64,000 bases of DNA from a virus: IMG/VR virus record IMGVR_UViG_3300021185_002167, positions 1-64,000 of that record; one strand, given 5' to 3'. Positions 1 through 64,000 of the stretch are shown in pieces. A model generated the notes under the pieces. It was given only the letters and a program-made list of their open reading frames with translations, did not search any database and had not been told where the DNA came from. Both the position numbers and the translations under genes were made by a program. Numbering within the stretch: the first letter of the stretch is position 1; the number at the start of each line of letters is the position of its first letter.

Positions 1-1
1 T

Positions 2-853
2 AGTTCTTTAGTTAGTAGAATGAAAATTAAAGGTTCAACTGGAAACGTTGGTATTGGAATAGATGACCCTCAGCATGAACTTCAAGTATTTGGCCAACAA
101 CCGCGAATAAGTATAAGAGATTCAAGTAATGGCGGTGGCGGAACTTGGACTTTAAATAGAGAGATTGCTACTCTAGAATTTATGACTTCTGATACTACAG
201 GCATGGGACCACATGCCGTTGCAGAAATAAAAGTTGTTACCGGTACTGATGGACAAGCTAGTCCTCCCGGTGATATGACCTTTACTACTGCTAGTTATAA
301 CAATGCTCCAAACGAAAGAGGTCGTTTTACATATGGTGGAAGTTTTATAGTTGGTAATACGGCTGAACCAACGGGTAGTAACGGAGGTGGTTCAGGATTT
401 ATCGCAGATAGTGTAGGTAGAAAAAATCTGGTATTGGCAACAACAAGTACAAGTCTTATTGATGTAGCAAACTTTAGAAACCCAAATGGTACTGTAGGAA
501 CTATAAGAACTAATGGGTCAAGTACATCATATTACACCTCATCAGACTATAGATTAAAAGAAAATGTAGTTACAGATTGGGATGCAACAACAAGATTAAA
601 ACAATTAAAACCATCAAGGTTTAACTTTATAGCAGACGGTGATACTACTCTTGACGGTTTCTTAGCTCACGAAGTACAAGACATAGTTCCTGAAGCTACA
701 CACGGAACAAAGGATGAACTTGATAGCGATGGCAATCCTGAATATCAAGGTATCGATCACGCAAAACTTGTGCCGCTTTTAACTAAAGCACTACAAGAAG
801 CAATAACAAAAATAGAAGATTTAACAACAAGAATAGAAACATTAGAAGAATAG
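2..853 (+). CDS. Tail fibre protein with C-terminal S74 chaperone domain, 5'-partial
   Basis: The frame is open from base 2, so the gene starts before the window. The first ATG (base 20) lies inside a repeat unit (RMKI..GNVGIG) that recurs in the next gene, so it is probably not the real start. What remains is a Gly/Ser/Thr-rich beta shaft followed by an intramolecular chaperone of the peptidase S74 type: SDYRLKEN, then LDGFLAHEVQDIVP, ending in a short coiled coil (TKIEDLTTRIETLEE). In this family the chaperone trimerises the fibre and cleaves itself off at the Ser-Asp bond. Role inferred: distal fibre or host recognition. The domain call is strong; the exact fibre identity is not. Confidence 0.8.
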   Translation, partial: SSLVSRMKIKGSTGNVGIGIDDPQHELQVFGQQPRISIRDSSNGGGGTWTLNREIATLEFMTSDTTGMGPHAVAEIKVVTGTDGQASPPGDMTFTTASYNNAPNERGRFTYGGSFIVGNTAEPTGSNGGGSGFIADSVGRKNLVLATTSTSLIDVANFRNPNGTVGTIRTNGSSTSYYTSSDYRLKENVVTDWDATTRLKQLKPSRFNFIADGDTTLDGFLAHEVQDIVPEATHGTKDELDSDGNPEYQGIDHAKLVPLLTKALQEAITKIEDLTTRIETLEE

Positions 854-855
854 GA

Positions 856-863
856 TATAAATA
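856..863 (+). promoter_or_regulatory. Late promoter (TATAAATA), leaderless configuration
   Basis: Exact T4 late -10 box ending 6 nt before the ATG at 870. By T4 spacing transcription would begin at about 869, so the fibre mRNA would be essentially leaderless; no Shine-Dalgarno is correctly placed. Confidence 0.7.
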
Positions 864-869
864 AGTACT

Positions 870-3584
870 ATGGCATTTACAATAAACAGAAGATTATCTC
901 AACTATTAGACAGCAGTGGTCAGTTATTATCGGGTAAAATACCTAACGATTATATAACTACAGATCATATTGCTAATAATGCTATTACAACTTCAATGTT
1001 GCATACTGGTTTTTTAGTACCTTCAAGTAGCTTATCATCAATTGATACTGATAATGTTGAAGAAGGTTCAACAAATGTTTATTACACTGATGCTCGTGTA
1101 GGCACATACATTTCTGGTAACAGAAGCTATGGTAATATTACTACAACAGGATATCTTGCAGGACCTGCTACGTTTACAATCGATCCAGCTGGAGTAGGAG
1201 ACAATACTGGAACAGTCGTTATCGCTGGTAACTTACAGGTTGATGGAACTACAACTACTATTAATAGTACAACTCTTGCAGTTGATGACTTAAATTTAAC
1301 TTTAGCAAGTGGCGCAGCCGATTCATCTGCAGCAAATGGAGCTGGAATAACAATTGACGGCGCAAGTGCTACAATTACATACGATGGTACAAACGATGAG
1401 TGGGACTTTAACAAAGGTATACACATTAATAGTACTGACTCAATTAAATTACCAGTAGGTACAACAGCTCAAAGAAATAGTAGTCCAGTTGCAGGTATGT
1501 TTAGATATAATTCTACAACAGGAGAATTTGAAGGATACACTGATGCATGGGGTGCAATTGCTGGCGGTGGGAATGGCTCTTATTCAACAGATAAATTTAC
1601 TGCTACTTCAGGACAAACTAACTTTACACTTTCATCAACAGTCACTGACGAAGATAATCTTATCGTATTCGTTGATGGTGTATTTCAAGCACATGATACA
1701 TACACTGTTTCAGGAACAACGCTTATATTTTCTACTGGTATAGTTTTAAATAGAGTAGTTACAGTATATCACGTAACACCAGTTTCTATTGGTGTACCTT
1801 CAGATAATACCGTTACTTCAGCAAAACTAAGTGGCGCTTTAACAACACCTGGAGATTTAACTGTTCCTGGTTCAGGAGATGTTAATACAGGAATATTAGC
1901 AACACATTCACGTGCAGGTGTTGGTATGACACTAAGACTCAATAACACAAATAATGGCAGCGATAAAGGTTCAGGTATTAAATGGCAAAGCGGAGGATTT
2001 GATACTTCAGCAATAATAGGTCGTAGTGATGCGGCTGCAACATCAGGCGATTCTCCTGGTTATTTGACTTTACATACATCAGCCGATGGTACAGATAATT
2101 TAACAGAAAGAATGCGTATTGATTCATCAGGAAACGTTGGAATTGGAACAACTCCGCAATCAACTGTAGGGATAGTAGATATTGCAGGTTCTGCAACTAA
2201 CTATAATACCGCCCCTATGATTACTTTTAGAGATTCGACTGGAGCAGCTGATTCTAGAAACTGGAGTATAGGTAATATTGCGATTAACTATGGAGATTTT
2301 CATATTGGAGTTGGAAATTCAAATAGTGATTATTTTGATGCTACATCTCATTCAAAATTTATGATAAATAAAGATGGCAATGTTGGAATTGGAACGACTA
2401 GTCCTGCAACAGGTCTTGAAGTTGCTACTACAAACTATACTTTTGCAGGTACTAATTTTGATATATATGGATTATTTGGCGATACAAGTGGTGGTATCCG
2501 TTTAGGTGCAGATAGTAGTAATGAAGATTCTGTTATAGGAACGACAGGTACTAATAATCTTCAGTTTGTAACTTACAATGGTTCTGCTTGGGGAAGTCGA
2601 ATGACTCTAACCAATACAGGCAACTTGTTGGTAGGTAATACAGTTGTTAATCCTGCTAGTGGATTTGCTTCTCAAAAAGGTTTTGGTTATGCAGCATCAA
2701 CAGGTAAAGTTGAAATTGCTACAGATGCTAATGCTGCTGTTATGGAACTTGGCAAGAACAACTCTAATGATGGAAGTATCTTAGTATTTCGCAAACAATC
2801 TAATACAGTTGGAAGTATTGGTACTGAAGGTGGTGATATAGTTATTGGTACTGGTGATACAGCAGTGCAATTCGCTGATTCATTAGATTGTATTAGACCA
2901 TTCACATCTTCAGGTTCAGGTAATGGCGGTAGAGATAATGCGATTGATTTAGGTGCATCAGGTCAAAGATTTAAAGACCTACACCTTTCAAATAGAGCTA
3001 ATGTGGGACATGTTCATTTATCTAATGCTGGGAACTACACAAATAATCACGTCGGAGTATATGCAAACGGCACTGTTGTTAATACAGCAGCTAGCCAAGA
3101 TGGTTGGCTTATGCAAGGTGGTTACGGAAAGCTTAAATGGGACTCAACTGGAGTTATGTTAAATGGTATTACATATGAACCAAATAAACCTCACTGGTAT
3201 GGTAGTGTAACAAATACAAATGGTAGTGGAGTAGCAAATTCTGGAGTTGCATATACTGCTCTTAGTAACAATACTATTACAGGTTCAGTAGTAAGTGGCC
3301 AATTTAGACTTATTGCTCCTCATGGTGGATTGTATTTAATAAACTTTAATACTATCTGTGATACTACAACTGGAAGAATAGATAGTAGAGTTTTGGTAAA
3401 TGGCAACGTTGTTACTGAACAATTATCTGAAAATAATGGTACCGGCTACCATTATAGAGGTGTAAGTATTGTAGTAAAACTTGCATATAATGATTACGTA
3501 ACTTTTGTAAATGATGATTGGTACAACGCAACAGTAACAACTTTTGAGGCCTGGAGAACAGCCTCTATAACAATGATAGGATAA
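870..3584 (+). CDS. Long tail fibre-like structural protein with C1q/TNF-like C-terminus
   Basis: 904 residues, repetitive and beta-rich. The N-terminal region (about 50-230) has the VYYTDARV and NLQVDGTTTTIN segments typical of fibres of marine T4-like phages. The middle carries two ERMRID/MINKDG-GNVGIGT repeat units (near residues 415 and 510) like the one in the preceding fibre. The last ~125 residues (AYTALSNNTITG... to the end) look like a C1q/TNF-type jelly roll, a common trimeric receptor-binding head. No S74 chaperone is present. It is preceded by a late promoter overlapping its start region. Probably a host-recognition fibre; which one is unknown. Confidence 0.75.
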   Translation: MAFTINRRLSQLLDSSGQLLSGKIPNDYITTDHIANNAITTSMLHTGFLVPSSSLSSIDTDNVEEGSTNVYYTDARVGTYISGNRSYGNITTTGYLAGPATFTIDPAGVGDNTGTVVIAGNLQVDGTTTTINSTTLAVDDLNLTLASGAADSSAANGAGITIDGASATITYDGTNDEWDFNKGIHINSTDSIKLPVGTTAQRNSSPVAGMFRYNSTTGEFEGYTDAWGAIAGGGNGSYSTDKFTATSGQTNFTLSSTVTDEDNLIVFVDGVFQAHDTYTVSGTTLIFSTGIVLNRVVTVYHVTPVSIGVPSDNTVTSAKLSGALTTPGDLTVPGSGDVNTGILATHSRAGVGMTLRLNNTNNGSDKGSGIKWQSGGFDTSAIIGRSDAAATSGDSPGYLTLHTSADGTDNLTERMRIDSSGNVGIGTTPQSTVGIVDIAGSATNYNTAPMITFRDSTGAADSRNWSIGNIAINYGDFHIGVGNSNSDYFDATSHSKFMINKDGNVGIGTTSPATGLEVATTNYTFAGTNFDIYGLFGDTSGGIRLGADSSNEDSVIGTTGTNNLQFVTYNGSAWGSRMTLTNTGNLLVGNTVVNPASGFASQKGFGYAASTGKVEIATDANAAVMELGKNNSNDGSILVFRKQSNTVGSIGTEGGDIVIGTGDTAVQFADSLDCIRPFTSSGSGNGGRDNAIDLGASGQRFKDLHLSNRANVGHVHLSNAGNYTNNHVGVYANGTVVNTAASQDGWLMQGGYGKLKWDSTGVMLNGITYEPNKPHWYGSVTNTNGSGVANSGVAYTALSNNTITGSVVSGQFRLIAPHGGLYLINFNTICDTTTGRIDSRVLVNGNVVTEQLSENNGTGYHYRGVSIVVKLAYNDYVTFVNDDWYNATVTTFEAWRTASITMIG

Positions 3585-3589
3585 AAAAA

Positions 3590-3853
3590 ATGGCAATAAT
3601 AACAAATGAACTAACAAGTACAGATTATAAAGTATTTGAGTATGTAACTAATGACCCAACGGGTTGGGTAGAAGGCGCTATAATTAGTAGGCTTGCGATA
3701 GCAAAAAGCGAAATTTTAACGGCTTTAATGCAGCATTGTAATGAAAATGAAATTGCATTAGCTGTAGGAGAAGAAGCTCAAATAAATCAAGCATTCGAAT
3801 TAGATGTAGCACTAACTGTTACAGAAAGAAATGCTCTTTCAGATCTTTCCTAG
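3590..3853 (+). CDS. Small hypothetical virion-region protein
   Basis: 87 residues, not recognised. The start has AGGA 8 nt upstream and lies 5 nt after the fibre stop, so it is probably co-transcribed with it. It begins MAIITNELTSTDYKVFEYV, has no membrane segment and ends acidic. Position between fibre and neck genes suggests a structural or fibre-accessory role, but nothing in the sequence shows function. Confidence 0.55.
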   Translation: MAIITNELTSTDYKVFEYVTNDPTGWVEGAIISRLAIAKSEILTALMQHCNENEIALAVGEEAQINQAFELDVALTVTERNALSDLS

Positions 3854-3868
3854 TAAGGCTTAAACTGT

Positions 3869-3876
3869 TATAAATA
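3869..3876 (+). promoter_or_regulatory. Late promoter for the neck/terminase operon
   Basis: TATAAATA in the 43-bp gap before gene 13; predicted start near 3882, followed by an AGGA Shine-Dalgarno and the ATG at 3897. Confidence 0.75.
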
Positions 3877-3896
3877 GAATATAATAGGAAATAAAT

Positions 3897-4646
3897 ATGG
3901 CAGCACCAAATAGTAAAACAACACTTATCGATTATTGCTTACGTAATCTCGGAGCTCCTGTAATCGAAATTAATGTAGATGAAGATCAAATAGATGACAG
4001 AATAGACGAAGCTCTACAATTCTATCAGACTTATCATGCTGACTCTATAGAAAAATTCTATTTAAAACATGAAGTAACTCAGAATGATATTACAAATGGT
4101 TATATTACAACAAGTAATTTAATAACAGATGTTGTAAGAGTATTACCTATAAGAGATTCTGTAACATCAAGTGATATGTTTGATATAAGATATCAGATAC
4201 ATTTAAATGATATACATTCAGTTGGCTTTATGGGTAACCTTACTGATTACGTTATGTCGCAACAGTTTTTATCTCTTTTAGATGTCGTTCTTGACTCAGA
4301 TGAAAAACATATTAACTTTGATAGACATAAAAATAGAATCGATATCTTTATGGATTGGTCAGAAGAAGTTGTTGTAGGAGATTATTTAGTAGTTGAATGT
4401 TATCGTATAATAGACCCAGACACTTATACAGCAGTATATAACGATTATTTCTTAAAAAGATATGCAACAGCATTAATCAAAAGACAATGGGGTACAAACC
4501 TTATTAAATTCGAAGGAATGGTTATGCCGGGCGGTGTAACATTTAATGGACGTCAAATATTTGATGACGCAAACGAAGAAATAACAAAATTAGAAGAAGA
4601 GGCTAGACTTAACTGGGAACAGCCAGTCGACTTCATGACAGGATAA
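3897..4646 (+). CDS. 13: gp13-like neck protein
   Basis: 249 residues, near the usual length of marine T4-like gp13. Characteristic C-terminal block: DPDTYTAVYNDYFLKRYATAL, then RQWGTNLIKFEGMVMPGGV and FNGRQIFDDA, ending in an acidic helix. gp13 forms the head-tail connector with gp14 at the portal vertex after DNA packaging. Directly followed (3 nt) by gene 14, as in T4-like gene order 13-14-15-16-17. Confidence 0.88.
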   Translation: MAAPNSKTTLIDYCLRNLGAPVIEINVDEDQIDDRIDEALQFYQTYHADSIEKFYLKHEVTQNDITNGYITTSNLITDVVRVLPIRDSVTSSDMFDIRYQIHLNDIHSVGFMGNLTDYVMSQQFLSLLDVVLDSDEKHINFDRHKNRIDIFMDWSEEVVVGDYLVVECYRIIDPDTYTAVYNDYFLKRYATALIKRQWGTNLIKFEGMVMPGGVTFNGRQIFDDANEEITKLEEEARLNWEQPVDFMTG

Positions 4647-4649
4647 AAC

Positions 4650-5594
4650 ATGCCGAGAAATGTATACTTTTCTCAGGCCGTTAAAAGTGAACAACACTTA
4701 TACGAAGACCTGATAATAGAATCACTAGGAATATATGGACAAGATGTCTATTACATTCCACGTACGCTTGTAAACAGAGATTCTATATTAGGCGAAGATC
4801 CAGCTTCAAGCTTTGATGATGCATATCTTCTTGAAATGTATATTGAAAATACTGAAGGGTTTGAAGGTTCAGGCGACTTATATTCTAAATTTGGTTTAGA
4901 AATACGAGACGATGCAACTTTTATAGTATCAAGAAGACGTTGGGAAACAAGAGTTGGTACTTTCTCAAGCAATGTAACAGATCCAAGACCTCAAGAAGGA
5001 GATTTAATCTTCTTACCAATGACAAATTCATTCTTTGAAATTAGTTATGTTGAAGATGATTCACCGTTTTATCAGTTATCTAACTTACCAGTATATAAAA
5101 TGCAATGTTCATTATTTGAATATAACGATGAAGATTTCGAAACTGGTGTTACATCAATTGATGAAGCAACATCAAAAGCTGCTTATCAAATGCCAATTGA
5201 TATTGCAATTACAGGTGGTAATCACTTCCAGGTTGGAGAGATAATAGAACAAGTTATAACTCCAGCAGATGGCGACATTCCAGCAGTTATAGTATATGGT
5301 GAGGTACAACAAAGAACAAAAGCTTCAGATATTTTAAGTAAGCTTTGGGTATCTAATATAGGAACATCGGGTACATCAATTGCAAAAGAATTTACAGTTG
5401 GTGGTGTAGTAACAGGCAGAACTTCAACTAATACTGGAACAGTAGCTACTATTTATAGTGATTTAACAGATACAACTGGAAGCGCTTGGGCTGCCGATGA
5501 AGCTGCTCAAAATATTGATTTTGAATTAGAAGCTGATGGATTTATTGATTTTTCTGAATCGAATCCATTTGGCGATCCATCGGAGACGTACTAA
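4650..5594 (+). CDS. 14: gp14-like neck protein
   Basis: 314 residues. Recognised by its N-terminus (MPRNVYFSQAVKSEQ, LYEDLIIESLGIYGQDVYYIPR) and the FGLEIRDDATFIVSRRRWE block, which are hallmarks of gp14. With gp13 it closes the filled head and provides the tail docking site. The stop overlaps the gene 15 ATG by one base. The C-terminal third (about 210-314) is lower-complexity, Thr/Gly-rich and more variable. Confidence 0.88.
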   Translation: MPRNVYFSQAVKSEQHLYEDLIIESLGIYGQDVYYIPRTLVNRDSILGEDPASSFDDAYLLEMYIENTEGFEGSGDLYSKFGLEIRDDATFIVSRRRWETRVGTFSSNVTDPRPQEGDLIFLPMTNSFFEISYVEDDSPFYQLSNLPVYKMQCSLFEYNDEDFETGVTSIDEATSKAAYQMPIDIAITGGNHFQVGEIIEQVITPADGDIPAVIVYGEVQQRTKASDILSKLWVSNIGTSGTSIAKEFTVGGVVTGRTSTNTGTVATIYSDLTDTTGSAWAADEAAQNIDFELEADGFIDFSESNPFGDPSETY

Positions 5595-6343
5595 TGTTTG
5601 GTGACCATTTCTATCACGCAACAATGAGAAAGTCAGTAGCTGTCTTTGGCACATTATTTAATAACTTAAAAGTTATGAGAAAAGCCGCTGATGGAAGCGT
5701 ATTAAACCAAACAAGAGTACCATTAGCTTATGGACCTAAACAAAAATTCTTAGCTCGTCTTGATCAAGAAACTGGATTTGACGCTCAAATGGCGATTAAG
5801 TTACCAAGGATGGGATTTGAGATTACTGGTATTACTTTAGACCCAACTCAAAAAGGTGCTAAGAGAAATATAATATCCGAAACTCATGGTTCAGATATTA
5901 CTAAAAAGAAAACAATTAAACATTATACTTCATACGATATCGGTATGTCTTTATATGTACTTGTTAAAAATCAAGATGATGGACTACAAATTGTAGAACA
6001 AATTTTACCATACTTTCAACCAGAATATAATGTCACAATAACTCCGGTTGCAGGTTTTGATTATAAACAAGATGTATCAGTAATACTTGGAAGTGTTGCT
6101 ATTGATGACCAATATGAAGGAGACTTTTCAGAGAGAAGAGTACTTATATATCAATTAGATTTTACAATGAAGATGAAGTTCTTTGGTCCAACAGCTGACC
6201 AAAATATAATACGTGAAGTTAACTTAGACTTTCATGATAAAGATAATGTAGGAAGAACATTTGAGGAAATGGACTTTACTGTAGGTGGTACTGATGATGC
6301 TGATGATTACACTATTACTACTACAATTACTGAAGGTGGATAA
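5594..6343 (+). CDS. 15: gp15-like tail terminator / sheath stabiliser
   Basis: 249 residues. Begins MFGDHFYHATMRKSVAVFGTLF and carries VPLAYGPKQKFLARLDQ and KLPRMGFEITG, the conserved signature of gp15, which caps the tail tube and sheath and joins the tail to the neck. Ends in an acidic Thr-rich tail. Starts on the last base of gene 14 and its stop overlaps gene 16, consistent with coupled translation in the neck-terminase operon. Confidence 0.9.
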   Translation: MFGDHFYHATMRKSVAVFGTLFNNLKVMRKAADGSVLNQTRVPLAYGPKQKFLARLDQETGFDAQMAIKLPRMGFEITGITLDPTQKGAKRNIISETHGSDITKKKTIKHYTSYDIGMSLYVLVKNQDDGLQIVEQILPYFQPEYNVTITPVAGFDYKQDVSVILGSVAIDDQYEGDFSERRVLIYQLDFTMKMKFFGPTADQNIIREVNLDFHDKDNVGRTFEEMDFTVGGTDDADDYTITTTITEGG

Positions 6344-6756
6344 TGGACAAGAAAGAAAAGATGACTGCGAGTTTAGAAAAGAACTTACCAACTATTAAAA
6401 AAGATAGACCAGTTAAAATAGATAAAGACATAAAAGACGATTATGACTTTTCACGTAAGACTTATAAAGACCTAATATATAACGGAACAAGGTCAATGGA
6501 TGTATTATCTGAACTTGCAATAGAATCAGAACATCCAAGAGCATTTGAAGTCCTTGCACAAACAATAAAGAATATAAGTGATGTTACTAAAAATCTTATG
6601 GATTTGCAAAAGCAAAAGAAAGATTTAACTAAAGAAGAAAGAGAAGAAGCAAAAACTGTGACAAATAACAATATGTTTGTGGGTAGTACTACTGACTTAC
6701 AAAGAATGTTATTAAATAAAGATAATGTAATCGATGCAACAGACAATAAAGAATAA
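6343..6756 (+). CDS. 16: gp16-like small terminase subunit
   Basis: 137 residues, mostly helical. The central segment (LSELAIESEHPRAFEVLAQT, NISDVTKNLMDLQKQKKDL) matches the coiled-coil oligomerisation core of T4 gp16, which forms a ring that regulates the packaging motor. The charged N-terminus (about 1-40) is Lys/Asp-rich. Overlaps the start of gene 17 by 23 nt, the usual arrangement for the two terminase subunits. Confidence 0.85.
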   Translation: MDKKEKMTASLEKNLPTIKKDRPVKIDKDIKDDYDFSRKTYKDLIYNGTRSMDVLSELAIESEHPRAFEVLAQTIKNISDVTKNLMDLQKQKKDLTKEEREEAKTVTNNNMFVGSTTDLQRMLLNKDNVIDATDNKE

Positions 6757-8347
6757 TGAGTTTGGTTACTTAGGTAATCCAAATGTTAAGAGAGATGGTG
6801 TTCAATCATCTTTTACTAAAGAAGAGATTATCGAATATAAGAAGTGTATGGATTCGCCATCGTACTTTGCAAGAAACTATGTAAAAATTATATCACTTGA
6901 TGAGGGATTAGTACCATTTAATCTTTATCCATATCAAGAAGAAATGTTCGATCATTTTAAAGCAAATCGATTTTCTATAGTTTTAGCTTGTAGACAGAGT
7001 GGTAAATCAATATCATCAGTTGTATATCTCTTATGGTACGCTGTATTTCATCCTGAAAAGACTATTGCAGTTTTAGCTAATAAAGGTGCAGTTGCCAGAG
7101 AGATGTTAGCACGTATAACACTTGCATTAGAGAACCTACCATTCTTTTTACAGCCTGGATGTAAAGCTTTAAATAAAGGTAGTATTGAATTTAGTAATAA
7201 TTCTAAGATAATAGCTGCAGCTACAAGTGGTAGTTCTATTCGTGGTTTATCTATTAACTTACTTTTTTTAGATGAGTTTGCATTCGTTGAAAATGATGCA
7301 CAGTTTTATACATCTACATATCCTGTAGTATCAGCTGGTAGAGATACTCAGATTGTTATCACATCTACAGCAAATGGTATAGGTAATGTATATCATAAAC
7401 TATGGGAAGGAGCTGTACAGAAAACAAATGAGTTTAAACCTTTTAGAGTTGATTGGTGGGATGTTCCAGGAAGAGATGATAAGTGGAAACAACAAACAGT
7501 ATCAAATACATCCGAGTTACAGTTTGAACAAGAGTTTGGTAATACCTTTCATGGAAGAGGTAATACATTAATAGGTGCAAATTATTTACTTGCACAACAA
7601 AGTGTTGAGCCACAGTTTATAAAAGAGAATATCATGATATATTCTCAACCAGAACAAGAAGCTGAATATGTAATGTGCGTTGATGTTTCTAAAGGTAGAA
7701 ACCAAGACTATAGCACATTTACTATAATAGATGTAAGTAAACAGCCATTTGAACAGGTTGCTATTTTTAGAGATAATAATATATCACCAATGCTTTTACC
7801 AGATATCATATACAAGTATGCTAATCTATATAATGAAGCTTATGTTGTTGTAGAAAGTAACGATCAAGGTGGTGTAGTTTGTAATGGTTTATATTACGAT
7901 TTAGAATATGAAAACATGTTTGTAGAATCAAGTATTAAAGCAAATGCTCTTGGTGCTACAATGACACGAAGAGTAAAGCGTATTGGTTGTTCAACGATAA
8001 AAGATTTAATTGAACAAGGCAAACTTAAGATAAATGATGCTCAAACAATAATAGAAATGAGTACTTTTGTAAGTAAAGGGAATAGTTATATGGCTGTTGG
8101 ACCAAATCATGATGACCTTATGATGAACTTAGTTCTCTTTGCTTGGTTTACAACAACTGATGTATTTGAATCATTAACAAATATTGATATGAAAGATATG
8201 CTTTATAAAGAAAGATTAAAAGCTATTCAAGACGATATGTTACCTTTCGGTTTTGTCGAAAGTGGAAACTACGAAAAGGATAAATATACTAAAGACGATG
8301 ATGGTAACATTTGGTTCGAGCAAGAATGGACAGGAAATAACATATGA
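6734..8347 (+). CDS. 17: gp17 large terminase, ATPase-nuclease packaging motor
   Basis: 537 residues. N-terminal ATPase: Q-motif region near 66-70 (PYQEEM), Walker A CRQSGKS (about 86-92), Walker B LLFLDEF (about 176-182), coupling motif TSTANG. C-terminal RNase H-fold nuclease with acidic residues in CVDVSKGRNQDYS, VVVESNDQGG and NHDDLMMN, corresponding to the three metal-binding acids of T4 gp17. It cuts concatemeric DNA and pumps it into the prohead. All expected motifs are intact. Its stop overlaps the next start (ATGA). Confidence 0.95.
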   Translation: MQQTIKNNEFGYLGNPNVKRDGVQSSFTKEEIIEYKKCMDSPSYFARNYVKIISLDEGLVPFNLYPYQEEMFDHFKANRFSIVLACRQSGKSISSVVYLLWYAVFHPEKTIAVLANKGAVAREMLARITLALENLPFFLQPGCKALNKGSIEFSNNSKIIAAATSGSSIRGLSINLLFLDEFAFVENDAQFYTSTYPVVSAGRDTQIVITSTANGIGNVYHKLWEGAVQKTNEFKPFRVDWWDVPGRDDKWKQQTVSNTSELQFEQEFGNTFHGRGNTLIGANYLLAQQSVEPQFIKENIMIYSQPEQEAEYVMCVDVSKGRNQDYSTFTIIDVSKQPFEQVAIFRDNNISPMLLPDIIYKYANLYNEAYVVVESNDQGGVVCNGLYYDLEYENMFVESSIKANALGATMTRRVKRIGCSTIKDLIEQGKLKINDAQTIIEMSTFVSKGNSYMAVGPNHDDLMMNLVLFAWFTTTDVFESLTNIDMKDMLYKERLKAIQDDMLPFGFVESGNYEKDKYTKDDDGNIWFEQEWTGNNI

Positions 8348-9348
8348 AATACGAAATTTTAATACTTACACATTCACAAGCACATGTAAGAGATACTGAT
8401 TCTAAGGATTCAGGTAATCAATTATTGTTTATACAACAAGCCGCTAAACAAGGCATTAAGGTTCACACTGTAGATTTTCCAGGATTAGAAATTACTCAAA
8501 CAAAAGATGGCCATGTATTAACATCATATGCATTTGATAAAGATGGTCTTGTTATTATGCCAGATGATAAAGGCAATAAAGAAAAACAAAAGCCAATACT
8601 TATACATCCAGAAAAAACATTAATTATGCCAAGAGGTTTAGGAACAATAGGATTTACCGGTAATCGTAACTGGTATGACGAGATGAAAAACTTAGAGATG
8701 TTTGGTTATACATTAATTAACGATACTGAAGCATTTGATTTATGTAGTAGTAAATATTTAAGTTATCTTAAAATGGTAAAGAATAAAATACGTACTCCAA
8801 AGACAGTACCAATAACACATTCATCAGAAGTTGAAGAAGCAGTTGAAAAATTAAAGACAAGCTTTCCAATCGTACTTAAATCATCTACAGGTACTCAAAC
8901 TGGAGTAGGTGTTGTTATCGTAGAAAGTATGAGGTCATTAAGAGCTTTAGTTCAAATGATTCTTTTATATAATAAGAATTTACCACTTATAATACAAGAG
9001 TTTGTACCTATTGATTATGACATAAGAGTTCTTGTATGCGAAGGACAAATACTTGGTGCAATGAAGAGAGAAGTTATTTCAGGAGATGGTAGAAGTAATG
9101 TATCACTTGGAGCTGAAGCGGCAGAAATAGAACTTACAGATAAAGAAAAAGAAGAATCATTAAGAATAGCTCAAATATTTGGCACAAGATTAGCAGGTAT
9201 AGATTTATTACCAGCCGATAATAGAGAAAAGGATTTACCTTATTGTTTAGAGGTTAATTCAAATCCTGGCTTACAAGGTATTGAAAGATATGTTGGCGGT
9301 ATTACAAAACAATTTATAAACATGTTTAAGGATAAGGACATTTGGTAG
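8344..9348 (+). CDS. RimK-like ATP-grasp ligase
   Basis: 334 residues. ATP-grasp fold of the RimK (alpha-L-glutamate ligase) type: PIVLKSSTGTQTGVGVV, the QEFVP..YDIRVLVCEGQILGAMKR strand pair, DGRSNVSLG, and the metal-binding ELEVNSNPGL-like segment CLEVNSNPGLQGIE near the C-terminus. E. coli RimK adds glutamates to ribosomal protein S6; relatives ligate amino acids to proteins or small molecules. The gene is fused by ATGA overlap to gene 17 and precedes the sheath gene, so it probably acts during virion assembly or on a host target late. The substrate is unknown. The N-terminal ~100 residues carry an insertion relative to RimK. Confidence 0.8.
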   Translation: MKYEILILTHSQAHVRDTDSKDSGNQLLFIQQAAKQGIKVHTVDFPGLEITQTKDGHVLTSYAFDKDGLVIMPDDKGNKEKQKPILIHPEKTLIMPRGLGTIGFTGNRNWYDEMKNLEMFGYTLINDTEAFDLCSSKYLSYLKMVKNKIRTPKTVPITHSSEVEEAVEKLKTSFPIVLKSSTGTQTGVGVVIVESMRSLRALVQMILLYNKNLPLIIQEFVPIDYDIRVLVCEGQILGAMKREVISGDGRSNVSLGAEAAEIELTDKEKEESLRIAQIFGTRLAGIDLLPADNREKDLPYCLEVNSNPGLQGIERYVGGITKQFINMFKDKDIW

Positions 9349-9364
9349 ATGAATATCATTTTAT

Positions 9365-9372
9365 TATAAATA
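9365..9372 (+). promoter_or_regulatory. Late promoter for the sheath/tube genes
   Basis: TATAAATA in the 83-bp gap upstream of gene 18; predicted start near 9378 gives a ~55-nt leader ending in an AGAGGA Shine-Dalgarno. Confidence 0.75.
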
Positions 9373-9431
9373 AAAGTATGAATATTCTTATTATGAGACA
9401 TATTAACTAACTCAACAAAGAGGACAAAGCG

Positions 9432-11141
9432 ATGGCATTTCAAGTATCACCAGGCGTTCAGGTCAATGAGATCGACGCTACGAATGTAGTCCCAGCAGTA
9501 TCAACCAGCATTGGTGGATTTGCAGGAGCATTCAACTGGGGTCCTGTAGACCAAGTGATTACAGTAGGTTCAGAAAACGAACTTGCTTCAACATTTGGCG
9601 CTCCAGACGATTCCACAGCTAAATACTTCTTAGTAGCAGCATCTTTTCTTAAGTATGGCAATGCTCTAAAAGTAGTTCGAGTAGCTTCCGGTCATTTAAA
9701 CGCGACCGCGCAAGGTACAGGACAGCTGATAAAAAATGATGAAGATTATGTGAATAATTACGCTGACGGAAGTCTAGCCTTTGGTAATTGGGCAGCTAAA
9801 CATCCAGGAGTACTGGGTAATAGCATTAAGGTATCAATGGTTTCACAAGGTATATCAACGTATACTGACTGGACCTATGCTGACAACTTTGATGGCGCAC
9901 CGGGAACATCAACAGCAGCAACTGCAGTAGGAGTCACTAATGACGAACTACACGTAGCTGTTATAGATGAAGACGGCGCTATTTCAGGAACAGCTGGTAC
10001 TATATTAGAAACTTTTGGTTTCTTATCTCAAGCATCAGACGCAAAGAAAGACGACGGCACAACTAACTATTATAAAGATGTTATTAACAATCAGTCTAAT
10101 TATATTAGATGGATTGACCATGACACTAACTTATCTGAAGCAGGATTTACTTTAGCAGCAGCTAAAGCAGCTAATACTAATTCAGAAGGAGTAAGTACAT
10201 TTAATACTCATACTGCAGCTCTCGAAGCTTCACTTTCAGGTGGAACAGACGATAACGCTCCAACAACTGGAGAAATTGCATTAGGGTATGACTTATTAGA
10301 AGATGGCGAAACAGTAGATGTAAATCTATTATTTGCTTCTCCTGATGTCGATGGTTCAACAACAATTGCTAACGATTTAATATCAATAGTCAACAGTCGT
10401 AAAGATTGTATGGCTTTTGTATCGCCACCAATTGATGATTCAGTAAACACTTCAACACCACACACTGATGTTTTAGTTTTTGCAGACGCATTAACATCTA
10501 CTTCTTACGCTTCATGTGACTCAGGCGCAGTCTATGTATACGACAAATATAACGACGTATATAGATGGATTGGAGCTGCAGGTCATCACGCAGGATTATG
10601 TGCTAATACTGATTCAGTAGCAGATGCATGGTTCTCACCAGCAGGCGTAAATAGAGGTCAATTGTTAGGCATAACTAAATTAGCATACAATCCTACTAAA
10701 GCACAAAGAGACGCTTTATATAAAGGCAGAGTTAATCCATTAGTATCACTACCTGGACAAGGTACAATATTATTTGGTGACAAAACTTTATTAAGCAGAC
10801 CTTCAGCTTTTGATAGAATTAATGTTAGACGACTCTTCATCGCATTAGAGAAAGCGGTTAGCACAGCAGCTAAAGCGCAACTATTCGAGTTTAACGACGA
10901 ATTTACAAGAGCACAGTTCAGAAATTTAGTTGAACCGTTCTTAAGAGACGTCAAAGGTAGACGTGGACTTACAGACTTTTCAGTAGTTTGTGACGAAACT
11001 AACAACACTAGCGCAGTGATTGATGGTAATAAATTTGTAGCTGATATCTTTATCAAGCCTAACAGATCTATTAACTTCATAACATTGAGCTTTGTAGCAA
11101 CGAGATCCGGAGTTGAATTCTCCGAGATTTCAGGTTCATAG
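9432..11141 (+). CDS. 18: gp18-like contractile tail sheath protein
   Basis: 569 residues, within the marine T4-like range (T4 gp18 is 659). Start MAFQVSPGVQVNEIDATNVVPAVSTS and the block VGGFAGAFNWGPV-like are typical of sheath N-termini; the C-terminal domain has LNINVRRLF-type (FDRINVRRLFIALEKAV) and FNDEFTRAQFRN..EPFLRDVKGRRGL, followed by FIKPNRSINFITL. It polymerises around the tube and contracts on infection. AGAGGA precedes the ATG. Codons are richer in GC than the accessory genes, as expected of an abundant structural protein. Confidence 0.93.
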   Translation: MAFQVSPGVQVNEIDATNVVPAVSTSIGGFAGAFNWGPVDQVITVGSENELASTFGAPDDSTAKYFLVAASFLKYGNALKVVRVASGHLNATAQGTGQLIKNDEDYVNNYADGSLAFGNWAAKHPGVLGNSIKVSMVSQGISTYTDWTYADNFDGAPGTSTAATAVGVTNDELHVAVIDEDGAISGTAGTILETFGFLSQASDAKKDDGTTNYYKDVINNQSNYIRWIDHDTNLSEAGFTLAAAKAANTNSEGVSTFNTHTAALEASLSGGTDDNAPTTGEIALGYDLLEDGETVDVNLLFASPDVDGSTTIANDLISIVNSRKDCMAFVSPPIDDSVNTSTPHTDVLVFADALTSTSYASCDSGAVYVYDKYNDVYRWIGAAGHHAGLCANTDSVADAWFSPAGVNRGQLLGITKLAYNPTKAQRDALYKGRVNPLVSLPGQGTILFGDKTLLSRPSAFDRINVRRLFIALEKAVSTAAKAQLFEFNDEFTRAQFRNLVEPFLRDVKGRRGLTDFSVVCDETNNTSAVIDGNKFVADIFIKPNRSINFITLSFVATRSGVEFSEISGS

Positions 11142-11153
11142 GAGGATTAGAAA

Positions 11154-11681
11154 ATGGCAATATTAGGCGTAGATGATTTTAAATCAAAACTAGTAGGCGG
11201 TGGAGCGAGATCCAACCTTTTTAAAGTAACTATGAACTATCCAAGTTATGCACAAGGTGATGTTGAACAAACATCCTTTATGTGTAAAACAGCTCAAATG
11301 CCTGCATCAATAATTGCACCTATCCCTGTATTATTCAGAGGTAGAACATTGCAAATTGCTGGTGACAGAACATTCGATCCTTGGACAATTACTGTAATCA
11401 ACGATGTTGATTTTAGTGTTCGTAACTCTATGGAAAGATGGATGAATGGTATTAATAATAATAACTCAAATACAGGATTATCTAATCCTACTGACTATCA
11501 AGCTGATGCAATTGTTGAACAATTGAATAAAGCTGGAGAAGTTACTAAGAGATACGACTTTAGAGGTCTATTCCCTACTAACATTTCTGAGATAGAAGTG
11601 AGTTATGATTCAGAAAATACTATTGAAGAGTTCACTGTTGAATTCCAAGTACAATACTGGGAATCTAACACTACTTCGTAG
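11154..11681 (+). CDS. 19: gp19-like tail tube protein
   Basis: 175 residues, close to T4 gp19 (163). Begins MAILGVDDFKSKLVGGGARSN; conserved FMCKTAQMPAS, VLFRGRTLQIAGDRTFDPWT, RWMNGINNN and the C-terminal YDFRGLFPTNISEI..EFTVEFQVQYWE. It forms the inner tube through which DNA passes. Strong AGGAGG Shine-Dalgarno. A second tube-fold paralogue lies at 17232. Confidence 0.93.
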   Translation: MAILGVDDFKSKLVGGGARSNLFKVTMNYPSYAQGDVEQTSFMCKTAQMPASIIAPIPVLFRGRTLQIAGDRTFDPWTITVINDVDFSVRNSMERWMNGINNNNSNTGLSNPTDYQADAIVEQLNKAGEVTKRYDFRGLFPTNISEIEVSYDSENTIEEFTVEFQVQYWESNTTS

Positions 11682-11684
11682 GTA

Positions 11685-11692
11685 TATAAATA
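11685..11692 (+). promoter_or_regulatory. Late promoter for the portal/prohead genes
   Basis: TATAAATA immediately after the gene 19 stop; predicted start near 11698, just before a leader hairpin. Confidence 0.75.
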
Positions 11693-11701
11693 ATATTAGA
11701 C

Positions 11702-11722
11702 GAGGGGATATAATGTCCCCTC
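11702..11722 (+). other. Leader hairpin of the portal transcript
   Basis: GAGGGGA and TCCCCTC form a perfect 7-bp stem with a 7-nt loop, starting about 4 nt after the predicted late transcription start. No U-tract follows, so it is more likely a 5' stabilising or regulatory structure than a terminator. Confidence 0.6.
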
Positions 11723-11742
11723 CGATAATGTGAGGAATAAAA

Positions 11743-13248
11743 ATGGCCGAATTATTTGGTTTCGAAATCAATAGAAAAACATCAAAGAGCAAGGAGCTTC
11801 TTCCTTCCTTTGTACCCAATACTGATGAGGACGGCGCAGGCGTTGTTCAAGCAGGCGGTCACTTTGGCGCTTACGTTGATATGGACGGCGACAAAGTTAA
11901 GAATGAAGTTGAATTAATTTATAAGTATAGAGATATATCAGCTCAGCCAGAGTGCGATGCTGCTATTGAAGATATTATAAATGAATCAATTGTTGGAGAT
12001 CATGATGAGGCTCCAGTTAATATAATATTAGATGAATTAGAAATTTCAGATAAATTAAAAGAAGCAGTTAAACATGAGTTTGATCAAGTATTAAAGCTTT
12101 TAAACTTTAATGCATATGCTCATGACATATACAGAAAATGGTATGTAGATGGTAGATTACCATATCATATTATAATAGACAATAAGAATCCTAAGAAAGG
12201 TATACAAGAGTTACGTTATATCGATCCTACCAAATTAAAGAAGGTGAAAGAGATCGAAGAAAAGACTGACCCTAAGACTGGAGCTAAGATTATAACAAAT
12301 CAAGAAGAGTTTTTTGTATTTGAAGACAAACAAATGATAGGTAATGAGCAAGGAATTAAAATATTCCCTGAAGCAATTGCTTATTGTACATCTGGTATAA
12401 TGGACCCAGGTAGGAAAAAAATATTATCTTATCTACATAAAGCATTAAAACCAGTTAACCAATTAAGAATGATGGAAGACTCATTGGTAATCTATAGGAT
12501 ATCAAGAGCTCCAGAACGTAGAATATTCTATATTGATGTTGGTAACTTACCTAAAGGTAAAGCTGAAGAATACCTAAGAGGTATTATGAATCAGTATAGA
12601 AACAAGTTAGTATATGATGCTAACACTGGTGATATTAAAGACGATAAAAAACATATGAGTATGTTAGAAGATTTCTTCTTACCACGAAGAGAAGGTGGAA
12701 GAGGAACTGAAATCACAACATTACCTGGTGGAGAAAACCTAGGTCAAATAGATGATATAGTATATTTTCAAAAGAAACTATATAAATCTTTAAATGTACC
12801 AGTTAATAGATTAGAACAAGAAGCTCAGTTTAGTCTTGGAAGAACATCCGAGATAACAAGAGACGAAGTCAAGTTTAAGAAGTTTATTGATAGGTTGAGA
12901 AAAAGATTCTCTGACTTATTCATGCAATTACTTAAAACACAACTCTTACTTAAAGGTGTTATTACCAAAGAAGATTGGAAAACATGGAAAGAAAGTATTG
13001 CTTTTAATTATATAGAAGACAACTACTTTTCAGAGTTAAAACAATCTGAAATGTTAAGAGAAAGATTCGATATGCTAGGTTCTCTCGATGAGTACGTAGG
13101 TAAATACATATCAAATGAATGGATACGTAAAAACGTATTAAGATTCTCAGACGATGAAATTGAAGAAATGCAAAAACAAATCGATCAAGAGAATAAAGAT
13201 GGTGAAAACGAAGTACCAGATGGCGATGACCCACGTTGGGATGGTTAA
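11743..13248 (+). CDS. 20: gp20-like portal vertex protein
   Basis: 501 residues (T4 gp20 is 524). Typical blocks: MDGDKVKNEVELIYKYRDIS, ECDAAIEDIINESIV, RYIDPTKLKKV, PGRKKILSYLHKALKPVNQLRMMEDSLVIYRISRAPERRIFYIDVGNLP, PRREGGRGTEI and LNVPVNRLEQEAQFSLGRTSEI. It forms the dodecameric portal that nucleates prohead assembly and is the packaging channel. The C-terminus is acidic. GTGAGGA precedes the ATG. Confidence 0.94.
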   Translation: MAELFGFEINRKTSKSKELLPSFVPNTDEDGAGVVQAGGHFGAYVDMDGDKVKNEVELIYKYRDISAQPECDAAIEDIINESIVGDHDEAPVNIILDELEISDKLKEAVKHEFDQVLKLLNFNAYAHDIYRKWYVDGRLPYHIIIDNKNPKKGIQELRYIDPTKLKKVKEIEEKTDPKTGAKIITNQEEFFVFEDKQMIGNEQGIKIFPEAIAYCTSGIMDPGRKKILSYLHKALKPVNQLRMMEDSLVIYRISRAPERRIFYIDVGNLPKGKAEEYLRGIMNQYRNKLVYDANTGDIKDDKKHMSMLEDFFLPRREGGRGTEITTLPGGENLGQIDDIVYFQKKLYKSLNVPVNRLEQEAQFSLGRTSEITRDEVKFKKFIDRLRKRFSDLFMQLLKTQLLLKGVITKEDWKTWKESIAFNYIEDNYFSELKQSEMLRERFDMLGSLDEYVGKYISNEWIRKNVLRFSDDEIEEMQKQIDQENKDGENEVPDGDDPRWDG

Positions 13249-13263
13249 TGGGACAAGAGTTTT

Positions 13264-13271
13264 TATAAATA
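13264..13271 (+). promoter_or_regulatory. Late promoter for prohead core genes
   Basis: TATAAATA in the gap after gene 20; predicted start near 13277, 15 nt ahead of the small 67-like gene. Confidence 0.7.
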
Positions 13272-13291
13272 TATAAACAAGGTAGAAAAAA

Positions 13292-13465
13292 ATGAATACA
13301 AATGAATTGATTAAAAATTTAAATGATGGCGATAACGTTAATGCCAATAAACAGTTTAATACTATAATGGCAGATAAAATGACTGCCGCTATGGATGCTA
13401 AAAAGATAGAAATAGCATCTAGCTTGAATCAGGTAAATGCTGATTCTAACACAAACGAGGAATAA
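13292..13465 (+). CDS. 67: gp67-like small prohead core protein
   Basis: 57 residues: begins MNTNELIKNLNDGDNVNA, has a helical middle ending DAKKIEIASSLN, and an Asn/Asp/Glu tail. The DAKK(I/V)EIASSL segment resembles small prohead core proteins of marine T4-like phages, and the position between genes 20 and 21 is that of T4 gene 67. The start has AAGGTAGA upstream. Identity rests mainly on synteny; the coding nature is supported by the late promoter and clean spacing. Confidence 0.65.
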   Translation: MNTNELIKNLNDGDNVNANKQFNTIMADKMTAAMDAKKIEIASSLNQVNADSNTNEE

Positions 13466-13471
13466 TAATCC

Positions 13472-13696
13472 GTGCTATCATTTGTTGAATTAAGAGAAAA
13501 AGTTAAGCTTAAAGGCGGCGAAAAACAAGTCAAGTCTTATAAAGCTGGTAAACGAAAAGACAAAGAAGTTATCCTTACTAAAAAGGGTAACAATTTTGCT
13601 GTTTACGTAGATAGCGAACTTCTCGATAACGACTTCAAAACAGAAAAAGAAGCCGAAAAAGCAGCAAATGATATGTTAAAACTACTAGGTATCTAA
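13472..13696 (+). CDS. 68: gp68-like prohead core protein (GTG start)
   Basis: 74 residues from a GTG. Lys-rich (KVKLKGGEKQVKSYKAGKRKDKEV) with a small beta/helix domain (NFAVYVDSELLDNDFKTEKEAEKAANDMLKLL). Position between 67 and 21 matches T4 gene 68. Its N-terminus MLSFVELRE|K has an L-x-E site like those cut by the prohead protease, fitting a core protein. AGGAATAAT lies just upstream. The stop abuts the gene 21 ATG directly. Confidence 0.6.
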   Translation: MLSFVELREKVKLKGGEKQVKSYKAGKRKDKEVILTKKGNNFAVYVDSELLDNDFKTEKEAEKAANDMLKLLGI

Positions 13697-14356
13697 ATGA
13701 AATTAATAACTGAATACGTAGAAAACAACTTAGATGTAATATGCGAAGCTAAGAAAGATGGCGAGAAAAGCTATTTTATCGAAGGTGTGTTTATGCAATC
13801 TAATAAAAAGAACAGAAATGGTCGTATATACGAAAAGAAAACTATGGAAAAAGCCGTAGAAAAATATATGGTCGAACAAGTTAGAACAGGGAGAGCTGTT
13901 GGAGAGTTAAATCATCCAGAAGGACCAACAGTTAACCTTGATAAAGTTTCACACAAAATCACAGATCTGCATTGGCAGGGAAATGATGTTGTAGGAAAGG
14001 CATCAATACTTAAAACCCCTATGGGAAAAATAGTCGAAGGACTACTCGAAGGTGGAGTTAAGCTTGGTGTATCAAGTCGTGGTATGGGAAGTCTTGTATC
14101 GAAGAATGGCGCTCAATATGTGGGAGATGACTTTATGTTATCAACTGTAGATATTGTTCAAGACCCTTCAGCTCCGTCGGCATTTGTCAACGGAATTATG
14201 GAAGGTGTTGAATGGGTATGGGATAATGGGCTAATTCGTCAACAAGATATTGAAGAAATTGAGACTGAAATAAGAAGCGCTCCTCGCAAAAATTTGCAAG
14301 AAGCTGAAATAAGAGCTTTTAAGAATTTCCTCTCTAAATTAAATCTAAAATCATAG
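13697..14356 (+). CDS. 21: gp21-like prohead protease
   Basis: 219 residues (T4 gp21 is 212). Serine protease of the herpesvirus-assemblin-like prohead family: NGRIYEKKTME, GELNHPEGPTV (candidate catalytic His73), VKLGVSSRGMGS (candidate Ser126/127) and STVDIVQDPSAPSAFVNG. It matures the head by cutting after Glu in (L/I)-x-E sites in scaffold, capsid and internal proteins; such sites are visible in gp23 and in the 48.7-60 kb cluster of this window. Confidence 0.92.
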   Translation: MKLITEYVENNLDVICEAKKDGEKSYFIEGVFMQSNKKNRNGRIYEKKTMEKAVEKYMVEQVRTGRAVGELNHPEGPTVNLDKVSHKITDLHWQGNDVVGKASILKTPMGKIVEGLLEGGVKLGVSSRGMGSLVSKNGAQYVGDDFMLSTVDIVQDPSAPSAFVNGIMEGVEWVWDNGLIRQQDIEEIETEIRSAPRKNLQEAEIRAFKNFLSKLNLKS

Positions 14357-14368
14357 GAGACTATTATT

Positions 14369-15514
14369 ATGTCAGACGACGTTTTAAATAACGCTGAAGA
14401 AGTAGTAGAAACTGTTGAAGTTGAGCAAGAGCTTGTTGAAAATGAAAATATTTTAGACGAGGGAAAGCAAGAAGAAACTTATGGCAATGACAAGAAAAAG
14501 GTCAATGCTAGTAAGAAAAACGAAAGCGAAGAAGAAGAGGTTGACGAAGAAGACGATGAAGAGGAGATGAAAGAATCTGCTCCTAAAGTCGAAACCCCTA
14601 AAACTAAAGCTGGAGTAATTCAAGCAGCAGTAGATATGCTAAAAGCAGCAAAAAAAGAAGACGCGCAAAAGATGTTTGCAAAGTTAGTTACTATTGATGG
14701 TGAATCTGATTCATTAAAAACCGGCGATGACGCAGCTAACGCTGTGAAAGGCAAAATGGCAGAACCTAAAGCGAAAGCTAAGGTCGAGTCAATGGATTTT
14801 GACGAAGATATTGATGCAATCATCAAAGAGGAAGCTACACTTTCAGACGGATTCCGTGGAAAAGCCTCAGCAATTTTTGAAGCAGTACTTACAAGTAAGT
14901 TAAGCGAAGAAGTTGAGAGACTAGAAGCAGAATATGCGCAAAATTTAGAAGAAGAAGTATCGGAAGTTCAATCTTCATTAGTAGAAAAGGTAGATTCATA
15001 CCTTAACTACGTAGTTGAAGGATGGATGGAAGAGAATAAACTACAAGTTGAAACAGGTCTTAGGACTGAAATCGCTGAAGAGTTTATGACTTCTCTACAG
15101 TCAGTGTTCAAAGAACACTATATAGAAGTACCAGAAGGTAAAGTTGACTTAGTTGATGAACTCAGCGAACAAGTTACTGAACTCGAAGAAACTTTAAACA
15201 AAACCACAGAAGATAATATCAAACTACATAATTCAGTTCAATCTCACGAAAGAGCTTCAGTAGTAAGAGAACAATCTTCAGGGCTTGCAGAAACAGAAGC
15301 TGAGAAATTAGCATCTTTAGTAGAAGATATAGAATTCGATAGCAAAGATAACTTTGAAATGAAAGTTAAAGTTGTTAAAGAATCATACTTCGCAAAAGAA
15401 GTTACTGAATCAGTTGATGAAGTAGACAGCTTATTAGGAGAAGGAACAGTCGACGTAGACGTTTCAGATTCTATGAGTCAATACACACAAGCTATAACAC
15501 ATTATCAAAAATAA
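14369..15514 (+). CDS. 22: gp22-like prohead scaffold
   Basis: 381 residues, very acidic and helical. N-terminal Glu/Asp-rich tract (about 45-75), Lys/Ala-rich linker, then long predicted coiled coil (LSEEVERLEAEYAQNLEEEV, VDELSEQVTELEETLNKTTEDN). These are features of the T4 core scaffold, which shapes the head and is then degraded by gp21. Located between protease and capsid genes as expected. Preceded by ATAGGAGA. Longer than T4 gp22 (269), in line with marine relatives. Confidence 0.88.
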   Translation: MSDDVLNNAEEVVETVEVEQELVENENILDEGKQEETYGNDKKKVNASKKNESEEEEVDEEDDEEEMKESAPKVETPKTKAGVIQAAVDMLKAAKKEDAQKMFAKLVTIDGESDSLKTGDDAANAVKGKMAEPKAKAKVESMDFDEDIDAIIKEEATLSDGFRGKASAIFEAVLTSKLSEEVERLEAEYAQNLEEEVSEVQSSLVEKVDSYLNYVVEGWMEENKLQVETGLRTEIAEEFMTSLQSVFKEHYIEVPEGKVDLVDELSEQVTELEETLNKTTEDNIKLHNSVQSHERASVVREQSSGLAETEAEKLASLVEDIEFDSKDNFEMKVKVVKESYFAKEVTESVDEVDSLLGEGTVDVDVSDSMSQYTQAITHYQK

Positions 15515-15526
15515 GGGAAACTAAAA

Positions 15527-16852
15527 ATGTTTAACGCAGATAAAAACTTAATGGAAAAATGGGGTCCGGTTCTAAATCACGAATCAGCTCCTGAAATCCA
15601 AGACAATTACAAGAAAGCTGTTACAGCTAGATTGTTAGAAAACCAAGAGGTAAGTCTACAAGAAGAAAGAGCACAAGCACAAGGAAATTATATTTCTGAA
15701 GCTGCAGCACCAAATAACATTGGTGGTGGAAATATTGGAACTTTTGATCCAGTATTAATCTCTTTAGTTCGTAGAGCTATGCCAAACTTAATTGCTTATG
15801 ATATCGCTGGTGTTCAGCCAATGAGTGGACCTACTGGTCTTATCTTCGCAATGAAATCAAAATACTCAACTCAAGGTGGAACAGAGGCTTTATTCAATGA
15901 AGCTGATACTGAATTCACTGGTGTTACTGCACAACAAGCTGATCCAACCGGATTAAGTGGTGTTACAGATGCTGACACTGATGGTACTATTGCAGACGAA
16001 GCTGACACTGTGTCAACATTCGGTACTGGTTTAGCTACTTCAGCTGCAGAAAGACTTGGAGTTGGCGAAAGTGGTGATGGTTCATTCGGTGAGATGGCTT
16101 TCTCAATCGAAAAATCAACTGTTACAGCTAAGTCAAGAGCTCTAAAAGCTGAGTACACAATGGAATTAGCACAAGACCTTAAAGCAGTTCATGGATTGGA
16201 CGCTGAAGGCGAACTTGCTAACATCCTATCAGCAGAAATTCTTGCTGAAATTAACAGGGAAGTTGTTAGAACAATTCTAACTAAAGCTAAAATTGGCGCA
16301 CTTCAAACTTCAACTGCACTAAGTGGTGTATTTGATGTAAACACAGACTCCGACGGAAGATGGATGGTAGAAAGATTTAAAGGTCTTATCATGCAGATCG
16401 AAAGGGAATGTAACGTTATTGCTAAAGAAACAAGACGTGGAAAAGGTAATTTCATTATCTGTTCTTCAGACGTTGCTTCAGCTTTAGCAGCAGCTGGAAT
16501 GTTGGATTATACTCCTGCTCTAGCAGCTAACTTAAATGTTGATGACACAGGTAATACTTTTGCTGGTGTTCTTAACGGACGAGTTAAAGTTTATATCGAT
16601 CCATATGCTACTGTTGACTTTGTATGTGTAGGTTATAGAGGAACAAACCCGTATGACGCTGGTATGTTCTACTGTCCTTACGTACCATTAACAATGGTTA
16701 AAGCAGTTGGTGAGAATGACTTCCAACCAAGAATGGGATTCAAAACAAGGTACGGTATGGTTGCAAATCCATTCGTAGCTGCTGACGGAACTGGCTCAGA
16801 CAGATCTAATCAGTACTTCAGAATCTTCAGAGTTGACGACATTATGGTGTAA
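15527..16852 (+). CDS. 23: gp23-like major capsid protein
   Basis: 441 residues. Hallmarks: LISLVRRAMPNLIAYDIAGVQPMSGPTGLIFAMKSKY, FSIEKSTVTAKSRALKAEYTMELAQDLKAVHGLDAE, RGKGNFIICSSDVASAL, and PFVAADG..NQYFRIFRV. HK97 fold expected. A processing site Y-I-S-E58|A59 matches the gp21 consensus, so the N-terminal 58 residues should be removed on maturation, as the N-terminus of T4 gp23 is. Followed by a strong intrinsic terminator. Confidence 0.96.
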   Translation: MFNADKNLMEKWGPVLNHESAPEIQDNYKKAVTARLLENQEVSLQEERAQAQGNYISEAAAPNNIGGGNIGTFDPVLISLVRRAMPNLIAYDIAGVQPMSGPTGLIFAMKSKYSTQGGTEALFNEADTEFTGVTAQQADPTGLSGVTDADTDGTIADEADTVSTFGTGLATSAAERLGVGESGDGSFGEMAFSIEKSTVTAKSRALKAEYTMELAQDLKAVHGLDAEGELANILSAEILAEINREVVRTILTKAKIGALQTSTALSGVFDVNTDSDGRWMVERFKGLIMQIERECNVIAKETRRGKGNFIICSSDVASALAAAGMLDYTPALAANLNVDDTGNTFAGVLNGRVKVYIDPYATVDFVCVGYRGTNPYDAGMFYCPYVPLTMVKAVGENDFQPRMGFKTRYGMVANPFVAADGTGSDRSNQYFRIFRVDDIMV

Positions 16853-16880
16853 ACCGTAATTAGTTAAATCTAATTCTTTA

Positions 16881-16907
16881 AAGGGACTTTTCGGAGTCCC
16901 TTTTTTT
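16881..16907 (+). terminator. Intrinsic terminator after the capsid gene
   Basis: AAGGGACT and AGTCCCTT form an 8-bp stem with a 6-nt loop, running into a seven-T tract. Confidence 0.88.
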
Positions 16908-16912
16908 ATGTG

Positions 16913-16920
16913 TATAAATA
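16913..16920 (+). promoter_or_regulatory. Late promoter downstream of gene 23
   Basis: TATAAATA directly after the capsid terminator; predicted start near 16926 coincides with the foot of a 7-bp hairpin. Confidence 0.72.
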
Positions 16921-16924
16921 ATAA

Positions 16925-16943
16925 CGTAAGAATAAATCTTACG
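16925..16943 (+). other. 5'-terminal leader hairpin
   Basis: CGTAAGA and TCTTACG form a perfect 7-bp stem with loop ATAAA at the predicted +1 of the late transcript for the 16971 gene. Confidence 0.6.
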
Positions 16944-16970
16944 GACATACACACACACATGGAGGATATT

Positions 16971-17186
16971 ATGTCAAATACAAAATCAGGGTTCGAAATC
17001 AGAGCCGACTTACTACATCAAGCACAAGGCTTGCTAACAGATAATTATCAAAGAGAGGTAGATGCTATTTACGCTCATAACGATAGTTTTCCAAATGATA
17101 AGAAACCTTTACCACTAAGAGAAATTACTGGTGAAGAAGTTATCAGAACTGCAAGACAACTTAACGAGTTCGTAACTGAAAAGTAA
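16971..17186 (+). CDS. Conserved small late protein downstream of gene 23
   Basis: 71 residues beginning MSNTKSGFEIRADLLHQAQGLL, a type I recall as common after the capsid gene of marine T4-like phages; function unknown. The ATG at 16971 is chosen because a near-perfect GGAGGA precedes it; an upstream ATG at 16908 would place the start inside the terminator and promoter. Helical, soluble, no membrane segment. Bounded by its own late promoter and a terminator, so it is a monocistronic late unit. Confidence 0.75.
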   Translation: MSNTKSGFEIRADLLHQAQGLLTDNYQREVDAIYAHNDSFPNDKKPLPLREITGEEVIRTARQLNEFVTEK

Positions 17187-17193
17187 ACATAAC

Positions 17194-17218
17194 GGGGTCT
17201 AACTGACCCCACTAATTT
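17194..17218 (+). terminator. Probable intrinsic terminator
   Basis: GGGGTC-TAACT-GACCCC, 6-bp GC-rich stem with 5-nt loop, followed by ACTAATTTT. The U-tract is short. Confidence 0.6.
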
Positions 17219-17226
17219 TATAAATA
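17219..17226 (+). promoter_or_regulatory. Late promoter, leaderless configuration
   Basis: TATAAATA ends exactly 5 nt before the ATG at 17232, so by T4 spacing the A of the ATG is +1. No Shine-Dalgarno is present between promoter and start. Confidence 0.72.
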
Positions 17227-17231
17227 GATAT

Positions 17232-17702
17232 ATGGCAACTTTAACTACAAACAAAAATTTCTTAAGTCCGGTAGGATTTCAGTTTAAAATTAATAGTACT
17301 CAATATGCAAATATGGAGTATTTCTGTGTTGCTGCAACTTTGCCAGGTATTAATATAACACCTGTTGAACAAGGTTATCGTGGAGTCAATTTAAGATTTA
17401 CAGGTGATAGACTTACATTTGATGACCTAGCGTTACGTATAAATGTAACAGAGAATTTAGAAAACTATATAGAGACATTCAATTGGATGCATAACTTAGC
17501 ACAAGCTGAAAAAAGCGAAGAGTTTAAAGTTGATGCTACACTGCTTGTTCTTTCATCGCATAACAATGTGGTAAAAGAAATAAAATTTAGTGGTGTATTT
17601 CCACAGAGTGTAAGTCCTATAGAGTTTGATTCTCAAGTAGAGAGCGTTGAATACGTTCAAATGGATGTAAGCTTTGCTTATACCAATTTCGAATTTGTAT
17701 AA
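17232..17702 (+). CDS. Tail-tube-fold protein (gp19-like paralogue; position of marine gene 3)
   Basis: 156 residues. The C-terminal pattern KEIKFSGVFPQSVSPIEFDSQ..YVQMDVSFAYTNFEF parallels that of gp19 (FRGLFPTNISEIEVSYDS..EFTVEFQVQYWE), and the N-terminal VGFQFKI..ATLPGINI fits a tube domain. It is probably a tail-tube-related protein such as a tube initiator, terminator or completion factor. Marine T4-like genomes often carry the gene annotated as 3 here, between 23 and uvsY; I cannot confirm homology to T4 gp3. Predicted to be translated from a leaderless late mRNA. Confidence 0.65.
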   Translation: MATLTTNKNFLSPVGFQFKINSTQYANMEYFCVAATLPGINITPVEQGYRGVNLRFTGDRLTFDDLALRINVTENLENYIETFNWMHNLAQAEKSEEFKVDATLLVLSSHNNVVKEIKFSGVFPQSVSPIEFDSQVESVEYVQMDVSFAYTNFEFV

Positions 17703-17758
17703 GATATTTACAAATTCATTAAAATATAATATAATAGATACATAATAAATATAATAGT

Positions 17759-18205
17759 ATGAATAATTTGCAAACAATATTAGAGATGTGGAAAACCGAT
17801 TCGGTTATCGACGAAGTCAACTTAGATGAAACCTCAAGAGATTCAGCCAAACTACATGGCAAATACCTAGAACTACTTTCAATAAACAGAATGAAGCTTA
17901 AAAAAGCTGAGTTAGATTTTAAAGTAGTGCTTAAGGATAAATGGTTACATTACAACGGTAAGATGTCTAAAGAAGACATTGACGATAAAGGATGGGATTA
18001 CGATCCACTTAACGGTCTTACTGTACTTAAAGGCGATATGGATAGATACTATGACGCTGACCCATTGATTCAAGAATGGCAAGCAAAAATCCAATACCTT
18101 GAAGAACTCTGCTCAACTCTTAAAGAGATATTAGAGAACATAAAGTGGAGACATCAAAACATAAAGAACATGATTGAATGGAGAAAATTTACTAGCGGAA
18201 TCTAA
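17759..18205 (+). CDS. uvsY: UvsY recombination mediator
   Basis: 148 residues (T4 UvsY is 137). Helical and charged: LHGKYLELLSINRMKLKKAELDFKVVLKDKWLHYNGKMSKEDI and the WRHQNIKNMIEWRKFTSG end are typical. UvsY loads UvsX recombinase onto gp32-coated single-stranded DNA. It overlaps uvsW by one base, the common uvsY-uvsW pairing. A one-mismatch late box (AATAAATA, 17744-17751) lies upstream; no clear Shine-Dalgarno is visible. Confidence 0.88.
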   Translation: MNNLQTILEMWKTDSVIDEVNLDETSRDSAKLHGKYLELLSINRMKLKKAELDFKVVLKDKWLHYNGKMSKEDIDDKGWDYDPLNGLTVLKGDMDRYYDADPLIQEWQAKIQYLEELCSTLKEILENIKWRHQNIKNMIEWRKFTSGI

Positions 18206-19701
18206 TGGATAAGATTACTATTCAAAAGAAGAACGAAGTCTTCTTACATATAAAAACAGACCCATCAATTGAGATGGAACTATCAGAGCATTTCCAATTC
18301 TTTGTACCTGGTTATAAATTTATGCCTGCGTATCGTAATAGAATGTGGGATGGTAAAATAAGACTTTTTGATAGTAGAAAGAAAACATTATACACAGGAT
18401 TACATAAATACTTGCAAGAGTTTTGTGACGTGAGGGATTATAAGCTAGAAGTGGTAGATTCACCTCAATACGGTGCACTCGAATCATCCCTAGAGCCTAA
18501 CATCGAAGGGCTATTATCCCAAATGTCCCTTTCTGTGAATGGAGGGGATATAATACCTAGACAATATCAGTTGGAGGGACTCTCGCACACGCTTTCAAAA
18601 GAGAAATCCTTATTACTATCACCTACTGCTTCTGGGAAGAGTTTAATCATATATTTAGCAATAAGATATTACCTTGATTGTTTTGATGGTAGCATTTTGC
18701 TGATAGTACCTACGACATCATTGGTAGAGCAAATGTACTCTGACTTCGGAGACTATTCAAGTAAGGATACTTGGTCTCATGAAGAATCATGCCATAAGAT
18801 ATATTCAGGTAGAGAAAAGTTTGGAGTAAAACAAAGAGTTATTATATCAACATGGCAGTCAATTTATAAATTACCTGGCAATTGGTTTTCCGGGTTTGGG
18901 ATGGTGATAGGAGATGAAGCACATAACTTTAAAGCAAAGTCACTTACAAGTATATTAGAAAAATGTACTGAAGCTAAATATCGTATTGGTACTACTGGAA
19001 CATTAGATGGTAGTCAAACTCATCAGCTCGTATTAGAAGGATTGTTTGGTCCTGTATATAAAGTTACGACTACAAAAGAGTTAATGGATAATAACGATTT
19101 AGCTCAATTAGAGATTAATATACTTATATTGAAATATAAAGAAGAGCTTTGTAAAGCAGTTGTGAAGAGTAAATATCAAGAAGAACTCGATTTTATCGTA
19201 AGGTATGAACCAAGAAATAACTTTATCTCTAACTTAGCATTAGACCAATCTGGTAATACTCTTATACTCTTTAATTATGTTGATAAGCATGGTAAACCAT
19301 TGCATTCATTATTACAAACAAAGATAGAAAAAGATAGAAAACTCTTTTATGTGTCAGGAGAAACCGATGTCGATACAAGAGAATCAATACGTGAGATTAC
19401 CGAGAAAGAAAAGAACGCAATTATCGTTGCAAGTATTGGCACTTTTTCTACTGGTATTAATATTCGTAATTTACACAACATCATATTTGCTAGCCCAAGT
19501 AAAAGCCAAATTAGAGTACTTCAGTCGATAGGCCGAGGTTTAAGGAAGAGTGAAGATGGCAGTGTAACAAAGATATATGATATTGCAGATGATTTACACT
19601 ATAAGTCTAAAAAGAATTATACATTACAACATGCTGCAGAAAGGATAAAGATATATTCGAAAGAACGTTTTAACTACAAGATGTTCGATATAGACATATA
19701 A
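18205..19701 (+). CDS. uvsW: UvsW superfamily 2 helicase
   Basis: 498 residues (T4 UvsW is 503). N-terminal domain with FFVPGYKFMPAYRNRMWDGKIRLFD; Walker A SPTASGKS (139-146), DEAH box (237-240), TGTLDG motif III, and C-terminal motifs V/VI with FSTGINIRNLHNIIFASPSKSQIRVLQSIGRGLRK. It unwinds branched recombination and R-loop structures and helps switch from origin to recombination-dependent replication. All motifs intact. A late promoter overlaps its stop codon. Confidence 0.94.
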   Translation: MDKITIQKKNEVFLHIKTDPSIEMELSEHFQFFVPGYKFMPAYRNRMWDGKIRLFDSRKKTLYTGLHKYLQEFCDVRDYKLEVVDSPQYGALESSLEPNIEGLLSQMSLSVNGGDIIPRQYQLEGLSHTLSKEKSLLLSPTASGKSLIIYLAIRYYLDCFDGSILLIVPTTSLVEQMYSDFGDYSSKDTWSHEESCHKIYSGREKFGVKQRVIISTWQSIYKLPGNWFSGFGMVIGDEAHNFKAKSLTSILEKCTEAKYRIGTTGTLDGSQTHQLVLEGLFGPVYKVTTTKELMDNNDLAQLEINILILKYKEELCKAVVKSKYQEELDFIVRYEPRNNFISNLALDQSGNTLILFNYVDKHGKPLHSLLQTKIEKDRKLFYVSGETDVDTRESIREITEKEKNAIIVASIGTFSTGINIRNLHNIIFASPSKSQIRVLQSIGRGLRKSEDGSVTKIYDIADDLHYKSKKNYTLQHAAERIKIYSKERFNYKMFDIDI

Positions 19702-19704
19702 ATA
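19697..19704 (+). promoter_or_regulatory. Late promoter, leaderless configuration
   Basis: TATAAATA overlaps the uvsW stop and ends 5 nt before the ATG at 19710, placing the initiating A at the predicted +1. No Shine-Dalgarno. Confidence 0.7.
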
Positions 19705-19709
19705 ATAAT

Positions 19710-20102
19710 ATGGAAGGATTAAATATAAGACACTTTAAACTCATGAATGGTGAGGAAATAATAGGCTTACTTGCTGTAAAGAATGATGATAACTATATCA
19801 TTGAAAGACCAGTAAGACTTAATCCGGGAATGTTAGGTGGTATACAATTTAGCGCCTGGTTTCCTTTTTCAGAGAGTAAACAATTTAAAGTACTTAAAAG
19901 CGCAATCATACAGCACGTACCAATAGCAGAGTCTATAAAAGATACGTATGTTAATTTTGCTTTGAGTATGGATAAACCAATCAGTATACCTGATACAAGA
20001 TCTGATCAAGAACTCTTAGAAGAGTACGAAGATCGACTTGCTAACCAATATGCTGATGAAGGACTGCCCGAAGTAGATGACAAGAAGAGAACTATACATT
20101 AA
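19710..20102 (+). CDS. Sm-like (LSm) fold protein
   Basis: 130 residues. The N-terminal half has the small beta-barrel pattern of phage Sm-like proteins: FKLMNGEEIIGLLAVKNDDNYIIERPVRLNP, matched in layout by a second such protein at 34621 (IRLSSGEEVVGTV). Bacterial LSm/Hfq proteins bind RNA; the function of the phage versions is not established. The C-terminal 45 residues are acidic and probably disordered. Late, leaderless expression is predicted, and an opposing promoter at 20139 would generate antisense RNA across this gene. Confidence 0.6.
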   Translation: MEGLNIRHFKLMNGEEIIGLLAVKNDDNYIIERPVRLNPGMLGGIQFSAWFPFSESKQFKVLKSAIIQHVPIAESIKDTYVNFALSMDKPISIPDTRSDQELLEEYEDRLANQYADEGLPEVDDKKRTIH

Positions 20103-20138
20103 TAGTTGCTATACCTCCATCCCTCCGGGTGATAATAT

Positions 20139-20167
20139 ATTATACCATAAAAACAAGCATTTGTAAA
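20139..20167 (-). promoter_or_regulatory. Minus-strand early-type promoter (antisense to late genes)
   Basis: On the minus strand: GTTTACA, a 17-bp spacer, then TATAAT preceded by TATGG, identical in form to the plus-strand promoters of this phage. It fires leftward from about 20132 into the 3' end of the Sm-like gene and uvsW, where no minus-strand gene is evident. It is the only member of the promoter family on this strand. Confidence 0.8.
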
Positions 20168-20213
20168 CGGTTTTAGTGAAAATAATTAAATTAATTTTAT
20201 ATTCAATTAATCG

Positions 20214-20242
20214 TTTACATTTAGCCAAAAGTATGGTATAAT
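20214..20242 (+). promoter_or_regulatory. Early-type promoter for the 55-47-46 operon
   Basis: TTTACA / 17 bp / TATAAT with TGG before the -10; predicted start near 20249. It is back-to-back with the minus-strand promoter at 20139-20167. Confidence 0.88.
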
Positions 20243-20266
20243 AATACATTATGGAGAAAAAATAAT

Positions 20267-20836
20267 ATGGTTAAACCTAAAGACAAACCACACTACGTAA
20301 ATAACAAAGAGTTTTCGCAGGCAGTCATGGACTATGCTATCGAAGCTCGAGAATGCAGATCTGCAGACAAACCTGTACCAACAGTAACTGATTACATTGC
20401 AACATGTTTTATTAGAATATCTGAAGGACTGTCTCACAGACCGAACTTTGTTCGGTACACTTATAGAGAAGAAATGGTTATGGATGCCGTTGAAAATTGC
20501 TTAAGAGCAATTGGTAACTATAACATTGAAACTGCTACAAGGACTGGAAAGCCGAATGCATTTAGTTATTTTACTCAAATATGCTACTTTGCATTTATTC
20601 GTAGAATTACCAAAGAAAAGAAACAACAAGATATTAAATTCAAATTCATTGAGAAGATGGGTATAGAAGATTTTGTTCAAATGGGTATGGATACCGAAGG
20701 AGCTGAACAAACTATGGCTTATGTTGATACGTTAAGACAAAGGATTGGTACTATACGTACAAAGGATGAAGCCATTAAGAAATTTGCAAAAGAGGAGAAG
20801 AAGCGAGAGAAAGAAAAACTTGAGCTGTTTATGTAA
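20267..20836 (+). CDS. 55: gp55-like sigma factor for late transcription
   Basis: 189 residues (T4 gp55 is 185). Conserved PHYVNNKEFSQAVMDY, the ISEGLSHRPNFVRYTYREEMVMDAVENCLRAI core (sigma region 2-like) and KPNAFSYFTQICYFAFIRRITKEKK. gp55 directs host RNA polymerase to TATAAATA promoters and is activated by the sliding clamp gp45 (present at 27792). Expressed from an early-type promoter with GGAG Shine-Dalgarno, so late control is made early. The C-terminus is Lys-rich (clamp-binding region in T4). Confidence 0.93.
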   Translation: MVKPKDKPHYVNNKEFSQAVMDYAIEARECRSADKPVPTVTDYIATCFIRISEGLSHRPNFVRYTYREEMVMDAVENCLRAIGNYNIETATRTGKPNAFSYFTQICYFAFIRRITKEKKQQDIKFKFIEKMGIEDFVQMGMDTEGAEQTMAYVDTLRQRIGTIRTKDEAIKKFAKEEKKREKEKLELFM

Positions 20837-21018
20837 TGAAAAAAGTAAGTACAAAACAAAACCAAAGACATATACGTCTTATGAAGAAAAGAACACTACG
20901 TGAGGACAAAAGAAAAGTTGTAAGATCGAAAGTAGTTATTCAAATGAATAAAATTAAGATAGCTGGAAGAAGAATCCAAAAGGCTCAGAAAAGAATGATG
21001 AGACTTGCGAGAGGATGA
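20836..21018 (+). CDS. Small highly basic protein between 55 and 47
   Basis: 60 residues, about 40 percent Lys/Arg (KKVSTKQNQRHIRLMKKRTL, then long basic helix ending RRIQKAQKRMMRLARG). TAATG overlap with gene 55 and ATGA overlap with gene 47 show it is embedded in the operon and translationally coupled. No family recognised. A nucleic-acid-binding or polymerase-binding role is an inference from charge and position only. Confidence 0.65.
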   Translation: MKKVSTKQNQRHIRLMKKRTLREDKRKVVRSKVVIQMNKIKIAGRRIQKAQKRMMRLARG

Positions 21019-22076
21019 AGGTAGCGATACTTAATGACACACACTGTGGAGTAAGAAACTCAAGTGACATATTTTTACAATATCAAGATAGATTCTATTC
21101 AGAAATATTCTTTCCATATTGTGAAGAGCATGGTATAAAGAATGTATTACATTTAGGAGATTATTATGAGCATCGTAAGTTTGTTAACTTTAAAGCTCTT
21201 CAAGCTAATCGTAAACATTTTCTAGAACCATTACGCGATCTTGGTATGACTATGGATATTATCCCTGGTAATCATGACGTGTATTTCAAAAACACAAATG
21301 AACTTTGTAGTTTAAAAGAACTCCTAGGTTACTTTACGTCTAATGTCAATATTATCATGAAGCCAACAGTGCTTGATTATGATGGTCTTGGTGTTGCAGT
21401 AATACCTTGGATTAACAATGGTAACTACGAAGAGTATACAAAGTGGGCTCTTAACTGTAACGCTCCTATTCTTGGAGCTCATTTAGAGTTAAAAGGATTT
21501 GATATGATGGCAGGAATGCCTAATCCACATGGTATGAGTGCTGATGTATTTTCAAGATTTGAAATGGTATTATCAGGTCATTTCCATACAAGAAGTTCTC
21601 AAGGTAACGTAACGTATCTTGGTTCTCAAATGGAGTTTACTTGGGCTGATGTTGATGACCCTAAGTTCTTTCATGTACTTGATACTGAAACAAGAGAGAT
21701 TACACCAGTGCGTAATCCTATTACTATGTTTAAGAAAGTAATCTATGATGATACAAAAACAGATTATGACAAAGTAGACATATCAGAGTATGAGAAAAAG
21801 TTCATCAAGCTGATTGTTATAAATAAAAATGACTTGTATATGTTTGATAAGTTTGTTGATAGATTACAAAACATTGAGACATATGAACTTAAGATAGCTG
21901 AAAGCTTCGAAGAGTATCTGGGAGAAAGCGTAGAAGACGAGAAAATATCCCTTGAAGATACAAACAACCTTTTAGATACTTATGTTGATGCAGTCGATAC
22001 CGACTTAGATAAAGAACATCTTAAAGTCGAATTGAGAAAACTATATACTGAAGCACAGAATCTAGAGGTAGTATGA
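21015..22076 (+). CDS. 47: gp47 recombination nuclease subunit (SbcD/Mre11-like)
   Basis: 353 residues (T4 gp47 is 339). Metallophosphoesterase motifs in order: NDTHCGV (8-14), HLGDYYEHR (about 46-54), PGNHDVY (84-90), GAHLEL, and SGHFHTRS. With gp46 it forms the Mre11-Rad50-like complex that resects ends for recombination-dependent replication and degrades host DNA. Overlaps gene 46 by 4 nt. Confidence 0.95.
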   Translation: MKVAILNDTHCGVRNSSDIFLQYQDRFYSEIFFPYCEEHGIKNVLHLGDYYEHRKFVNFKALQANRKHFLEPLRDLGMTMDIIPGNHDVYFKNTNELCSLKELLGYFTSNVNIIMKPTVLDYDGLGVAVIPWINNGNYEEYTKWALNCNAPILGAHLELKGFDMMAGMPNPHGMSADVFSRFEMVLSGHFHTRSSQGNVTYLGSQMEFTWADVDDPKFFHVLDTETREITPVRNPITMFKKVIYDDTKTDYDKVDISEYEKKFIKLIVINKNDLYMFDKFVDRLQNIETYELKIAESFEEYLGESVEDEKISLEDTNNLLDTYVDAVDTDLDKEHLKVELRKLYTEAQNLEVV

Positions 22077-23788
22077 TACATTTTAAATCATGTGAGTGGA
22101 AGAATTTTCTATCCACCGGAAGCGATCCAATAAAAATATTATTAGATAAAACACCATCAACGTTAATCGTTGGTCAGAATGGAGCAGGTAAATCAACTTT
22201 ACTCGATGCTCTTTCATTTGCACTCTTTGGTAAACCACATAGAGATATTAAGAAAGATCAGATGATTAATAGTATCAATAAAAAAGGTACATTAGTGACT
22301 GTTGAAATGACGATAGGAAGTCATGAATTTAAGATTATAAGAGGTATCAAACCAGGTAAGTTTGAAATCTATCAAAATGGTAACCTAATTAACCAGGCTT
22401 CCAATGCAAGAGATTATCAGAAGTTCCTTGAACAGAATATACTTAAGCTTAATCATAAATCATTTCACCAGGTAGTAGTACTTGGTTCATCTTCGTTTAT
22501 ACCATTCATGCAATTACCTGTTTGGTCAAGAAGAAACATTATCGAAGACTTATTAGATATCAATATATTCTCTAAGATGAATACATTGTTAAAAGAAAGA
22601 AACTCTAAGATTAAAGATGAGCTTACTGATATTAATCATCAAATCGATATCTTTAAAACAAAGATGGATTCTCAAAGTAAGTATATTAAAGACTTACAAG
22701 AACTTAATGATGATCAGATCGATAAGAAGAGATCGAGTATTGATGTCCATAAAGAAGAAATCAATAAACTATTTGATGAAAGTAAAACACTTGGTAAGAA
22801 TCTATCAGCTTCAATATCAACTGAAGAAAAACATAGTGGAGATATCGTAAAGAAAATGTCTCAACTTGATTCTTATGATATGCAATTTAATGCTAAAATT
22901 AAATCGCTTGTAGATGAGAGTAGATTCTATGAAGAGAATGACCAATGTCCTACATGCGATCAAGAAATAGAAGAGTCTAAAAAGGTCGAAAAGATAGAGT
23001 CAGTAAAACTTAAAGCAAAAGAAATTCAAACAGCTAAAGATGATTTATCTAAGAATATTGCTGAAATGAAAGCTGAACAGCAAGAAGTATCTAATAGTCT
23101 TAATAAGCTTCGTCAAAAACAATCAAAGATTAATAGTAACAACGATGCAATTGCGTTATTACAGAAAGAAGTTAATAAAGTACAAAAAGAGATTGATGGT
23201 CTACAAGGCCAAACTGGAGACGTATCAAAAGCAAAAATCGAACTTAGAGATTTAAGAAAGAATAAAGATACATCGACTGAAAAGAAACTCGAGTATGTAG
23301 AAGAAAGAACCTATAACGAAGTCATAGGAGAAATGCTTAAAGACACTGGTATCAAAACTAAAGTCATTAAACAATATCTACCTGTAATGAATAGATTGAT
23401 TAATCAATATTTACAGATACTTGATTTCTTTGTATCGTTTCATTTAGATGAAAACTTTAATGAGACAATCAGGTCAAGACATCGTGATTCGTTTAACTAT
23501 GCTTCTTTCTCTGAAGGAGAAAAACAAAGAATCGATTTAGCTTTACTCTTTACTTGGAGACAAATTGCTAAGATGAAAAATAGCGCAGCTTCGAATCTAC
23601 TCATATTAGACGAAACGTTTGATTCAAGTTTAGACATCGATGGTGTTGATAACTTAACTAAGATTCTCGATACTCTTGACGATGGAAGCAACGTGTTTAT
23701 CATATCGCATAAAGGCGATGTCTTAGAGAATAAGTTTCGAAGTAAGATCGAATTCTTTAAAGAAAGAAATTTCTCAAAGATTAAGTAA
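22073..23788 (+). CDS. 46: gp46 recombination nuclease subunit (SbcC/Rad50-like)
   Basis: 571 residues (T4 gp46 is 560). Walker A VGQNGAGKST (33-42), Q-loop region, long coiled coil with zinc hook CPTC (292-295), ABC signature FSEGEKQR (about 478-485), Walker B NLLILDETFD. The ATPase partner of gp47. Two tRNA-like structures begin at the base after its stop codon. Confidence 0.95.
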   Translation: MIHFKSCEWKNFLSTGSDPIKILLDKTPSTLIVGQNGAGKSTLLDALSFALFGKPHRDIKKDQMINSINKKGTLVTVEMTIGSHEFKIIRGIKPGKFEIYQNGNLINQASNARDYQKFLEQNILKLNHKSFHQVVVLGSSSFIPFMQLPVWSRRNIIEDLLDINIFSKMNTLLKERNSKIKDELTDINHQIDIFKTKMDSQSKYIKDLQELNDDQIDKKRSSIDVHKEEINKLFDESKTLGKNLSASISTEEKHSGDIVKKMSQLDSYDMQFNAKIKSLVDESRFYEENDQCPTCDQEIEESKKVEKIESVKLKAKEIQTAKDDLSKNIAEMKAEQQEVSNSLNKLRQKQSKINSNNDAIALLQKEVNKVQKEIDGLQGQTGDVSKAKIELRDLRKNKDTSTEKKLEYVEERTYNEVIGEMLKDTGIKTKVIKQYLPVMNRLINQYLQILDFFVSFHLDENFNETIRSRHRDSFNYASFSEGEKQRIDLALLFTWRQIAKMKNSAASNLLILDETFDSSLDIDGVDNLTKILDTLDDGSNVFIISHKGDVLENKFRSKIEFFKERNFSKIK

Positions 23789-23858
23789 GGGGCGCGACTA
23801 GGGTCAATCTCCTACTTGCAATAGGAGATACTGTGGGGCAGAACCACACGCTCCACCA
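23789..23858 (+). tRNA. tRNA-Ala(UGC)-like RNA with reduced D-arm
   Basis: GGGGCG (23789-23794) pairs with CGCTCC (23849-23854), including a G3:U70 wobble, the alanine identity element; discriminator A and an encoded CCA follow (23855-23858). The anticodon arm is an 8-bp stem with a 7-nt loop CTTGCAA (anticodon TGC, T33 present). The T-arm is TGTGG/CCACA but with loop GGCAGAA instead of TTCRANN, and the D-arm is reduced to GAC-TAGG-GTC. 70 nt with CCA, shorter than the usual 76. It may be a minimal tRNA-Ala, a decayed tRNA, or part of a larger tRNA-like RNA. Confidence 0.55.
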
Positions 23859-23864
23859 CTCTTT

Positions 23865-23935
23865 GGAGCTGAAGTTCATGTGGAATGAACGACCTAAAGT
23901 TAGGTAAGTCGAAGGTTCGAATCCTTCCAGCTCCA
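23865..23935 (+). ncRNA. Second tRNA-like structure without a normal anticodon arm
   Basis: GGAGCTG (23865-23871) pairs fully with CAGCTCC (23928-23934) and is followed by discriminator A. The T-arm is canonical: GAAGG-TTCGAAT-CCTTC. A GTTC/GAAC arm (extendable to 6 bp) encloses ATGTGGAAT with a D-loop-like GG. Where a 17-nt anticodon arm should be there is only a 14-nt palindrome, ACCTAAAGTTAGGT. Position 8 is A, not T. No CCA is encoded. Either a degenerate tRNA or a tRNA-like domain working with the structure 6 nt upstream. Confidence 0.5.
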
Positions 23936-23950
23936 CTTCCATTATGTGAG

Positions 23951-23987
23951 AACAACACTTTCTCACAATTATTTTCATTAATTTCAC
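23951..23987 (+). repeat. 37-bp upstream repeat, copy 1
   Basis: Begins AACAACACTTTCTCACAATT and ends TTAATTTCAC. Identical to the copy at 47584 and one base different from the copy at 26216. In all three the repeat ends exactly 8 bp before the TTTACA -35 hexamer. In this copy the first bases also close a 7-bp hairpin with GTGAGAA (23946-23966). Confidence 0.92.
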
Positions 23988-23995
23988 AAAAACCG

Positions 23996-24024
23996 TTTAC
24001 ATTTGCGCTGAAATAGTGTATAAT
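23996..24024 (+). promoter_or_regulatory. Early-type promoter for the VWA/metalloprotease gene
   Basis: TTTACA / 17 bp / TATAAT; the extended -10 is GTG rather than TGG. Predicted start near 24031; AAGGA precedes the ATG at 24049. Confidence 0.85.
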
Positions 24025-24048
24025 ATACATATAAGATAAGGAACAACT

Positions 24049-26214
24049 ATGATTAAACACAAAAGCACTCTCGCAAAACTTCTTGCTAAAGAAAATGTTA
24101 CTGTACAATATGGTAACTATTCAACAGCATGGTTTGACATTAAAGATAGAATACTCGGTCTTCCAATGTGGAAAGATATGGGTAGTGATGTAAGTGATTT
24201 ACTTATTGGCCATGAAGTTGGCCATGCGTTATTCACACCATACGAAGGTTGGCATGATAGCCCTGAAAAGCTACAAGGCTGTCCACGTACATATATCAAT
24301 GTAATCGAAGATGCAAGAATCGAAAGACATATCAAAGATTCTTATATTGGTCTAGTTGGTCCTATGGCAAGAGGCTATAAAAAGCTTTTTGATGATGGCT
24401 TCTTTGGAGAAGAGTTCACTACAATGAACTGGGACAAAGTAAAGCTTATCGATAAAATTAATCTTAAAGCTAAAGTTGGAGCTCATCTTGACGTTCCTTT
24501 AGACGACGTAGAGATTGAATACTACAACAGGGCAATGACAACTGAAACATTCGAAGAAGTTCTTGACCTAGTAAGAGATGTTCTTGCGTATACAAAAGAA
24601 AACGAAGAAGAGCTTATTGAAAAGCCAGAGCCACAAGAAGACGAGCCTGAAGTAGGTGATGACGAAAATAATAAAGACGAAATGACTCCACAAGGTCATG
24701 ACGATGCTGAAGGCGATCAACCTAAAGAAACTTTGTCAAACGAATCAGATGAAACAGAAGTTGAAGATGATGCACCACAAGAAAAGCAAAATGCTCAGAA
24801 TCCAGTAGATGATGACGTTGCAATTTCAGACTTAAACTTTAGACAAAGAGAGAAAAACTTACTCGATATAAGAGAAGACAATACACAAACTCTTATTGGT
24901 AACGAATTCAATAAAGACGTTTTTAATAAGATTGTTATACCTTATAAAGATCTTGCTCAACAAAGAAAAGAGAATTCTAATAAAAACCAAGAACATTCAG
25001 AATGGCTTGCTGATTTAGTAAACAAACAAGCTCTTGGTTACAAAGCGTATAGTAAAGCAGTAAAGAAAGATGTTAACTACGCAGTAAAAGAATTCGAAAT
25101 GAGAAAAGCTGCTTTTAGATACTCAAGATCTCAAACAGCTAAGACTGGTTCTATAGACGTAAACAAAGTATGGTCATATAAAACTAATGAAGACATATTC
25201 TCAAGAGTAACTCAGTTAGCTGATTCTAAAAATCATGGTATGGTTATGATTATAGACTTTTCAGGTTCTATGTGCGATGTCATGAACCATGTTTTAGATC
25301 AGCTCTTTCACCTAGTAACATTCTGTAAAGCAGTTAATATTCCATTCGAAGTATATGGATTCACAAGCTGTAATACATTACTTGGTGGTGGATATTCATG
25401 GGATGGCGATACTATCGACACTTCAAAACAACTTGACTCTGAGGTATATCACCAAAAACTTTCAATGCCACAGCTTGTAACGTCTAAGCTTAAAAAAGCT
25501 GACTTCGAAGAAGCAATGGAACATATCTTTTTAAGAAGTAGTCTCAGTTCAGAGCATTATGGAGAAAGATCTATTATGTCTCCAAACGAAGAGTATGGTT
25601 CAACACCTCTTAACGAAGCTCTTATTGCTTCACATAGAATTATTGATAGCTTTAAAAAGACTCATAATGTCGAAAACATGAATTTCGTTGTTATTTCAGA
25701 TGGAGATACTAATGGTACTTCGATTTGTAAAAAAGAAATTGGTGTGAACAGAGTTAAGACTCACCCAAGCTATTCAAGACATACTGAAATGAATATTAAC
25801 ATTATGGGTAAATCTGTAAAGCTTGCTGGCAATAGAAGAGAAGGTACTCAGTCTTTACTTAACAACCTTGCTAAAAGATTTAATACAACTAACATTGGAT
25901 TCTTTATTGCTAATGATGGTTCACAATTTAAAAGTAAAATCGCTGAAACACATGGTGAGTACTGGTTAGATGATGAACTACAAAAAGAGTACAATAAAGA
26001 ATTTAACAAGAAAAGATGCGTAACTCTTAAAGGCTTAGGCTATAAAGAACTTTATATTCTTAAGAGTAAAAATCTTTCAGTTGAAACTACTGACTTTAAT
26101 CCAGCTGAAGAAGCATCAAAAGGTCAGTTAACAACAGCATTTAAGAAGTTTAGTAAGTCTAAAAAGCTTAACAAAACACTATTAACTAATTTTGGTAAGA
26201 TAGTTGCTGAGTAA
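24049..26214 (+). CDS. CobT-like VWA protein with N-terminal HExxH metallopeptidase motif
   Basis: 721 residues. Residues 55-59 are HEVGH, with YINVIEDARIE (82-92) supplying a plausible third zinc ligand, as in gluzincins. An acidic, probably disordered linker (about 190-265) leads to a C-terminal von Willebrand A domain with MIDAS motif DFSGS (about 403-407) and VVISDGDTNGT. This layout is like CobT-type partners of MoxR/CobS AAA+ ATPases; the ATPase follows at 26324. In marine phages such genes are often labelled cobalamin biosynthesis, but nothing here shows chelatase activity. More likely a AAA+-driven remodelling or proteolysis pair. Target unknown. Confidence 0.8.
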   Translation: MIKHKSTLAKLLAKENVTVQYGNYSTAWFDIKDRILGLPMWKDMGSDVSDLLIGHEVGHALFTPYEGWHDSPEKLQGCPRTYINVIEDARIERHIKDSYIGLVGPMARGYKKLFDDGFFGEEFTTMNWDKVKLIDKINLKAKVGAHLDVPLDDVEIEYYNRAMTTETFEEVLDLVRDVLAYTKENEEELIEKPEPQEDEPEVGDDENNKDEMTPQGHDDAEGDQPKETLSNESDETEVEDDAPQEKQNAQNPVDDDVAISDLNFRQREKNLLDIREDNTQTLIGNEFNKDVFNKIVIPYKDLAQQRKENSNKNQEHSEWLADLVNKQALGYKAYSKAVKKDVNYAVKEFEMRKAAFRYSRSQTAKTGSIDVNKVWSYKTNEDIFSRVTQLADSKNHGMVMIIDFSGSMCDVMNHVLDQLFHLVTFCKAVNIPFEVYGFTSCNTLLGGGYSWDGDTIDTSKQLDSEVYHQKLSMPQLVTSKLKKADFEEAMEHIFLRSSLSSEHYGERSIMSPNEEYGSTPLNEALIASHRIIDSFKKTHNVENMNFVVISDGDTNGTSICKKEIGVNRVKTHPSYSRHTEMNINIMGKSVKLAGNRREGTQSLLNNLAKRFNTTNIGFFIANDGSQFKSKIAETHGEYWLDDELQKEYNKEFNKKRCVTLKGLGYKELYILKSKNLSVETTDFNPAEEASKGQLTTAFKKFSKSKKLNKTLLTNFGKIVAE

Positions 26215-26215
26215 G

Positions 26216-26252
26216 AACAACACTTTCTCACAATTATTTTCACTAATTTCAC
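26216..26252 (+). repeat. 37-bp upstream repeat, copy 2
   Basis: One base differs from copies 1 and 3 (CACTAA instead of CATTAA). Lies directly after the VWA gene stop and 8 bp before the -35 of the CobS-like gene promoter. Confidence 0.9.
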
Positions 26253-26260
26253 AGAAACTG

Positions 26261-26289
26261 TTTACAACACCGTGAAACTATGGTATAAT
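26261..26289 (+). promoter_or_regulatory. Early-type promoter for the CobS-like ATPase gene
   Basis: TTTACA / 17 bp / TATAAT with TGG; predicted start near 26296; AAGGAAA Shine-Dalgarno before the ATG at 26324. Confidence 0.88.
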
Positions 26290-26323
26290 ATACAGTATAA
26301 TAAATTGATAAGGAAACTATATT

Positions 26324-27454
26324 ATGAAAAACTTGAAAAAATCAACACAAATCATTTTGGAAGAGCTTGCTGTCAGATATCCTGACCAAACTCATTTCAG
26401 AAAAAATGCTATCGTCGAAATTGGCGAAAGCTTTGGATACACCGGCAAAGACTGGGATCCATTGATGAGCAAAACTAACAGAGTAAAAATTGGTACATAT
26501 GACCTCGAAGGTTTCATATCGCCAATTAGAGAAATCGTTTCTAATTCTGTAGTTCAACCAATCCCAGCAGCTGCAGCTCAAATGCAGTCAATTGTTAACG
26601 AAGAAAAGACTTTCGCAAAAACAGATCCTACATTTATTGCTTGGGGAGCATTCACTGACATCGTAAAAATCGTAAAGTCAAATATGTTTTACCCAACATA
26701 TATTTCAGGTCTTTCAGGCAATGGTAAAACATTCATGGTAGAACAAGCTTGCGCTAAAGTAGGCAAAGAATTTATCAGAGTTCAAATCAATCCTGAAACA
26801 GACGAGGATGATTTACTTGGTGGGTTCAGACTTATCAATGGAGAAACAGTTTTCTCTAAAGGTCCTGTTCTTAAAGCAATGGAGAATGGAGCAATCCTTC
26901 TCTTAGACGAAATCGATAGAGCAACAAACAAAATCATGTGCTTACAAGGAATCCTCGAAGGTAAACCAGTACTTGTCAAAAAGACTGGCGAAACAATATC
27001 GCCTGCAGAAGGATTCAATGTAATCGCAACTGCTAATACAAAAGGCAAAGGTTCTGAAGATGGCAGATTTACAGCGGCTTCAATCATTGATGATGCATTC
27101 CTTGAAAGGTTTACTATTTCAGTCGATCAACAGTTCCCTTCTCTTAACATTGAGAAAAAGATTGTTATTAAACACATGGAAAAGTTTGATTGCTTAGATA
27201 CTGACTTTGCTGAAAAGCTAGTTGTTTGGGCTGACATTATCAGAAAAACATTTTACGATGATGGTGTCGATGAAGTCATTTCAACAAGAAGACTTTGCCA
27301 CATTGTTCAAACGTTTTCGATCTTTAATAAAAGAGACAAAGCAATTGACTTATGTATTTCAAGGTTTGACGAAGATACAAAAGAAGCATTCCTTGACTTA
27401 TACAGTAAAGTAGATGCTGAACAAATTATAGCACCAGAGGAGTCAAATGTTTAA
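26324..27454 (+). CDS. cobS: MoxR/CobS-like AAA+ ATPase
   Basis: 376 residues. Walker A GLSGNGKT (129-136), DEDDLLGGF, Walker B LLLDEIDRA (about 191-199), sensor 1 VIATANTKG, and RFTISVDQQFPS, matching the MoxR/CobS clade. The N-terminal ~100 residues are an additional helical region. In the family these ATPases act with a VWA-domain partner, here the gene just upstream that shares the same upstream repeat. Name cobS follows phage convention; cobaltochelatase activity is not implied. The 3' end overlaps the next gene by 8 nt. Confidence 0.85.
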   Translation: MKNLKKSTQIILEELAVRYPDQTHFRKNAIVEIGESFGYTGKDWDPLMSKTNRVKIGTYDLEGFISPIREIVSNSVVQPIPAAAAQMQSIVNEEKTFAKTDPTFIAWGAFTDIVKIVKSNMFYPTYISGLSGNGKTFMVEQACAKVGKEFIRVQINPETDEDDLLGGFRLINGETVFSKGPVLKAMENGAILLLDEIDRATNKIMCLQGILEGKPVLVKKTGETISPAEGFNVIATANTKGKGSEDGRFTAASIIDDAFLERFTISVDQQFPSLNIEKKIVIKHMEKFDCLDTDFAEKLVVWADIIRKTFYDDGVDEVISTRRLCHIVQTFSIFNKRDKAIDLCISRFDEDTKEAFLDLYSKVDAEQIIAPEESNV

Positions 27455-27740
27455 TAAGAAAACTAAAACAATAGATTATAAATTTAACGAGGGAGCTCTT
27501 ATTAAAGAGCTTCAGAGTTATATAGACAAAACTTATGGCGGTCACTATTCAAAGAATCAGTTTCAATCAACTGAATTCATTATTGATTGTGGACATGGCA
27601 TGGGCTTTGCGTTAGGTAACGTGCTGAAATACGCACAAAGGTATGGTAAAAAAGAAGGTCACAATCGAGCTGACTTACTAAAGATTCTACATTACAGTAT
27701 TATCGCTTTAAATTGCCATGACAAAAAAAATGAAAAATAA
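27447..27740 (+). CDS. DUF3310-like small protein
   Basis: 97 residues. The block CGHGMGFALGNVLKYAQRYGKKEGHNRADLLKILHYSIIAL matches the DUF3310 pattern (F-x-x-GN-x-x-KY ... DL-K-x-x-Y) found in many phages, often near nucleotide metabolism genes; function is not known. It overlaps the CobS-like gene end, with GGAG upstream of the ATG, so it belongs to that transcript. Confidence 0.72.
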   Translation: MFNKKTKTIDYKFNEGALIKELQSYIDKTYGGHYSKNQFQSTEFIIDCGHGMGFALGNVLKYAQRYGKKEGHNRADLLKILHYSIIALNCHDKKNEK

Positions 27741-27743
27741 TCG

Positions 27744-27772
27744 TTTACATTATGTGTAAACTATGGTATAAT
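27744..27772 (+). promoter_or_regulatory. Early-type promoter for gene 45
   Basis: TTTACA / 17 bp / TATAAT with TGG; predicted start near 27779, leader with CGGAGAA before the ATG at 27792. Confidence 0.9.
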
Positions 27773-27791
27773 ATATTATAACGGAGAAAAT

Positions 27792-28463
27792 ATGAACCTA
27801 TCAAACGACACCTTAAATGTGTTAAAAAACTTTGCAACAATTAATCCTAATGTTGTTTTCAAACCAGGACAAAAGTTAAAGACTATATCAGAGTCCAAAA
27901 CAATTCTAGCATCAGCTACGATTGTAGAAGACTTTCCACAAGAGTTTGGAGTCTATGACTTAAACGAATTCTTATCAGTCTTAAACTTGATTGATAATCC
28001 AACGTTGGATTTTGAAGAGAAAGCAGTATTAGTAACAGGTGGTGGACAAAAGATAAGATATTTCTTTTCAGAAAGCGATATCCTAACTACACCTCAAAAA
28101 GATATTCAGATGCCAGATCCAGAGCTTGGTGTTTCTATTGATGAAGATAAACTTAATCAAATAAGAAAAGCTGCTGCTGTACTTGGTCATACTGAACTAG
28201 CGATTACAGGCGACAATGGAATTGTTACAGCCTCTGTACTTGATACAAGAGACTCGACTTCCAATGTGTTTGAAATAGAGCTAGATAAAGACAACTCATG
28301 TAAAAATGAGTTTAACTTCGTGGTAAGTATTCCTAACTTGAAGTTACTACCAGGCGATTACTTTGTAAGCATCAGCTCAAAGCTAATCTCTAACTGGACT
28401 AATAGTAACTATCCGGTAGATTATTTTATCGCTCTTGAGAAGAACTCAAGCTACAATGTATAA
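27792..28463 (+). CDS. 45: gp45 sliding clamp
   Basis: 223 residues (T4 gp45 is 228). N-terminal LSNDTLNVLKNFATINPNVVF and KTILASATIVEDFPQEFGVYDLNEFLSVL are diagnostic, as is the C-terminal PNLKLLPGDYFVSISSKLISNWTN. It is the trimeric processivity ring for gp43 and the mobile enhancer for gp55-dependent late promoters. Its 3' end contains a late box for the following gene. Confidence 0.95.
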   Translation: MNLSNDTLNVLKNFATINPNVVFKPGQKLKTISESKTILASATIVEDFPQEFGVYDLNEFLSVLNLIDNPTLDFEEKAVLVTGGGQKIRYFFSESDILTTPQKDIQMPDPELGVSIDEDKLNQIRKAAAVLGHTELAITGDNGIVTASVLDTRDSTSNVFEIELDKDNSCKNEFNFVVSIPNLKLLPGDYFVSISSKLISNWTNSNYPVDYFIALEKNSSYNV

Positions 28464-28466
28464 ATA
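28459..28466 (+). promoter_or_regulatory. Late promoter at the end of gene 45
   Basis: TATAAATA overlaps the last codons and stop of gene 45; predicted start near 28472 leads into a hairpin and the 28537 gene. Confidence 0.65.
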
Positions 28467-28479
28467 TATTGTAGGAATG

Positions 28480-28512
28480 GAAGATGCCGCATGGGGCGGG
28501 TCTTCTTATTTT
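28480..28512 (+). terminator. Hairpin after gene 45, terminator-like or late leader structure
   Basis: GAAGAT pairs with GTCTTC and CCGC with GCGG around loop ATGGG (one bulged G), followed by TTATTTTCG. It can terminate the gene 45 transcript, and it also lies 8 nt into the predicted late transcript from 28472. Confidence 0.6.
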
Positions 28513-28536
28513 CGTAACTATGCATAGGAGAAGATT

Positions 28537-28794
28537 ATGTCAGAAGAAGTAAATAACGTTGAAACTGAAGCTGAAGAAAGCGTCCAGTTAAGTCTACAGG
28601 ACATCGCTACAATGGTACAAATAATTGATATTTGTTCTAAAAGAGGTGGATTTGAAGGCCCTGAGCTTGAAGCAGTTGGCGGTTTAAGAAACAGAACAGT
28701 AACGTTTCTAAACGCAGCTTCAAAAGGTAGTGAAACACCAGAAGGTCAAGTACCTGAAGTGGAAGCACCTGCTGAAGATTCAGCCGAAGGTTAA
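28537..28794 (+). CDS. Conserved acidic hypothetical protein
   Basis: 85 residues, acidic at both ends, with a helical core (LQDIATMVQIIDICSKRGGFEGPELEAVGGLRNRTVTFLNAA) of a type I recall in marine T4-like phages. AGGAGA precedes the ATG. It lies in a short unit with its own late promoter (28459) and terminator (28800), inside an otherwise early replication region, so it is probably made late. Function unknown. Confidence 0.7.
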   Translation: MSEEVNNVETEAEESVQLSLQDIATMVQIIDICSKRGGFEGPELEAVGGLRNRTVTFLNAASKGSETPEGQVPEVEAPAEDSAEG

Positions 28795-28799
28795 TACAA

Positions 28800-28826
28800 G
28801 AGGGGTGAAAGTCCCCTCAAATTTTT
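28800..28826 (+). terminator. Intrinsic terminator
   Basis: GAGGGG / CCCCTC 6-bp stem with a 7-nt loop, followed by AAATTTTTA. Confidence 0.8.
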
Positions 28827-28843
28827 ATTATAAAGGATATATT

Positions 28844-29101
28844 ATGAACAATACTGAAAAAGCCAATCTGCTCGAGGCTTTACAAAAAGGGCAAGTCACA
28901 GTCACATTTACAAAAATAGATACAGGCGACGTAAGAGTCATGCCATGTACTCTAAATCCAGAAATGCTTAAAGCAAATGGTGTTAAAACAGAAATCAACT
29001 ACACATCTAACTCAATGGAAGCTTTTCCAGTTTGGTCGTTAGACAAAAACGCATGGAGGTCTTTTAGGTTAGATACAGTTGAAGGTTGGGAGGTACTATA
29101 A
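28844..29101 (+). CDS. Small DUF2693-like protein
   Basis: 85 residues starting MNNTEKANLLEALQKGQVTV; the segment VTFTKIDTGDVRVMPCTLNPEML resembles the phage family that reads FxKxDGxxRxMxCTL (DUF2693-like), function unknown. The ATG at 28844 has AAAGGA upstream; an in-frame upstream start at 28730 would run through the terminator. Its stop overlaps the gene 44 ATG (TAATG). Confidence 0.7.
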   Translation: MNNTEKANLLEALQKGQVTVTFTKIDTGDVRVMPCTLNPEMLKANGVKTEINYTSNSMEAFPVWSLDKNAWRSFRLDTVEGWEVL

Positions 29102-30036
29102 TGAATGAATTCCTATGGGTCGAAAAGTATAGACCAAAGAAAGTAGAGGAATGTGTTCTCTCAACAGATCTAAGAAAGATCTTTCTCAATGTTGTTAACA
29201 AAGGCGAACTGCAAAACATGATGTTTACTGGTACTGCAGGTACTGGTAAGACCACAGTTGCAAGAGCTCTTTGTAATGAATTAGATTTAGACTATATCGT
29301 AATCAATGGTTCAGAAGAATCAGGTATCGATACTCTTAGAAACAAAATCAAACAATTCGCTTCGTCGGTTTCCTTATCAGGCGGCTACAAAGTCGTCATC
29401 TTAGACGAAGCGGATTACCTTAATCCACAATCCACTCAACCAGCTTTGCGTGGATTCATCGAAGAGTTTAGCAATAATTGTAGGTTCATACTTACATGCA
29501 ACTTTAAGAATCGTATTATAGAACCATTACATTCAAGATGTAGTGTTATTGAATTTACTATGCCAAAGAAAGAAAGAGATGCTTTGGCTGGTTTGTTCAT
29601 GCAAAGAGTACAACAAATCTTACAAGTTGAAAGTATTAATTCAGATCCAGCTGTTCTTGCTGAACTGATTATCAAATACTTTCCAGACTTTCGTAGAACA
29701 TTAAATGAGTTACAAAGATATTCAAACTTCGGTAAAATCGATAGTGGCATATTAGTTAACTCAACAGATATTAGTCTAGATACTCTGATGTCTTCTCTTA
29801 AACTTAAGGACTTTAAGAAGATGAGACATTGGGTTGCAGATAATATCGACACTGAACCCGCATCAATGTTTCGTAAAGTATACGATAACATGAACGAGTT
29901 CGTAGAGCCGCAGTCAATACCACAACTTGTATTGATTTTGGCTGATTATCAATATAAGAATAGCTTCGTAGCAGATCATGAACTTAATATGGTTGCTTGT
30001 CTAACTGAAGTTATGGCAGGAGTAAAATTCAAATGA
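29101..30036 (+). CDS. 44: gp44 clamp loader large subunit
   Basis: 311 residues (T4 gp44 is 319). AAA+ motifs: WVEKYRPKKVEE N-terminus, Walker A GTAGTGKT (44-51), Walker B VVILDEADYL, sensor 1 LTCNFKNRI, and the SRC arginine-finger motif LHSRCSVIEF. Loads gp45 on DNA with gp62. The ATG at 29101 is preferred over an in-frame TTG at 29086 because GGGAGG sits 8 nt upstream. Confidence 0.95.
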   Translation: MNEFLWVEKYRPKKVEECVLSTDLRKIFLNVVNKGELQNMMFTGTAGTGKTTVARALCNELDLDYIVINGSEESGIDTLRNKIKQFASSVSLSGGYKVVILDEADYLNPQSTQPALRGFIEEFSNNCRFILTCNFKNRIIEPLHSRCSVIEFTMPKKERDALAGLFMQRVQQILQVESINSDPAVLAELIIKYFPDFRRTLNELQRYSNFGKIDSGILVNSTDISLDTLMSSLKLKDFKKMRHWVADNIDTEPASMFRKVYDNMNEFVEPQSIPQLVLILADYQYKNSFVADHELNMVACLTEVMAGVKFK

Positions 30037-30236
30037 AAAAATTCAATATAAATCCATTGACTGGCGAACCAATCGAAATGGAAGAATCTAAATGGGACGT
30101 AGTAACAGTTCATTACGAAGGCTTTATAACTGAAAAGTATAGAGCAGTAAAGTATAATGATGATAATGTTATCGTTGCAGAAAGAAGTTTTAATACAAAA
30201 GAAATGGCAGAAGCTTATATCGCACAACAATCATGA
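30033..30236 (+). CDS. Small hypothetical protein between 44 and 62
   Basis: 67 residues, overlapping gene 44 and gene 62 by 4 nt each (ATGA). Contains INPLTGEPIEMEES and a beta-strand-like region (VVTVHYEGFITEKYRAVKYNDDNVIVAERSF). Not recognised. Tight coupling to the clamp loader genes suggests co-expression, not necessarily shared function. Confidence 0.65.
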   Translation: MKKFNINPLTGEPIEMEESKWDVVTVHYEGFITEKYRAVKYNDDNVIVAERSFNTKEMAEAYIAQQS

Positions 30237-30610
30237 ACCCATTCGAATACTTAAAAGCAATCAACGAAACTAAGAAAGACATTATGGTAGATGATATTGC
30301 TGAAAAAGAATACAACGCATTTCTTATTAATCGTGGACTCTCATTCTTTAAGGATACTATCCTATATGCAAATGAAATGAACATCCACCATCACCTAGAT
30401 AATCGCGTTCAGTTTGATTTTTTTATAAATATAATTAGGAAGAAAAAGAGATGGTCCAAGTGGATTAAAGCAGATGACGTTGCTAATCTCGAACTCATCA
30501 AAGAATATTATGGATATAGTAATGAGAAAGCTAAATCTGCATTAACATTAATGAGTAATGAACAAATTGAACAATTGAAAATGAGGATTTATAAAGGTGG
30601 AAAACGATAA
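30233..30610 (+). CDS. 62: gp62-like clamp loader small subunit
   Basis: 125 residues (T4 gp62 is 187, so this is short). Begins MNPFEYLKAINETKKDIM; FLINRGLSFFKDTILYANEMN and LDNRVQFDFFINIIRKKKRWSKW are typical of the marine T4-like gp62. Partner of gp44. The assignment also relies on its place between 44 and regA. Overlaps regA by 14 nt. Confidence 0.85.
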   Translation: MNPFEYLKAINETKKDIMVDDIAEKEYNAFLINRGLSFFKDTILYANEMNIHHHLDNRVQFDFFINIIRKKKRWSKWIKADDVANLELIKEYYGYSNEKAKSALTLMSNEQIEQLKMRIYKGGKR

Positions 30611-31022
30611 CATTCAAATAACTGATTGGACTCCTGGCTCTATGCTAGAAGTTACTCTCAACGAACCAGACGACTTTTTAAAGATAAGAGAAACTCTTAC
30701 TCGAATAGGAGTCGCATCAAGAAAAGACCAGAAGCTATATCAGTCTTGCCATATATTACATAAGCAAGGTAGATACTTCATAACACATTTTAAAGAGCTC
30801 TTTCTTTTAGACGGAAAACCTTCTAGTCTATTAGAAAATGACATACATCGTAGAAATACGATTGCAACACTACTTGCAGATTGGGGACTTGTAACTATGG
30901 TCAATCCTGATCTTGCAAAAGAGATTGCTCCTTTAAGACAAATTAAGGTGATTCCCTTCAAGGAAAAATCTCAATGGGAGCTCTGTCCAAAATATAATAT
31001 AGGAAACACTCAAAAGGATTAG
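30597..31022 (+). CDS. regA: RegA translational repressor
   Basis: 141 residues (T4 RegA is 122). The core LEVTLNEPDDFLKIRETLTRIGVASRKDQKLYQSCHILHKQGRYFITHFKELFLLDG is strongly RegA. RegA binds start regions of early mRNAs (including 44, 45 and itself in T4) and blocks initiation. GTG start at 30597, inside gene 62. Whether RegA acts here on leaderless mRNAs, which lack the usual operator space, is open. Confidence 0.92.
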   Translation: MENDNIQITDWTPGSMLEVTLNEPDDFLKIRETLTRIGVASRKDQKLYQSCHILHKQGRYFITHFKELFLLDGKPSSLLENDIHRRNTIATLLADWGLVTMVNPDLAKEIAPLRQIKVIPFKEKSQWELCPKYNIGNTQKD

Positions 31023-31169
31023 ATGACAGGAAAAGAACAAACTAAAACACTTAAAAGATTAAACTTAATACCAAGAAACAGAATGATAGAAGAGCAAATA
31101 ACATTACTTAAATATATGTACATATTTGTCTCAGGAATTATTCTAGGTATATTTACACAAATTTTATAA
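31023..31169 (+). CDS. Small single-span membrane protein
   Basis: 48 residues starting at the base after the regA stop. Basic N-terminus (MTGKEQTKTLKRLNLIPRNR), then one hydrophobic segment (MYIFVSGIILGIFTQIL) reaching the C-terminus. AAGGATTAG precedes the ATG. Function unknown. Confidence 0.55.
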   Translation: MTGKEQTKTLKRLNLIPRNRMIEEQITLLKYMYIFVSGIILGIFTQIL

Positions 31170-31186
31170 ACTAGCTATCAAGCTAT

Positions 31187-31194
31187 TATAAATA
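31187..31194 (+). promoter_or_regulatory. Late promoter for hsp20
   Basis: TATAAATA in the 90-bp gap; predicted start near 31200 followed by a leader hairpin (31203-31224). Confidence 0.75.
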
Positions 31195-31202
31195 TAATTG
31201 AA

Positions 31203-31224
31203 GAATGCGGTATTGGACCGGTTC
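31203..31224 (+). other. Leader hairpin of the hsp20 transcript
   Basis: CGGT-ATTGG-ACCG stem-loop extended by GAA/TTC across a small internal loop, starting about 3 nt after the predicted late start. Confidence 0.5.
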
Positions 31225-31259
31225 TCAACAACCTTGCTATTATATAGGAGGAACTAAAA

Positions 31260-31715
31260 ATGGTAAGAAATACTTTGAACGTACCACGTTCACTATTCGT
31301 TGGATTTGACACATTATTTGAAGACCTGGAAAGGATTCATCAAAGTGCTAGATCTGGAAATGATAACTATCCACCACATAACGTTGTGAAAATCGATGAT
31401 GAAAAATTTCTCATCGAGCTAGCAGTTGCTGGATTTAAGGAAAGCGATATTAATATCGAACTTAAAGACGGTATACTGAAAGTCAAAGGAGAGGTGGAAC
31501 CAGCAGAACGTGAATACGCATATAAAGGTATATCGTCCCGCAAATTTGAGAAGTCCTTCCGACTCTCTGAATTTGTCGTAATAGACGGTGCTGATCTGAA
31601 GGATGGAATACTAGTGGTGTATGCCAGAGTAGAACTCCCAGAAGAGAAGCGTCCTAGGAAGATCAAATTAGGGTCTGCTGGGGCATCAAAGAAGAAAGAA
31701 TATCTCGTTGAATAG
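31260..31715 (+). CDS. hsp20: Hsp20-family small heat-shock protein
   Basis: 151 residues. Alpha-crystallin domain from about 38 to 130: PPHNVVKIDDEKFLIELAVAGF, DINIELKDGILKVKGE, YKGISSRKFEKSFRL, and the DGILVVYARVELPEEKRPRKIKL end resembling IbpA. A holdase chaperone; a frequent accessory gene in marine T4-like phages. Late promoter plus AGGAGG Shine-Dalgarno indicate strong late expression, suggesting a role in virion assembly or late host stress. Confidence 0.92.
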   Translation: MVRNTLNVPRSLFVGFDTLFEDLERIHQSARSGNDNYPPHNVVKIDDEKFLIELAVAGFKESDINIELKDGILKVKGEVEPAEREYAYKGISSRKFEKSFRLSEFVVIDGADLKDGILVVYARVELPEEKRPRKIKLGSAGASKKKEYLVE

Positions 31716-31778
31716 AGATAAACTGGCGAGCAGCGAAACTCAGTAGATATGTATAAAACACATTTACTGGAGAACAAC

Positions 31779-31919
31779 ATGAAACATATAATTCACATAG
31801 CTGAAAAGTATGATGACGTTGCCGAGGCCTTAAGAACAACTGCAGTTGCTATAGTAACAACTGGACTAATTTTAGGATTAGCACCAGCTTTAATGATAGC
31901 ACAAGCGGCCAGTTTTTAA
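31779..31919 (+). CDS. Small membrane protein
   Basis: 46 residues: short soluble helix (MKHIIHIAEKYDDVAEALRTT) then a hydrophobic segment (AVAIVTTGLILGLAPALMIAQAA). GGAG precedes the ATG at good spacing, and a GNRA-loop terminator follows. Function unknown. Confidence 0.6.
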   Translation: MKHIIHIAEKYDDVAEALRTTAVAIVTTGLILGLAPALMIAQAASF

Positions 31920-31936
31920 GACATTGACAATCATGC

Positions 31937-31965
31937 GGGGCTAAGAAATTAGCCCCAACCTTTTT
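31937..31965 (+). terminator. Intrinsic terminator upstream of gene 43
   Basis: GGGGCTAA-GAAA-TTAGCCCC, a perfect 8-bp stem with a GNRA tetraloop, then AACCTTTTT. Separates the hsp20 late unit from the polymerase promoter. Confidence 0.9.
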
Positions 31966-31985
31966 GAAATAAATTGAAATAATCG

Positions 31986-32014
31986 TTTACAAACGACTTA
32001 AACTATGGTATAAT
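31986..32014 (+). promoter_or_regulatory. Early-type promoter for gene 43, leaderless configuration
   Basis: TTTACA / 17 bp / TATAAT with TGG. The seventh base after the -10 is the A of the gene 43 ATG (32021), so +1 coincides with the start codon. Confidence 0.88.
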
Positions 32015-32020
32015 ATATAC

Positions 32021-34552
32021 ATGCTACAATACTACACAAACGTTTCTCGATATGGGAATCAAATTCTCCTAAGAGGATATGACCACGGTCGAAGAATCGA
32101 AAAGAAAATCAAATACGAACCAATTCTTTTTACATCAACTAATCTTAAGACTTCTTGGAAAGCTCTTGATGGTTCTCCTGTTGGTGTAGCAAATGCTGGT
32201 AAAAGATTCGAGTCAATGCGTACTGCGAATGAATATGTTACAGCAAACAAAGGAGTATCAGGTAAAACAATCTATGGAAATACAAAGTATATTCCTGCGT
32301 TTATCAATGACTACTACCCAGGCGATATAGAATTCAATCGTAACAAAATCAACGTAACCACCATCGATATCGAAGTACAATCTGATGATGGATTCCCTGA
32401 ACCAGAAAAAGCAGATCACAAAGTAACTGCAATCTGTATGAAGAGTAATATTGGAGAAACATATTACGTTTGGGGACTTGGTGATTACGATTCAGATAAA
32501 TCTTACATGAAAGACCACATGGTTGTATATCGTAAGTTTGATCGTGAAGATGATTTACTTATTAATTTTATTACGCACTGGTCATCTCAACAATATTGTC
32601 CAGATGTCGTAACAGGTTGGAACAGTCGATTCTTCGATATTCCATACCTTGTCAATCGTATTAATCGTATGCTTGGCGAAAGCTATGTCAAAAGACTTAG
32701 TCCTTGGGGATTAGTTGACAGACAAGAAATAACAAAGATGGGTAGAACACAAACTGCTTATGAGCTTAAAGGTATATCACAACTTGATTACTTAGACTTA
32801 TTTAAGAAGTTTGGCTACTCTTATGGTCCACAAGAATCGTATAAACTCGATCATATTGCACATGTTGTTCTTGGAGAAAAGAAACTTTCATACGAAGAAT
32901 ACTCTAATCTACATACTCTTTACAAATACAATCATCAAAAGTTTATTGATTACAATATCAAAGACGTTGAGCTTGTCGATCGTATCGAAGATAAACTTGG
33001 ATTGATTACTCTCTGTATGACAATGGCATATAAAGGTGGAGTCAATTACAATGATACCTTTGGTACTACTCTTATATGGGATACGATTATCTATCGTAAA
33101 CTCTTTCAAAACAACATTGTTGTACCATTCATCGAAGATAAAGTCAAATCAGATTATCCAGGTGGATTCGTAAAAGATCCGCATGTAGGAATACACGATA
33201 ATGTAGTATCATTCGATCTTAACTCGCTTTATCCTTCTATTATTATGCAATATAATATGTCGCCTGAAACAATTTCAAGTGGAGAGATTACTCAATTCGA
33301 TATTGAAAACGTACTTGCAAAAGGAGCAAGACCAGATAAACGTGGTAAAGCTCTTGCAGCAAATGGTCAATACTTTGAAACTAATCGACCAGGCATTGTT
33401 CCATTCATTATCGATGAGATGTATAAAGAACGTGTAGAAATCAAACAAGAAATGATTAATGCTCAAAAAGAATTACAAAAGGTCGATAAAGAAGATAAGC
33501 AAGAAATGTATCGTATAGAACGTAATATTGCAATTGCAGAAAACAGACAAATGTCGATTAAGATTCTTCTTAACTCTCTTTATGGCGCAATGGGTAATCG
33601 TTACTTTAGATTCTTTGACCAAAGAATTGCTGAAGCTATTACACTTACCGGACAGTTAACTATTCGTTGGGCTGAATACGCTCTTAACTCTTATCTTAAC
33701 AAAGCTTTAAAAAACACAACATGGAAAGACTATATTGTTGCAATCGATACTGATTCGCTTTATGTATCTCTTGACGATGTAGTAACAAAACTTAATCCTA
33801 AGAGTCCAATTGACTTTATGGATAAACTCAGTCAAGAAGCTCTTGAACCAGCTCTTGAATCTGCATACGCAGATCTTTATGACATGCTTGGTGGTGTAGA
33901 TAATCGTATGGTCATGAAACGTGAAGCAATCGCTGATCGTGCTCTTTGGACTGCAAAGAAACGTTATATAATGAATGTACATGACAACGAAGGAGTAAGA
34001 TACGCTGAACCAAAACTCAAAATCATGGGTATTGAAGCTATCAAATCTTCTACACCAGCTCCATGTCGTCAAGCGCTTAAAGATATCTTTCACGTTATCA
34101 TGAAAGAAGACGAAAAGTCAGTACAAGACGCGATTGAGCAATTTAAAAATCATTTCAAAACTCTTGACCCTGACCAAATCGCGTTTCCACGTGGAGTAAC
34201 TCAAGTCAAGAAGTGGCAGGATAGAAACAACCTCTATAAAAAAGGTACACCTATTCATGTTCGTGGTTCTATACTCTATAACAAGCTTGTAGAAGATATG
34301 TCACTTAAAAAGAAATACGAACAAATCAAAGCAGGCGAAAAGATTAAATTCTTGTATCTTCGTCAGCCTAATTCAATTCATGAAAATGTTATCTCATTCT
34401 CAGACTACTTACCAGAAGAGTTTGGCTTAAGAAAATATATCGATCATGAACTACAATTTCAAAAGACATTCCTAGATCCGATTCAACCGATCTTGGATGC
34501 TGTCGGTTGGACATCAGAAGAAGTAGCCAGCTTAGAGGACTTCTTTGGCTAA
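32021..34552 (+). CDS. 43: gp43 family B DNA polymerase
   Basis: 843 residues (T4 gp43 is 898). Exonuclease motifs: TTIDIEVQSDDGFP (Exo I), VTGWNSRFFDIPYL (Exo II), YNIKDVELVD (Exo III). Polymerase motifs: FDLNSLYPSIIMQYNMSPET (A), KILLNSLYGAMGNRYFRF (B), AIDTDSLYV (C). C-terminal region holds the clamp-binding tail (SLEDFFG). Both activities look intact. The ATG is at the predicted transcription start with no Shine-Dalgarno. Confidence 0.96.
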   Translation: MLQYYTNVSRYGNQILLRGYDHGRRIEKKIKYEPILFTSTNLKTSWKALDGSPVGVANAGKRFESMRTANEYVTANKGVSGKTIYGNTKYIPAFINDYYPGDIEFNRNKINVTTIDIEVQSDDGFPEPEKADHKVTAICMKSNIGETYYVWGLGDYDSDKSYMKDHMVVYRKFDREDDLLINFITHWSSQQYCPDVVTGWNSRFFDIPYLVNRINRMLGESYVKRLSPWGLVDRQEITKMGRTQTAYELKGISQLDYLDLFKKFGYSYGPQESYKLDHIAHVVLGEKKLSYEEYSNLHTLYKYNHQKFIDYNIKDVELVDRIEDKLGLITLCMTMAYKGGVNYNDTFGTTLIWDTIIYRKLFQNNIVVPFIEDKVKSDYPGGFVKDPHVGIHDNVVSFDLNSLYPSIIMQYNMSPETISSGEITQFDIENVLAKGARPDKRGKALAANGQYFETNRPGIVPFIIDEMYKERVEIKQEMINAQKELQKVDKEDKQEMYRIERNIAIAENRQMSIKILLNSLYGAMGNRYFRFFDQRIAEAITLTGQLTIRWAEYALNSYLNKALKNTTWKDYIVAIDTDSLYVSLDDVVTKLNPKSPIDFMDKLSQEALEPALESAYADLYDMLGGVDNRMVMKREAIADRALWTAKKRYIMNVHDNEGVRYAEPKLKIMGIEAIKSSTPAPCRQALKDIFHVIMKEDEKSVQDAIEQFKNHFKTLDPDQIAFPRGVTQVKKWQDRNNLYKKGTPIHVRGSILYNKLVEDMSLKKKYEQIKAGEKIKFLYLRQPNSIHENVISFSDYLPEEFGLRKYIDHELQFQKTFLDPIQPILDAVGWTSEEVASLEDFFG

Positions 34553-34569
34553 AATAAATAAAATAAACC

Positions 34570-34598
34570 TTTACATTATACCTAAACTATGGTATAAT
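34570..34598 (+). promoter_or_regulatory. Early-type promoter for the Sm-like/MazG/primase-like unit
   Basis: TTTACA (preceded by C instead of G) / 17 bp / TATAAT with TGG; predicted start near 34605. Confidence 0.85.
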
Positions 34599-34620
34599 AG
34601 ATATACAAATGGAGAAAAAT

Positions 34621-34905
34621 ATGAAACTAATTAGACTATCCTCAGGAGAGGAAGTAGTTGGAACAGTCGTAGAAAATGGCGATTCAATTACTATTAAAGA
34701 TGGCTATTCACTTATACCTGCAGGCGAAGGCAAGATTGGCTTTATGCCTTTCATGGCTTACACTAAAGCAAGTGAAGGAATAGAAATCAAAAACGAATTC
34801 GTTATGTTTATTGTAGAACCTGTTGAGCAATTGCAAGAGCAGGTAAGAGCAATGTCAAGCGATATTATAACACCAACTAAACAAGGAATCATTACTAATG
34901 TCTAA
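34621..34905 (+). CDS. Second Sm-like (LSm) fold protein
   Basis: 94 residues. IRLSSGEEVVGTVVENGDSITIKDGYSLIP is the small beta-barrel pattern also seen in the 19710 protein; the C-terminal half continues with strands and a helix (EFVMFIVEPVEQLQEQVRAM). The ATG at 34621 follows GGAGAAAAAT; an ATG at 34609, 4 nt after predicted +1, is an alternative. The early promoter here versus the late promoter for the 19710 paralogue suggests stage-specific versions. Role unknown. Confidence 0.65.
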   Translation: MKLIRLSSGEEVVGTVVENGDSITIKDGYSLIPAGEGKIGFMPFMAYTKASEGIEIKNEFVMFIVEPVEQLQEQVRAMSSDIITPTKQGIITNV

Positions 34906-35311
34906 GAACTGGGTAAAAGATATAGAAGACATGCATTATAAGTATGGCGTAAAAAACTGGATGCATGAAAATCGTGACAATCCTGAAAAGCTACGTAGTT
35001 ACTTAGAATTCAGAATCAAATTTGTAAGAGAAGAACTTATGGAAACTGAAGCTGCACTTACACACAACGACTCAGAAGAAATCGTTGATGGTCTTATTGA
35101 CTTATGTGTTGTAGCAATTGGAACACTTGATGCATTTGGTATCGACGCTCATAAAGCATGGGATGAAGTACTTAAGGCAAATCTATCTAAAGAAGTTGGT
35201 GTAAAAGAGTCAAGGCCTAATCCACTTGGATTACCAGACTTAATTAAACCAGAAGGTTGGGAGGCTCCTTCTCACGAAGGAAATCATGGTAAGCTTAACG
35301 ATATTCGATAA
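34898..35311 (+). CDS. MazG-like nucleotide pyrophosphohydrolase
   Basis: 137 residues. All-alpha NTP-PPase fold: FRIKFVREELMETEAAL supplies the ExxE motif, IVDGLIDLCVVAIGTLDAFGID the downstream Glu/Asp, and VLKANLSKE the Lys-Asn region. The C-terminal RPNPLGLPDLIKPEGWEAP is a shared feature of marine-phage versions often called phosphoribosyl-ATP pyrophosphohydrolase-like. Likely hydrolyses (d)NTPs or alarmone-related nucleotides; the substrate is not determined. Overlaps the preceding gene by 8 nt. Confidence 0.82.
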   Translation: MSKNWVKDIEDMHYKYGVKNWMHENRDNPEKLRSYLEFRIKFVREELMETEAALTHNDSEEIVDGLIDLCVVAIGTLDAFGIDAHKAWDEVLKANLSKEVGVKESRPNPLGLPDLIKPEGWEAPSHEGNHGKLNDIR

Positions 35312-36203
35312 TATATACGATAACAAAACTAATAAGCGTATGGACTATACAAGTTTCGACGAGTTCGAAACTATTCTCTATAAGCTATCTGAGTCTACTA
35401 AGTATCCAACAAAGAAAGATGCTCCTCTTTTGAGTCCAGCAATCTATCAACCAAATACCACTCGAGCCAATGACAATGTTACTGGTTGGGGTGGCTTTGG
35501 TATTCTTGATATCGATGACTATGAAGGCGATATGAAAGATATTGAATCTAAGTATGATAAGTATCGTTATGTATGTTATTCAACAGCTTCATCTACAATC
35601 GAAAATCCAAAGTTTCGATTAGTCTTTCCATTAACTACAAGCGTTGATAAAGAAGACATTAAGCATTTTTGGTATGCTTTAAACAAAGAGATTGGCGATA
35701 TCGCTGATGCTCAAACCAAAGACTTAAGCAGAATGTATTATGTACCTGCTAAATATAGAAATAGTTTTAACTTTATATTTTCTCATGACGGTGATACTAT
35801 GAATCCACATGACTTAATGAAGAAGTATCCATACGTTAAACCTAATCAAACAATGTTCGATCGTTTTCCTGAAGCAATACAAAAAGCTTTACTTGAAAGA
35901 AAACGAAGTGAATTAAACAATACAAATTACACATGGACATCATATCAAGATTGTCCTTTCGTTAATAAGAAACAAGTTGATGAATATAAAACTATAACCG
36001 GAACTGGTTGGTACTCAAAGATGTATCAAATCATGTTAACAACTGCTGGCAATGCTATGAGTAAAGGTTATCCTATTACACCAAAAGAAATCGAATATAT
36101 CTGCAGAGATTTAGATGCAGATACTGGTGGATGGTATGGTAAAAGAGGTTTAGAAAAAGAAGCAGCACGAGCGATTGAATTTGTGTTTAAAAATAACATA
36201 TAG
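35286..36203 (+). CDS. AEP primase-like / RepB-like replication protein
   Basis: 305 residues. WGGFGILDIDDYEGD (68-82) gives a DxD-type metal-binding motif, followed by YVCYSTASSTIENPKFRLVFPLTTSV and KDLSRMYYVPAKYRNSFN, the order seen in archaeo-eukaryotic primase (AEP)/RepB-like domains of plasmids and phages. The last ~110 residues are helical (QIMLTTAGNAMSKGYPITPKEIEYICRDLD), like a PriCT-type extension. It could prime DNA synthesis; no DnaG-type gp61 is in this window. Assignment by motif reading only. Confidence 0.55.
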   Translation: MVSLTIFDNIYDNKTNKRMDYTSFDEFETILYKLSESTKYPTKKDAPLLSPAIYQPNTTRANDNVTGWGGFGILDIDDYEGDMKDIESKYDKYRYVCYSTASSTIENPKFRLVFPLTTSVDKEDIKHFWYALNKEIGDIADAQTKDLSRMYYVPAKYRNSFNFIFSHDGDTMNPHDLMKKYPYVKPNQTMFDRFPEAIQKALLERKRSELNNTNYTWTSYQDCPFVNKKQVDEYKTITGTGWYSKMYQIMLTTAGNAMSKGYPITPKEIEYICRDLDADTGGWYGKRGLEKEAARAIEFVFKNNI

Positions 36204-36211
36204 GAGAATAT

Positions 36212-36283
36212 ATGGAACTTACATTATTAATAACAGGAATGGTTGTAGCTACAATTATTATAACATGGGCATCGATAAAATGA
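36212..36283 (+). CDS. 23-residue membrane peptide upstream of the cell-wall hydrolase
   Basis: MELTLLITGMVVATIIITWASIK, almost entirely a single hydrophobic span. It has a strong TAGGAGA Shine-Dalgarno 5 nt upstream and overlaps the hydrolase start by 4 nt (ATGA). Size and context suit a pinholin-like or signalling membrane peptide; this is an inference. Confidence 0.5.
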   Translation: MELTLLITGMVVATIIITWASIK

Positions 36284-36801
36284 ATAGAAAGACACATCCA
36301 TTTAAAGCGTTTTTACAAGGAATGGCATTTGGAGCATTGCTTATGTTTATACTGTTACTACCAGGTAAATTAAAAGCAAGTGATGCTAACAATGATATTT
36401 ATTGTATGGCTCAAAACATATACTTTGAATCTGGTAATCAACCTCTTGCTGGTAAAGTTGCAGTAGGACATGTAGTACTTAATAGATTAAAACACATGAA
36501 TTATCCAGGTTCAGTTTGTGGAGTTGTATACCAAGCAAAACTAAAACAAAATTGGAAAGGTAATATGGTGCCAATACTGCATCAATGCCAATTCAGTTGG
36601 TACTGTGATGGAAAATCTGACAACCCAGTAGATAGTCCAACATGGTTAAAATCTCTGCATATTGCAAGAGATGTAATACAAGGAGCTTATCCGGATATTA
36701 CAGAGGGGTCAACACATTATCATAACGATAGTGTTTATCCTTATTGGGCTGAATCGTTAAATGAAACAGTCAATATTAATAATCACATATTTTACAAATA
36801 G
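36280..36801 (+). CDS. SleB-family cell-wall hydrolase (probable endolysin) with N-terminal signal anchor
   Basis: 173 residues. Hydrophobic segment AFGALLMFILLLPG (about 17-30) is a signal or signal-anchor; then the Hydrolase_2/SleB domain: DIYCMAQNIYFESGNQPLAGKVAVGHVVLNRL (with the catalytic-type Glu of YFESGN), CGVVYQAK, QCQFSWYCDGK, and YPYWAESL. Family members cleave peptidoglycan glycan strands. The start at 36280 is chosen for the ATGA coupling with the 23-residue peptide; the longer in-frame start at 36175 would overlap the previous gene. Confidence 0.8.
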   Translation: MNRKTHPFKAFLQGMAFGALLMFILLLPGKLKASDANNDIYCMAQNIYFESGNQPLAGKVAVGHVVLNRLKHMNYPGSVCGVVYQAKLKQNWKGNMVPILHQCQFSWYCDGKSDNPVDSPTWLKSLHIARDVIQGAYPDITEGSTHYHNDSVYPYWAESLNETVNINNHIFYK

Positions 36802-36810
36802 GAGATAAAC

Positions 36811-37074
36811 ATGAAAATGTTAGGAAACAACGTACTTATTACTGAAGTACAAGAAGAAAATCAATCATCAGGAGGAATCATACTTACTGAATCAATCGAT
36901 AATGCAAGTAAACCGGGACTAGTTCTATCGGTTTCTTTAGGAGCTGTAGGTCCACTTAGGTCAGGACAAAGAGTATTCTTAGATTGGTCAAAAGCAATGG
37001 CAGTAAATGTTGATGGAAAAGCAGCTGTTATTATTGACGCAGAACATGTCAAAGCAGTTATATCAGAAGAATAA
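36811..37074 (+). CDS. GroES-like co-chaperonin
   Basis: 87 residues, the size of GroES (97). GNNVLITEVQEENQSSGGIILTES matches the GroES N-terminus and mobile-loop region; GLVLSVSLGAVGPLRSGQRVFLDWSKAMAVNVDGKAAVIIDAEHVKAVI matches the rest of the Cpn10 fold. T4 supplies its own co-chaperonin gp31 to fold the capsid protein with host GroEL; this is a likely functional analogue, closer to GroES than to gp31. AGGAGAT precedes the ATG. Confidence 0.8.
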   Translation: MKMLGNNVLITEVQEENQSSGGIILTESIDNASKPGLVLSVSLGAVGPLRSGQRVFLDWSKAMAVNVDGKAAVIIDAEHVKAVISEE

Positions 37075-37076
37075 TT

Positions 37077-37490
37077 ATGGATACGAAAAAAGAAAAGATG
37101 GGTGACATAGGCGAAAAGCTTGTGTTTGAGTATTACAATGGTACACAAAGTACGTATAAGTATGATAGTGAAAAGGATGGAATGATTGGTGAAGAAACTG
37201 CAGAAGTTAAGACACAAAATAGACATCCCTTTGGTTATTTTACAGTTAACACTGCTTGGAAAAATCAAGCTAAGAAATGTAAATCAGTTGACCGTCTTTT
37301 CTTTGTTGAGTATGATAGTTCTCCTGACGCAGTATTATGGGAATGTACTGATAGAGAAGATACAAAAATCATAACAACTAAAAACGGCAGAGTCATGGAA
37401 GGCTGGCCAATAAGTAAAATGAAACTTATAACTACTTTTAAAGGTAAAGGTGATGAGTTACGTAAACACACAAGTAGCAAAATATTTTAA
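37077..37490 (+). CDS. Putative PD-(D/E)xK nuclease-like protein
   Basis: 137 residues. GDIGEKLVFEYYN (Glu13), KDGM (Asp34) and AEVKTQN (Glu43-x-Lys45) have the order and spacing of a compact PD-(D/E)xK nuclease core; the rest (FTVNTAWKNQAKKCKSVDRLFFVEYDS) could complete the fold. If active, it might degrade DNA not carrying the phage's base modification, given the neighbouring modification genes. Function is unproven and the motif could be fortuitous. Confidence 0.45.
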   Translation: MDTKKEKMGDIGEKLVFEYYNGTQSTYKYDSEKDGMIGEETAEVKTQNRHPFGYFTVNTAWKNQAKKCKSVDRLFFVEYDSSPDAVLWECTDREDTKIITTKNGRVMEGWPISKMKLITTFKGKGDELRKHTSSKIF

Positions 37491-37498
37491 AATAAACG

Positions 37499-37527
37499 TT
37501 TACATTTATGCCAAAGTATGGTATAAT
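37499..37527 (+). promoter_or_regulatory. Early-type promoter for the gene 42 unit
   Basis: TTTACA / 17 bp / TATAAT with TGG; predicted start near 37534; GGAG precedes the ATG at 37557. Confidence 0.9.
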
Positions 37528-37556
37528 AGATATATAAAATTAATTATGGAGACATT

Positions 37557-37886
37557 ATGAAAGAAAGCTTAAAAGTACTGCAAGAATGCGCAGAACTACA
37601 ATCAAAAAAATCACAGGACTATCAAAGTTCAGAATCAACAGTAGTACAAGCAATGCACTATAGACGTGGCGTTGATACAATACACGATATTATTCTTGGT
37701 AAAGTCATGAGAGCAACTTCATTACTCGAATCGCAAGATGAACCAAACTTCGAAAGTATCGAAGATACATACAAAGATATGATTAACTATTGTTCTTTTG
37801 CAGTTGCTTATTCACGTGGTAAAATGGAAGGCCAAGACCCAAACAGAGATATGTTCAATAACAGGATTCAAAATGCAAACGACTAA
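37557..37886 (+). CDS. Nucleotide-modification-associated domain protein (Nmad1/DUF1599-like)
   Basis: 109 residues. ECAELQSKKSQDYQ, DTIHDIILGKVMRATSLLES and FESIEDTYKDMINYCSFAVAYSRG follow the DUF1599/Nmad1 pattern, a family found beside DNA base modification enzymes in phages. It directly precedes and overlaps (14 nt) the dCMP hydroxymethylase gene, fitting that association. Exact role not established. Confidence 0.7.
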   Translation: MKESLKVLQECAELQSKKSQDYQSSESTVVQAMHYRRGVDTIHDIILGKVMRATSLLESQDEPNFESIEDTYKDMINYCSFAVAYSRGKMEGQDPNRDMFNNRIQNAND

Positions 37887-38553
37887 AGATATAGCAGAGA
37901 TATTTACTAATGCTCTTGAAAGCAAACAGTTTACTAAAGATAAAACTGGTTGTAGAACAATTGAAATACTCGGTGCTTCTTTTCTTGCTGATAAGCCGTC
38001 AATATTTGGCGCTGTACAACAAAACTATGTTGATGCAGAAATTGAATGGTATGAATCTCGTTCTACTAACATTAACAAACTTGCCGAAATCTATGGAGTT
38101 CCAAAAGCTCCACTAGCTTGGATATATTCAGCTAATGACTATGGCGAAATCAATTCTAATTATGGTAAGCTTATCTTCGGTAAGAAATACTTTAAACAAT
38201 ATAAAAGAGTTCTTCAAGAATTATCTGAAGTAAACCCTGATTCACGTAGAGCGTCTATGATATATCAAAGACCAAGTATTTGGCATGAGTTTGACGAAGA
38301 TGGTAAGAATGATTTTATCTGTACAAATGCAGTAACATATTACATTCGTGATAAAAAACTACATTGCGTAGTTCAAATGCGTAGTAATGACGTTGTGTTT
38401 GGTTATAAGAATGATTATGCTTGGCAGCATTATGTTCTTAACAAATTAAGAAATGACTTGTATTACGATGGATATAAACTTGATGAAGGTGATATCATTT
38501 GGCAAGTACAAAACTTACATGTATACGAGAGACATTTTGACCTTATCAAATAA
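37873..38553 (+). CDS. 42: dCMP hydroxymethylase (gp42)
   Basis: 226 residues (T4 gp42 is 246). Thymidylate-synthase fold with blocks very close to T4 gp42: GEINSNYG, NPDSRR, DFICTN with catalytic Cys150, and MRSNDVVFGYKNDYAW. Asp181 in KNDYAW occupies the position of Asn177 in E. coli thymidylate synthase and Asp179 in T4 gp42, the change that selects dCMP hydroxymethylation. It would make 5-hydroxymethyl-dCMP from dCMP and methylene-THF. The C-terminus ends at LHVYERHFDLIK, about 20 residues short of T4. The ATG at 37873 is chosen because homology begins there. Confidence 0.92.
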   Translation: MQTTKDIAEIFTNALESKQFTKDKTGCRTIEILGASFLADKPSIFGAVQQNYVDAEIEWYESRSTNINKLAEIYGVPKAPLAWIYSANDYGEINSNYGKLIFGKKYFKQYKRVLQELSEVNPDSRRASMIYQRPSIWHEFDEDGKNDFICTNAVTYYIRDKKLHCVVQMRSNDVVFGYKNDYAWQHYVLNKLRNDLYYDGYKLDEGDIIWQVQNLHVYERHFDLIK

Positions 38554-38983
38554 ATGGGATATACGATATCTCGATCTTGCAAAAGAAATTGCGTCATGGT
38601 CTAAAGACCCAAGCAAACAAATTGGTGCTGTCGCAATCGGTGAAAAAGGTCAAGTACTCGCTCAAGGATATAATGGATTCCCAAGAGGTATCGATGATTC
38701 AGAAGAAAAATACTTAGATAAAGAAACTAAGTATAAGTATGTAGTTCATGCAGAAATGAATTGTATATACAATGCAACATATAATGGAGTCTCACTACAA
38801 GGAGCGACTCTATATATTTCTGGACTTCCAACATGTAGTGAATGTGCAAAAGGATTAATTCAAGTAGGTGTCAAAAGAGTTGTATATCAAGCAGACGATA
38901 TACCAAACATTTGGGCAGAAAGTAATGAAAGAACTATTGATATGTTCAGTGAAGCGGATATAAGTTATGAGCGAATACAGTAA
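38519..38983 (+). CDS. cd: dCMP deaminase
   Basis: 154 residues from ATG 38519; a TTG at 38537 with GAGAG upstream is an alternative start closer to the family N-terminus (NKWDIRYLDLAKEIASWSKDPS). Zinc-binding motifs HAEMN (77-81) and PTCSEC (Cys106, Cys109), plus YNGFPRG. Converts dCMP to dUMP, balancing dTTP against the hydroxymethyl-dCMP pathway. Overlaps gene 42 by 35 nt. Confidence 0.88.
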   Translation: MYTRDILTLSNKWDIRYLDLAKEIASWSKDPSKQIGAVAIGEKGQVLAQGYNGFPRGIDDSEEKYLDKETKYKYVVHAEMNCIYNATYNGVSLQGATLYISGLPTCSECAKGLIQVGVKRVVYQADDIPNIWAESNERTIDMFSEADISYERIQ

Positions 38984-39266
38984 AGAAGAACTAGAAAATT
39001 CAACCCGTATATTTAAGAGTGCAACTCCTAAGTATACAATTGATTGGTATATTAAATGGATAGCATCAGCTATTCTTTTAGTTGCTATGGCAAGCAGGTC
39101 TAATCCTGAACTTGCTCTCTATGACCAAACGTTTTCCTTAGTTGGAACATTCGGTTGGTTAATAGTAGCTCTCATCTGGAAAGATAGAGCATTGATAATT
39201 TTAAACACGGCAGCAGTCATTATCCTCGGAAGTGGTCTGATAAGTGTTATAACTAATAGTATATAG
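38967..39266 (+). CDS. Small inner-membrane protein (three spans)
   Basis: 99 residues with three hydrophobic segments: WYIKWIASAILLVAMAS, LVGTFGWLIVALIW and ALIILNTAAVIILGSGLISVI. The middle LYDQTFSLVGTFGWLIVALIWKDRA is of a conserved marine T4-like type (DUF6552-like by memory). Function unknown. Overlaps the deaminase end by 17 nt. Confidence 0.7.
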   Translation: MSEYSKEELENSTRIFKSATPKYTIDWYIKWIASAILLVAMASRSNPELALYDQTFSLVGTFGWLIVALIWKDRALIILNTAAVIILGSGLISVITNSI

Positions 39267-39301
39267 TGAGCTACTCTGGTAAGCCAGTCAAATTTCTCAC
39301 T
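39265..39301 (+). other. Nested hairpin between the membrane-protein and inositol-synthase genes
   Basis: AGTGAG / CTCACT (6 bp) encloses CTGG-TAAG-CCAG. No U-tract follows, so it may be an mRNA processing or stability element. Confidence 0.45.
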
Positions 39302-39328
39302 CAAATAAACTGATATAAGGAGAAAAAT

Positions 39329-40627
39329 ATGTCATCAAAAATAAAAGCCGGTATCATAGGTGTCGGTTCATGCGCGAAATCTCTCGTAGAGGGAATTCAA
39401 TATTATAACGAAAATCCAGAAGACAAAATAGGTCTAATGTATGAAGATATCGGAGGATATTCAGTACACGACATCGAGTTTGTAGTTGGATTTGATATCG
39501 ACAAAAGGAAAGTAAACAAGAAATTGGCAAAGGCTTTAAGAGCTCAACCAAATTGTGCTATGGACCATGTCGATAAAATCAGTACGGATAGTAACACATC
39601 ATGTGTAACAAAAGATGCAATGGTTTATTCTGCTCCAGAAATGGACGGGATTGCGCCACATATGCATGACTATCCTGATGAAGTAACATTTGTAAATGGT
39701 GCTGTACCAGCTGAATCATTCGAAAGAACGGTTGAGTTATTACAATATCATAATGTAGATGTACTCATTAATTATTTACCAGTAGGTTCAGAAGAAGCTT
39801 CAAGGTATTGGATTGATGTTGCACTTGCAGCTGGTGTTCACTTCGTAAACTGTATTCCTACGTTGATTTCAACAGAAGATGCAACTGAGACTGAGCAAAG
39901 ATTTATCGATGCTGGGTTATCATTCATCGGTTCTGATATGAGATCTGCTTGGGGAGCATCAAGAATGTCTGAAGTTCTGCAAGGAGCTATGCTAGATTCT
40001 GGCTTAATGATTACTCAACATATTCAAATGAATATGGCAGCTGGTTCTACACAAGGACAAGAACATATAAGAACAGGAAGAACAGCAAATACTGACTTCT
40101 TGAATATGGCAAAACAATACAGATTAAAGAACAAACATATCTCAAAAGAGAATGTATTAAAAGGACAAAACATTGTAAGAGATGAATCTACTTCAGGTAT
40201 GACTCTCTTTGCTGGTCCTTCTTTAACTGTACAACAAAAACCAGGTGGAGATTATGTTTCATCTGATAACAAAATAGCTAACTTCGATATGGTAGCTTAT
40301 GGATTTGCAGGAGCAAGATATGAAATGTCAGCAAGACTTTCAGTTCAAGATTCGCCTAACTCAGGTGGAGTCGTTGTTTCAGCAATTAGATTCTGTAAGG
40401 TTGCTTCAGAGATGGGTATTGTTGGTTACTTAAGAGGACCTTCTGCGTGGACTCAAAAGACACCTCCAGTTCAACTTAAAACTGAAGATGCTAAATTCGA
40501 ATGTGATGCTTTAGCGAGAAGAGTCGTAACAGATATGACAAGACCTCAGCTTAAAGATAATAGACCTAAAGCAAAAGACTTGCTTTTTACATTTCAAGAT
40601 TCGGTAAATGACTATGAAAGTAAATAG
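39329..40627 (+). CDS. ino1: Inositol-3-phosphate synthase (MIPS)-like
   Basis: 432 residues. N-terminal NAD-binding GVGSCAKSLVEGIQYY, then GLMYEDIGGYSVHDIEFVVGFDIDKRKV, VDVLINYLPVGSEEASRYW, the LSFIGSDMRSAWGAS segment and SARLSVQDSPNSGGVVVSAIRFCKVA, in the order seen in bacterial/archaeal myo-inositol-1-phosphate synthases. The reaction is NAD-dependent cyclisation of glucose 6-phosphate to inositol 3-phosphate. Most motifs are preserved. An uncommon phage gene; GGAG precedes the ATG. A HAD phosphatase gene overlaps its 3' end. Confidence 0.85.
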   Translation: MSSKIKAGIIGVGSCAKSLVEGIQYYNENPEDKIGLMYEDIGGYSVHDIEFVVGFDIDKRKVNKKLAKALRAQPNCAMDHVDKISTDSNTSCVTKDAMVYSAPEMDGIAPHMHDYPDEVTFVNGAVPAESFERTVELLQYHNVDVLINYLPVGSEEASRYWIDVALAAGVHFVNCIPTLISTEDATETEQRFIDAGLSFIGSDMRSAWGASRMSEVLQGAMLDSGLMITQHIQMNMAAGSTQGQEHIRTGRTANTDFLNMAKQYRLKNKHISKENVLKGQNIVRDESTSGMTLFAGPSLTVQQKPGGDYVSSDNKIANFDMVAYGFAGARYEMSARLSVQDSPNSGGVVVSAIRFCKVASEMGIVGYLRGPSAWTQKTPPVQLKTEDAKFECDALARRVVTDMTRPQLKDNRPKAKDLLFTFQDSVNDYESK

Positions 40628-41027
40628 TTTCGATATTGACGGTGTAATCTATTTCGGCGATGATGCCACTGGCGTGAGACCCTGTACTGGTGATGTAATC
40701 ATTACAGGGCGGCCATTCCATGATAGAGAAGCTACTATTAAAATGCTAGAATCAAGAGGGATATATAATACAGTGTATATGAATCCACTTGAAAGAGTAC
40801 AGCCAAATGTTAAAATCACAAATGGAATTAAAAATAATCCACTCTATGGTAGAAAAGCTTCAGGTATATTCAAAGGTCAAATGATTAACATGCTAAAAGA
40901 CCTTGGAGTAGAGATTCAAATGCATTTTGAAGATGACCCTATACAAATTAAAGAGATTCAAAAGAGATGTCCTAACGTTTCTATTGTACACTTAAAAAGA
41001 GATAATGAGGAACGTGTCAAGTATTAA
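40608..41027 (+). CDS. HAD-superfamily phosphatase
   Basis: 139 residues (ATG 40608 or 40614). HAD motifs: I, FDIDGV; II, ITGRP; IV, FEDDP; a Lys in the GIFKGQ segment may serve as motif III. No cap domain, so a small-substrate or macromolecular phosphatase. Translational overlap with the inositol-phosphate synthase suggests it may dephosphorylate that product to myo-inositol, but HAD substrates cannot be read from sequence. Confidence 0.7.
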   Translation: MTMKVNSFDIDGVIYFGDDATGVRPCTGDVIITGRPFHDREATIKMLESRGIYNTVYMNPLERVQPNVKITNGIKNNPLYGRKASGIFKGQMINMLKDLGVEIQMHFEDDPIQIKEIQKRCPNVSIVHLKRDNEERVKY

Positions 41028-42078
41028 TTATAATTACGATTGGTTTAACTACGATAAAGAACTCATGAAAGAGTTCAATTGGTTTCTATATAAAGTTAAT
41101 CAACGATCAGGTATACAACTTGGTTATATTGATGAAGAATATAAGAACGTAAATCGTCATGGTAAAATCGATTATGGTCTTGGAGAAGACGTAGAGTATT
41201 TTCATCCAACAATAACACTTGATGATCGTATGAGATTTATAGGTCAAGAAATTGCAAGCTTAGATACTTCAATTATGAATATCGTTGGCAATACTTTTAT
41301 ATCTCATTTCTATGGTGGAAGAGGAGTTCATTTCTTAGCATCTGGTGAAGAGAATGTCTTTGTAGATTTTGATCGAATAGCAGATGGAGATAATGAGTAT
41401 ATCAACTTTGTTCGAAATAATTTAGATAAAGCAATTCAGAGTAAGCAACCTATATGGGGAACAACTGAATTGCATACATCTATACAAACTGCTGGTAGAA
41501 ACTATTGTAGACAAAAGTATAATGAACCAGATAGAAAGTTTCATGCTGTTGATGTATGTGAATGGGTATCTTCTTTTAGAGATACTGGATTCTTAGATCG
41601 AATGCAAAAATGTAATCATATGTCAGAAATATATGACTTACTGAGAGAACAACCTGGCATTGGACATTACTACGGATTTCATGGTGCAGCATCTTCATCG
41701 GTATTACCACAAATGAAGTATCATCATGACCAAAGATTCGTTGCACCAGGACCAGGAGCTGTCTATACTATTCAGCTTATGTGGCCAGATGCTCCAAAGA
41801 AACTATATGATGAAGCCATTTATTTTATGAGAGAGAATTCAGAAGAGATTGGACTTACTACTCATGTAGATTTTCATCCTAATGCATTTAATATAAATAA
41901 AACAGATGGTACAAAACTTTTTCAATATGAACAAGATTCTCTTAAATACTACGGAACTGAAGTATTGTCATGTCAGTTTGGAGTATATCTACAGATAAGA
42001 GAAGATGAAAAAGCTTGTGCACGTAGACGAGTAGCAAGAGTACAGAAGACAAATAATCTTACTGAATTTTTTGAATAA
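41005..42078 (+). CDS. HhH/base-pyrophosphorylase-like protein (possible DNA hypermodification enzyme)
   Basis: 357 residues. LREQPGIGHYYGFHGAASS ... RFVAPGPGAVYTIQLMWP recalls the GIGPF..., ..PGPGA.. pattern of the alpha-glutamyl/putrescinyl-thymine pyrophosphorylase families, members of the HhH DNA glycosylase superfamily that hypermodify bases. The N-terminal half (FGGRGVHFL-like YGGRGVHFLASGEENVFVDFDRI) is not recognised. Overlaps the HAD gene by 23 nt and ends (LTEFFE) with a possible clamp-binding tail like that of gp43 (SLEDFFG). Recognition is by eye and moderate. Confidence 0.45.
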   Translation: MRNVSSINYNYDWFNYDKELMKEFNWFLYKVNQRSGIQLGYIDEEYKNVNRHGKIDYGLGEDVEYFHPTITLDDRMRFIGQEIASLDTSIMNIVGNTFISHFYGGRGVHFLASGEENVFVDFDRIADGDNEYINFVRNNLDKAIQSKQPIWGTTELHTSIQTAGRNYCRQKYNEPDRKFHAVDVCEWVSSFRDTGFLDRMQKCNHMSEIYDLLREQPGIGHYYGFHGAASSSVLPQMKYHHDQRFVAPGPGAVYTIQLMWPDAPKKLYDEAIYFMRENSEEIGLTTHVDFHPNAFNINKTDGTKLFQYEQDSLKYYGTEVLSCQFGVYLQIREDEKACARRRVARVQKTNNLTEFFE

Positions 42079-42082
42079 AACG

Positions 42083-42111
42083 TTTACATTTGACTCAAAC
42101 TATGGTATAAT
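42083..42111 (+). promoter_or_regulatory. Early-type promoter, leaderless configuration
   Basis: TTTACA / 17 bp / TATAAT with TGG. The predicted +1 is exactly the A of the ATG at 42118; no Shine-Dalgarno. Confidence 0.88.
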
Positions 42112-42117
42112 ATAACA

Positions 42118-43098
42118 ATGAAGAATATAATTAACTGTCCATTTATTCCGATAGCAAAGAGAGCTGCTTCGCATAGAGGAGCTCAAGGTGTTATGTATGG
42201 AGACCAGATTCGTGAAGCACACGGACATTGTGATGTCAATTACGGAGGTGTAATAGCTGACCACAACTCATACGACGCTCTTTGGGTATATCATGGGAAT
42301 GATTATTCAGGTGGATTAAATATGTTTGGAGGAGTATATGGCTTTCCTTACGTACAGAATACAGTCAATTTTTCTGAGTTCAAAGGTAAAGTCTATTCTA
42401 TTGGAATGGACTTTCCACCTTACCATGAAATGATAAAAACAAAGTTAGAATCAGCCAAAAGAGAAGTACAACCAGAATGGGCTAAAGTTAACTTACAAAA
42501 TTTAGAACGAATGTTTAATACTGCAGAAACAGTTAACTACATTCATCCAACTCGTAAAGTAGTAATAGGTGATAGTCATTCTATTTGCATGTATCGACCA
42601 GGTTGGACAGTAAACAGTGTTCCATTTAAAACATTGAATGGCGCTCTTAAAGAAGGATTCGATTCTTTTATTCCACATGAATACGATGAGCTTGAATGTT
42701 ACTTTGGTAATATAGATATAAGACATCATATTATAAGATTAAATGAAAAGGTAGAAGATCTAGCAGATAGATATATGGAAGAAGCAAGAAAATATAAAGC
42801 TACAATATATGAATTACTACCAATAGAAAACGAATCAAGAAAGATACCACAATCAGGTTATTATAAGAAAGAACCTTTTCATGGTTCATGGCAAGAAAGA
42901 ACAGATGCAAGAAATCAATTTAATGACTATATTGAAAAACAATATGGTATCAAAAGATGGACAAAACATCTATATAATCAAGAAGGAGAACTTGATTTTA
43001 AATATATGGAAAAACCGCAATCAATACATTTATCACGAGAGTTTTATCCATATTGGAATGGATTAGAGACCAATAATTTACAGGAGTTTTTTGGATGA
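42118..43098 (+). CDS. SGNH-like protein of the modification cluster
   Basis: 326 residues. VVIGDSHSICMYRPG (148-162) looks like SGNH block I (GDSHS), and CYFGNIDIRHHI (194-205) like block III (G-x-x-D-x-R-x-H); SIHLSREFYPYW near the end could hold the block V His. The first ~140 residues (DHNSYDALWVYHGNDYSGG, MFGGVYGFPY) are not recognised. It ends LQEFFG, again a possible clamp-binding tail. May be an esterase or acyltransferase-like enzyme; target unknown. Overlaps the next gene by 4 nt and is predicted leaderless. Confidence 0.5.
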   Translation: MKNIINCPFIPIAKRAASHRGAQGVMYGDQIREAHGHCDVNYGGVIADHNSYDALWVYHGNDYSGGLNMFGGVYGFPYVQNTVNFSEFKGKVYSIGMDFPPYHEMIKTKLESAKREVQPEWAKVNLQNLERMFNTAETVNYIHPTRKVVIGDSHSICMYRPGWTVNSVPFKTLNGALKEGFDSFIPHEYDELECYFGNIDIRHHIIRLNEKVEDLADRYMEEARKYKATIYELLPIENESRKIPQSGYYKKEPFHGSWQERTDARNQFNDYIEKQYGIKRWTKHLYNQEGELDFKYMEKPQSIHLSREFYPYWNGLETNNLQEFFG

Positions 43099-44282
43099 GT
43101 TACGCAAGTATAGTACCACTTATAGGTGGAGAAACAATAGCAATGGAGAATGTCTTTAAAGAGAAGCCAAAGTATTTTCTTACTTTTGACGGCTTTCAAG
43201 ATAATGAATCTCACTTAAACAATTATTACAAACATGAGGTCCCGTATTTGAATCTCTCAGAGGGAGCGAGTTACACAGAAAAAGTTGATGTGATTAATAC
43301 AGTGTGCCCATGTGCGGGGCTTAGTTCCCTTAGTCCCTCTGCTTCAAGCACTAATCCAATGAACGAATGGATGTATAAATCAGCTGAATATGTACTTGGT
43401 GAAGTACAACCGAAAGTCTTTTGGGGAGAGAATGCTCCAAGGCTTGCAAGTAAGATGGGAGAACCTGTAGTAAAGAGATTACGAAAGATAGCAGAGAAGA
43501 ATGGTTATACAATGAGTATCTTTAAAACAAAATCTATATTACATGGATTAAGTCAAGTAAGAGATCGTACATTTTACTTCTTTTGGAAAGGAGACCAAGT
43601 ACCACTCTTTGATTACATATATGAACCACCTACAACAATTGCTGATGATATAAGAGCAGTCAAAAGATGTGATAATGACCCAATGAGTCAGATACTTTGC
43701 AATGACGCTATCCCATCAGAGAATCCATACTATAAATACGTACTAGAAGTATTAGAAGGTGGAATCACACATAAAGAGTTTCAAGATAAAATTGAAAAAA
43801 CTACTAATCCTATGGATTATATAGAAGAAAGAACAACTTATAAAGAAGTTGCAAAATGGATGAGAGAACATGGATATGATAATGTCGCAAAGAAATGCGA
43901 TAGACAATACCATAAGCTCAAGTCAGGTGGTAACATAATGAGAAAAACTACTGAGATTCCTAAAGATAAAATAGGAGCCTTTGTAGGTCATATGCCAACA
44001 TGCTTAACACATCCAGACGAAGACCGATATTTAACAGTAAGAGAAGCTTTATCGCTTATGAAGTTACCATTTAACTTTATACTGTTAAATCCTAAAAGGT
44101 CGTTGAACCACATATGTCAAAATGTACCAGTGACTACAGCTGAGCATCCTGCTCGAATGGTTCAAAAATATTTAAACAATCAGCTTGAGATGGTAGACAC
44201 AAAGTTCTTAGTTCAGGATAATAAAAAAAGAACCTATAATTTTGAAAAAAACAGTTTACAACTCACTGATTTTATGGTATAA
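43095..44282 (+). CDS. Divergent C5-cytosine methyltransferase-like protein
   Basis: 395 residues. Motif I-like PLIGGETIAMENVF, motif IV CPCAG (71-75; Cys73 in the nucleophile position), motif VI WGENAP (110-115), motif VIII QVRDR (154-158), a target-recognition region with extra helical content (about 165-300), motif IX LTVREALSLMKLP and motif X NVPVTTAEHP. The catalytic Cys and Glu are kept, but PPCQ and ENV are altered. It could methylate cytosine or use the fold for another C5 modification. Grouped with gene 42 and the SGNH- and HhH-like genes. An early promoter lies inside its 3' end. Confidence 0.65.
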   Translation: MSYASIVPLIGGETIAMENVFKEKPKYFLTFDGFQDNESHLNNYYKHEVPYLNLSEGASYTEKVDVINTVCPCAGLSSLSPSASSTNPMNEWMYKSAEYVLGEVQPKVFWGENAPRLASKMGEPVVKRLRKIAEKNGYTMSIFKTKSILHGLSQVRDRTFYFFWKGDQVPLFDYIYEPPTTIADDIRAVKRCDNDPMSQILCNDAIPSENPYYKYVLEVLEGGITHKEFQDKIEKTTNPMDYIEERTTYKEVAKWMREHGYDNVAKKCDRQYHKLKSGGNIMRKTTEIPKDKIGAFVGHMPTCLTHPDEDRYLTVREALSLMKLPFNFILLNPKRSLNHICQNVPVTTAEHPARMVQKYLNNQLEMVDTKFLVQDNKKRTYNFEKNSLQLTDFMV

Positions 44283-44283
44283 T
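44255..44283 (+). promoter_or_regulatory. Early-type promoter for bS21-uvsX-41
   Basis: TTTACA / 17 bp / TATAAT with TGG, located in the 3' end of the methyltransferase gene; predicted start near 44290; AAAGGAG before the ATG at 44317. Confidence 0.88.
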
Positions 44284-44316
44284 AGTATATAAGAAAATAA
44301 AACAAAGGAGTGATAT

Positions 44317-44586
44317 ATGCCCAGTATTGATTTAAGGCCAAGGCCAAATCGAAATCCACGAGATAAAAGACCTGTCAAGGAAATGCCGTTTGACATTGGT
44401 TTAAGAAAATTTAAGAAAGCCTGTGAAAAGGCTGGCATCGTACAGGAAGTACGTAAAAGAGAGTTCTACGAAAAACCTACAGCTAAGAAGAAAAGACTCA
44501 AAGCTGAAGCTGTTTCTAGAAGTAGAAAACTACAAAGAATCAATGATTCATACAACAGGCCAAACAAAGCCAGGAGAAGAAAATAA
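44317..44586 (+). CDS. rpsU: Ribosomal protein bS21
   Basis: 89 residues; bS21 core from about 22 to 72: [18 protein letters not shown] then [28 protein letters not shown], highly similar to bacterial bS21 (E. coli 71 residues). A ~20-residue Pro/Arg-rich N-terminal extension and a basic C-terminal tail are added. bS21 sits on the 30S platform near the anti-Shine-Dalgarno and affects initiation; phage copies are known in marine viruses. It may replace host bS21 to favour phage mRNAs. TAATG overlap with uvsX. Confidence 0.93.
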
Positions 44587-45641
44587 TGTCTATAATGGAT
44601 AAATTAAAAAAGAATAGCAAAATCAAAGATAGCGCTATCCTAAAGGAGTCAGTATTATTCAGTAATAAGGACATCATACCAACCTCAGTACCAATGGTCA
44701 ATGTAGCTTTAAGTGGCGACATTGATGGTGGTCTTACATCAGGATTAACAGTACTTGCTGGTCCATCAAAGCATTTCAAAACATCATTTGCTTTATTGAT
44801 GGGTGCAGCATATCTTGAACAGTACGAAGATGCTGTTATGTTATTCTATGATTCAGAGTTTGGTTCACCTCAACAGTATTTCGAATCATTTGGTATCGAT
44901 ACTGATAGAGTATTACATACACCAATCACAGACGTCGAACAACTTAAGTTTGATTTAGTTGGTCAATTGGAGAATATCGAAAGAGACGATAAAGTCGTTA
45001 TTGTTATTGATTCAATTGGTAACCTAGCATCCAAGAAAGAATTGGAAGATGCTATCAACGAGAAATCAGTTGCTGATATGTCAAGAGCTAAAGCATTGAA
45101 GGGACTGTTCAGAATGGTCACTCCTTATCTTACTATGAAGAACATCCCTTTGCTTGCTGTGAATCATACTTATCAAGAGATGGGTTTATTTCCAAAGCAA
45201 GTTGTTGGTGGTGGAACAGGTATCTACTACTCAGCTGATAACATCTGGATTCTAGGTAGAAAGCAAGATAAAAAAGGAACTGAAATCAAAGGGTATCACT
45301 TTGTTATTAACGTTGAGAAATCAAGGTTTGTAAAAGAAAAGTCTAAGATACCTGTAAGTGTTACATGGGAAGGTGGTATCGAAACCTACTCAGGTCTACT
45401 TGAAGTCGCACTTGCTGGTGGCTATGTTACTAAACCAAATGTTGGTTGGTATGCAAAAGTCGATATGGAAACAGGCGAAATTGAAGAAACTAAAGTAAGA
45501 GAAAAAGATACATTACAGAAAAAATTCTGGACGCCAATCTTTGAAAATACTAACTTTAAAGAATTCGTAAAAACTTACTACTCAATAGGACACAAGCCAT
45601 TACTTGATATTGACTTAGACTTAGAGATAGATAATGTATAA
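44586..45641 (+). CDS. uvsX: UvsX RecA-like recombinase
   Basis: 351 residues (T4 UvsX is 391). Walker A GPSKHFKTS (59-67) is the UvsX variant of GPESSGKT; Walker B VVIVIDSIGNL; L2-type region NHTYQEMGLFPKQVVGGGTG. Catalyses strand exchange for recombination-dependent replication with UvsY. Acidic C-terminus. Shares the promoter with bS21. Confidence 0.94.
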   Translation: MSIMDKLKKNSKIKDSAILKESVLFSNKDIIPTSVPMVNVALSGDIDGGLTSGLTVLAGPSKHFKTSFALLMGAAYLEQYEDAVMLFYDSEFGSPQQYFESFGIDTDRVLHTPITDVEQLKFDLVGQLENIERDDKVVIVIDSIGNLASKKELEDAINEKSVADMSRAKALKGLFRMVTPYLTMKNIPLLAVNHTYQEMGLFPKQVVGGGTGIYYSADNIWILGRKQDKKGTEIKGYHFVINVEKSRFVKEKSKIPVSVTWEGGIETYSGLLEVALAGGYVTKPNVGWYAKVDMETGEIEETKVREKDTLQKKFWTPIFENTNFKEFVKTYYSIGHKPLLDIDLDLEIDNV

Positions 45642-45996
45642 TGTTTCTGAAAAAGACTACTCAATAGTAGAAAATAATGAAAGCGCCTTCCAAGGCGTTC
45701 TTCTTAAGACTGGAACTTGGAAAGATGTAATAGTTGTCTATGGACAAGTTGGTATCAGAGAAGACGAATCTCTTGATATGGCAACACTTAGCTTTAATTA
45801 CACAGTCCAAGATCCAGCAGAATTTAGTATAGAAGAACTTGATAAAGACGAAACATTTAAAAATTATCTTGGTTCTATACTACAATATATAATATCAGAT
45901 TCTTTACAATACGCTGAAGAATCGAAACAAAAAATCATAGGAAAAGAAAATGACGAATCAACTACCGACACACATACTCAATCATCTTCTCAATAA
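45634..45996 (+). CDS. Conserved hypothetical protein between uvsX and 41
   Basis: 120 residues, mostly beta in the first half (VSEKDYSIVENNESAFQGVLLKTGTWKDVIVVYGQVGIRED), then a helix and a Ser/Thr/Gln-rich tail. Overlaps uvsX by 8 nt and gene 41 by 47 nt. I recall similar proteins beside marine gene 41 but no function. Confidence 0.65.
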   Translation: MYNVSEKDYSIVENNESAFQGVLLKTGTWKDVIVVYGQVGIREDESLDMATLSFNYTVQDPAEFSIEELDKDETFKNYLGSILQYIISDSLQYAEESKQKIIGKENDESTTDTHTQSSSQ

Positions 45997-47335
45997 TGAA
46001 GATTTTTGTAGACGTGTAGTACCTTATCTCAAGAATGAGTATTTCGAAGGTACACATAAAACGGTATTCGATCTTATTGTTTCTTTTGTAAGCAAACATA
46101 ATAAACTACCAACCTCAAAAATACTTGAGCTTGAACTTAAAAAGATTAATGCTCCTGAAGATGTGCTCAATAATGCATCAAGGTTGGTAAATGAAATAGC
46201 TGAAAAGTCCGATATAGATACTGATTATCTTTTAGATGAATCAGAAAAATGGTGTAAAGAGAGAGCAGTTTATAATGCTATCATGGATTCAATACAAATC
46301 ATAGATGGCAAAGACAACGAACGAAGTGAAGGTGCTATACCTGAAATACTTTCTGAAGCTCTTGGTGTTTCATTTGATGAAGCAATTGGCCATGACTATA
46401 TTGACAACTCAGAGGAAAGGTTTGAATTCTATAATAGAAAAGAAGATAGAATACCATTTGACCTTGATTACTTTAATAAGATTACGAAGGGGGGCTTGCC
46501 CAATAAGACCTTAAACATTGCGCTTGCAGGTACGGGCGTGGGCAAGTCCCTATTCATGTGCCATTGCGCAGCAGGTGTTCTTAATCAAGGTAAGAACGTT
46601 TTGTATATAACAATGGAAATGGCAGAGGAACGTATTGCAGAACGTGTCGATGCTAACTTAATGAATTTGCCGATTGAATCACTTGGGTCATTACCTAAAA
46701 ATGTATTCGATGATAAGATTGGTAAGATAGCGAAAGCTGCTACGGGTAAACTTATAGTTAAAGAATATCCTACTGGCTCAGCTCACACTGGTCATTTCAG
46801 AGCTTTACTTAATGAGCTTCGTCTCAAAAAGAACTTTAGTCCTGATATGATCTATATTGACTATTTAAATATTTGTGCGTCAAGTCGTATGAAAGGCATG
46901 GGCGGAAGTATAAATAGTTATACCTATATAAAAGCAATCGCGGAAGAACTTCGCGGTCTTGCTGTGGAATTCAATGTACCGATAGTTTCGGCAACTCAGA
47001 CCACGAGGTCTGGATTCAGTAATACTGATGTTGGACTTGAAGATACATCTGAATCTTTTGGTTTACCTGCAACGGCAGATTTGATGTTTGCTCTTATTTC
47101 AACAGAGGAACTCGAAGAACTTGGCCAAATAATGGTAAAACAATTGAAAAATCGTTATAACGATCCAACCAAATATAAGAGATTTGTAGTTGGCGTAGAT
47201 CGTTCCCGCATGAAACTATATGATGTAGAGGAGTCGGCTCAATCAGATATTATGTCTGACATGGTACCAGATAAGCCGATAAACAAGTTTGGTGAACGCG
47301 AAAGTAATGACTCGTTTGCCGACTTTAAAATATAA
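45950..47335 (+). CDS. 41: gp41 replicative DNA helicase (DnaB-like)
   Basis: 461 residues (T4 gp41 is 475). Helical N-terminal domain; RecA-fold C-terminal domain with Walker A AGTGVGKS (about 193-200), TMEMAEERIAERVDANL, Walker B MIYIDYLNIC, and PIVSATQTTRSGF. Unwinds the fork for gp43 and works with a primase. Starts inside the previous gene. The acidic tail (SFADFKI) resembles other clamp- or partner-binding ends in this phage. Confidence 0.94.
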   Translation: MTNQLPTHILNHLLNNEDFCRRVVPYLKNEYFEGTHKTVFDLIVSFVSKHNKLPTSKILELELKKINAPEDVLNNASRLVNEIAEKSDIDTDYLLDESEKWCKERAVYNAIMDSIQIIDGKDNERSEGAIPEILSEALGVSFDEAIGHDYIDNSEERFEFYNRKEDRIPFDLDYFNKITKGGLPNKTLNIALAGTGVGKSLFMCHCAAGVLNQGKNVLYITMEMAEERIAERVDANLMNLPIESLGSLPKNVFDDKIGKIAKAATGKLIVKEYPTGSAHTGHFRALLNELRLKKNFSPDMIYIDYLNICASSRMKGMGGSINSYTYIKAIAEELRGLAVEFNVPIVSATQTTRSGFSNTDVGLEDTSESFGLPATADLMFALISTEELEELGQIMVKQLKNRYNDPTKYKRFVVGVDRSRMKLYDVEESAQSDIMSDMVPDKPINKFGERESNDSFADFKI

Positions 47336-47346
47336 AGGAGAAATAT

Positions 47347-47529
47347 ATGAATATGTTAAATACAGCAAAAGCATGGTTAATGGACCGATGGGCAGAACGC
47401 ACATCTTGGGACGGTGGACTTATAGTCGGCCTATCATTATCCTACCTATTACTAGGTGGACTTGTTGACTTAGTAGCTTGGGTAGCCCTTGCTTACGGTG
47501 TTTACACTTTTATTGCAAAAGAAGTATAA
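47347..47529 (+). CDS. Small membrane protein
   Basis: 60 residues: amphipathic N-terminus (MLNTAKAWLMDRWAERTSWDGG) then a long hydrophobic region (LIVGLSLSYLLLGGLVDLVAWVALAYGVYTFIA), one or two spans. AAAGGAG precedes the ATG and a terminator follows. Function unknown. Confidence 0.65.
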   Translation: MNMLNTAKAWLMDRWAERTSWDGGLIVGLSLSYLLLGGLVDLVAWVALAYGVYTFIAKEV

Positions 47530-47553
47530 TAACCTTTTATTATGACAATTCGT

Positions 47554-47579
47554 GGGGGAGTTTCGACTCCCCTTTTTTT
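47554..47579 (+). terminator. Intrinsic terminator of the bS21-uvsX-41 operon
   Basis: GGGGAGT-TTCG-ACTCCCC, a perfect stem with a UUCG tetraloop, followed by seven T. Confidence 0.93.
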
Positions 47580-47583
47580 CACA

Positions 47584-47620
47584 AACAACACTTTCTCACA
47601 ATTATTTTCATTAATTTCAC
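47584..47620 (+). repeat. 37-bp upstream repeat, copy 3
   Basis: Identical to copy 1 over 37 bp; ends 8 bp before the -35 of the next promoter. Confidence 0.92.
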
Positions 47621-47628
47621 TCGAACCG

Positions 47629-47657
47629 TTTACAACTGCTCCCAACTGTGGTATAAT
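47629..47657 (+). promoter_or_regulatory. Early-type promoter for the small-gene cluster
   Basis: TTTACA / 17 bp / TATAAT with TGG; predicted start near 47664; AAGGAG before the ATG at 47685. Confidence 0.9.
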
Positions 47658-47684
47658 ATAACTATATTCAGATAAGGAGCTAAT

Positions 47685-47879
47685 ATGACATACAAAGAAC
47701 AACCAATATCAATAACCGAAGAGGTTATTGCAATGAGCACCAGCGCAATTCTAAGAGAATTGGACGGTGGAATGAAACCAGGAATTTGCGAATCTTGGGA
47801 CGAAAGAGTCGGAATGACAGATAGAGATTGGGCTATCGAAAAATTAATAGCTAAAAGACTAAAGGAGGCAGGAGTATGA
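47685..47879 (+). CDS. Small hypothetical early protein
   Basis: 64 residues, acidic, soluble (ITEEVIAMSTSAILRELDGG, then WDERVGMTDRDWAIEKLIAKRL). First gene of a cluster of five small overlapping genes under a repeat-associated early promoter, the setting of host-takeover genes. No family recognised. Confidence 0.65.
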   Translation: MTYKEQPISITEEVIAMSTSAILRELDGGMKPGICESWDERVGMTDRDWAIEKLIAKRLKEAGV

Positions 47880-48082
47880 AATTATCAATGAGACATATCG
47901 CAACAGATATACCAGTAGATGTTGAACTAGATCTAGTAGAACAGAGCTGGGCTAAGGATAAAAATCCAACAACGCTTAATTTATCATGGGACAAACTTTG
48001 TGATTCAGTTGCACGAAGAACTGGCCATGACATACAAGGCAATTTTGAAATTGAAACTATAGATGGGAGGGTATTTCACTAA
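47876..48082 (+). CDS. Small hypothetical early protein
   Basis: 68 residues, overlapping the previous gene by 4 nt and touching the next start by one base. Begins MKLSMRHIATDIPVDVELD and has a beta-rich end (IQGNFEIETIDGRVFH). AGGAGT precedes the ATG. Not recognised. Confidence 0.62.
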   Translation: MKLSMRHIATDIPVDVELDLVEQSWAKDKNPTTLNLSWDKLCDSVARRTGHDIQGNFEIETIDGRVFH

Positions 48083-48378
48083 TGAAAAGATCAACAAGTT
48101 ACGTAATGACAGTACACACAGGAAGCGCAGGCGATATGCTTGAACTCCAAAGACTCAGAAAAACCATAAGCACCGTAAATTTACATGCTAAAGAAAATGA
48201 AAAGGTTGCTTATATGAATCCAAGAGGAGCTAAGTTTCCTAGATACTATGTTAAATGTCAAGCAAGAGGTCCAAGAGCTAAGTTTGCAAAAGCATTAGGA
48301 AGACATCCTAGAGCTTTCGACCAGTCACTACCTCTTAAATTTGCGGAGAAAATGGATGTCTATGTCTATCAAAGATAA
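48082..48378 (+). CDS. Small basic hypothetical early protein
   Basis: 98 residues, basic (KCQARGPRAKFAKALGRHPRAF). The N-terminus STSYVMTVHTGSAGDMLELQRLRKTIS is not recognised. GGGAGG lies just upstream. Charge suggests RNA or DNA contact, unproven. Confidence 0.62.
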   Translation: MKRSTSYVMTVHTGSAGDMLELQRLRKTISTVNLHAKENEKVAYMNPRGAKFPRYYVKCQARGPRAKFAKALGRHPRAFDQSLPLKFAEKMDVYVYQR

Positions 48379-48517
48379 AGCTTATAAAATAACAGCTAAG
48401 AAAAACCACAAAGTTGTCGCAGAATACCTCTATGAATTAGAGGAATCTGCTGCAGCATTTGCTAGTAAAATGAAAGAAAAAGGATATCAAGTTTGGGTTG
48501 AAAGAGTAAACATATGA
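48362..48517 (+). CDS. Small hypothetical early protein
   Basis: 51 residues starting MSIKDKAYKITAKKNHKVVAEYL and ending MKEKGYQVWVERVNI; compact mixed alpha/beta pattern. Overlaps the preceding gene by 17 nt and the next by 4 nt (ATGA), which supports translation. GCGGAG lies upstream. Confidence 0.55.
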   Translation: MSIKDKAYKITAKKNHKVVAEYLYELEESAAAFASKMKEKGYQVWVERVNI

Positions 48518-48687
48518 TTGAATATATTATACTTGCATTCATCATCGCGATATCAGGCTATCAAGCATTTCAACATGGAATCCGTGAAGGAGCTGAAAGA
48601 ACTTTAAGAAAACTTTCTGAAGAAGGAATCATCTTTGTTAAAGCTGGCGGAAATATACTACCCAATAAATTCTATACTAAAGATTAA
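48514..48687 (+). CDS. Small membrane-anchored protein
   Basis: 57 residues with an N-terminal hydrophobic span (MIEYIILAFIIAISGYQAF) and a short charged cytoplasmic or periplasmic part ending IFVKAGGNILPNKFYTKD. ATGA overlap with the preceding gene. Last gene of the early small-gene cluster. Function unknown. Confidence 0.55.
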   Translation: MIEYIILAFIIAISGYQAFQHGIREGAERTLRKLSEEGIIFVKAGGNILPNKFYTKD

Positions 48688-48692
48688 TCTTT

Positions 48693-48700
48693 TATAAATA
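48693..48700 (+). promoter_or_regulatory. Late promoter for the internal-head-protein operon
   Basis: TATAAATA in the gap before 48725; predicted start near 48706; ATAGGAAA before the ATG. It is the only clear intergenic late box between here and the spanin genes, so a long late operon is inferred. Confidence 0.75.
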
Positions 48701-48724
48701 GATTTAATACATAGGAAACTGTTT

Positions 48725-49846
48725 ATGAAATCTTTAAAAAATTATATTTACGAAGCTAATCTGCAAGGAAGCACGACTAAATTCTCAGGAGCTTTAGGCG
48801 CGTTTAAACAATATGTTGAACTTAATCCTAAAAATGTAGAATTTAAAGTAGATAAAACAACAGTTTTAAGTAGAATGGATGGTTCATCAACTGACATTAC
48901 TGTTAAAAAAGGTACAACCTTTAACATAATGGATAGAGAAACTAAGCTTATTAAAAAGGTTGGTAGATCTGATGCAGTTAGAATTCAACTTACTGATAGA
49001 AAATTCAAACAATATCACGGTCAAGATTTTCTTCTTCCATTAAATAAGATACTTAAACCAACAGGTAAACAAGTAGAAGCTTTAGAAGTCGATATATCTG
49101 ATAAGAAAAATCCAAGAGTATTTACACCATTTAAAACTGGTCATGGCCATGAAGGTCAATTCACAGAAGCATGGATTAAACATACAGGTGATAGATGGCA
49201 GTTTGAATATAAGGGTAAAGAATATAAAGTATTAGCGTTGAGAGCTCCACTTGGAACTTTTAAAGGTAATCCAAAAACAGATGTTACAGTATTATTAGAT
49301 AAAGCACCTCCTAAGATGCCATCAAAAAAACTAAAATATAGTTTAAAAGCAGCAAATGCTACATACTTTGAAAATTGGATGTTGCCTAAAAGATTTATGG
49401 AAATCTTTGGTAAGAAAAAAGGTTCTCAAATACTCAATGATGGATTAAAGGATTTAAATACAACTGGTAAAATTGGTGGTACAGCAACTAAAACAAATTC
49501 AATTGCTCCTTTTATTTCTAAAAAATGGAATATAGGAGATAGATTAAATCCATCTGAAATGATGGAAGTAATCTCAGGAGATATAAAATTTGATGAAGGT
49601 GAAGGAGCAGCAAATGCTTTCTTTGGTGGTGATATACCTACCGGAGCAAATGCTCTTGAAGTTATATTATCAAATACTAAATCATCAAGTGATATGTCTA
49701 AAATAATAAAAGCTGGAATATCTATGAGAGGCTCTACTAAAATTGGTAACTTCTCTTGTTATGTTCAAGCTGACGATGGCAAATGGTATATTAGCATAGG
49801 TTATGGTAATATGTTTGATGTCGATAAGGAATATAGACTAGTATGA
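48725..49846 (+). CDS. Probable internal head protein with capsid-targeting N-terminus
   Basis: 373 residues. The N-terminus MKSLKNYIYE|A has the same layout as T4 internal proteins (MKTYQEFIAE|A): ten residues ending in I-x-E before Ala, the gp21 cleavage consensus. The mature part is not recognised; it has a Lys-rich beta/alpha N-domain and a C-terminal NFSCYVQADDGKWYISIGYG. Directly overlaps the next head-targeted gene (ATGA). Packaging and injection into the host are inferred. Confidence 0.6.
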   Translation: MKSLKNYIYEANLQGSTTKFSGALGAFKQYVELNPKNVEFKVDKTTVLSRMDGSSTDITVKKGTTFNIMDRETKLIKKVGRSDAVRIQLTDRKFKQYHGQDFLLPLNKILKPTGKQVEALEVDISDKKNPRVFTPFKTGHGHEGQFTEAWIKHTGDRWQFEYKGKEYKVLALRAPLGTFKGNPKTDVTVLLDKAPPKMPSKKLKYSLKAANATYFENWMLPKRFMEIFGKKKGSQILNDGLKDLNTTGKIGGTATKTNSIAPFISKKWNIGDRLNPSEMMEVISGDIKFDEGEGAANAFFGGDIPTGANALEVILSNTKSSSDMSKIIKAGISMRGSTKIGNFSCYVQADDGKWYISIGYGNMFDVDKEYRLV

Positions 49847-51084
49847 AATCACTAAAAAACTACTTATCTGAAGCCGCAGGAAAGAATACTCATATGACAC
49901 ATATTGAGGATTTAATCTTGGACGGCGGAGTTAAGGGGGCTCGCCAAGCTATCCTGGCGCTAAGATCTATGAGGGATATGTTGAGCGGTAATGCAAAAGC
50001 ACCAATGGACATTACTGTAAAGTGGGACGGAGCCCCCGCCGTATTTGCTGGAGAAGACCCAAGAGATGGTCAATTTTTCGTAGCAAAAAAAGGTATATTT
50101 AATGCCGACCCTAAAGTATATAAGAGTCATGCCGATATTGACGCTGATACTTCAGGGGATTTATCTAAAAAACTAAAACTTGCATTCGACCATTTAAAAG
50201 GTCTTGGTATCAAAGGTGTAATCCAAGGCGACTTTATGTTTGATTCAAGTGATTTAAAAAAGGAGAAAATAAATGGAGTTGGACATATTACTTTCCATCC
50301 TAATACTATCCTCTATGCTGTACCTCTTAATACGCCATTAGCCAAAGAAATACAAAGAGCTAAGATTGGTATTATATGGCACACATCATATAGCGGTGGT
50401 TCATTTGAAAGAATGTCAGCATCATTTGGTAAAGACATAGTTTCTAAATTAAAGAAAACACCAGATGTATTCATGGATGATGCAACACTTAAAGATCTAA
50501 GTGGTACTGCAACGCTTACAAAAGCTGATTCATTATTACTCAGTAAAAAGTTATCTGATGCTGGTAAGATATTTCAAAAGATATCATCAACAACTTTAAA
50601 AGAGATAGAGTCAAACAAAGAACTCAATCTTATAATTAACATATATAATAATACTAAGGTAAGAAATGGTCAACGTATTACAGATACGAAGAAGCATGCA
50701 ACTGGTTTAATTATGTTTGTAAGTGATCGTTATCAAAAACAGATAGATAAAAGAAGTTCTGATAAAGGTAAACAAATACAAATAGATAAAAGAGATGAAT
50801 TACTATCTTTCTTTAGTAAGAGTAACTTAAAAAACTTACAAAATGTGTTTGATTTACACAATTTAGTTACAGATAGCAAATTAATTATTATAAATAAACT
50901 AAACAAACTAAGTAAAATTGGTACGTTTGTAAAAACTAAGTCCGGATTTAAAGTAACCAACCCCGAAGGTTTTGTTGCTATAGATCGTATGGAAGGTGGA
51001 GCTGTTAAGTTAGTAGATAGATTAGAATTTTCTACAAATAACTTTAGCAAAGATATTATTAAAGGCTGGGATAATCCAGGCTAA
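49843..51084 (+). CDS. Head-targeted DUF6267-like protein with ligase-type KxDG motif
   Basis: 413 residues. Capsid-targeting start MKSLKNYLSE|A (L-x-E|A). Then VKWDGAPAVFAG places Lys60-x-Asp62-Gly63 as motif I of covalent nucleotidyltransferases (DNA/RNA ligases, capping enzymes); FFVAKKGIFN, VIQGDFMF (about 127-133) and MEGGAVKLVD (about 383-392) could be motifs III, IIIa and IV/V. The family is common in marine T4-like phages (DUF6267 by memory), with no assigned function. A packaged ligase or nucleotidylating enzyme acting early on host or phage nucleic acid is a hypothesis. Confidence 0.6.
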   Translation: MKSLKNYLSEAAGKNTHMTHIEDLILDGGVKGARQAILALRSMRDMLSGNAKAPMDITVKWDGAPAVFAGEDPRDGQFFVAKKGIFNADPKVYKSHADIDADTSGDLSKKLKLAFDHLKGLGIKGVIQGDFMFDSSDLKKEKINGVGHITFHPNTILYAVPLNTPLAKEIQRAKIGIIWHTSYSGGSFERMSASFGKDIVSKLKKTPDVFMDDATLKDLSGTATLTKADSLLLSKKLSDAGKIFQKISSTTLKEIESNKELNLIINIYNNTKVRNGQRITDTKKHATGLIMFVSDRYQKQIDKRSSDKGKQIQIDKRDELLSFFSKSNLKNLQNVFDLHNLVTDSKLIIINKLNKLSKIGTFVKTKSGFKVTNPEGFVAIDRMEGGAVKLVDRLEFSTNNFSKDIIKGWDNPG

Positions 51085-51103
51085 ATGGGAACCGAGGATA
51101 TAA

Positions 51104-52471
51104 ATGTCGATAAAATCATTCAGTGATTATGTAACTGAAAATACAAAAGAAATAACATTCGTATTTGGGCGATTTAATCCGCCTACGATTGGTCATGAAA
51201 AGTTATTCGATATGTTAAAGAAACAATCACGTGGTGGTTCATATCGTATATACGCATCTAAATCTGTAGATGCTAAGAAAAATCCTCTAGAATTCAAAGA
51301 TAAAATAAAATTTTTACGTAAAATGTTTCCTAAGCATGCTCGTAATGTAATGGCTGATAAAGATATTCGTACAGTACTCGATGTAGCAGTAAAATTGTAT
51401 GACCAAGGCTTTACCAAAGTTACTATGGTCGCAGGTAGCGATCGTGTAAGAGAGTTTAATATACTCCTTAATAAGTACAATGGTAAAGACGCTAAACACG
51501 GCTTTTACAATTTCGAAGGTGCAATAAATGTAGTAAGCGCAGGAGAAAGAGACCCAGATGCAGAAGGTGCAACTGGAATGTCTGCTTCTAAAATGCGCAT
51601 GACCGCTCAACAAAACGATTTAGCTGGTTTCGCGAAAGGGTTACCAGCTGATATCGATTCAAAAGAATTGTTTAATGCCGTAAGAAAAGGCATGGGACTT
51701 AAAGAAGAGAATACATTTAGACAGCATGTAGATTTACCAGTTGTTTCTCAAACAAGAGAAGAATATGTAAGTGGTAATCTATTTGAAGTTGGAGATACCG
51801 TTAATATAAAGGAATCATCAACAATAGGTCAAATAACAGTTTGTGGTACTAATTACGTAATAGTAGAATCAGAACTTGGTAGTAAAAGATATTGGTTAGA
51901 TTCTATAGAACTTGTTGAATATAATGAAGTTGGAACTGACTCAACAACAAAGAAATATTTAAATGATACTCCATTTAGCAAAGATATTAAATTAGCTTCT
52001 CATTGTAAAGAAGCAGAAGATACTCAAATAGGTAATAGAAAAGGTTCACAACCAGCTAAGTACTTTACAGGTCTTTCTAAATCTACTAAACTTAAGAGAG
52101 ATGCTCATTTTAAAAAGAAATCAACAAAGCCAGCACCAGGTGATGCAACAGCAAAGACTAAGCCATCATCTCATACAAAGAAATATAAACAAATGTATGG
52201 TGAGTGGAATGAACATTTAACGTTCGAAGATTACGTAATAGAAGCAAAGGGCGCTGACGCAGCATTAAAGAAAAAAGCTGATAAGTCAGGTATGCCATTA
52301 GCTATATTAAAGAAAGTTTTTCAAAGAGGAGTAGCAGCTTGGAAGACAGGTCATAGGCCTGGAACAAATGCCGTACAATGGGGATTGGCCAGAGTCAATT
52401 CATTCGTAACAAAATCCAGTGGAACCTGGGGTAAAGCAGATAAAGATTTAGCTGCAAAAGTAAGAGGATAA
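51104..52471 (+). CDS. Head-targeted cytidylyltransferase-like nucleotidyltransferase
   Basis: 455 residues. N-terminus MSIKSFSDYVTE|N is a targeting-type sequence. Residues ~17-170 form a HxGH-superfamily nucleotidyltransferase: FVFGRFNPPTIGHEKL (TIGH 28-31) and GMSASKMR (about 159-166, ISTxxR-like), as in NMN adenylyltransferase/phosphopantetheine adenylyltransferase relatives. The C-terminal ~250 residues are not recognised apart from a second targeting-like LTFEDYVIE|A (about residue 372). Substrate unknown; NAD or a coenzyme precursor is possible. Confidence 0.7.
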   Translation: MSIKSFSDYVTENTKEITFVFGRFNPPTIGHEKLFDMLKKQSRGGSYRIYASKSVDAKKNPLEFKDKIKFLRKMFPKHARNVMADKDIRTVLDVAVKLYDQGFTKVTMVAGSDRVREFNILLNKYNGKDAKHGFYNFEGAINVVSAGERDPDAEGATGMSASKMRMTAQQNDLAGFAKGLPADIDSKELFNAVRKGMGLKEENTFRQHVDLPVVSQTREEYVSGNLFEVGDTVNIKESSTIGQITVCGTNYVIVESELGSKRYWLDSIELVEYNEVGTDSTTKKYLNDTPFSKDIKLASHCKEAEDTQIGNRKGSQPAKYFTGLSKSTKLKRDAHFKKKSTKPAPGDATAKTKPSSHTKKYKQMYGEWNEHLTFEDYVIEAKGADAALKKKADKSGMPLAILKKVFQRGVAAWKTGHRPGTNAVQWGLARVNSFVTKSSGTWGKADKDLAAKVRG

Positions 52472-52477
52472 AAAAAA

Positions 52478-52720
52478 ATGAAAACGTTTTTTCAATTAAG
52501 AGAAGCAAGAGTTAAAAAGCTCACATTAGACTTTGATATGGGAGACCCAAGAAAACATTCATCTGATTGGCAGGAAGAGGATGTTTATATAGTCAACTGG
52601 AACAAGAGTAAAATGGAAGTAACTGTTGAAGGAGAACCAAAAGCTTTAGAACAATGGTTAGTAGGAACTTATGGGTATGATAAAAAAGAAGCTAAAGACG
52701 CTATGAGGACAGCAAAATGA
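52478..52720 (+). CDS. Small head-targeted protein
   Basis: 80 residues. MKTFFQLRE|A gives an L-x-E|A site after residue 9. The rest (VKKLTLDFDMGDP, VYIVNWNKSKMEVTVEGEPKALEQWLVG) is a small alpha/beta domain, not recognised. Poly-A stretch before the ATG; no Shine-Dalgarno beyond AGAGGA 10-16 nt upstream. Confidence 0.6.
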   Translation: MKTFFQLREARVKKLTLDFDMGDPRKHSSDWQEEDVYIVNWNKSKMEVTVEGEPKALEQWLVGTYGYDKKEAKDAMRTAK

Positions 52721-54003
52721 AGTTTAAAGAATTAAGAGAAGACTATAAAAAAGTCATAAAGATGTTTAGAGATAACGATTGGAAAAAAATCGTAACAAAG
52801 CATAGAAAAGCTATCGATGATTTTAGGAGCGGAAAGAGCGATTTACCTAAAAAGGTAGAAGATGATTTACTTGTATGGGCTATGAATAACAATGAAGCAC
52901 CTACTAAAGATCAAGCAGATGACTTTATACTAAGAATACTTGATGAAAATTATTTAAATGAATCAGTAGAAGAAATAACATCAGTTTTAGAAAAGGCATA
53001 TGACCAAAACGATGTAAAGAAAGTTCAACAACTTGAAAAGAAATTACAGGGTATGCTTAAAGAAGTAGAAAAAACTATGAAAGGTTCAGGTTTATCTGCT
53101 CCAGCATTCAATAATGTTCGTAGTGGTATTGTAAAAGGTCTTGACTCTATAAAGAAATTCTATAAAGTTGCAAACAATAGTAAAGCAGAGAGCATCGATG
53201 AAAAATATAAGAGCAAATATCCTTCATCTCTTGTAGCAGCTGCAGTTAAGATTGCAATTGATATGGGTGGTAATATGACAGGAGCTTATAAGAAAATCGA
53301 AAAAATGAAAAAAGGTTTAGCTGATGATTCTATGGTCAAAGATGCTTTAAGACAAGCAAATGAATCTGTTAACTTAGAAGTAACAGAAGGTAAAGATGAA
53401 AACGAAGTATCTCAAGCTATTAAGCTTGCAGCTCAAGCTGAATCTGGCAGAGACAAGAAAGACTATTTAGAAATTTCTAAATTGATTAAAGGTAGTAAGT
53501 ATGAAGCTGCAAGAGCTTATATTGCTAAACTAGATACTGTTGTACTAGAAGATCTTGTTGATATCATTATGCAATATGATAAAGTATTTAAAAAGATGTA
53601 CCCTAAAGTAAGACCTGGTAGTTTCATGGCAAGATTTGCAAGAGAAGATGTTAATGAAGCAATGTCAGATAAAGATAAAAAGAAAAGACTTGCTTTAATT
53701 AAAAAGGCTGTAGAGAAAATCAATAAGAAAAATGCTGATATGGCTAAGAAAGATGCATTAAAAATGATGAAAGATTCAGGTATGTTTGATGAATCAGTTA
53801 ATGAAGGTGTATACACAAAGAATGATGGTGGCGCTTTCGATGGTTTAAGAATAGCTAAATGGCTTGCTCATGAAGATGGCAAATCTTGGAGAAAGCTTGG
53901 CTATGGAGATACCGAAGGATATCTACAAGACGCAGCAGCTTTACTTAAAAAAGATAAATCAAAAGCAAAAGATATATTATCTCAGCCAACACCAAGGGAT
54001 TAA
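52717..54003 (+). CDS. Head-targeted helical protein with repeated protease sites
   Basis: 428 residues, Lys/Glu-rich and largely helical. Targeting start MKFKELRE|D. Further Glu sites of the same kind, such as YLNE|S near residue 90, EDVNE|A and SVNE|G, suggest it is cut into several pieces by gp21 inside the prohead. Coiled coil near 100-160. Not otherwise recognised. Overlaps the previous gene by 4 nt. Confidence 0.6.
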   Translation: MKFKELREDYKKVIKMFRDNDWKKIVTKHRKAIDDFRSGKSDLPKKVEDDLLVWAMNNNEAPTKDQADDFILRILDENYLNESVEEITSVLEKAYDQNDVKKVQQLEKKLQGMLKEVEKTMKGSGLSAPAFNNVRSGIVKGLDSIKKFYKVANNSKAESIDEKYKSKYPSSLVAAAVKIAIDMGGNMTGAYKKIEKMKKGLADDSMVKDALRQANESVNLEVTEGKDENEVSQAIKLAAQAESGRDKKDYLEISKLIKGSKYEAARAYIAKLDTVVLEDLVDIIMQYDKVFKKMYPKVRPGSFMARFAREDVNEAMSDKDKKKRLALIKKAVEKINKKNADMAKKDALKMMKDSGMFDESVNEGVYTKNDGGAFDGLRIAKWLAHEDGKSWRKLGYGDTEGYLQDAAALLKKDKSKAKDILSQPTPRD

Positions 54004-54005
54004 TA

Positions 54006-54548
54006 ATGAAATATAGAACATTAACAGAATCATATAAACAAATTGTAATAGGTGAAGATGGCCATGAACAATCTGCAAATGTTAAGAATCAATTAACAGG
54101 TTTAAAAAGAAATGCAGAACAATTATTGGCTCAAGTAAAACCTGATTCAGAGTATCCATCATGGTGGGTAAACAAATTGGTAAAGGCTAATGATTACCTT
54201 GATACCGCAAAGGACTTTTTACAGAATAAAGTTGACCAAGGACGGGTAGAAAATAAGGAAGAGGACACGAGAGACGAAATTATTGAAAGAATAAACTTTC
54301 ATAGTAAAAGTCCTGCTGAGAAAAAAGGCTCAGATTTCGATAGAAAATTAGAAATCAATGGTTATAAAAAGATCTTAAAGGCTATTGAGAAGATTAACAA
54401 AGACCACGAGAAGTTTCAATATAACAATCGTGCAGATGGCCCATCTAATATATTTAAAGGTCTACAACAGGTTGAAAGAACATGTTATGACATGATGCGA
54501 GAAATTGAACAAGGTAAATGGGATGGTAAAGTGGACTTAGAAGATTAA
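54006..54548 (+). CDS. Head-targeted conserved protein
   Basis: 180 residues. MKYRTLTE|S is a targeting-type N-terminus. YPSWWVNKLVKANDYLDTAKDFLQNKV is a segment I recall in internal/scaffold-region proteins of marine T4-like phages. Second half helical and charged. No catalytic motif visible. Confidence 0.6.
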   Translation: MKYRTLTESYKQIVIGEDGHEQSANVKNQLTGLKRNAEQLLAQVKPDSEYPSWWVNKLVKANDYLDTAKDFLQNKVDQGRVENKEEDTRDEIIERINFHSKSPAEKKGSDFDRKLEINGYKKILKAIEKINKDHEKFQYNNRADGPSNIFKGLQQVERTCYDMMREIEQGKWDGKVDLED

Positions 54549-54549
54549 T

Positions 54550-54798
54550 ATGAAAACCTTTAAAGACATAAGAGAATCTAATATTGAAATAGACGAAGCT
54601 CCGTTAGTTGCTAATGATATGGATATATTAAACACTCTCTTTGCTAAGATTAAAGATGACATGTTTAAAAACAAAAGAAAAAAACAAAGCGAAAAGAACT
54701 GGCCTAACATGCAAATTCTATCAAAAATGGCAGGTTATGGTTTAACAAAAAAAGGGCAAGACAAGGATAGGTCATTTAGATACGACCTAAAGAAGTAA
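54550..54798 (+). CDS. Small head-targeted protein
   Basis: 82 residues. MKTFKDIRE|S (I-x-E|S) followed by IEIDEAPLVANDMDIL and a basic C-terminal half (KNKRKKQSEKNWPNMQILSKMAGYGLTKKGQDK). Possibly DNA-associated inside the head by charge; otherwise unrecognised. Confidence 0.6.
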   Translation: MKTFKDIRESNIEIDEAPLVANDMDILNTLFAKIKDDMFKNKRKKQSEKNWPNMQILSKMAGYGLTKKGQDKDRSFRYDLKK

Positions 54799-54799
54799 T

Positions 54800-55255
54800 A
54801 TGGATTCATTTAAAGAACATTTAAACATTAATACAACTGTTAACGAAGAACAAATTAATGAAGAAATTGTAGGACTTATATGGACTATAGCTAAAGACTT
54901 ATTAACGATAAGTTGGAATATAAGTAAAATGAGTCTTGGTTATGCAGCTGGCGCAATAAGAGATAATGAAAAAGGTCCTGTATTAGATAGGATTAAAAAT
55001 GCATTTGATAAACAAGCAAGAGCTGAAAGGAAAGCTGAAAAGGTTGCTAAAAAAGCTAATAGACTTACTAAATATAAACAAGCTAGACAAAAATTGTTAA
55101 GTGCTCAAGATACTATTGCAAGAGAACAAAAGAAGATTAAAGCATTAGATAGAGCTGTTATAAGAAGAAACGCAGAACCTATTAATAAAATTAAAAAAGA
55201 TCTTGCTGATATGGCCAAAAAGCTTAAAGCAGCTGAGAAAAAACTACCAGTATGA
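54800..55255 (+). CDS. Head-cluster protein with hydrophobic segment and coiled coil
   Basis: 151 residues. Begins MDSFKEHLNINTTVNEEQINE, with candidate cleavage sites at VNE and INE; then a moderately hydrophobic stretch (IVGLIWTIAKDLLTISWNISKMSLGYAAGAI) and a long basic coiled coil (Lys/Ala/Arg-rich). The M-D-(S/N)-F-K-E-H start is shared with the 55601 protein. Function unknown. Confidence 0.55.
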   Translation: MDSFKEHLNINTTVNEEQINEEIVGLIWTIAKDLLTISWNISKMSLGYAAGAIRDNEKGPVLDRIKNAFDKQARAERKAEKVAKKANRLTKYKQARQKLLSAQDTIAREQKKIKALDRAVIRRNAEPINKIKKDLADMAKKLKAAEKKLPV

Positions 55256-55608
55256 TTACCTTTGGAGACTATCTTATAGAAGGAGACGGCTTATGGGCTA
55301 ATATCCATAAGAAAAGAAAGTCTGGTAAGAAAATGAGAAAGCCTGGAAGTAAAGGCGCTCCAACAAAACAAGATTTTAAAAATGCTTCAGAAGGCGCTGG
55401 TAAGTATAAAGGCGAAACTTGGGAAGATGGTTATAAGAGAAGAGTCGTACCTACAACAGATTATAAGCATAAAGAAGATGGTTATAAATGGAGAATCAAA
55501 GGTAAAGAAAAAGACAATATATCTCTAAAGCTATATAAGACTAAACCTGATTTTGCTGAATATAAGAAACAGATGAAAAGAGTTGCGGGGCATGAATTCG
55601 GTGGATAA
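55252..55608 (+). CDS. Head-targeted basic protein with LWANIHKKR / RKPGSKGAPT motif
   Basis: 118 residues, strongly basic. MITFGDYLIE|G is a clean L-x-E|G targeting site. LWANIHKKRKSG followed by MRKPGSKGAPT is a motif I recall in many phage virion-associated proteins. The rest is Lys/Tyr-rich. Possibly a DNA-binding internal protein. Overlaps the previous gene by 4 nt. Confidence 0.6.
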   Translation: MITFGDYLIEGDGLWANIHKKRKSGKKMRKPGSKGAPTKQDFKNASEGAGKYKGETWEDGYKRRVVPTTDYKHKEDGYKWRIKGKEKDNISLKLYKTKPDFAEYKKQMKRVAGHEFGG

Positions 55609-55963
55609 TTTTAAAGAACATATTGAAAAGAGTTTTGGTCTATATGAAGGAGTAACTGTTCCTTTAGAGATGCCAATGATTGAAGGACCAGAATTAAACA
55701 AACCTAAAAGGTCTTCAGGTCCAAGCAAATATGTTGTATACGTAAAGAATCCAAAAACGGGTAATGTAAAGAAGATTAACTTTGGTGACGCAAAAGGCGG
55801 ACTTACATCAAAGATAAATGATCGCGACGCTGCTCGTAACTTTGCTTCAAGACACAATTGTGATATGAAGAAAGATAAAATGAAAGCTGGTTATTGGGCA
55901 TGTAGGTTACCTAAGTATGCTAAAGAACTTGGCTTAAAAGGTGGAGGTAGTTACTTTTGGTAG
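55601..55963 (+). CDS. Head-targeted DUF5872-like protein
   Basis: 120 residues from GTG 55601 (MDNFKEHIEKSFGLYE|G, matching the 54800 start pattern); ATG 55592 is an alternative. KYVVYVKNPKTGNVKKINFGDA ... FASRHNCDMKKDKMKAGYWACRLPKYAKELG is the DUF5872-type segment, with two Cys and a His that could bind metal. Family common in marine T4-like phages; function unknown. Confidence 0.65.
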   Translation: MDNFKEHIEKSFGLYEGVTVPLEMPMIEGPELNKPKRSSGPSKYVVYVKNPKTGNVKKINFGDAKGGLTSKINDRDAARNFASRHNCDMKKDKMKAGYWACRLPKYAKELGLKGGGSYFW

Positions 55964-56232
55964 ACCTTCCTTTTTTAGATGAATATACCTTAGATGGTAT
56001 AGTACGAGAATTCTTTGTCGATCGAGATGACGAAGAATACGTTTGGCATCGTGATAATGAACATCGTGAAATTGAAATACTCGAAGGTGAAGGTTGGTGT
56101 ATACAGTTTGATAACTGTTTACCATTTTTGTTACAACCAGGGATGATATTCGATATACCGAAGGGTGAATATCATAGAGTATTAAAAGGTGTTAACACCC
56201 TAAAATGTAGGATAATATCTAAAGATGGATAA
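55957..56232 (+). CDS. Small cupin-like protein (TTG start)
   Basis: 91 residues, start TTG with GGAGG about 11 nt upstream. Cupin motifs: 1, WHRDNEHREIEILEGEG; 2, PGMIFDIPKGEYHRV. Metal-binding His and Glu positions are partly present. Single small cupins in phages may bind sugars or metals; substrate unknown. It lacks a targeting N-terminus, so it need not be packaged. Confidence 0.6.
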   Translation: MVDLPFLDEYTLDGIVREFFVDRDDEEYVWHRDNEHREIEILEGEGWCIQFDNCLPFLLQPGMIFDIPKGEYHRVLKGVNTLKCRIISKDG

Positions 56233-56536
56233 AGAAATGCAACAAGTATATACTGTTCAGTCTCAAAGGTTGGATAGAATCGAAGAGAAATTGGACCAAA
56301 TGGCTCAAGCGATAATAGCGCTTGCAAGAGCTGAAGAGAAAATTTCAACACTTGCGGAATTTAATAAGCAACAGGCTACTCAAGTTCAGTCGCTTATAAA
56401 TAGAATAGACAGAGTAGAGCAATTAGTGAATAGCAATGCAAGCACTGTCAATATTATAAACAGAATATTCTGGGTTATATTAGCTGGTTTAATATCAGCA
56501 GTAACTTGGGAATACATAGTTCATTTAAGTAATTAA
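56225..56536 (+). CDS. Coiled-coil protein with C-terminal membrane anchor (XhlA-like)
   Basis: 103 residues. A long coiled coil (QSQRLDRIEEKLDQMAQAIIALARAEEKIS ... LINRIDRVEQLV) and a C-terminal span (IINRIFWVILAGLISAVTWEYIV). The layout resembles haemolysin XhlA-like, lysis-associated membrane proteins. Overlaps the cupin gene by 8 nt. Could be part of the lysis apparatus; not certain. Confidence 0.6.
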   Translation: MDKEMQQVYTVQSQRLDRIEEKLDQMAQAIIALARAEEKISTLAEFNKQQATQVQSLINRIDRVEQLVNSNASTVNIINRIFWVILAGLISAVTWEYIVHLSN

Positions 56537-56548
56537 CGGAGAAAAAAA

Positions 56549-57865
56549 ATGAAATTCAATGACGACATAACAATGAGCATTGCTGCAGCAGTATCTAATG
56601 TGCTGGAAGGTAAAGCTCCGGAAGAAAAGAAAGAGGAAGTTAAATATCCTCATGACATGTTTCATCCTAAAACTGGCGAAAAAGAAGTCGCTAAAGATGA
56701 AGCAGGCCATAAAGCTCTTGCAGCTAAAGGTTATACCCATGATAAACCTAAAATGGAATCACCTGATCAGCCAAAAGCAAAAGGCGAAAAAGAGTTTAAA
56801 AAGATGCACGACGATAACGTTGAAGTATCTGGTGAAGCTCCAGATGGTGAAGTAACCAAAGCTAAAAAAGGTAACTACTATAAAGAAGAAGTAGAAGAAG
56901 TTACTATTAGTGTTAGCGAAAAGCTAAATAAAAGCGGTAAAGCTACTTTAGATATAGATTACATAGGCGGTAAAGATCTTACTAAAAAACTAGAAAAAAA
57001 GTTTAAAGTTAAAATCAAACAAACTGGTTCTACAACAGCTGATATAACAGGTGATAGAAAAAACATTATCAACCTTTTAAAGTCAGATGCTTATCTTATG
57101 GATGAAGATGAAATTGAAGATACATTCTCAGAGCTAACTGAAGATTATAATAAAAAAAATGAGCTAACTAGATTAAAAAGAATTGATAAAATGGCTATGC
57201 AAATAGGTAAAGAAATAAGAAATTTTCCTAGGGAACTTACTGACGATGGAACTGATGATAAAGACCTAGCTCAGGCTTTTTATGATATGAATACTGGTTT
57301 AGGAGATTTAGACAATGGAATCTCAGATTTTGAATATGCTTTAAAAAGACTTAAAGAATCAGTAGAAGACGAAGAAGTTGATGAAGAATCAGAGAAGCAA
57401 AAGAAATATCAAGCATTCTTTAATAAAGCTTTAAAGAAATTTGGTGTATCATCTCCTGCTGAATTAGAAGGCGATAAGAAAAAAGAATTCTTTGATTACA
57501 TTGATAAGAACTACGAAGCTACTGATGAGTCAGTCAAAGAAGACGTCAGAGACATGAAAAACTATAAAGATAGAGATCGTAAAGGTCATGAAGCTTATAT
57601 GAGTATTCAAGTTGTTAAAGGTAATACTAGCAATAAGTTTGATGATGGCTTCGGTTTTTCTAAAGCTGAGATGGTTATGATGGATAAACTTATTAGCAAA
57701 ATCAAGAATATGCACGTATCTAGTTTTGATGGTGGTTCTTCAGGGCCAGCTTCTTTAGAGTTCTACGGTGACGAAGCTTCTCTTAAGAAATTTATAGCAG
57801 ATAAAAATGTACAAAAGATTGTTAAGAAATACAAAGGTAAAGTATCAGGACCAAATAAGGCTTAA
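56549..57865 (+). CDS. Internal head / core-like protein
   Basis: 438 residues, acidic and Lys-rich. Begins MKFNDDITMSIAAAVSNVLE|G; the first 110 residues contain HPKTGEKEVAKDEAGHKALAAKGYTHDKP (low complexity). A later block YQAFFNKALKKFGVSSPAELEGDKKKEFFDYIDKNYEATDES is recurrent in marine T4-like structural or core proteins. A small alpha/beta domain (about 110-180: TLDIDYIGGKDLTKKLEKKF) resembles a C-terminal segment near residue 380. Function unknown. Confidence 0.6.
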   Translation: MKFNDDITMSIAAAVSNVLEGKAPEEKKEEVKYPHDMFHPKTGEKEVAKDEAGHKALAAKGYTHDKPKMESPDQPKAKGEKEFKKMHDDNVEVSGEAPDGEVTKAKKGNYYKEEVEEVTISVSEKLNKSGKATLDIDYIGGKDLTKKLEKKFKVKIKQTGSTTADITGDRKNIINLLKSDAYLMDEDEIEDTFSELTEDYNKKNELTRLKRIDKMAMQIGKEIRNFPRELTDDGTDDKDLAQAFYDMNTGLGDLDNGISDFEYALKRLKESVEDEEVDEESEKQKKYQAFFNKALKKFGVSSPAELEGDKKKEFFDYIDKNYEATDESVKEDVRDMKNYKDRDRKGHEAYMSIQVVKGNTSNKFDDGFGFSKAEMVMMDKLISKIKNMHVSSFDGGSSGPASLEFYGDEASLKKFIADKNVQKIVKKYKGKVSGPNKA

Positions 57866-57885
57866 TTATCTCTTATAGATAATAT

Positions 57886-58257
57886 ATGATGAAAATATTT
57901 GATGAATTGAATAGCAAAAATTTTAAACTTTTTGCAGCACAAAATTATAACAATCCGGAATGTACGGATGTTGAAGAATTTAAGCAAGATATGAGTAGGT
58001 TTAAGTACCTTAAAAGATTGCTAACACGTTATGAAGAACATGGTGAGTTACAAGAGAGACTTATTCTCAATCACATCATAGTTCTTTATAATGTATTTGG
58101 CATAGAATCTTGTAATAAAATGATGTGGTATAAGATAGATGACAATCACTATCAATATATCAAGCCATTTTTAGTTTATCTTCATTATCTACCAGAGGAT
58201 GAAAAGGTTGAGGTCGTAATGGACCCTAACATAGTAGAAGTATTAAGGAAACTTTGA
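57886..58257 (+). CDS. Conserved T4-like hypothetical protein
   Basis: 123 residues. KIFDELNSKNFKLFAAQNYNNPEC, FKYLKRLLTRYEEHGELQERLILNHIIVLYNVFGIES and YIKPFLVYLHYLPED form a pattern I recall as conserved across T4-like phages, function unknown. All-helical. Start at 57886 or the next ATG at 57889. Followed by TGATG overlap. Confidence 0.72.
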   Translation: MMKIFDELNSKNFKLFAAQNYNNPECTDVEEFKQDMSRFKYLKRLLTRYEEHGELQERLILNHIIVLYNVFGIESCNKMMWYKIDDNHYQYIKPFLVYLHYLPEDEKVEVVMDPNIVEVLRKL

Positions 58258-58847
58258 TGGGAATTATATCAAGAACAGGAGATTTGTTTTATGCGTTTCG
58301 ATTTTTGAAACTGCTCGTCACTCCGTTCGAAAAAACAAAAGCATTTGAGCTTGGTATAATCGACAAAGAAGGAAAAACTATTAAAAAAGGCGCTGCACGT
58401 GGAACACCAGAAGAAAAGTCAGCCTATACAGTATTCCATAGATTAGTATTTAATCTTAAGAGACTGATTGGTAAAGCGCCGGGTGGTAAATCCTTAGTAG
58501 CTCGTTATGGTGCTGCATTGTTTCTTATTAAAGAACATACAGGTATGTCAGATGGTAAACTCTTAAGAAGCTTAGAAAAAGCTTTAGACATGCCAATTGA
58601 AGATGAGCTTAACGAGAACTATTGGTATCAAGATCAAGAGTCAAGATTAATGCCTGGTAACTACGTGTTAACAGAAGATATGGCATCATCAACAACAGGC
58701 GAAATCATTGCACGAATAAATGAAAAGGTTATTGTAGATGATTTTAAAACACCTATTGGATGTGTATCGAATATAAATATCTATAAGGTATTACATTCGA
58801 AGACAAAGCAAGAGATATACGTAAGTAATAGAGATATAAAACGATGA
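58257..58847 (+). CDS. Conserved T4-like structural-region protein
   Basis: 196 residues from ATG 58257 (TTG 58254 is in frame). MGIISRTGDLFYAFRFLKLLVTPFEKTKAFELGIID and EEKSAYTVFHRLVFNLKRLIGKAPGGKSLVARYGAALFLIKE are of a conserved marine T4-like type with no known function. The C-terminal third (TTGEIIARINEKVIVDD..IGCVSNINIYKVLH) is beta-rich. Confidence 0.72.
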   Translation: MGIISRTGDLFYAFRFLKLLVTPFEKTKAFELGIIDKEGKTIKKGAARGTPEEKSAYTVFHRLVFNLKRLIGKAPGGKSLVARYGAALFLIKEHTGMSDGKLLRSLEKALDMPIEDELNENYWYQDQESRLMPGNYVLTEDMASSTTGEIIARINEKVIVDDFKTPIGCVSNINIYKVLHSKTKQEIYVSNRDIKR

Positions 58848-59392
58848 TGACATTTAACGAATATAGCAATACTTTAGATGATAAAATTTTTAAAGATTTT
58901 TTACTTGAAAGTGGGCTTAACGAAGAAGAATTAAAAGAAAATTGGGGCTTATTAGCAAGACTAGCCGGTGGTGTTTTAACTGGCGCAAGAGTAATGTTAT
59001 GGAATAGAGCTACTAAAACTGCATTAAAAGGAGTTTTTGCAGTAGGAATTGTTCCAGCTGCAGTACTTGGTAGTGTAGCATCATTAGGTGCTATGCTTTG
59101 TAGTTGGTTAGCCTTAGATATGGAAACATGTGCTCAGCTTGCTAAAGCAATATATTATGTAGGAATTACAGTTGCAGGAGCTTTTATGGCTTTAATGGGT
59201 AAAAAAGCAGCATTAAAATTTATTAATTGGGCAAATAAAAATAGAATTGATATTCAAGTTAAAAATTTACAAAACAAGAAAAAGTTAACTAAAGCCGATT
59301 TAGAAACAATAAAAAAAATAGCTAGAAAATATAATACTAAACAAACTCTAGATAACAAAGGCCTTGAAAAATTTAGGAAAAAGATAGCATAA
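58844..59392 (+). CDS. Head-targeted membrane-active-like protein
   Basis: 182 residues. Starts MMTFNEYSNTLDDKIFKDFLLE|S, a longer targeting-type sequence. Two hydrophobic stretches (ALKGVFAVGIVPAAVLGSVASLGAMLCSWLAL and AIYYVGITVAGAFMALMG) suggest membrane insertion; a basic C-terminus follows. If packaged, it could form a pore during DNA entry; this is speculative. Confidence 0.55.
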   Translation: MMTFNEYSNTLDDKIFKDFLLESGLNEEELKENWGLLARLAGGVLTGARVMLWNRATKTALKGVFAVGIVPAAVLGSVASLGAMLCSWLALDMETCAQLAKAIYYVGITVAGAFMALMGKKAALKFINWANKNRIDIQVKNLQNKKKLTKADLETIKKIARKYNTKQTLDNKGLEKFRKKIA

Positions 59393-59625
59393 TGAAAAGG
59401 ACATTTAAAGAATTTGAAGGTATGTGGGAAGACGCAGCAGCTAATTCAGTAGCTGGCGGTGGTGTATCAATGCCATCAGACATGATGCCAAAAGCATCTC
59501 TTAAAAAACATAAAAAAAGAATCTATGACGGTAGAACCAAAGAAGGTAAAAAGTTTGTAGAAAGAATATTAGCAAGAAGAAATGCAAAAATCAGCGCAAT
59601 GGAAAAAAACGATGAAAACGTTTAA
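59392..59625 (+). CDS. Small head-cluster protein
   Basis: 77 residues. MKRTFKEFEGMWEDAAANSVAGGGVSMP: a targeting-like start followed by a Gly/Ser region, then a basic segment KRIYDGRTKEGKKFVERILARRN of a recurrent phage type. TAATG overlap with the previous gene. Function unknown. Confidence 0.6.
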   Translation: MKRTFKEFEGMWEDAAANSVAGGGVSMPSDMMPKASLKKHKKRIYDGRTKEGKKFVERILARRNAKISAMEKNDENV

Positions 59626-59905
59626 AGAATTTAAAAAAGATATCAGTGAAGCTTATAAGTTTGATAAAAACGACTTTAGGTATTGGAGATCAGGTGGTAT
59701 GGAACTTAAGCTAAGAAATGGCGCATACGGATCTGACGTTGAACAGGCATTTAAAAAGGCTGGATATGATGTGTATGGTAGAGATGTAGATATTAATAGA
59801 GATTCTATTAAGTTTAACTCATACAGTAAACATTGGGGAACAGACGATAAAAAAATACGTAAAGTAGTATTAAAAGTTCTTGGTGTAGATATAGAAAGAT
59901 TATAA
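59612..59905 (+). CDS. Small head-targeted protein
   Basis: 97 residues from ATG 59612 (overlap 14 nt with the previous gene). MKTFKEFKKDISE|A gives an I-x-E|A site. The body (MELKLRNGAYGSDVEQAFKKAGYDVYGRDVDINRDSIKFNSYSKHWGTDDKKIRKVVLKVLG) looks like a small ferredoxin-type alpha/beta domain, unrecognised. Confidence 0.6.
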   Translation: MKTFKEFKKDISEAYKFDKNDFRYWRSGGMELKLRNGAYGSDVEQAFKKAGYDVYGRDVDINRDSIKFNSYSKHWGTDDKKIRKVVLKVLGVDIERL

Positions 59906-59906
59906 T

Positions 59907-60149
59907 ATGAAAAATTTTATTATTAGCACGTGGGAAAAGATTCAATGGTTCTTAAGACTATTTCAAAAGAGGTATACTATATACGTATCATTTGATAGCC
60001 AATGGGGAAATGAAGACGATCAAGTATACATGCACGTAAGAAAAGTAATCAAAGCAAATTTCAAAGAATTAAAGTTTAGAACTGATGACAAAAGAGTTAT
60101 ACATATTAGAGGTATGCAAGGACTCAGATATAAGATAGAGGATGAATAG
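59907..60149 (+). CDS. Small hypothetical protein
   Basis: 80 residues, basic amphipathic N-terminus (MKNFIISTWEKIQWFLRLFQKR) then beta-rich region. No targeting site and no family recognised. The TAG stop shares its last base with the next GTG start. Confidence 0.6.
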   Translation: MKNFIISTWEKIQWFLRLFQKRYTIYVSFDSQWGNEDDQVYMHVRKVIKANFKELKFRTDDKRVIHIRGMQGLRYKIEDE

Positions 60150-60244
60150 TGATTAAAAAATTCATTAACGATATCAAAGAAGAGCTTAAATCTGCTCACT
60201 GGTTATGGTGGGTAGGATTAATTTGTTTATTGGTACTATTATAA
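60149..60244 (+). CDS. 31-residue membrane peptide (GTG start)
   Basis: Amphipathic helix (IKKFINDIKEELKSA) plus one span (HWLWWVGLICLLVLL). GAGGA lies 7 nt upstream of the GTG, and the gene abuts the preceding stop. It directly precedes the spanin genes, so it may belong to the lysis set. Confidence 0.5.
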   Translation: MIKKFINDIKEELKSAHWLWWVGLICLLVLL

Positions 60245-60257
60245 TAGAGGACAAATA

Positions 60258-60638
60258 ATGAATCAAATGTTTATTGGTATTATTCTTGTTATGGGATTAG
60301 GTGGTTATTATCTATATAACGAAAACCAAACACTCACTCAGAATAATATAAAATTAGAATCAGCTGTTGAAGAGCAAAAGCAAACAATGGCAATCATGAA
60401 AGAGCAATACGAAAAGCAAGGTAAAGCTCTCATGAATATGACTCGAGTTAATGCTCAAATAGAAGCTGAAAAGGCTGAATATTTAGCAATATTTTCTCGA
60501 CATAATTTAGATAACCTTGCATTAAAGAAACCAGGTCTCATTGAACTTAGATTTAATAAAGCAAGTGAAGGCGTAATGGAGGGACTCGAAGATGATACAG
60601 AAGTATTGTACAATCTCAGCACTAATCCTAGTAATTAG
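60258..60638 (+). CDS. i-spanin-like protein
   Basis: 126 residues. N-terminal span (MFIGIILVMGLGGYYLY), then a long periplasmic-type coiled coil (NENQTLTQNNIKLESAVEEQKQTMAIMKEQYEKQ), the plan of Rz-type inner-membrane spanins. The lipoprotein gene starts inside it in another frame (47-nt overlap), as in many Rz/Rz1 pairs. Together they would fuse inner and outer membranes at lysis. Confidence 0.65.
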   Translation: MNQMFIGIILVMGLGGYYLYNENQTLTQNNIKLESAVEEQKQTMAIMKEQYEKQGKALMNMTRVNAQIEAEKAEYLAIFSRHNLDNLALKKPGLIELRFNKASEGVMEGLEDDTEVLYNLSTNPSN

Positions 60639-61101
60639 TAGTTGTAGTTTATTACCTACTAAACAAATAGATATAGTATCTAAGCCAGTGCAGATAGATA
60701 TTATGCAACCAGATTTACCACGACCAGTCGAACTTACAGCACCTCAATGGTATGTTGTATCTGAAGCAAGAATAACTAATCCATGTAAAAAGGTAGATGA
60801 TAAAAGACCTAAGGCTTGTGATTTATCTGAAAGAGAAAATCCAGATTGGCCTGAAGGTTATACATATCTTGATAGATTTTTAGATGATATGAAAGATCAG
60901 AATAACGGCGAAATTGTATTTGTTGCCACATCAGTTGGCGATTATAAAGTCATGGCAGAAGACATGCAAGAATTAAAACGATACATTAAACAGTTAGGCG
61001 AAGTAGTAATCTACTATCGAAGTGTTACCATGCCTAATGGTGATAAAGGTGTAGGAGTTGGTATCAAAACTCCTGAATCAGTATCAGAAATTCGCGGCTA
61101 A
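60592..61101 (+). CDS. o-spanin-like outer-membrane lipoprotein
   Basis: 169 residues. Signal peptide MIQKYCTISALILVISSC with lipobox I-S-S-C18. Mature part has a Pro-rich start (KPVQIDIMQPDLPRPVELTAPQWYVV) and a folded C-terminal region (LDRFLDDMKDQNNGEIVFVATSVGDYKVMAEDMQELKRYI) longer than typical Rz1. Overlap with the i-spanin-like gene supports a spanin role, though the larger folded domain suggests an additional function. Confidence 0.65.
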   Translation: MIQKYCTISALILVISSCSLLPTKQIDIVSKPVQIDIMQPDLPRPVELTAPQWYVVSEARITNPCKKVDDKRPKACDLSERENPDWPEGYTYLDRFLDDMKDQNNGEIVFVATSVGDYKVMAEDMQELKRYIKQLGEVVIYYRSVTMPNGDKGVGVGIKTPESVSEIRG

Positions 61102-61118
61102 AAAACTTAAAATAAACG

Positions 61119-61147
61119 TTTACAAATGCCGCGTTTTGTGGTATAAT
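61119..61147 (+). promoter_or_regulatory. Early-type promoter for nrdA, near-leaderless
   Basis: TTTACA / 17 bp / TATAAT with TGG; predicted start near 61154 leaves a 4-nt leader before the ATG at 61158, with no Shine-Dalgarno. Confidence 0.88.
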
Positions 61148-61157
61148 ATATAATATA

Positions 61158-63467
61158 ATGAATAAAGAAAACACTACAATTAACGTCACTAAAAGGGATG
61201 GTACAAATCAACCTTTTAATTTAGACAAAGTCCACAAAGTCCTTGAATGGGCGGTTGAAGATATCTCAGGCGTATCAATGTCTGAAATAGAACTCAAAGC
61301 GAATATACAACTATATGATAAGATAGAAGCTTATGATATACATGAGTTGTTAATCAAATCAGCTGCTGAGCTTATATCTGAACATACTCCAAACTATCAG
61401 TTTGTTGCAGCTCGTCTTATATCTTATAAGATGAGAAAAGAAGCTTATGGTAAATACACACCACCTGAGTTAAATACTATTATAGAAAGAAATATAGAAC
61501 TAGGTGTATATGACAGTGAAGTCACTCAAATGTATACTCAAGAAGAAATATCAGAACTCAGTGATTATATCAAACATGATAGAGACGATACATTTACATA
61601 TGCAGGTATGGAACAATTCAGAGGTAAGTATCTGGTTCAAGATAGAAGAACTAAAAAACTATTTGAAACTCCACAAGTATTGTATATGATGATTGCAATG
61701 ACTTTATTTGGTAAATACAAAGATAACAGATTAAAATACGTAAAGGACTATTATGATGCAACATCTCTCTTCTATATATCACTCCCTACGCCAATCATGG
61801 CAGGAGTTAGAACACCGACTCGACAATTCAGTTCTTGTGTTCTTATTGAATCAGGAGATTCCCTTGATTCTATTAATGCTACTGCTTCATCTATTGTTAA
61901 ATATATAAGTAAAAAAGCAGGTATAGGAATAGGAGCTGGTTCTATCAGAGCAAATGGCGCTAAGGTAGGAGATGGTTCAGTAGTTCATACAGGACTTATA
62001 CCATTTCTAAAATACTTTCAGTCAGCTGTTAAATCATGTTCACAAGGTGGAGTAAGAGGTGGAGCAGCTACTGTATATCTACCTTTATGGCATTATGAAT
62101 TTGAAGACTTAATCGTACTTAAAAACAATAAAGGTACTGATGAAACAAGAGTTCGTCACATGGATTATGCATTTCAATTTAACAAACTTATGTATGAAAG
62201 ACTTTTATCTGGCGGGAACATAACATTTTTCGATCCAAATGATGTACCTGGTTTATATGATGCATTTTTTGTAGATCAAGACAAATTTCAAGAGTTATAC
62301 GAAAAATACGAGAGAGCTCACAGTATAAGGAAAAAAACATTACCAGCTTTAGAAGTATTTCAATCATTCTTAACAGAAAGAAAAGATACTGGTAGGATAT
62401 ATCTTATGAATGTAGACCATGCTAACGATCATGGTTCATTTATACCAGAGAAAGCTCCTATCAAAATGAGTAACCTATGTTGCGAAATTGATTTACCTAC
62501 AACACCATTAGAAAGTAATGATGATACAGATGGAGAAATATCTCTTTGTACTTTATCAGCAATTAACTGGGGACTTATAAATGAAACACATGAATTTGAA
62601 AAATATTGCGACCTTACAGTACGTGCTCTTAATGAGTTATTGGACTACCAAGGCTATCCAATCGAAGCAGCAAAACAAGGGACTCTTAATAGAAGACCTT
62701 TGGGCGTTGGAATTATCAATCTTGCCTATTTTCTAGCTAAAAGAGGACTTAAATATGACGAATCAGCATACGAAGTTGTTGATGAATATGCTGAAGCTTG
62801 GTCATATTATTTGTTAAAAAGTTCAGCAAACCTTGCAGCTGAAAGAGGAAAATTGATATATAATACAGATACGAAATATTCTAAAGGAATACTTCCTATC
62901 GATACTTATAAGAGAGCGATAGATAATCTTATAGTGCATAGAGAGCGTTTACCGTGGGAAGAGTTAAGAGAACAACTCAGAGAAACTGGTATTAGAAACT
63001 CTACGCTAATGGCCTTGATGCCCGCTGAAACAAGCGCTCAGATAAGTAATAGTACGAATGGTATTGAACCACCAAGAGCATTGGTATCGTACAAACAAAG
63101 TAAAGATGGAGTGATGGCTCAGGTTGTGCCTGGATATCATCATCTTAAAAATAAATATGATTTACTCTGGGATCAAAAGTCTCCGGAGGGATATCTTGCA
63201 ATATGTGGTATATTACAAAAATATATTGACCAAGGAATCTCTGTAAATACATCTTATAATCCTGAACACTTTGAGGATAATAAGGTACCTATGTCAGTAA
63301 TGATAAAGGATTTAGTAACATCATATAAGTATGGATTAAAGCAATTATATTACTTCAACACATTTGATGGAGCTGGAGAAATGACTGATGGAGAAACTCA
63401 TCATGCCTACGACGGCAAGAGCGAAACATTTGTTGATGATGAGGATTGCGATTCATGCAAGATTTAA
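61158..63467 (+). CDS. nrdA: Class Ia ribonucleotide reductase alpha subunit
   Basis: 769 residues (E. coli NrdA 761). N-terminal ATP-cone (VTKRDGTNQPFNLDKVHKVLEWA), RQFSSCVLIESGDS (active-site Cys), GGVRGGAATVYLPLWH, NLCCEIDLPT (Cys pair region), ETSAQISNSTNGIEPPRA, and C-terminal redox Cys764/Cys767 in DCDSCKI. Reduces NDPs to dNDPs for phage DNA synthesis. All key residues are visible. Confidence 0.96.
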   Translation: MNKENTTINVTKRDGTNQPFNLDKVHKVLEWAVEDISGVSMSEIELKANIQLYDKIEAYDIHELLIKSAAELISEHTPNYQFVAARLISYKMRKEAYGKYTPPELNTIIERNIELGVYDSEVTQMYTQEEISELSDYIKHDRDDTFTYAGMEQFRGKYLVQDRRTKKLFETPQVLYMMIAMTLFGKYKDNRLKYVKDYYDATSLFYISLPTPIMAGVRTPTRQFSSCVLIESGDSLDSINATASSIVKYISKKAGIGIGAGSIRANGAKVGDGSVVHTGLIPFLKYFQSAVKSCSQGGVRGGAATVYLPLWHYEFEDLIVLKNNKGTDETRVRHMDYAFQFNKLMYERLLSGGNITFFDPNDVPGLYDAFFVDQDKFQELYEKYERAHSIRKKTLPALEVFQSFLTERKDTGRIYLMNVDHANDHGSFIPEKAPIKMSNLCCEIDLPTTPLESNDDTDGEISLCTLSAINWGLINETHEFEKYCDLTVRALNELLDYQGYPIEAAKQGTLNRRPLGVGIINLAYFLAKRGLKYDESAYEVVDEYAEAWSYYLLKSSANLAAERGKLIYNTDTKYSKGILPIDTYKRAIDNLIVHRERLPWEELREQLRETGIRNSTLMALMPAETSAQISNSTNGIEPPRALVSYKQSKDGVMAQVVPGYHHLKNKYDLLWDQKSPEGYLAICGILQKYIDQGISVNTSYNPEHFEDNKVPMSVMIKDLVTSYKYGLKQLYYFNTFDGAGEMTDGETHHAYDGKSETFVDDEDCDSCKI

Positions 63468-63688
63468 AGAAAAAAATAAACGACAGAATGGATATCCTAC
63501 AAGATTGGATGGAGCAGGATTACCATCTTAAAAGACCTGACGTTGTTTATGAACATACATTAACAGTAAGTAAATTCTGGCCTGTATTATCTGAAGAGGA
63601 TAGAGATTATATACAAGGCGTACAATTTGCAATTGATACAAAATCGAACATATCTTGGAGACCGAATGCCGATACTACAGAAAAATAA
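63455..63688 (+). CDS. Small protein between nrdA and nrdB
   Basis: 77 residues from ATG 63455, overlapping nrdA by 13 nt and nrdB by 23 nt. [60 protein letters not shown]: helical, acidic/Trp-rich, not recognised. Tight interleaving suggests co-translation with the reductase. Confidence 0.65.
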
Positions 63689-64000
63689 AAAATCACATCT
63701 AGAACGTAACATGTTTTTTGATAATGGTGTTGACATCGCAAGATACGATCAAGTCAAATATCCACAATTAGAAAAAATAACAGACAAACAACTTGGTTTC
63801 TTTTGGAGACCAGAAGAAGTAGATGTATCAAAAGATAAGAAAGACTTTTATGAGCTTTCAGAGCATGAGCAACATATCTTTACATCTAATCTTAAAAGAC
63901 AGATTGTTTTAGATAGTGTACAAGGACGAGCTCCTAATATGGCATTTCTTCCTATATGTTCTTTACCAGAAGTAGAGAACTGGGTAGAGACATGGTCATT
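63666..64000 (+). CDS. nrdB: Class Ia ribonucleotide reductase beta subunit, 3'-partial
   Basis: The first ~111 codons are present; the gene runs off the window. [38 protein letters not shown] and [47 protein letters not shown] align closely with E. coli NrdB, including the first iron ligand (Asp in VLDSVQG). Provides the tyrosyl-radical/di-iron partner of NrdA. Confidence 0.94.

What the first reader, a model, noticed from the sequence alone, without database searches (positions are those of the whole stretch)
17219..17232. Leaderless late mRNAs from TATAAATA placed 5-6 nt before the ATG
At 870, 17232 and 19710 the late box ends 6, 5 and 5 nt before ATGG. By T4 spacing, +1 falls on or one base before the A of the start codon, and no Shine-Dalgarno exists. 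Three cases with the same geometry argue against chance and would be an unusual expression mode for abundant structural proteins.
Basis: partly seen in the sequence, partly recalled or inferred. Interest (0 to 1): 0.72.

Follow-up and report, generated by a model that had tools for sequence, protein, structure and literature searches.

The report
Leaderless promoters in marine T4-like phages
In this uncultured marine relative of phage T4, and in phages isolated on the ocean bacterium SAR11, many promoters sit so close to the start codon that the predicted messenger RNA begins at the first letter of the gene, with no ribosome-binding leader; this seems undescribed for T4-type phages and can be tested directly on cultured phages.

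Summary
TATAAATA ends 6, 5 and 5 nt before the ATGs at 870, 17232 and 19710. T4's box lies at -13 to -6, so +1 falls on the A of ATG (gap 5) or one base before it (gap 6). Chance is excluded: the 128-kb record has 8 ORF starts at gaps 5-7 against 0.5 expected; HTVC008M has 9 (0.3), Mosig 6 (0.2), Melnitz 3 (0.1). T4, Syn9, S-PM2 and C48C1 have none; P-HM2 has 1. In relatives the gap is exactly 5 in 33/37 distinct tail-tube and 33/33 gp25 upstream regions, while spacer letters vary and -1 is almost always T. Leadered late promoters of the same phages have a purine at the sixth base after the box (87%) and mostly a Shine-Dalgarno (56/67): an internal sign of the start site. The architecture is broader than first thought: in this lineage sigma70-type promoters of DNA polymerase and other genes also end 6-9 nt before ATG, without Shine-Dalgarno. 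Best reading: a conserved set of leaderless (0-3 nt leader) early and late mRNAs, present in two separate lineages. No transcript was measured. The 19710 product has no known structural role.

The parts
17219..17226 (+). TATAAATA late box, 5 nt before the ATG of the tail-tube family gene
   Evidence: gap 5 in 33 of 37 distinct relatives
17232..17702 (+). tail-tube family protein (phrog_45; annotated gp3 / tail completion in cyanophages), predicted leaderless, +1 = A of ATG
17194..17210 (+). terminator-like hairpin just upstream of the box
   Evidence: fold -12.4 kcal/mol, z -3.8
856..863 (+). TATAAATA late box, gap 6
870..3584 (+). tail-fibre-like gene, predicted leaderless (0-1 nt leader)
   Evidence: gap 5-6 in 5 of 12 distinct relatives
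19697..19704 (+). TATAAATA late box, gap 5; contains the uvsW stop codon
19710..20102 (+). small protein of unknown role (phrog_527) between uvsW and gp55, predicted leaderless
   Evidence: gap 5/6/7 in 32 of 33 distinct relatives
17744..17751 (+). AATAAATA 7 nt before the uvsY ATG at 17759; weaker case, late box not conserved in relatives
31986..32014 (+). sigma70-type promoter TTTACA-17-TATAAT ending 6 nt before the ATG (32021) of DNA polymerase gp43
   Evidence: TATAAT-like box at gap 6-9 and no Shine-Dalgarno in 29 of 29 distinct relatives
42083..42111 (+). sigma70-type promoter TTTACA-17-TATAAT ending 6 nt before the ATG at 42118 (unknown function)
20267..20836 (+). gp55-like late sigma factor, the presumed reader of the boxes
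   Evidence: phrog_234, E 2.6e-50
27792..28463 (+). gp45-like sliding clamp, the presumed late co-activator
   Evidence: phrog_223, E 1.2e-72
3869..3876 (+). contrast: late box 20 nt before ATG 3897, with AGGA at normal spacing (leadered late gene)
9365..9372 (+). contrast: late box 59 nt before the tail sheath ATG 9432, with GAGGA (leadered late gene)
11685..11692 (+). contrast: late box 50 nt before the portal ATG 11743, with GAGGA (leadered late gene)

Best explanation
The boxes are gp55-type late promoters whose transcription start coincides with the A of the start codon (gap 5) or lies one to two bases from it (gaps 6-7). The mRNAs of these genes would start 5'-AUG, without a Shine-Dalgarno leader, and be translated as leaderless mRNAs by ribosomes that bind a 5'-terminal AUG, as for lambda cI. 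Other late genes of the same phage keep a leader with a Shine-Dalgarno, so both modes run side by side. In this lineage the same rule holds for sigma70-type promoters of several genes, among them DNA polymerase. Shown from sequence: the geometry, conservation of spacing rather than of spacer letters, the -1 T / +1 A pattern, the missing Shine-Dalgarno, the reality of the start codons. Inferred: the start site itself (from T4 plus the internal initiator signature). Not tested: the way of translation and the selective reason.
For: T4 box at -13 to -6 (PMC1524935). Excess of ORF starts at gap 5-7 in four phages and not in T4, Syn9, S-PM2, C48C1. Gap conserved: tail tube 33/37 at 5, gp25 33/33 at 5, gp2 39/42 at 5-6, gene 19710 32/33 at 5-7, HTVC-type gp25 39/39 at 5-9. 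Spacer letters vary, -1 is T in 167/175, codons 2-26 vary mostly at third positions. Leadered late promoters of the same phages have a purine at base 6 after the box in 87% and a Shine-Dalgarno in 56/67; the leaderless set has one usable Shine-Dalgarno in 26. Depositors' CDS starts agree at 8 HTVC008M and 7 Mosig genes. Terminator-like hairpin just upstream of 17219. Orthologues of 71037 swap a sigma70 promoter for a late box and keep the start at the AUG.
Against: No RNA data. The T4 start-site rule is transferred across a large distance. At gap 6 the strict T4 rule gives a 1-nt leader starting with T, so the A must be chosen instead or the leader is 1 nt. Some orthologues have gap 8, or no box (4 of 37 tail tube; 6 of 12 at 870). 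Read-through mRNAs from upstream genes are not excluded, above all at 870 and 19710, where the upstream gene ends at or inside the box.
Confidence: 0.85

Rival explanations
1. The proximity of box and ATG reflects genome compaction; the genes are mainly translated from longer read-through mRNAs or by coupling to the upstream gene, and the promoter is a minor addition.
For: At 19710 the upstream stop codon lies in the box and at 870 the upstream gene ends 3 nt before the box. The phages are compact.
Against: At 17232 there is a 45-nt intergenic stretch with a terminator-like hairpin before the box. Compaction would not fix the gap at 5 with none at 0-4 and 9-13, nor remove the Shine-Dalgarno. 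T4 and cyanophages, also compact, lack the pattern.
Confidence: 0.08
2. These are real late promoters, but the start site in these phages differs from T4, or the true start codon lies further downstream, so that the mRNAs have ordinary leaders.
For: The start site is inferred. In Melnitz the tail-tube homologue is annotated to start 17 nt after the gap-5 ATG, behind AAAAGGG.
Against: N-terminal codons 2-26 evolve as coding sequence in tail tube, gp25 and gp2. The initiator signature at base 6 after the box in leadered promoters fixes the start site independently of T4. Depositors chose the same starts.
Confidence: 0.06
3. Why the trait exists: it is an adaptation to oceanic hosts that use Shine-Dalgarno little. 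This is an add-on to the best explanation, not a replacement for it.
For: Both SAR11 myophage isolates show it; cyanophages and T4 do not. The tree needs at least two changes of state, so convergence is possible. In 400 kb of one SAR11 genome a Shine-Dalgarno core precedes 9% of genes (background 4%), and -10-like hexamers peak weakly at gap 6 of first genes, 7 of 116.
Against: The phages use Shine-Dalgarno for 44-54% of their genes, and cyanophages use it little (21-25%) without leaderless boxes. The host of this record is unknown. An old trait lost in C48C1 and cyanophages fits the tree as well.
Confidence: 0.35
4. Chance matches in an AT-rich genome.
For: TATAAATA is expected about 12 times in the window by composition.
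Against: All controls: permuted motifs, shuffles, other genomes and conservation.
Confidence: 0.01

Closest known systems
T4 late promoters (gp55/gp33/gp45; PMC1524935, PMC2988020, PMC7892883)
   Same: same TATAAATA box; gp55 and gp45 homologues in the window; same order uvsY-uvsW-gp55 as in marine relatives
   Different: in T4 no late box lies 5-7 nt before an ORF start and 27 of 30 leadered late genes have a Shine-Dalgarno core
Cyanophage NATAAATA late promoters (S-PM2, Syn9, P-HM2; PMC2984593)
   Same: same box, homologous genes, marine T4-like relatives
   Different: boxes lie mostly 20-40 nt before the start codon; gap 5-7 absent in Syn9 and S-PM2, one case in P-HM2
Leaderless genes with a -10 element abutting the ORF in Deinococcus-Thermus (PMC12340547)
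   Same: promoter -10 element a few bp before the start codon, no ribosome-binding site, mRNA starting at the AUG
   Different: cellular, host sigma factor; here also a phage-encoded sigma factor in a lytic T4-like phage, mixed with many Shine-Dalgarno genes
Leaderless lambda cI mRNA (as cited in PMC4965119)
   Same: phage mRNA starting 5'-AUG
   Different: one temperate repressor gene; here a conserved set of virion, baseplate, DNA-end and replication genes

Membership tests
T4-type late promoter | TATAAATA (NATAAATA) box upstream of late genes on the coding strand | tested here: met
   19 of 20 boxes on the coding strand; boxes before tail, portal, sheath, gp25 and gp2 genes
T4-type late promoter | phage-encoded gp55 and gp45 homologues | tested here: met
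   phrog_234 and phrog_223 in the window
T4-type late promoter | gp33 co-activator | not tested
   no search made for it in this record
T4-type late promoter | start site with the box at -13 to -6 | tested here: inconclusive
   initiator-like purine at the sixth base after the box; no RNA data
Leaderless mRNA | transcription start within 0-3 nt of the start codon | tested here: inconclusive
   predicted from box spacing and initiator signature; not measured
Leaderless mRNA | no Shine-Dalgarno | tested here: met
   1 of 26 with a usable core against 56 of 67 leadered late genes
Leaderless mRNA | AUG rather than GUG or UUG start | tested here: met
   no GTG/TTG at gap 5-7 in the four phages with the feature; all distinct relatives start with ATG
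Leaderless mRNA | translation by recognition of a 5'-terminal AUG | not testable with these tools
   needs toeprinting or reporter assays

The most novel reading that the evidence does not exclude
Marine T4-like phages have evolved, at least twice, a leaderless expression class that spans two promoter types (host-sigma early and gp55 late) and includes DNA polymerase, baseplate, tail and DNA-end genes, as an adaptation to oceanic hosts that rely little on Shine-Dalgarno; the leaderless state is selected for itself, since promoter types can be swapped while the start site stays on the AUG.
Probability: 0.35. Interest if true: 0.8.

Novelty: new variant of a known kind. Interest (0 to 1): 0.66.

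Why it matters
T4 late transcription is a textbook system, and its late mRNAs mostly carry Shine-Dalgarno leaders. A conserved leaderless class in phages of the most abundant ocean bacteria would mean that translation initiation, not only promoter use, has been redesigned in these viruses. It bears on how SAR11 ribosomes start translation. A 2020 survey reported that late-promoter prediction by methods made for cyanophages was unsuccessful in pelagimyophages (PMC7029224); promoters abutting start codons may be part of the reason (inference). It can be tested with two cultured phages.

Tried and rejected
Chance: rejected by permuted-motif, shuffle and cross-genome controls. Wrong start codons: rejected for tail tube, gp25 and gp2 by codon-position rates and independent annotation; for gene 19710 the codon-position test is weak (0.48/0.45/0.61). 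Gene 73658 (gap 6) is doubtful because an SD-preceded ATG follows. uvsY (gap 7, AATAAATA) is weak: 29 of 31 distinct relatives lack a late box, and several of those printed have a TATAAT near the ATG. A gap-5 ATG before the tail sheath (9378) opens only a 10-codon ORF and is not conserved, so it is not counted. A single origin was looked for with a five-protein tree; the phages with the trait do not form one clade. The host test in SAR11 gave only a weak signal. A search for the SAR11 anti-Shine-Dalgarno found nothing with the pattern used and was not pursued. The Syn9 start-site paper (10.1038/ismej.2015.210) is not held. No tRNA gene was found in the window that could hint at a host.

Full report
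What is there. The window is half of a 128,059-bp uncultured virus record with T4-type genes: late sigma gp55 at 20267-20836, clamp gp45 at 27792-28463, DNA polymerase gp43 at 32021, capsid, portal, sheath and terminase. TATAAATA occurs 20 times, 19 of them on the coding strand.

Start site. A T4 comparison places TATAAATA at -13 to -6 (PMC1524935), which puts +1 on the A of ATG at gap 5. The phages give their own support. In 67 leadered late promoters of four related phages the sixth base after the box is 69% A and 18% G, and the fifth is 49% T: the pyrimidine/purine pattern of an initiator, at exactly the place where the AUG stands in the other class.

Chance. In 80 related IMG/VR loci plus the window, 22.6% of distinct boxes have an ORF-opening ATG at gap 5 against 0.13% for permuted octamers, with none at gaps 0-4 and 9-13. 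Genome by genome, gaps 5-7 hold 8 ORF starts in this record (0.48 expected, Poisson P 5e-8), 9 in Pelagibacter phage HTVC008M (0.33), 6 in Pelagibacter phage Mosig (0.19) and 3 in methylophage Melnitz (0.14), but none in T4, Syn9, S-PM2 and C48C1 and one in P-HM2. All these phages show the usual boxes further upstream as well. One of the eight here, 73658, may really start at a later SD-preceded ATG.

Conservation. Among distinct upstream regions of relatives the gap is 5 in 33/37 (tail tube, 17232) and 33/33 (gp25, 97411); 5 or 6 in 39/42 (gp2, 92193 minus); 5, 6 or 7 in 32/33 (gene 19710). Spacer letters vary (11 different spacers for tail tube) while the box, -1 T (167/175) and ATG stay. 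gp25 of the HTVC008M type has gap 5-9 in 39/39, without SD. The tail-fibre gene at 870 is less conserved: 5 of 12. The gp2 orthologue has gap 5 or 6 in this record, HTVC008M, Mosig and Melnitz but gap 27 in C48C1; gp25 has gap 5 here and in HTVC008M but is SD-led at gap 16 in Melnitz. Depositors' CDS starts agree: eight in HTVC008M and seven in Mosig lie exactly 5 nt after the box.

Shine-Dalgarno. Of the 26 leaderless-geometry genes one has an SD core at a usable distance; of 67 leadered late genes in the same phages 56 do. The start codons are real: codons 2-26 of tail tube, gp25 and gp2 vary two to three times more at third positions than at first and second.

Upstream context. The tail-tube box follows a terminator-like hairpin (17194-17210, -12.4 kcal/mol, z -3.8); relatives have hairpins followed by U-runs there. 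Transcripts from the capsid side should thus largely stop before the box (inference).

Beyond the late box. In this record TATAAT ends 6-7 nt before ATG at 32021 (gp43), 42118, 67929, 71037 and 83557, each preceded by TTTACA. All 29 distinct gp43 relatives have a TATAAT-like box 6-9 nt before ATG and no SD. Orthologues of 71037 mostly have gap 6-8, and in two (L551, L573) the sigma70 promoter is replaced by TATAAATA at gap 5. That swap suggests that the position of the start site on the AUG is kept whichever holoenzyme is used (inference).

Phylogeny and host. A tree of gp23, gp20, terminase, gp43 and gp55 groups this record with C48C1 (100/100), and HTVC008M, Mosig and Melnitz together (98/98) beside the cyanophages. 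Leaderless late promoters therefore need at least two changes of state: either convergence, or an old trait lost in C48C1 and cyanophages. In 400 kb of one SAR11 genome an SD core precedes 9% of genes (4% background), and -10-like hexamers peak weakly 6 nt before ATG of first genes. A host-driven cause is plausible but unproven; cyanophages also use little SD and do not show the trait.

Literature. Full-text searches of the open library showed no report of leaderless late mRNAs in T4-like phages among the papers listed. A pelagimyophage survey says that late-promoter prediction was unsuccessful (PMC7029224). Leaderless genes from promoters abutting ORFs are known in Deinococcus-Thermus (PMC12340547), and the leaderless lambda cI mRNA is classical (PMC4965119). 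Subscription papers, including the Syn9 start-site study, could not be read here, so novelty is stated with that limit.

Verdict. The leaderless reading is the best explanation (0.85), extended to sigma70-type promoters and to a second phage lineage. The remark about abundant structural proteins is only partly right. Nothing here measures RNA.

Noticed in passing
9373-9431: The roughly 60-nt leader of the tail sheath gene is conserved in relatives down to 61% protein identity (motifs TATTATG, AACTAACTCAA, TAGAGGA..AAGCG), more than an ordinary leader needs; possibly a regulatory RNA element.
   Followed up: partly
9378-9410: The sheath mRNA would itself begin with an AUG (gap 5) opening a 10-codon ORF, like the 5'-uAUG mRNAs described in E. 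coli (PMC4965119); the ATG is not conserved in relatives. Melnitz has a similar out-of-frame gap-5 ATG before its tail-tube gene (L155:3256).
   Followed up: partly
L097:6990-7036 (record 70990-71036): A late box sits immediately upstream of the -35 of a sigma70-type promoter before gene 71037: a tandem late/early promoter, seen in many relatives.
   Followed up: no
L489-L508 (SAR11 genome, 400 kb): SAR11 genes rarely carry a Shine-Dalgarno core (9% against 4% background), whereas T4-like phages of SAR11 carry one before 44-46% of genes.
   Followed up: partly
19697-19704: The stop codon of uvsW (TAA, ending at 19701) lies inside the late box of the next gene, so one octamer serves both.
   Followed up: no

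What the first reader, a model, noticed from the sequence alone, without database searches (positions are those of the whole stretch)
23789..23935. Tandem, unusual tRNA-like structures right after gene 46
The first has an alanine anticodon loop (CTTGCAA), a G3:U70 pair and encoded CCA, but a 3-bp D-arm and no TTC in the T-loop. The second, 6 nt later, has a perfect acceptor and canonical T-arm (TTCGAAT) but no anticodon arm. Both 3' acceptor strands contain GCTCC that can pair with either 5' strand (GGGGC, GGAGC). Options: two decayed tRNAs, a compact Ala-type pair, or one composite or permuted tRNA/tmRNA-like RNA.
Basis: partly seen in the sequence, partly recalled or inferred. Interest (0 to 1): 0.72.

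Follow-up and report, generated by a model that had tools for sequence, protein, structure and literature searches.

The report
Compact noncanonical phage alanine tRNA pair
A marine T4-like phage carries, right after its gene 46, a 70-nucleotide alanine-tRNA look-alike with a shrunken D-arm, an over-long anticodon stem and a non-standard T-loop; related phages conserve it with matching base-pair changes, so it is probably a working tRNA that standard tRNA finders miss, and it is followed by a second, non-decoding tRNA-like element.

Summary
Window 23789-23858 (element 1) and 23865-23935 (element 2) each fold into a separate cloverleaf. Both sit in a slot after gp46 where relatives of this T4-like phage carry ordinary tRNAs, most often Arg(UCU) and Ala(UGC). 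Element 1 has a G3:U70 acceptor, a UGC anticodon loop (CUUGCAA), A73 and encoded CCA. It also has a 6-bp acceptor, a 3-bp D-stem, an 8-bp anticodon stem and a GGCAGAA T-loop, and ARAGORN and Rfam both miss it. I found four variants of it in three phage lineages, always directly after gp46. It stays 90-96% identical between lineages where gp46 third codon positions are about 53-61% identical. Both stem changes are fully compensatory, with no broken pair (chance about 5e-4). I conclude that element 1 is most likely a functional, structurally aberrant tRNA-Ala(UGC). Element 2 scores as a tRNA (43 bits) but has A3:U70, no CCA and a 4-6-nt anticodon loop, so it should not decode. It is probably an Ala-derived remnant or a non-decoding tRNA-like RNA. 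The elements occur separately in other phages, so the composite, permuted or tmRNA reading is rejected. Transcription, charging and decoding were not tested.

The parts
23789..23858 (+). Element 1: 70-nt noncanonical tRNA-Ala(UGC)-like RNA, including the CCA end
   Evidence: Cloverleaf MFE -27 kcal/mol, z -3.2; homologues in L096, L100, L101, L102, L104
23789..23794 (+). Element 1 acceptor 5' strand GGGGCG; G3 at 23791
   Evidence: Pairs with 23849-23854; invariant in four variants
23796..23805 (+). Element 1 D-arm GAC-UAGG-GUC (3 bp, 4-nt loop)
   Evidence: Middle pair A-U is G-C in L104, a compensatory change
23807..23829 (+). Element 1 anticodon arm: 8-bp stem AUCUCCUA/UAGGAGAU with loop CUUGCAA; anticodon UGC at 23817-23819
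   Evidence: C-G is U-A in L100 and L104, a compensatory change; inverted repeat I1
23832..23848 (+). Element 1 T-arm UGUGG-GGCAGAA-CCACA, with no TTCRANY loop
   Evidence: Fold; invariant
23849..23858 (+). Element 1 acceptor 3' strand CGCUCC (U70 at 23852), A73 and encoded CCA
   Evidence: Sequence; L102 reads ACGA instead of ACCA
23865..23935 (+). Element 2: tRNA-like RNA with 7-bp acceptor carrying A3:U70, 4-bp D-stem, shortened anticodon arm and canonical T-arm; no CCA
   Evidence: Rfam RF00005 43.4 bits; fold z -4.5; relatives in L001/L096 and L009/L085/L094
23892..23905 (+). Element 2 shortened anticodon arm ACCT-AAAGTT-AGGT (MFE ACCTA-AAGT-TAGGT)
   Evidence: GCCT/AGGC with a 7-nt loop in L009
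23945..23967 (+). Hairpin followed by a T-rich tail, terminator-like, downstream of both elements
22073..23788 (+). gp46, SbcC-like recombination nuclease subunit; its stop codon abuts element 1
   Evidence: phrog_77, E 2.9e-159
24049..26214 (+). Downstream peptidase gene, right border of the tRNA slot
   Evidence: phrog_459, E 1.1e-175

Best explanation
Element 1 is a functional but structurally aberrant phage tRNA-Ala(UGC). It is transcribed with or just after gp46 and trimmed at G1. The host AlaRS charges it through G1:C72, G2:C71, G3:U70 and A73. It then decodes GCN codons with a normal UGC anticodon loop. The long 8-bp anticodon stem offsets the short D-arm, the 1-nt linkers and the 2-nt variable region, as in other compact tRNAs such as tRNAPyl and mitochondrial tRNASer(UCN). 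It occupies the same slot where close relatives keep an ordinary tRNA-Ala(UGC). Its altered elbow may let it escape host nucleases that deplete tRNA during infection; that part is speculation. Element 2 is an Ala-derived tRNA that has lost the AlaRS signal (A3:U70), the CCA end and a decodable anticodon loop. It is most likely a remnant, or else a non-decoding structural RNA. Shown: the folds, conservation, compensatory changes, slot position and independence of the two elements. Inferred: transcription, processing, charging, decoding and evasion.
For: Four distinct element-1 variants in three gp46 lineages, each fused to the gp46 stop codon. Element 1 is 90-96% identical between lineages, where the gp46 tail is 70-81% identical and its third codon positions 52-61%. 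All four substituted stem columns form two complete compensatory pairs, no pair is broken, and a random placement gives this in 5e-4 of trials. All folded variants (window, L100, L104) have the same MFE cloverleaf. The best non-self matches to the element-1 covariance model are canonical tRNA-Ala(UGC) genes, though only at E 0.05-0.14. Canonical tRNA-Ala(UGC) sits in this slot in 14 of 113 distinct slots and in near relatives of L104 with 94-96% gp46 identity (L145, L146, L149). Ala is 6.2% of codons in the sampled genes, 91% of them GCA or GCT. Compact tRNAs with an elongated anticodon stem, 1-nt linker, small D-loop and no G18/G19/TPsiC are active in translation, and a G3A change abolishes Ala charging of one tRNA-Ala (PMC7609411).
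Against: There is no expression or charging data. The T-loop GGCAGAA and D-loop UAGG cannot make the standard elbow, and an 8-bp anticodon stem exceeds the 6 bp described in the review I read. Element 1 matches no tRNA model. L102 lacks an encoded CCA (ACGA). Only four variants exist, so the covariation rests on two pairs; near identity between lineages could partly reflect recent transfer rather than selection.
Confidence: 0.6

Rival explanations
1. Element 1 is an Ala-accepting tRNA mimic that does not serve ordinary translation: a decoy, a sink for tRNA-targeting defence enzymes, or an Ala donor to another enzyme.
For: The acceptor end is perfectly Ala-like while the D- and T-loops lack the standard elbow; the whole sequence is very conserved; phage tRNAs are known or proposed counters to tRNA-targeting defences (PMC10264068, PMC11555353).
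Against: The anticodon loop is a textbook decoding loop (U33, UGC, A37) in every variant, and the slot normally holds decoding tRNAs. No gene for an Ala-tRNA-using enzyme was found among the 37 window proteins searched, which is not a full annotation.
Confidence: 0.2
2. Both elements are decaying tRNA genes with no present function.
For: Element 2 has lost the anticodon loop, the CCA and G3:U70. It differs from its 98%-identical relative L001 by six bases within about 20 nt. Partly deleted tRNAs exist in this slot, e.g. L015.
Against: For element 1: compensatory changes, no broken pair, and high conservation in diverged phages. For element 2: all six L001 differences lie in loops or linkers, and paired positions in the T-stem and anticodon stem change together in L009.
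Confidence: 0.1
3. The elements act as tRNA punctuation: RNase P and 3'-end processing sites that separate gp46 mRNA from downstream mRNA, with decoding unimportant.
For: The element starts at or overlaps the gp46 stop codon in every variant; a terminator-like hairpin and an 11/12 promoter match lie just downstream; this would explain keeping a cloverleaf without an anticodon in element 2.
Against: 69 of 113 distinct slots hold no ARAGORN-called tRNA, so processing there is dispensable; it does not explain the conserved Ala anticodon loop in element 1.
Confidence: 0.08
4. One composite, permuted or tmRNA-like RNA built from both elements.
For: Shared GCTCC strands allow cross-pairing on paper.
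Against: Each element occurs without the other in other phages; the joint fold is two separate cloverleaves; no tmRNA hit by ARAGORN or Rfam.
Confidence: 0.01

Closest known systems
Canonical bacterial or phage tRNA-Ala(UGC), as in slot relatives L006, L018, L145
   Same: Genomic slot, G1-C5/G68-C72 acceptor end with G3:U70, UUGCAA of the anticodon loop, A73 and CCA
   Different: Element 1 has a 6-bp acceptor, 3-bp D-stem with 4-nt loop, 8-bp anticodon stem, 2-nt variable region and a T-loop without TTCRANY; it is not found by ARAGORN or RF00005
tRNAPyl and mitochondrial type I tRNASer(UCN) (PMC7609411)
   Same: Single-nucleotide link between acceptor and D-stem, small D-loop, elongated anticodon stem, very short variable region; like tRNAPyl it lacks G18/G19 and TPsiC
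   Different: Element 1 has Ala identity and a UGC anticodon, an 8-bp rather than 6-bp anticodon stem and a 3-bp D-stem; it sits in a phage and there is no sequence relation
Allo-tRNAs with G3:U70 (PMC7609411)
   Same: Noncanonical bacterial tRNAs found by sequence search, some with the AlaRS signal
   Different: Allo-tRNAs have 8/4 or 9/3 acceptor/T arms; element 1 has 6/5
Defence-evading phage tRNAs (PMC10264068, PMC11555353)
   Same: Phage-coded tRNA that may differ from the host tRNA so as to survive tRNA-targeting nucleases
   Different: Described changes are mainly in the anticodon loop of otherwise canonical tRNAs; here the loop is ordinary and the body is altered

Membership tests
Canonical bacterial tRNA-Ala(UGC) (element 1) | G3:U70 with A73 (AlaRS identity) | tested here: met
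   Invariant in four variants
Canonical bacterial tRNA-Ala(UGC) (element 1) | 7-nt anticodon loop with U33, UGC and purine 37 | tested here: met
   CUUGCAA in all variants
Canonical bacterial tRNA-Ala(UGC) (element 1) | 7/5 acceptor and T stems, 5-bp anticodon stem, 4-bp D-stem | tested here: not met
   6/5, 8 bp and 3 bp in the MFE folds
Canonical bacterial tRNA-Ala(UGC) (element 1) | T-loop TTCRANY and D-loop GG forming the elbow; recognised by tRNA models | tested here: not met
   T-loop GGCAGAA, D-loop UAGG; no ARAGORN or RF00005 hit
Canonical bacterial tRNA-Ala(UGC) (element 1) | Charged with alanine and used by the ribosome | not testable with these tools
   Needs experiment
tRNA (element 2) | Scores above the RF00005 gathering threshold | tested here: met
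   43.4 bits against 29
tRNA (element 2) | Decodable 7-nt anticodon loop | tested here: not met
   Loop of 4-6 nt in window and 6 nt in L001; 7 nt on a 4-bp stem only in L009
tRNA-Ala (element 2) | G3:U70 | tested here: not met
   A3:U70 in all three variants
tmRNA, one-piece or permuted | Match to tmRNA models | tested here: not met
   None at threshold; tmRNA_permuted 12.4 bits against 47
Composite two-part RNA | The two elements always occur together | tested here: not met
   Element 1 alone in L100-L102 and L104; element-2 relative alone in L009/L094
Defence-evading phage tRNA | Resists a host tRNA nuclease that cleaves the host isoacceptor | not testable with these tools
   Host and nuclease unknown

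The most novel reading that the evidence does not exclude
Element 1 founds a new structural class of non-organellar tRNA: an Ala isoacceptor with an 8-bp anticodon stem and a non-TPsiC elbow. Phages would have selected and spread it because its altered body escapes host tRNA-depleting defences while it still works with host AlaRS and ribosomes. Element 2 would be a companion non-charged decoy.
Probability: 0.15. Interest if true: 0.85.

Novelty: new variant of a known kind. Interest (0 to 1): 0.6.

Why it matters
If element 1 is charged and decodes, it shows that a bacterial virus can use a tRNA without the standard elbow, something otherwise described mainly for mitochondria and tRNAPyl. It also means that standard tRNA finders undercount phage tRNAs. 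It gives a small, directly testable natural construct for asking what a bacterial ribosome and AlaRS require, and whether phage tRNAs change their bodies, not only their anticodon loops, to survive host tRNA nucleases.

Tried and rejected
Composite, permuted and tmRNA readings were rejected because the elements occur separately and no model fits. A relative in annotated phages: none, since blastn with element 1 gave only 23-nt chance matches in Streptomyces phages at E 8. A relative in bacterial genomes: 25 matches to the loop pattern among 84,980 species were all in unrelated sequence without a cloverleaf, and the covariance model found nothing in three proteobacterial genomes, too few to say much. 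A protein-coding extension of gp46 was rejected: the frame relation to gp46 differs between window and L100, and an in-frame TAG lies in the anticodon stem (and reading). Other cryptic cloverleaves in tRNA-less slots: none convincing. D-loop/anticodon-loop pairing to explain the paired L001 changes in element 2: no complementarity seen by eye. Most pattern matches for element 2 were protein-coding or chance.

Full report
WHAT IS THERE. The window belongs to a 128-kb virus record that is T4-like by gene content: gp46/gp47-type nuclease subunits, UvsX, UvsY, late sigma factor, clamp, clamp loader, DNA polymerase and NrdA. The nearest annotated phages by these genes are marine cyanophages and a few pelagiphages, at low identity. 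Between gp46 (22073-23788) and a peptidase gene (24049-26214) lie two tRNA-like elements. Element 1 is 23789-23858 and element 2 is 23865-23935, with 6 nt between them. ARAGORN reports no tRNA or tmRNA. Rfam reports element 2 as a tRNA, 43.4 bits against a cut-off of 29, and nothing for element 1 even at E up to 10.

FOLDING. Element 1 folds as an unconstrained minimum into a cloverleaf: 6-bp acceptor GGGGCG/CGCUCC with G3:U70, one linking C, a 3-bp D-stem with UAGG loop, one A, an 8-bp anticodon stem with loop CUUGCAA (anticodon UGC), a 2-nt variable region, a 5-bp T-stem with loop GGCAGAA, then A73 and CCA. Energy is -27 kcal/mol, z -3.2, with no shuffle as good. Element 2 gives -28.6 kcal/mol, z -4.5: 7-bp acceptor, D-arm, a shortened anticodon arm, canonical T-arm. 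The joined 150 nt fold as the two separate cloverleaves.

THE SLOT. Eighty gp46 relatives per query were fetched. Among 113 distinct slot sequences, 69 hold no ARAGORN-called tRNA; Arg(UCU) is the sole tRNA in 15, tRNA-Ala(UGC) occurs in 14, Thr(UGU) in 9, with rarer Lys, Leu and Phe. tRNAs often begin within a few bases of the gp46 stop. A structure-only cloverleaf search of the 116 slot sequences recovered ARAGORN-called tRNAs, elements 1 and 2, and three weak cases at -10.8 to -12.6 kcal/mol. So the elements stand in a known tRNA position and are not background.

ELEMENT 1 IS CONSERVED. Pattern searches of IMG/VR found it in L096 (the same contig as L001, 98% identical to the window), L100/L101, L102 and L104. 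All lie directly after the gp46 stop codon; in L100/L101 and L104 the stop TAG overlaps G1. Between the window and L100 or L104 the last 900 nt of gp46 are 70% identical and third codon positions 53%; window and L102 are 81% and 61%. Element 1 is 94-96% identical in these comparisons and 90% between L102 and L104. Seven of 70 columns vary. Four are paired, and they form exactly two pairs, both changed on both sides: A-U to G-C in the D-stem of L104, and C-G to U-A in the anticodon stem of L100 and L104. All 88 cells pair. Seven randomly placed variable columns give at least two complete and no broken pairs in 5.4e-4 of trials. The tool's own shuffles are less strong (21 of 500 for paired cells), as expected with four sequences.

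IDENTITY OF ELEMENT 1. The best non-self matches of its covariance model are canonical tRNA-Ala(UGC) genes from this slot, at a weak E of 0.05-0.14, and a plain alignment also ranks tRNA-Ala(UGC) joint first with a tRNA-Pro. The first five acceptor pairs equal those of the slot's tRNA-Ala, including G3:U70. Close relatives of L104 (94-96% gp46 identity; L145, L146, L149) have canonical tRNA-Ala(UGC) in the same slot. No contig with element 1 has a canonical tRNA in that slot; the contigs are mostly short.

HOW IT COULD WORK. A review of natural noncanonical tRNAs (PMC7609411) describes tRNAPyl and mitochondrial tRNASer(UCN) with one nucleotide between acceptor and D-stem, small D-loops, a 6-bp anticodon stem and a 3-nt variable arm; tRNAPyl lacks G18/G19 and TPsiC and still takes an L-like shape. 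Element 1 follows the same design further, with an 8-bp stem. The most economical reading is a working tRNA-Ala. The role in escape from tRNA-depleting defences, proposed for other phage tRNAs (PMC10264068), is a possibility only.

ELEMENT 2. Its closest canonical relative in the slot is also tRNA-Ala(UGC), but it has A3:U70, and the review cites loss of charging on G3A in one mitochondrial tRNA-Ala. It lacks CCA. L009/L094 carry a relative with a 4-bp stem and 7-nt loop CUUAGUU that ARAGORN names Leu(UAG) although it has no long variable arm. Between window/L001 and L009 an anticodon-stem pair and two T-stem pairs change together. Between the window and L001 six changes fall within about 20 nt, all in loops or linker, while element 1 is identical. 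This fits either relaxed loops on a retained fold or local recombination. I favour a remnant or a non-decoding RNA and cannot separate the two.

LIMITS. There are no RNA data. Only four element-1 variants and three element-2 variants are known. The host is unknown. Collections searched were IMG/VR, GenBank phages and GTDB species genomes by pattern; metagenomes at large were not available. Horizontal transfer of element 1 with gp46-adjacent recombination could inflate its apparent conservation, although the compensatory changes do not depend on that.

Noticed in passing
window 23946-24034; similar at 26211-26300, 47584-47688, 34551-34629, 31977-32018, 37489-37537, 20205-20260, 42072-42114: An intergenic stretch with a hairpin and a TTTACA...TATAATATAC promoter-like box recurs many times at roughly 75-90% identity, mostly between genes: a repeated terminator/promoter module.
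   Followed up: no
L015, just after the gp46 stop: A tRNA-Thr-like gene has lost its middle (GCCACCCTAGCTCAGTTCGATCCTGGTGGGTGGCTCCA), an example of tRNA decay by internal deletion in the same slot.
   Followed up: no
window 23884-23898 against L001/L096: Element 2 differs from its 98%-identical relative at six positions, D-loop AA to CT, G to A, and anticodon loop AAA to CTT, while neighbouring element 1 is identical.
   Followed up: partly
L009:4329-4403 and L094:3222-3296: ARAGORN names this element-2 relative tRNA-Leu(UAG), but it lacks the long variable arm of tRNA-Leu and has a 4-bp anticodon stem; the isotype call is doubtful.
   Followed up: partly
Downstream of gp46 in T4-like marine phages (L003-L082, L142-L221): The gp46-peptidase junction is a tRNA turnover slot with different tRNAs (Ala, Thr, Arg, Lys, Leu, Phe) in close relatives.
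   Followed up: yes

What the first reader, a model, noticed from the sequence alone, without database searches (positions are those of the whole stretch)
47584..47657. 37-bp repeat at fixed distance from three early promoters
Copies at 23951, 26216 and 47584 (AACAACACTTTCTCACAATT...TTAATTTCAC) are identical or differ by one base, and each ends exactly 8 bp before TTTACA. The other early promoters lack it. Such conservation outside genes over more than 20 kb implies selection: a binding site for an activator or repressor, or an UP-like element defining an early sub-class.
Basis: seen in the sequence. Interest (0 to 1): 0.75.

Follow-up and report, generated by a model that had tools for sequence, protein, structure and literature searches.

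The report
Swappable switch upstream of phage early promoters
In a marine relative of phage T4, a 37-base DNA repeat sits at a fixed distance before a small set of early promoters; related phages carry different repeats at the same promoters, which points to an exchangeable control element marking a special group of early genes, although what binds it is unknown.

Summary
The 37-bp repeat occurs at 23951, 26216 and 47584 (two copies identical, one differing by 1 base), each ending 8 bp before TTTACA-17-TATAAT. A fourth, partial copy (24 nt) lies outside the window at 82001 of the 128-kb record. The phage is an uncultured T4-like marine myophage related to HTVC008M. All 63 exact occurrences of the core box in 2.9 million viral contigs lie just upstream of such a promoter.

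Relatives change the picture. The marked promoters (peptidase, cobS, the gene after gp41, two near 81-82 kb) are a conserved sub-class. Within one phage their upstream elements resemble each other far more than between phages (pept-cobS p=5e-5); 33 comparisons involving other early promoters show no comparable effect. But the sequence is phage-specific: at least eight unrelated modules occupy the same place. Cultured HTVC008M has its own at three loci, 28/28/38 bp before its -35. Recurrent half-sites lie at 10-11-bp steps from the -35.

Best reading: a two-part upstream promoter element (UP-like proximal part plus a distal protein site), shuffled as a cassette, resembling PeSLs of T4-type phages. 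Binding, activation and the cognate factor are inferred. Part of the 37-bp identity reflects recent copying within the genome.

The parts
23951..23987 (+). 37-bp upstream element, copy 1 (identical to copy 3)
23945..23967 (+). 8-bp stem-loop TGTGAGAA-CAACACT-TTCTCACA overlapping copy 1; imperfect at 26216, absent at 47584
23996..24024 (+). early promoter TTTACA-17-TATAAT of the peptidase gene
24049..26214 (+). gene controlled: peptidase (phrog_459)
   Evidence: E 1e-175
26216..26252 (+). 37-bp upstream element, copy 2 (1 mismatch), starting 1 nt after the peptidase stop codon
26261..26289 (+). early promoter of cobS
26324..27454 (+). gene controlled: cobS / MoxR-type ATPase (phrog_249)
47555..47579 (+). 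separate GC-rich intrinsic terminator GGGGAGTTTCGACTCCCC-TTTTTTT just upstream of copy 3
   Evidence: sequence; same arrangement in relatives
47584..47620 (+). 37-bp upstream element, copy 3 (the finding)
47629..47657 (+). early promoter of the gene following gp41
47685..47879 (+). first gene controlled at locus 3: 64-aa protein with no family match
20176..20187 (-). inner half-site only (AATTATTTTCAC) in front of the leftward promoter at 20167, divergent from the gp55 promoter
20139..20167 (-). leftward early-type promoter of the divergent pair

Best explanation
The repeat is the upstream half of a composite early promoter that marks a sub-class of about five early transcription units in HTVC008M-like marine T4-like phages. 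It has two parts. The proximal part, about 8-25 bp before the -35 box, is an A/T-rich, helically phased TTTTCAC / GTGAAAA element of UP type, probably contacted by the alpha C-terminal domains of host RNA polymerase. The distal part, about 25-50 bp before the -35 (CAACACTTTCTCACAATT here), is most likely the site of a sequence-specific DNA-binding protein acting from upstream on the same helix face as polymerase, i.e. an activator-like position. In other phages a different module fills the distal place. The modules are exchanged as cassettes and spread between loci of one genome by recombination. Shown: the class, the fixed position and phasing, the phage-specific modules, the within-genome sharing, one recent replacement. 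Inferred: protein binding, activation, and whether the factor is phage- or host-encoded.
For: All 63 exact core boxes in IMG/VR precede TTTACA-17-TATAAT at a fixed gap; four sit 11 bp closer than the rest of their type. Within-genome similarity of upstream regions: pept-cobS 20.7 vs 11.0 between genomes (25 dereplicated genomes, p=5e-5), pept-gp41-next p=0.002, cobS-gp41-next p=1.5e-4; 33 comparisons involving control early promoters have p of 0.01 or more. In 80 dereplicated class promoters TTTCAC ends exactly 8 bp before the -35 in 19 of 28 occurrences and 18-19 bp in 7 more; GTGAAA at 7, 17, 27, 37; TGTTACA at 25, 36, 47, 58; phase concentration 0.87-0.93 at 10-11 bp. TGTTACA/TGTAACA occurs in 18/94 class vs 1/149 other promoters, GTGAAA/TTTCAC in 49/94 vs 14/149. 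HTVC008M has CGTTGAWWTATAAAGGTT upstream of peptidase, cobS and a third gene, 38/28/28 bp before TTGACT. At 47584 the box persists without a stem-loop although a strong terminator already lies upstream.
Against: No cognate regulator was found: Pfam/PHROG scans of 75 small proteins gave a DsbA-type DNA-binding protein but no MotA/AsiA-type or clear HTH activator (only the 25 best families per scan are listed). Several unrelated modules coexist in one genome (G000, G001, G019, G020), which needs several factors or sequence-independent function. Period-10 repeats favour 10-bp slippage deletions, so phasing could partly be mutational. Stem-loops with partner changes at cobS suggest an RNA or terminator role at some loci.
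Confidence: 0.55

Rival explanations
1. It is a PeSL-like terminator-promoter cassette: the upstream module is mainly a stem-loop that ends transcription of the preceding unit and serves as homology for recombination; the early promoter follows.
For: Class regions are more structured than other early promoters (mean z -1.71 vs -0.69, p 2e-7); terminator-like hairpins in 28% of class vs 7% of shuffles; stem partners change together at cobS (GCAGAAT/ATTCTGC, CAGAA/TTCTG, TGAG/CTCA); many modules are inverted repeats.
Against: Most strong hairpins are the separate GC-rich terminator at the gp41-next locus. There the box has no 5' arm yet stays identical. A terminator does not explain exact spacing to the -35 or 10-11-bp phasing. 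Genes downstream of the peptidase and cobS promoters are syntenic, not shuffled.
Confidence: 0.22
2. Neutral intragenomic copying: promoter regions are homogenised by gene conversion between short repeats and the element has no function of its own.
For: P-to-D replacement at 47584 relative to 95.6%-identical L101; copies in one genome are nearly identical while orthologues differ.
Against: Homogenisation is restricted to one promoter class and not seen at other early promoters that share the same core. The outer box is retained at the 82-kb locus in 5 of 9 orthologues at 69-73% protein identity found by protein search alone, the rest carrying another module in the same place. The -35/-10 spacers between copies are not homogenised.
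Confidence: 0.12
3. Operator for a phage repressor of changing specificity (stoperator-like), silencing these genes late in infection or in superinfecting phages.
For: Phage-specific module shared by a set of dispersed promoters, palindromic or tandem operator shapes.
Against: Sites lie upstream of the -35 instead of over the promoter; no repressor gene found; several module types per genome.
Confidence: 0.08

Closest known systems
PeSLs (promoter early stem-loops) of T4-type phages (Arbiol 2010, Comeau 2014; primary papers not held, known through PMC4503421, PMC4177764, PMC3950731 and own knowledge)
   Same: Repeated intergenic cassette with a strong sigma70-like early promoter, often with a stem-loop next to it, shared within a genome and shuffled by recombination in T4-like phages
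   Different: Conserved part is a positioned upstream DNA element, not mainly a terminator; present only at a fixed promoter sub-class in front of core genes; sequence is phage-specific and helically phased with the -35
UP elements of T4 early promoters (PMC2988021, PMC1524935)
   Same: A-rich sequence directly upstream of GTTTACA-type -35 boxes, bound by alpha CTD
   Different: Here only a sub-class has the extra 20-50 bp distal module, which is not A/T-tract-like and lies further upstream than an UP element
T4 middle promoters (MotA box)
   Same: A phage-specific cis-element defining a promoter sub-class
   Different: The MotA box replaces the -35 at -30; here the -35 is intact, the element is upstream, and pelagimyophages lack motA and asiA (PMC7029224)
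Stoperators of cluster A mycobacteriophages (PMC6550527)
   Same: Dispersed intergenic sites whose sequence varies between related phages
   Different: Those are repressor sites of temperate phages; no repressor or lysogeny gene found here

Membership tests
PeSL cassette | strong sigma70-like early promoter in the repeated unit | tested here: met
   TTTACA-17-TATAAT with TGG extension at most loci
PeSL cassette | effective stem-loop terminator as part of the unit | tested here: inconclusive
   stem at 23945 and weak ones at 26211 and 82001; none at 47584, where a separate GC terminator precedes; termination itself not testable
PeSL cassette | recombination between copies shuffles gene modules in hyperplastic regions | tested here: not met
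   peptidase-cobS order conserved in relatives; upstream modules themselves are exchanged. The gp41-next region was only partly examined
UP element | A/T-rich alpha-CTD subsites at about -38 to -59 | tested here: met
   A-rich last 10 bp and T-rich 10 bp before it in class promoters; covers the inner part only
UP element | dependence on alpha CTD | not testable with these tools
   needs in vitro transcription
MotA-dependent middle promoter | MotA box at -30 replacing the -35; motA gene | tested here: not met
   -35 TTTACA intact; no MotA or AsiA family listed for 75 proteins scanned
Stoperator / phage operator | cognate repressor encoded by the phage | tested here: inconclusive
   none recognised among the proteins scanned; not all ORFs scanned

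The most novel reading that the evidence does not exclude
HTVC008M-like marine T4-like phages, thought to lack middle-type regulation, possess a dedicated regulon (peptidase, cobS, gp41-next and others) controlled by a transcription factor whose DNA specificity turns over between phages, with binding modules replaced in concert at several promoters of one genome.
Probability: 0.3. Interest if true: 0.8.

Novelty: new variant of a known kind. Interest (0 to 1): 0.58.

Why it matters
These phages are relatives of the abundant pelagimyophages, and T4's early and middle regulators (alt, modA, asiA, motA) are reported absent there (PMC7029224), so how expression is timed is open. A conserved promoter sub-class with exchangeable upstream modules gives a concrete target. 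Because cultured HTVC008M carries its own version at three promoters, the idea can be tested in the laboratory. It also shows cis-elements turning over completely while the set of target promoters stays fixed.

Tried and rejected
Pure stem-loop explanation: the stem is not conserved among the four copies. Host-genome site: the core box occurs once in GTDB genome contigs, in a fragment that itself looks like a related phage (next to gp41). IHF site: ATCAACACTTT resembles the core of the IHF consensus by eye only; not tested and not pursued. MotA box: absent. HTVC008M and Melnitz do not use TTTACA-17-TATAAT, so the window's element itself was not expected there; HTVC008M's own element was found instead. 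A wide pattern search with HTVC008M's element gave several hits unrelated to promoters, so outside HTVC008M-like phages that motif is less specific than the window's box. blastn of the locus against the phage collection gave only chance hits. First relatives (L093-L114) were found by exact box and are biased; conclusions on conservation rest on protein-based searches.

Full report
Observation. The three 37-bp copies are as described, two identical and one with a single change, each 8 bp before TTTACA-17-TATAAT. Chance is excluded (3 against 0.01 expected for the 20-nt core with 3 mismatches). The record G000 is 128,059 bp and holds a fourth core at 82001 that shares 24 nt and then continues as ...CACCAAAAAGTGAAAATAATCC.

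Setting. The window encodes T4-type proteins: gp55 late sigma, gp41-type helicase, cobS, peptidase, gp45, gp44, regA, gp59, gp32, a late-transcription coactivator, curli genes. Nearest isolates by cobS and gp41 are Pelagibacter phage HTVC008M, Methylophilales phage Melnitz and cyanophages at about 50-64% protein identity, so the phage is an uncultured relative of these. About 20 early promoters of the form TTTACA-17-TATAAT, most with a TGG extension, were found in the record.

Anatomy. Relatives at about 80% DNA identity show two inner forms after a shared outer box. In the window it is ...AATTATTTTCATTAATTTCAC-N8-TTTACA (form D). In most relatives it is ...AATTATTTTCAAAAAAAGTGAAAATAATCG-TTTACA (form P), a dyad of TTTTCA and TGAAAA arms. 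At 47584 the relative L101, 95.6% identical over 10.7 kb, has form P while the window has form D, the form of the other two window copies. The simplest reading is recent copying within the genome. So identity of the three copies does not by itself prove selection on 37 bp.

Promoter association. In IMG/VR (2.9 million contigs) the core was found 27 times in the window's version and 36 times in a sister version (CAACACTTTTCTGTCAAYTATTTTCA). Every one of the 63 precedes TTTACA-17-TATAAT at a fixed gap, the four exceptions being 11 bp closer (the script listed those four as unmatched because their gap of 8 is below its limit, and the printed sequences show the promoter). Many of the 63 come from near-identical contigs; there are 30 distinct contexts.

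The class. Orthologous promoters were collected by protein-based searches and from long contigs. In sister phage G001, peptidase, cobS, gp41-next and the 81-kb locus carry CAACACTTTTCTGTCAAYT. G008 has TGTTACA-type repeats at three loci, G006 a GTTATAnnnnTATAAC module at two, G007 an identical 34-nt GGCTAATTATTTTGCAAATAAATGCAAATAACCC at cobS and the promoter before it, L052 AACATGCATGTT at two. Other phages mix modules (L049, L060, G020). Quantitatively, local alignment scores of the 69 nt upstream (last 3 nt excluded) are higher within than between genomes for pept-cobS (20.7 vs 11.0, p=5e-5, n=25), pept-gp41-next (p=0.002) and cobS-gp41-next (p=1.5e-4). For 33 comparisons involving six other conserved early promoters and gp55 there is no comparable signal: smallest p 0.01, uncorrected.

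Position and phase. In 80 dereplicated class promoters TTTCAC ends exactly 8 bp before the -35 in 19 of 28 occurrences, across phages with unrelated distal modules and with TTTACA or TGTACA -35 boxes; seven more lie at 18-19. GTGAAA ends at 7, 17, 27, 37 and TGTTACA at 25, 36, 47, 58. Circular concentration is 0.87 at 10 bp and 0.93 at 11 bp. These positions match alpha-CTD subsites for the proximal part and upstream activator sites for the distal part (general knowledge). Caveats: period-10 repeats can also delete by 10 bp through slippage, and shared ancestry is only partly removed by dereplication.

Cultured example. HTVC008M does not use TTTACA, but upstream of its TTGACT promoters for peptidase (87316), cobS (89810) and a third gene (140259) it has CGTTGAWWTATAAAGGTTYT or near matches at 38, 28 and 28 bp from the -35 (distances counted on the printed sequences). 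The same phenomenon with another sequence makes the finding testable in culture. A collection search with this motif also found sites unrelated to such promoters.

Terminator and stem-loop rival. Class regions are more structured and carry terminator-like hairpins in 28% against 7% of shuffles, mostly the GC-rich terminator at gp41-next. At cobS the stem arms change together between phages. At 47584, and in L101, L093, L112 and L102, the 5' arm is missing while the box stays identical. So the box is constrained as DNA at least at that locus, and a hairpin role may be added at cobS and peptidase. PeSLs, described as promoter-terminator motifs that mediate modular shuffling in T4-like phages (cited in PMC4503421; originals not held), are the closest known kind.

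Regulator. No MotA- or AsiA-type protein and no clear HTH activator was listed for 75 small proteins; a DsbA-type DNA-binding protein is present. Pelagimyophages are reported to lack alt, modA, modB, asiA and motA (PMC7029224). Whether host or phage supplies the factor is open.

Verdict. Observation confirmed; sub-class interpretation supported and extended; mechanism (protein-bound upstream element plus UP-like part, shuffled as a cassette) inferred at about 0.55.

Noticed in passing
window 23865-23935: A tRNA gene just upstream of the peptidase promoter, missed by ARAGORN but scored 43 bits by Rfam, with an unusually short anticodon loop. A second tRNA-like stretch ending CTCCACCA precedes it (about 23790-23858).
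   Followed up: partly
window and relatives G003, G004, G006, G007, G012, G020: The -35 hexamer type (TTTACA, TGTACA, TTGACA, TTTACT) and the bases just before it are nearly uniform within many phage genomes but differ between phages, as if promoter recognition were evolving in concert.
   Followed up: partly
window 20131-20245: Divergent early promoter pair upstream of gp55; the leftward promoter has no long ORF downstream and would transcribe antisense to the preceding gene. A divergent pair is also seen in relatives including HTVC008M.
   Followed up: no
L288 (NHBP01000004.1): A contig binned as a Planctomycetaceae MAG carries gp41 and this promoter element; it looks like a phage contig in the wrong bin.
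   Followed up: partly
window 3851, 48675, 56377: TATAAATAG-type T4 late promoter motifs (repeat family D7).
   Followed up: no
L007:559 of G000 and orthologues: Another conserved early promoter is preceded by CAACTCCTTATCACC..GCGGA within a long gapped inverted repeat in several relatives.
   Followed up: no
peptidase promoters of L015, L027, L029 and G019: The GGTGATAAGAGTGCTAA module occurs there in reversed orientation compared with L037, L049 and L126.
   Followed up: no
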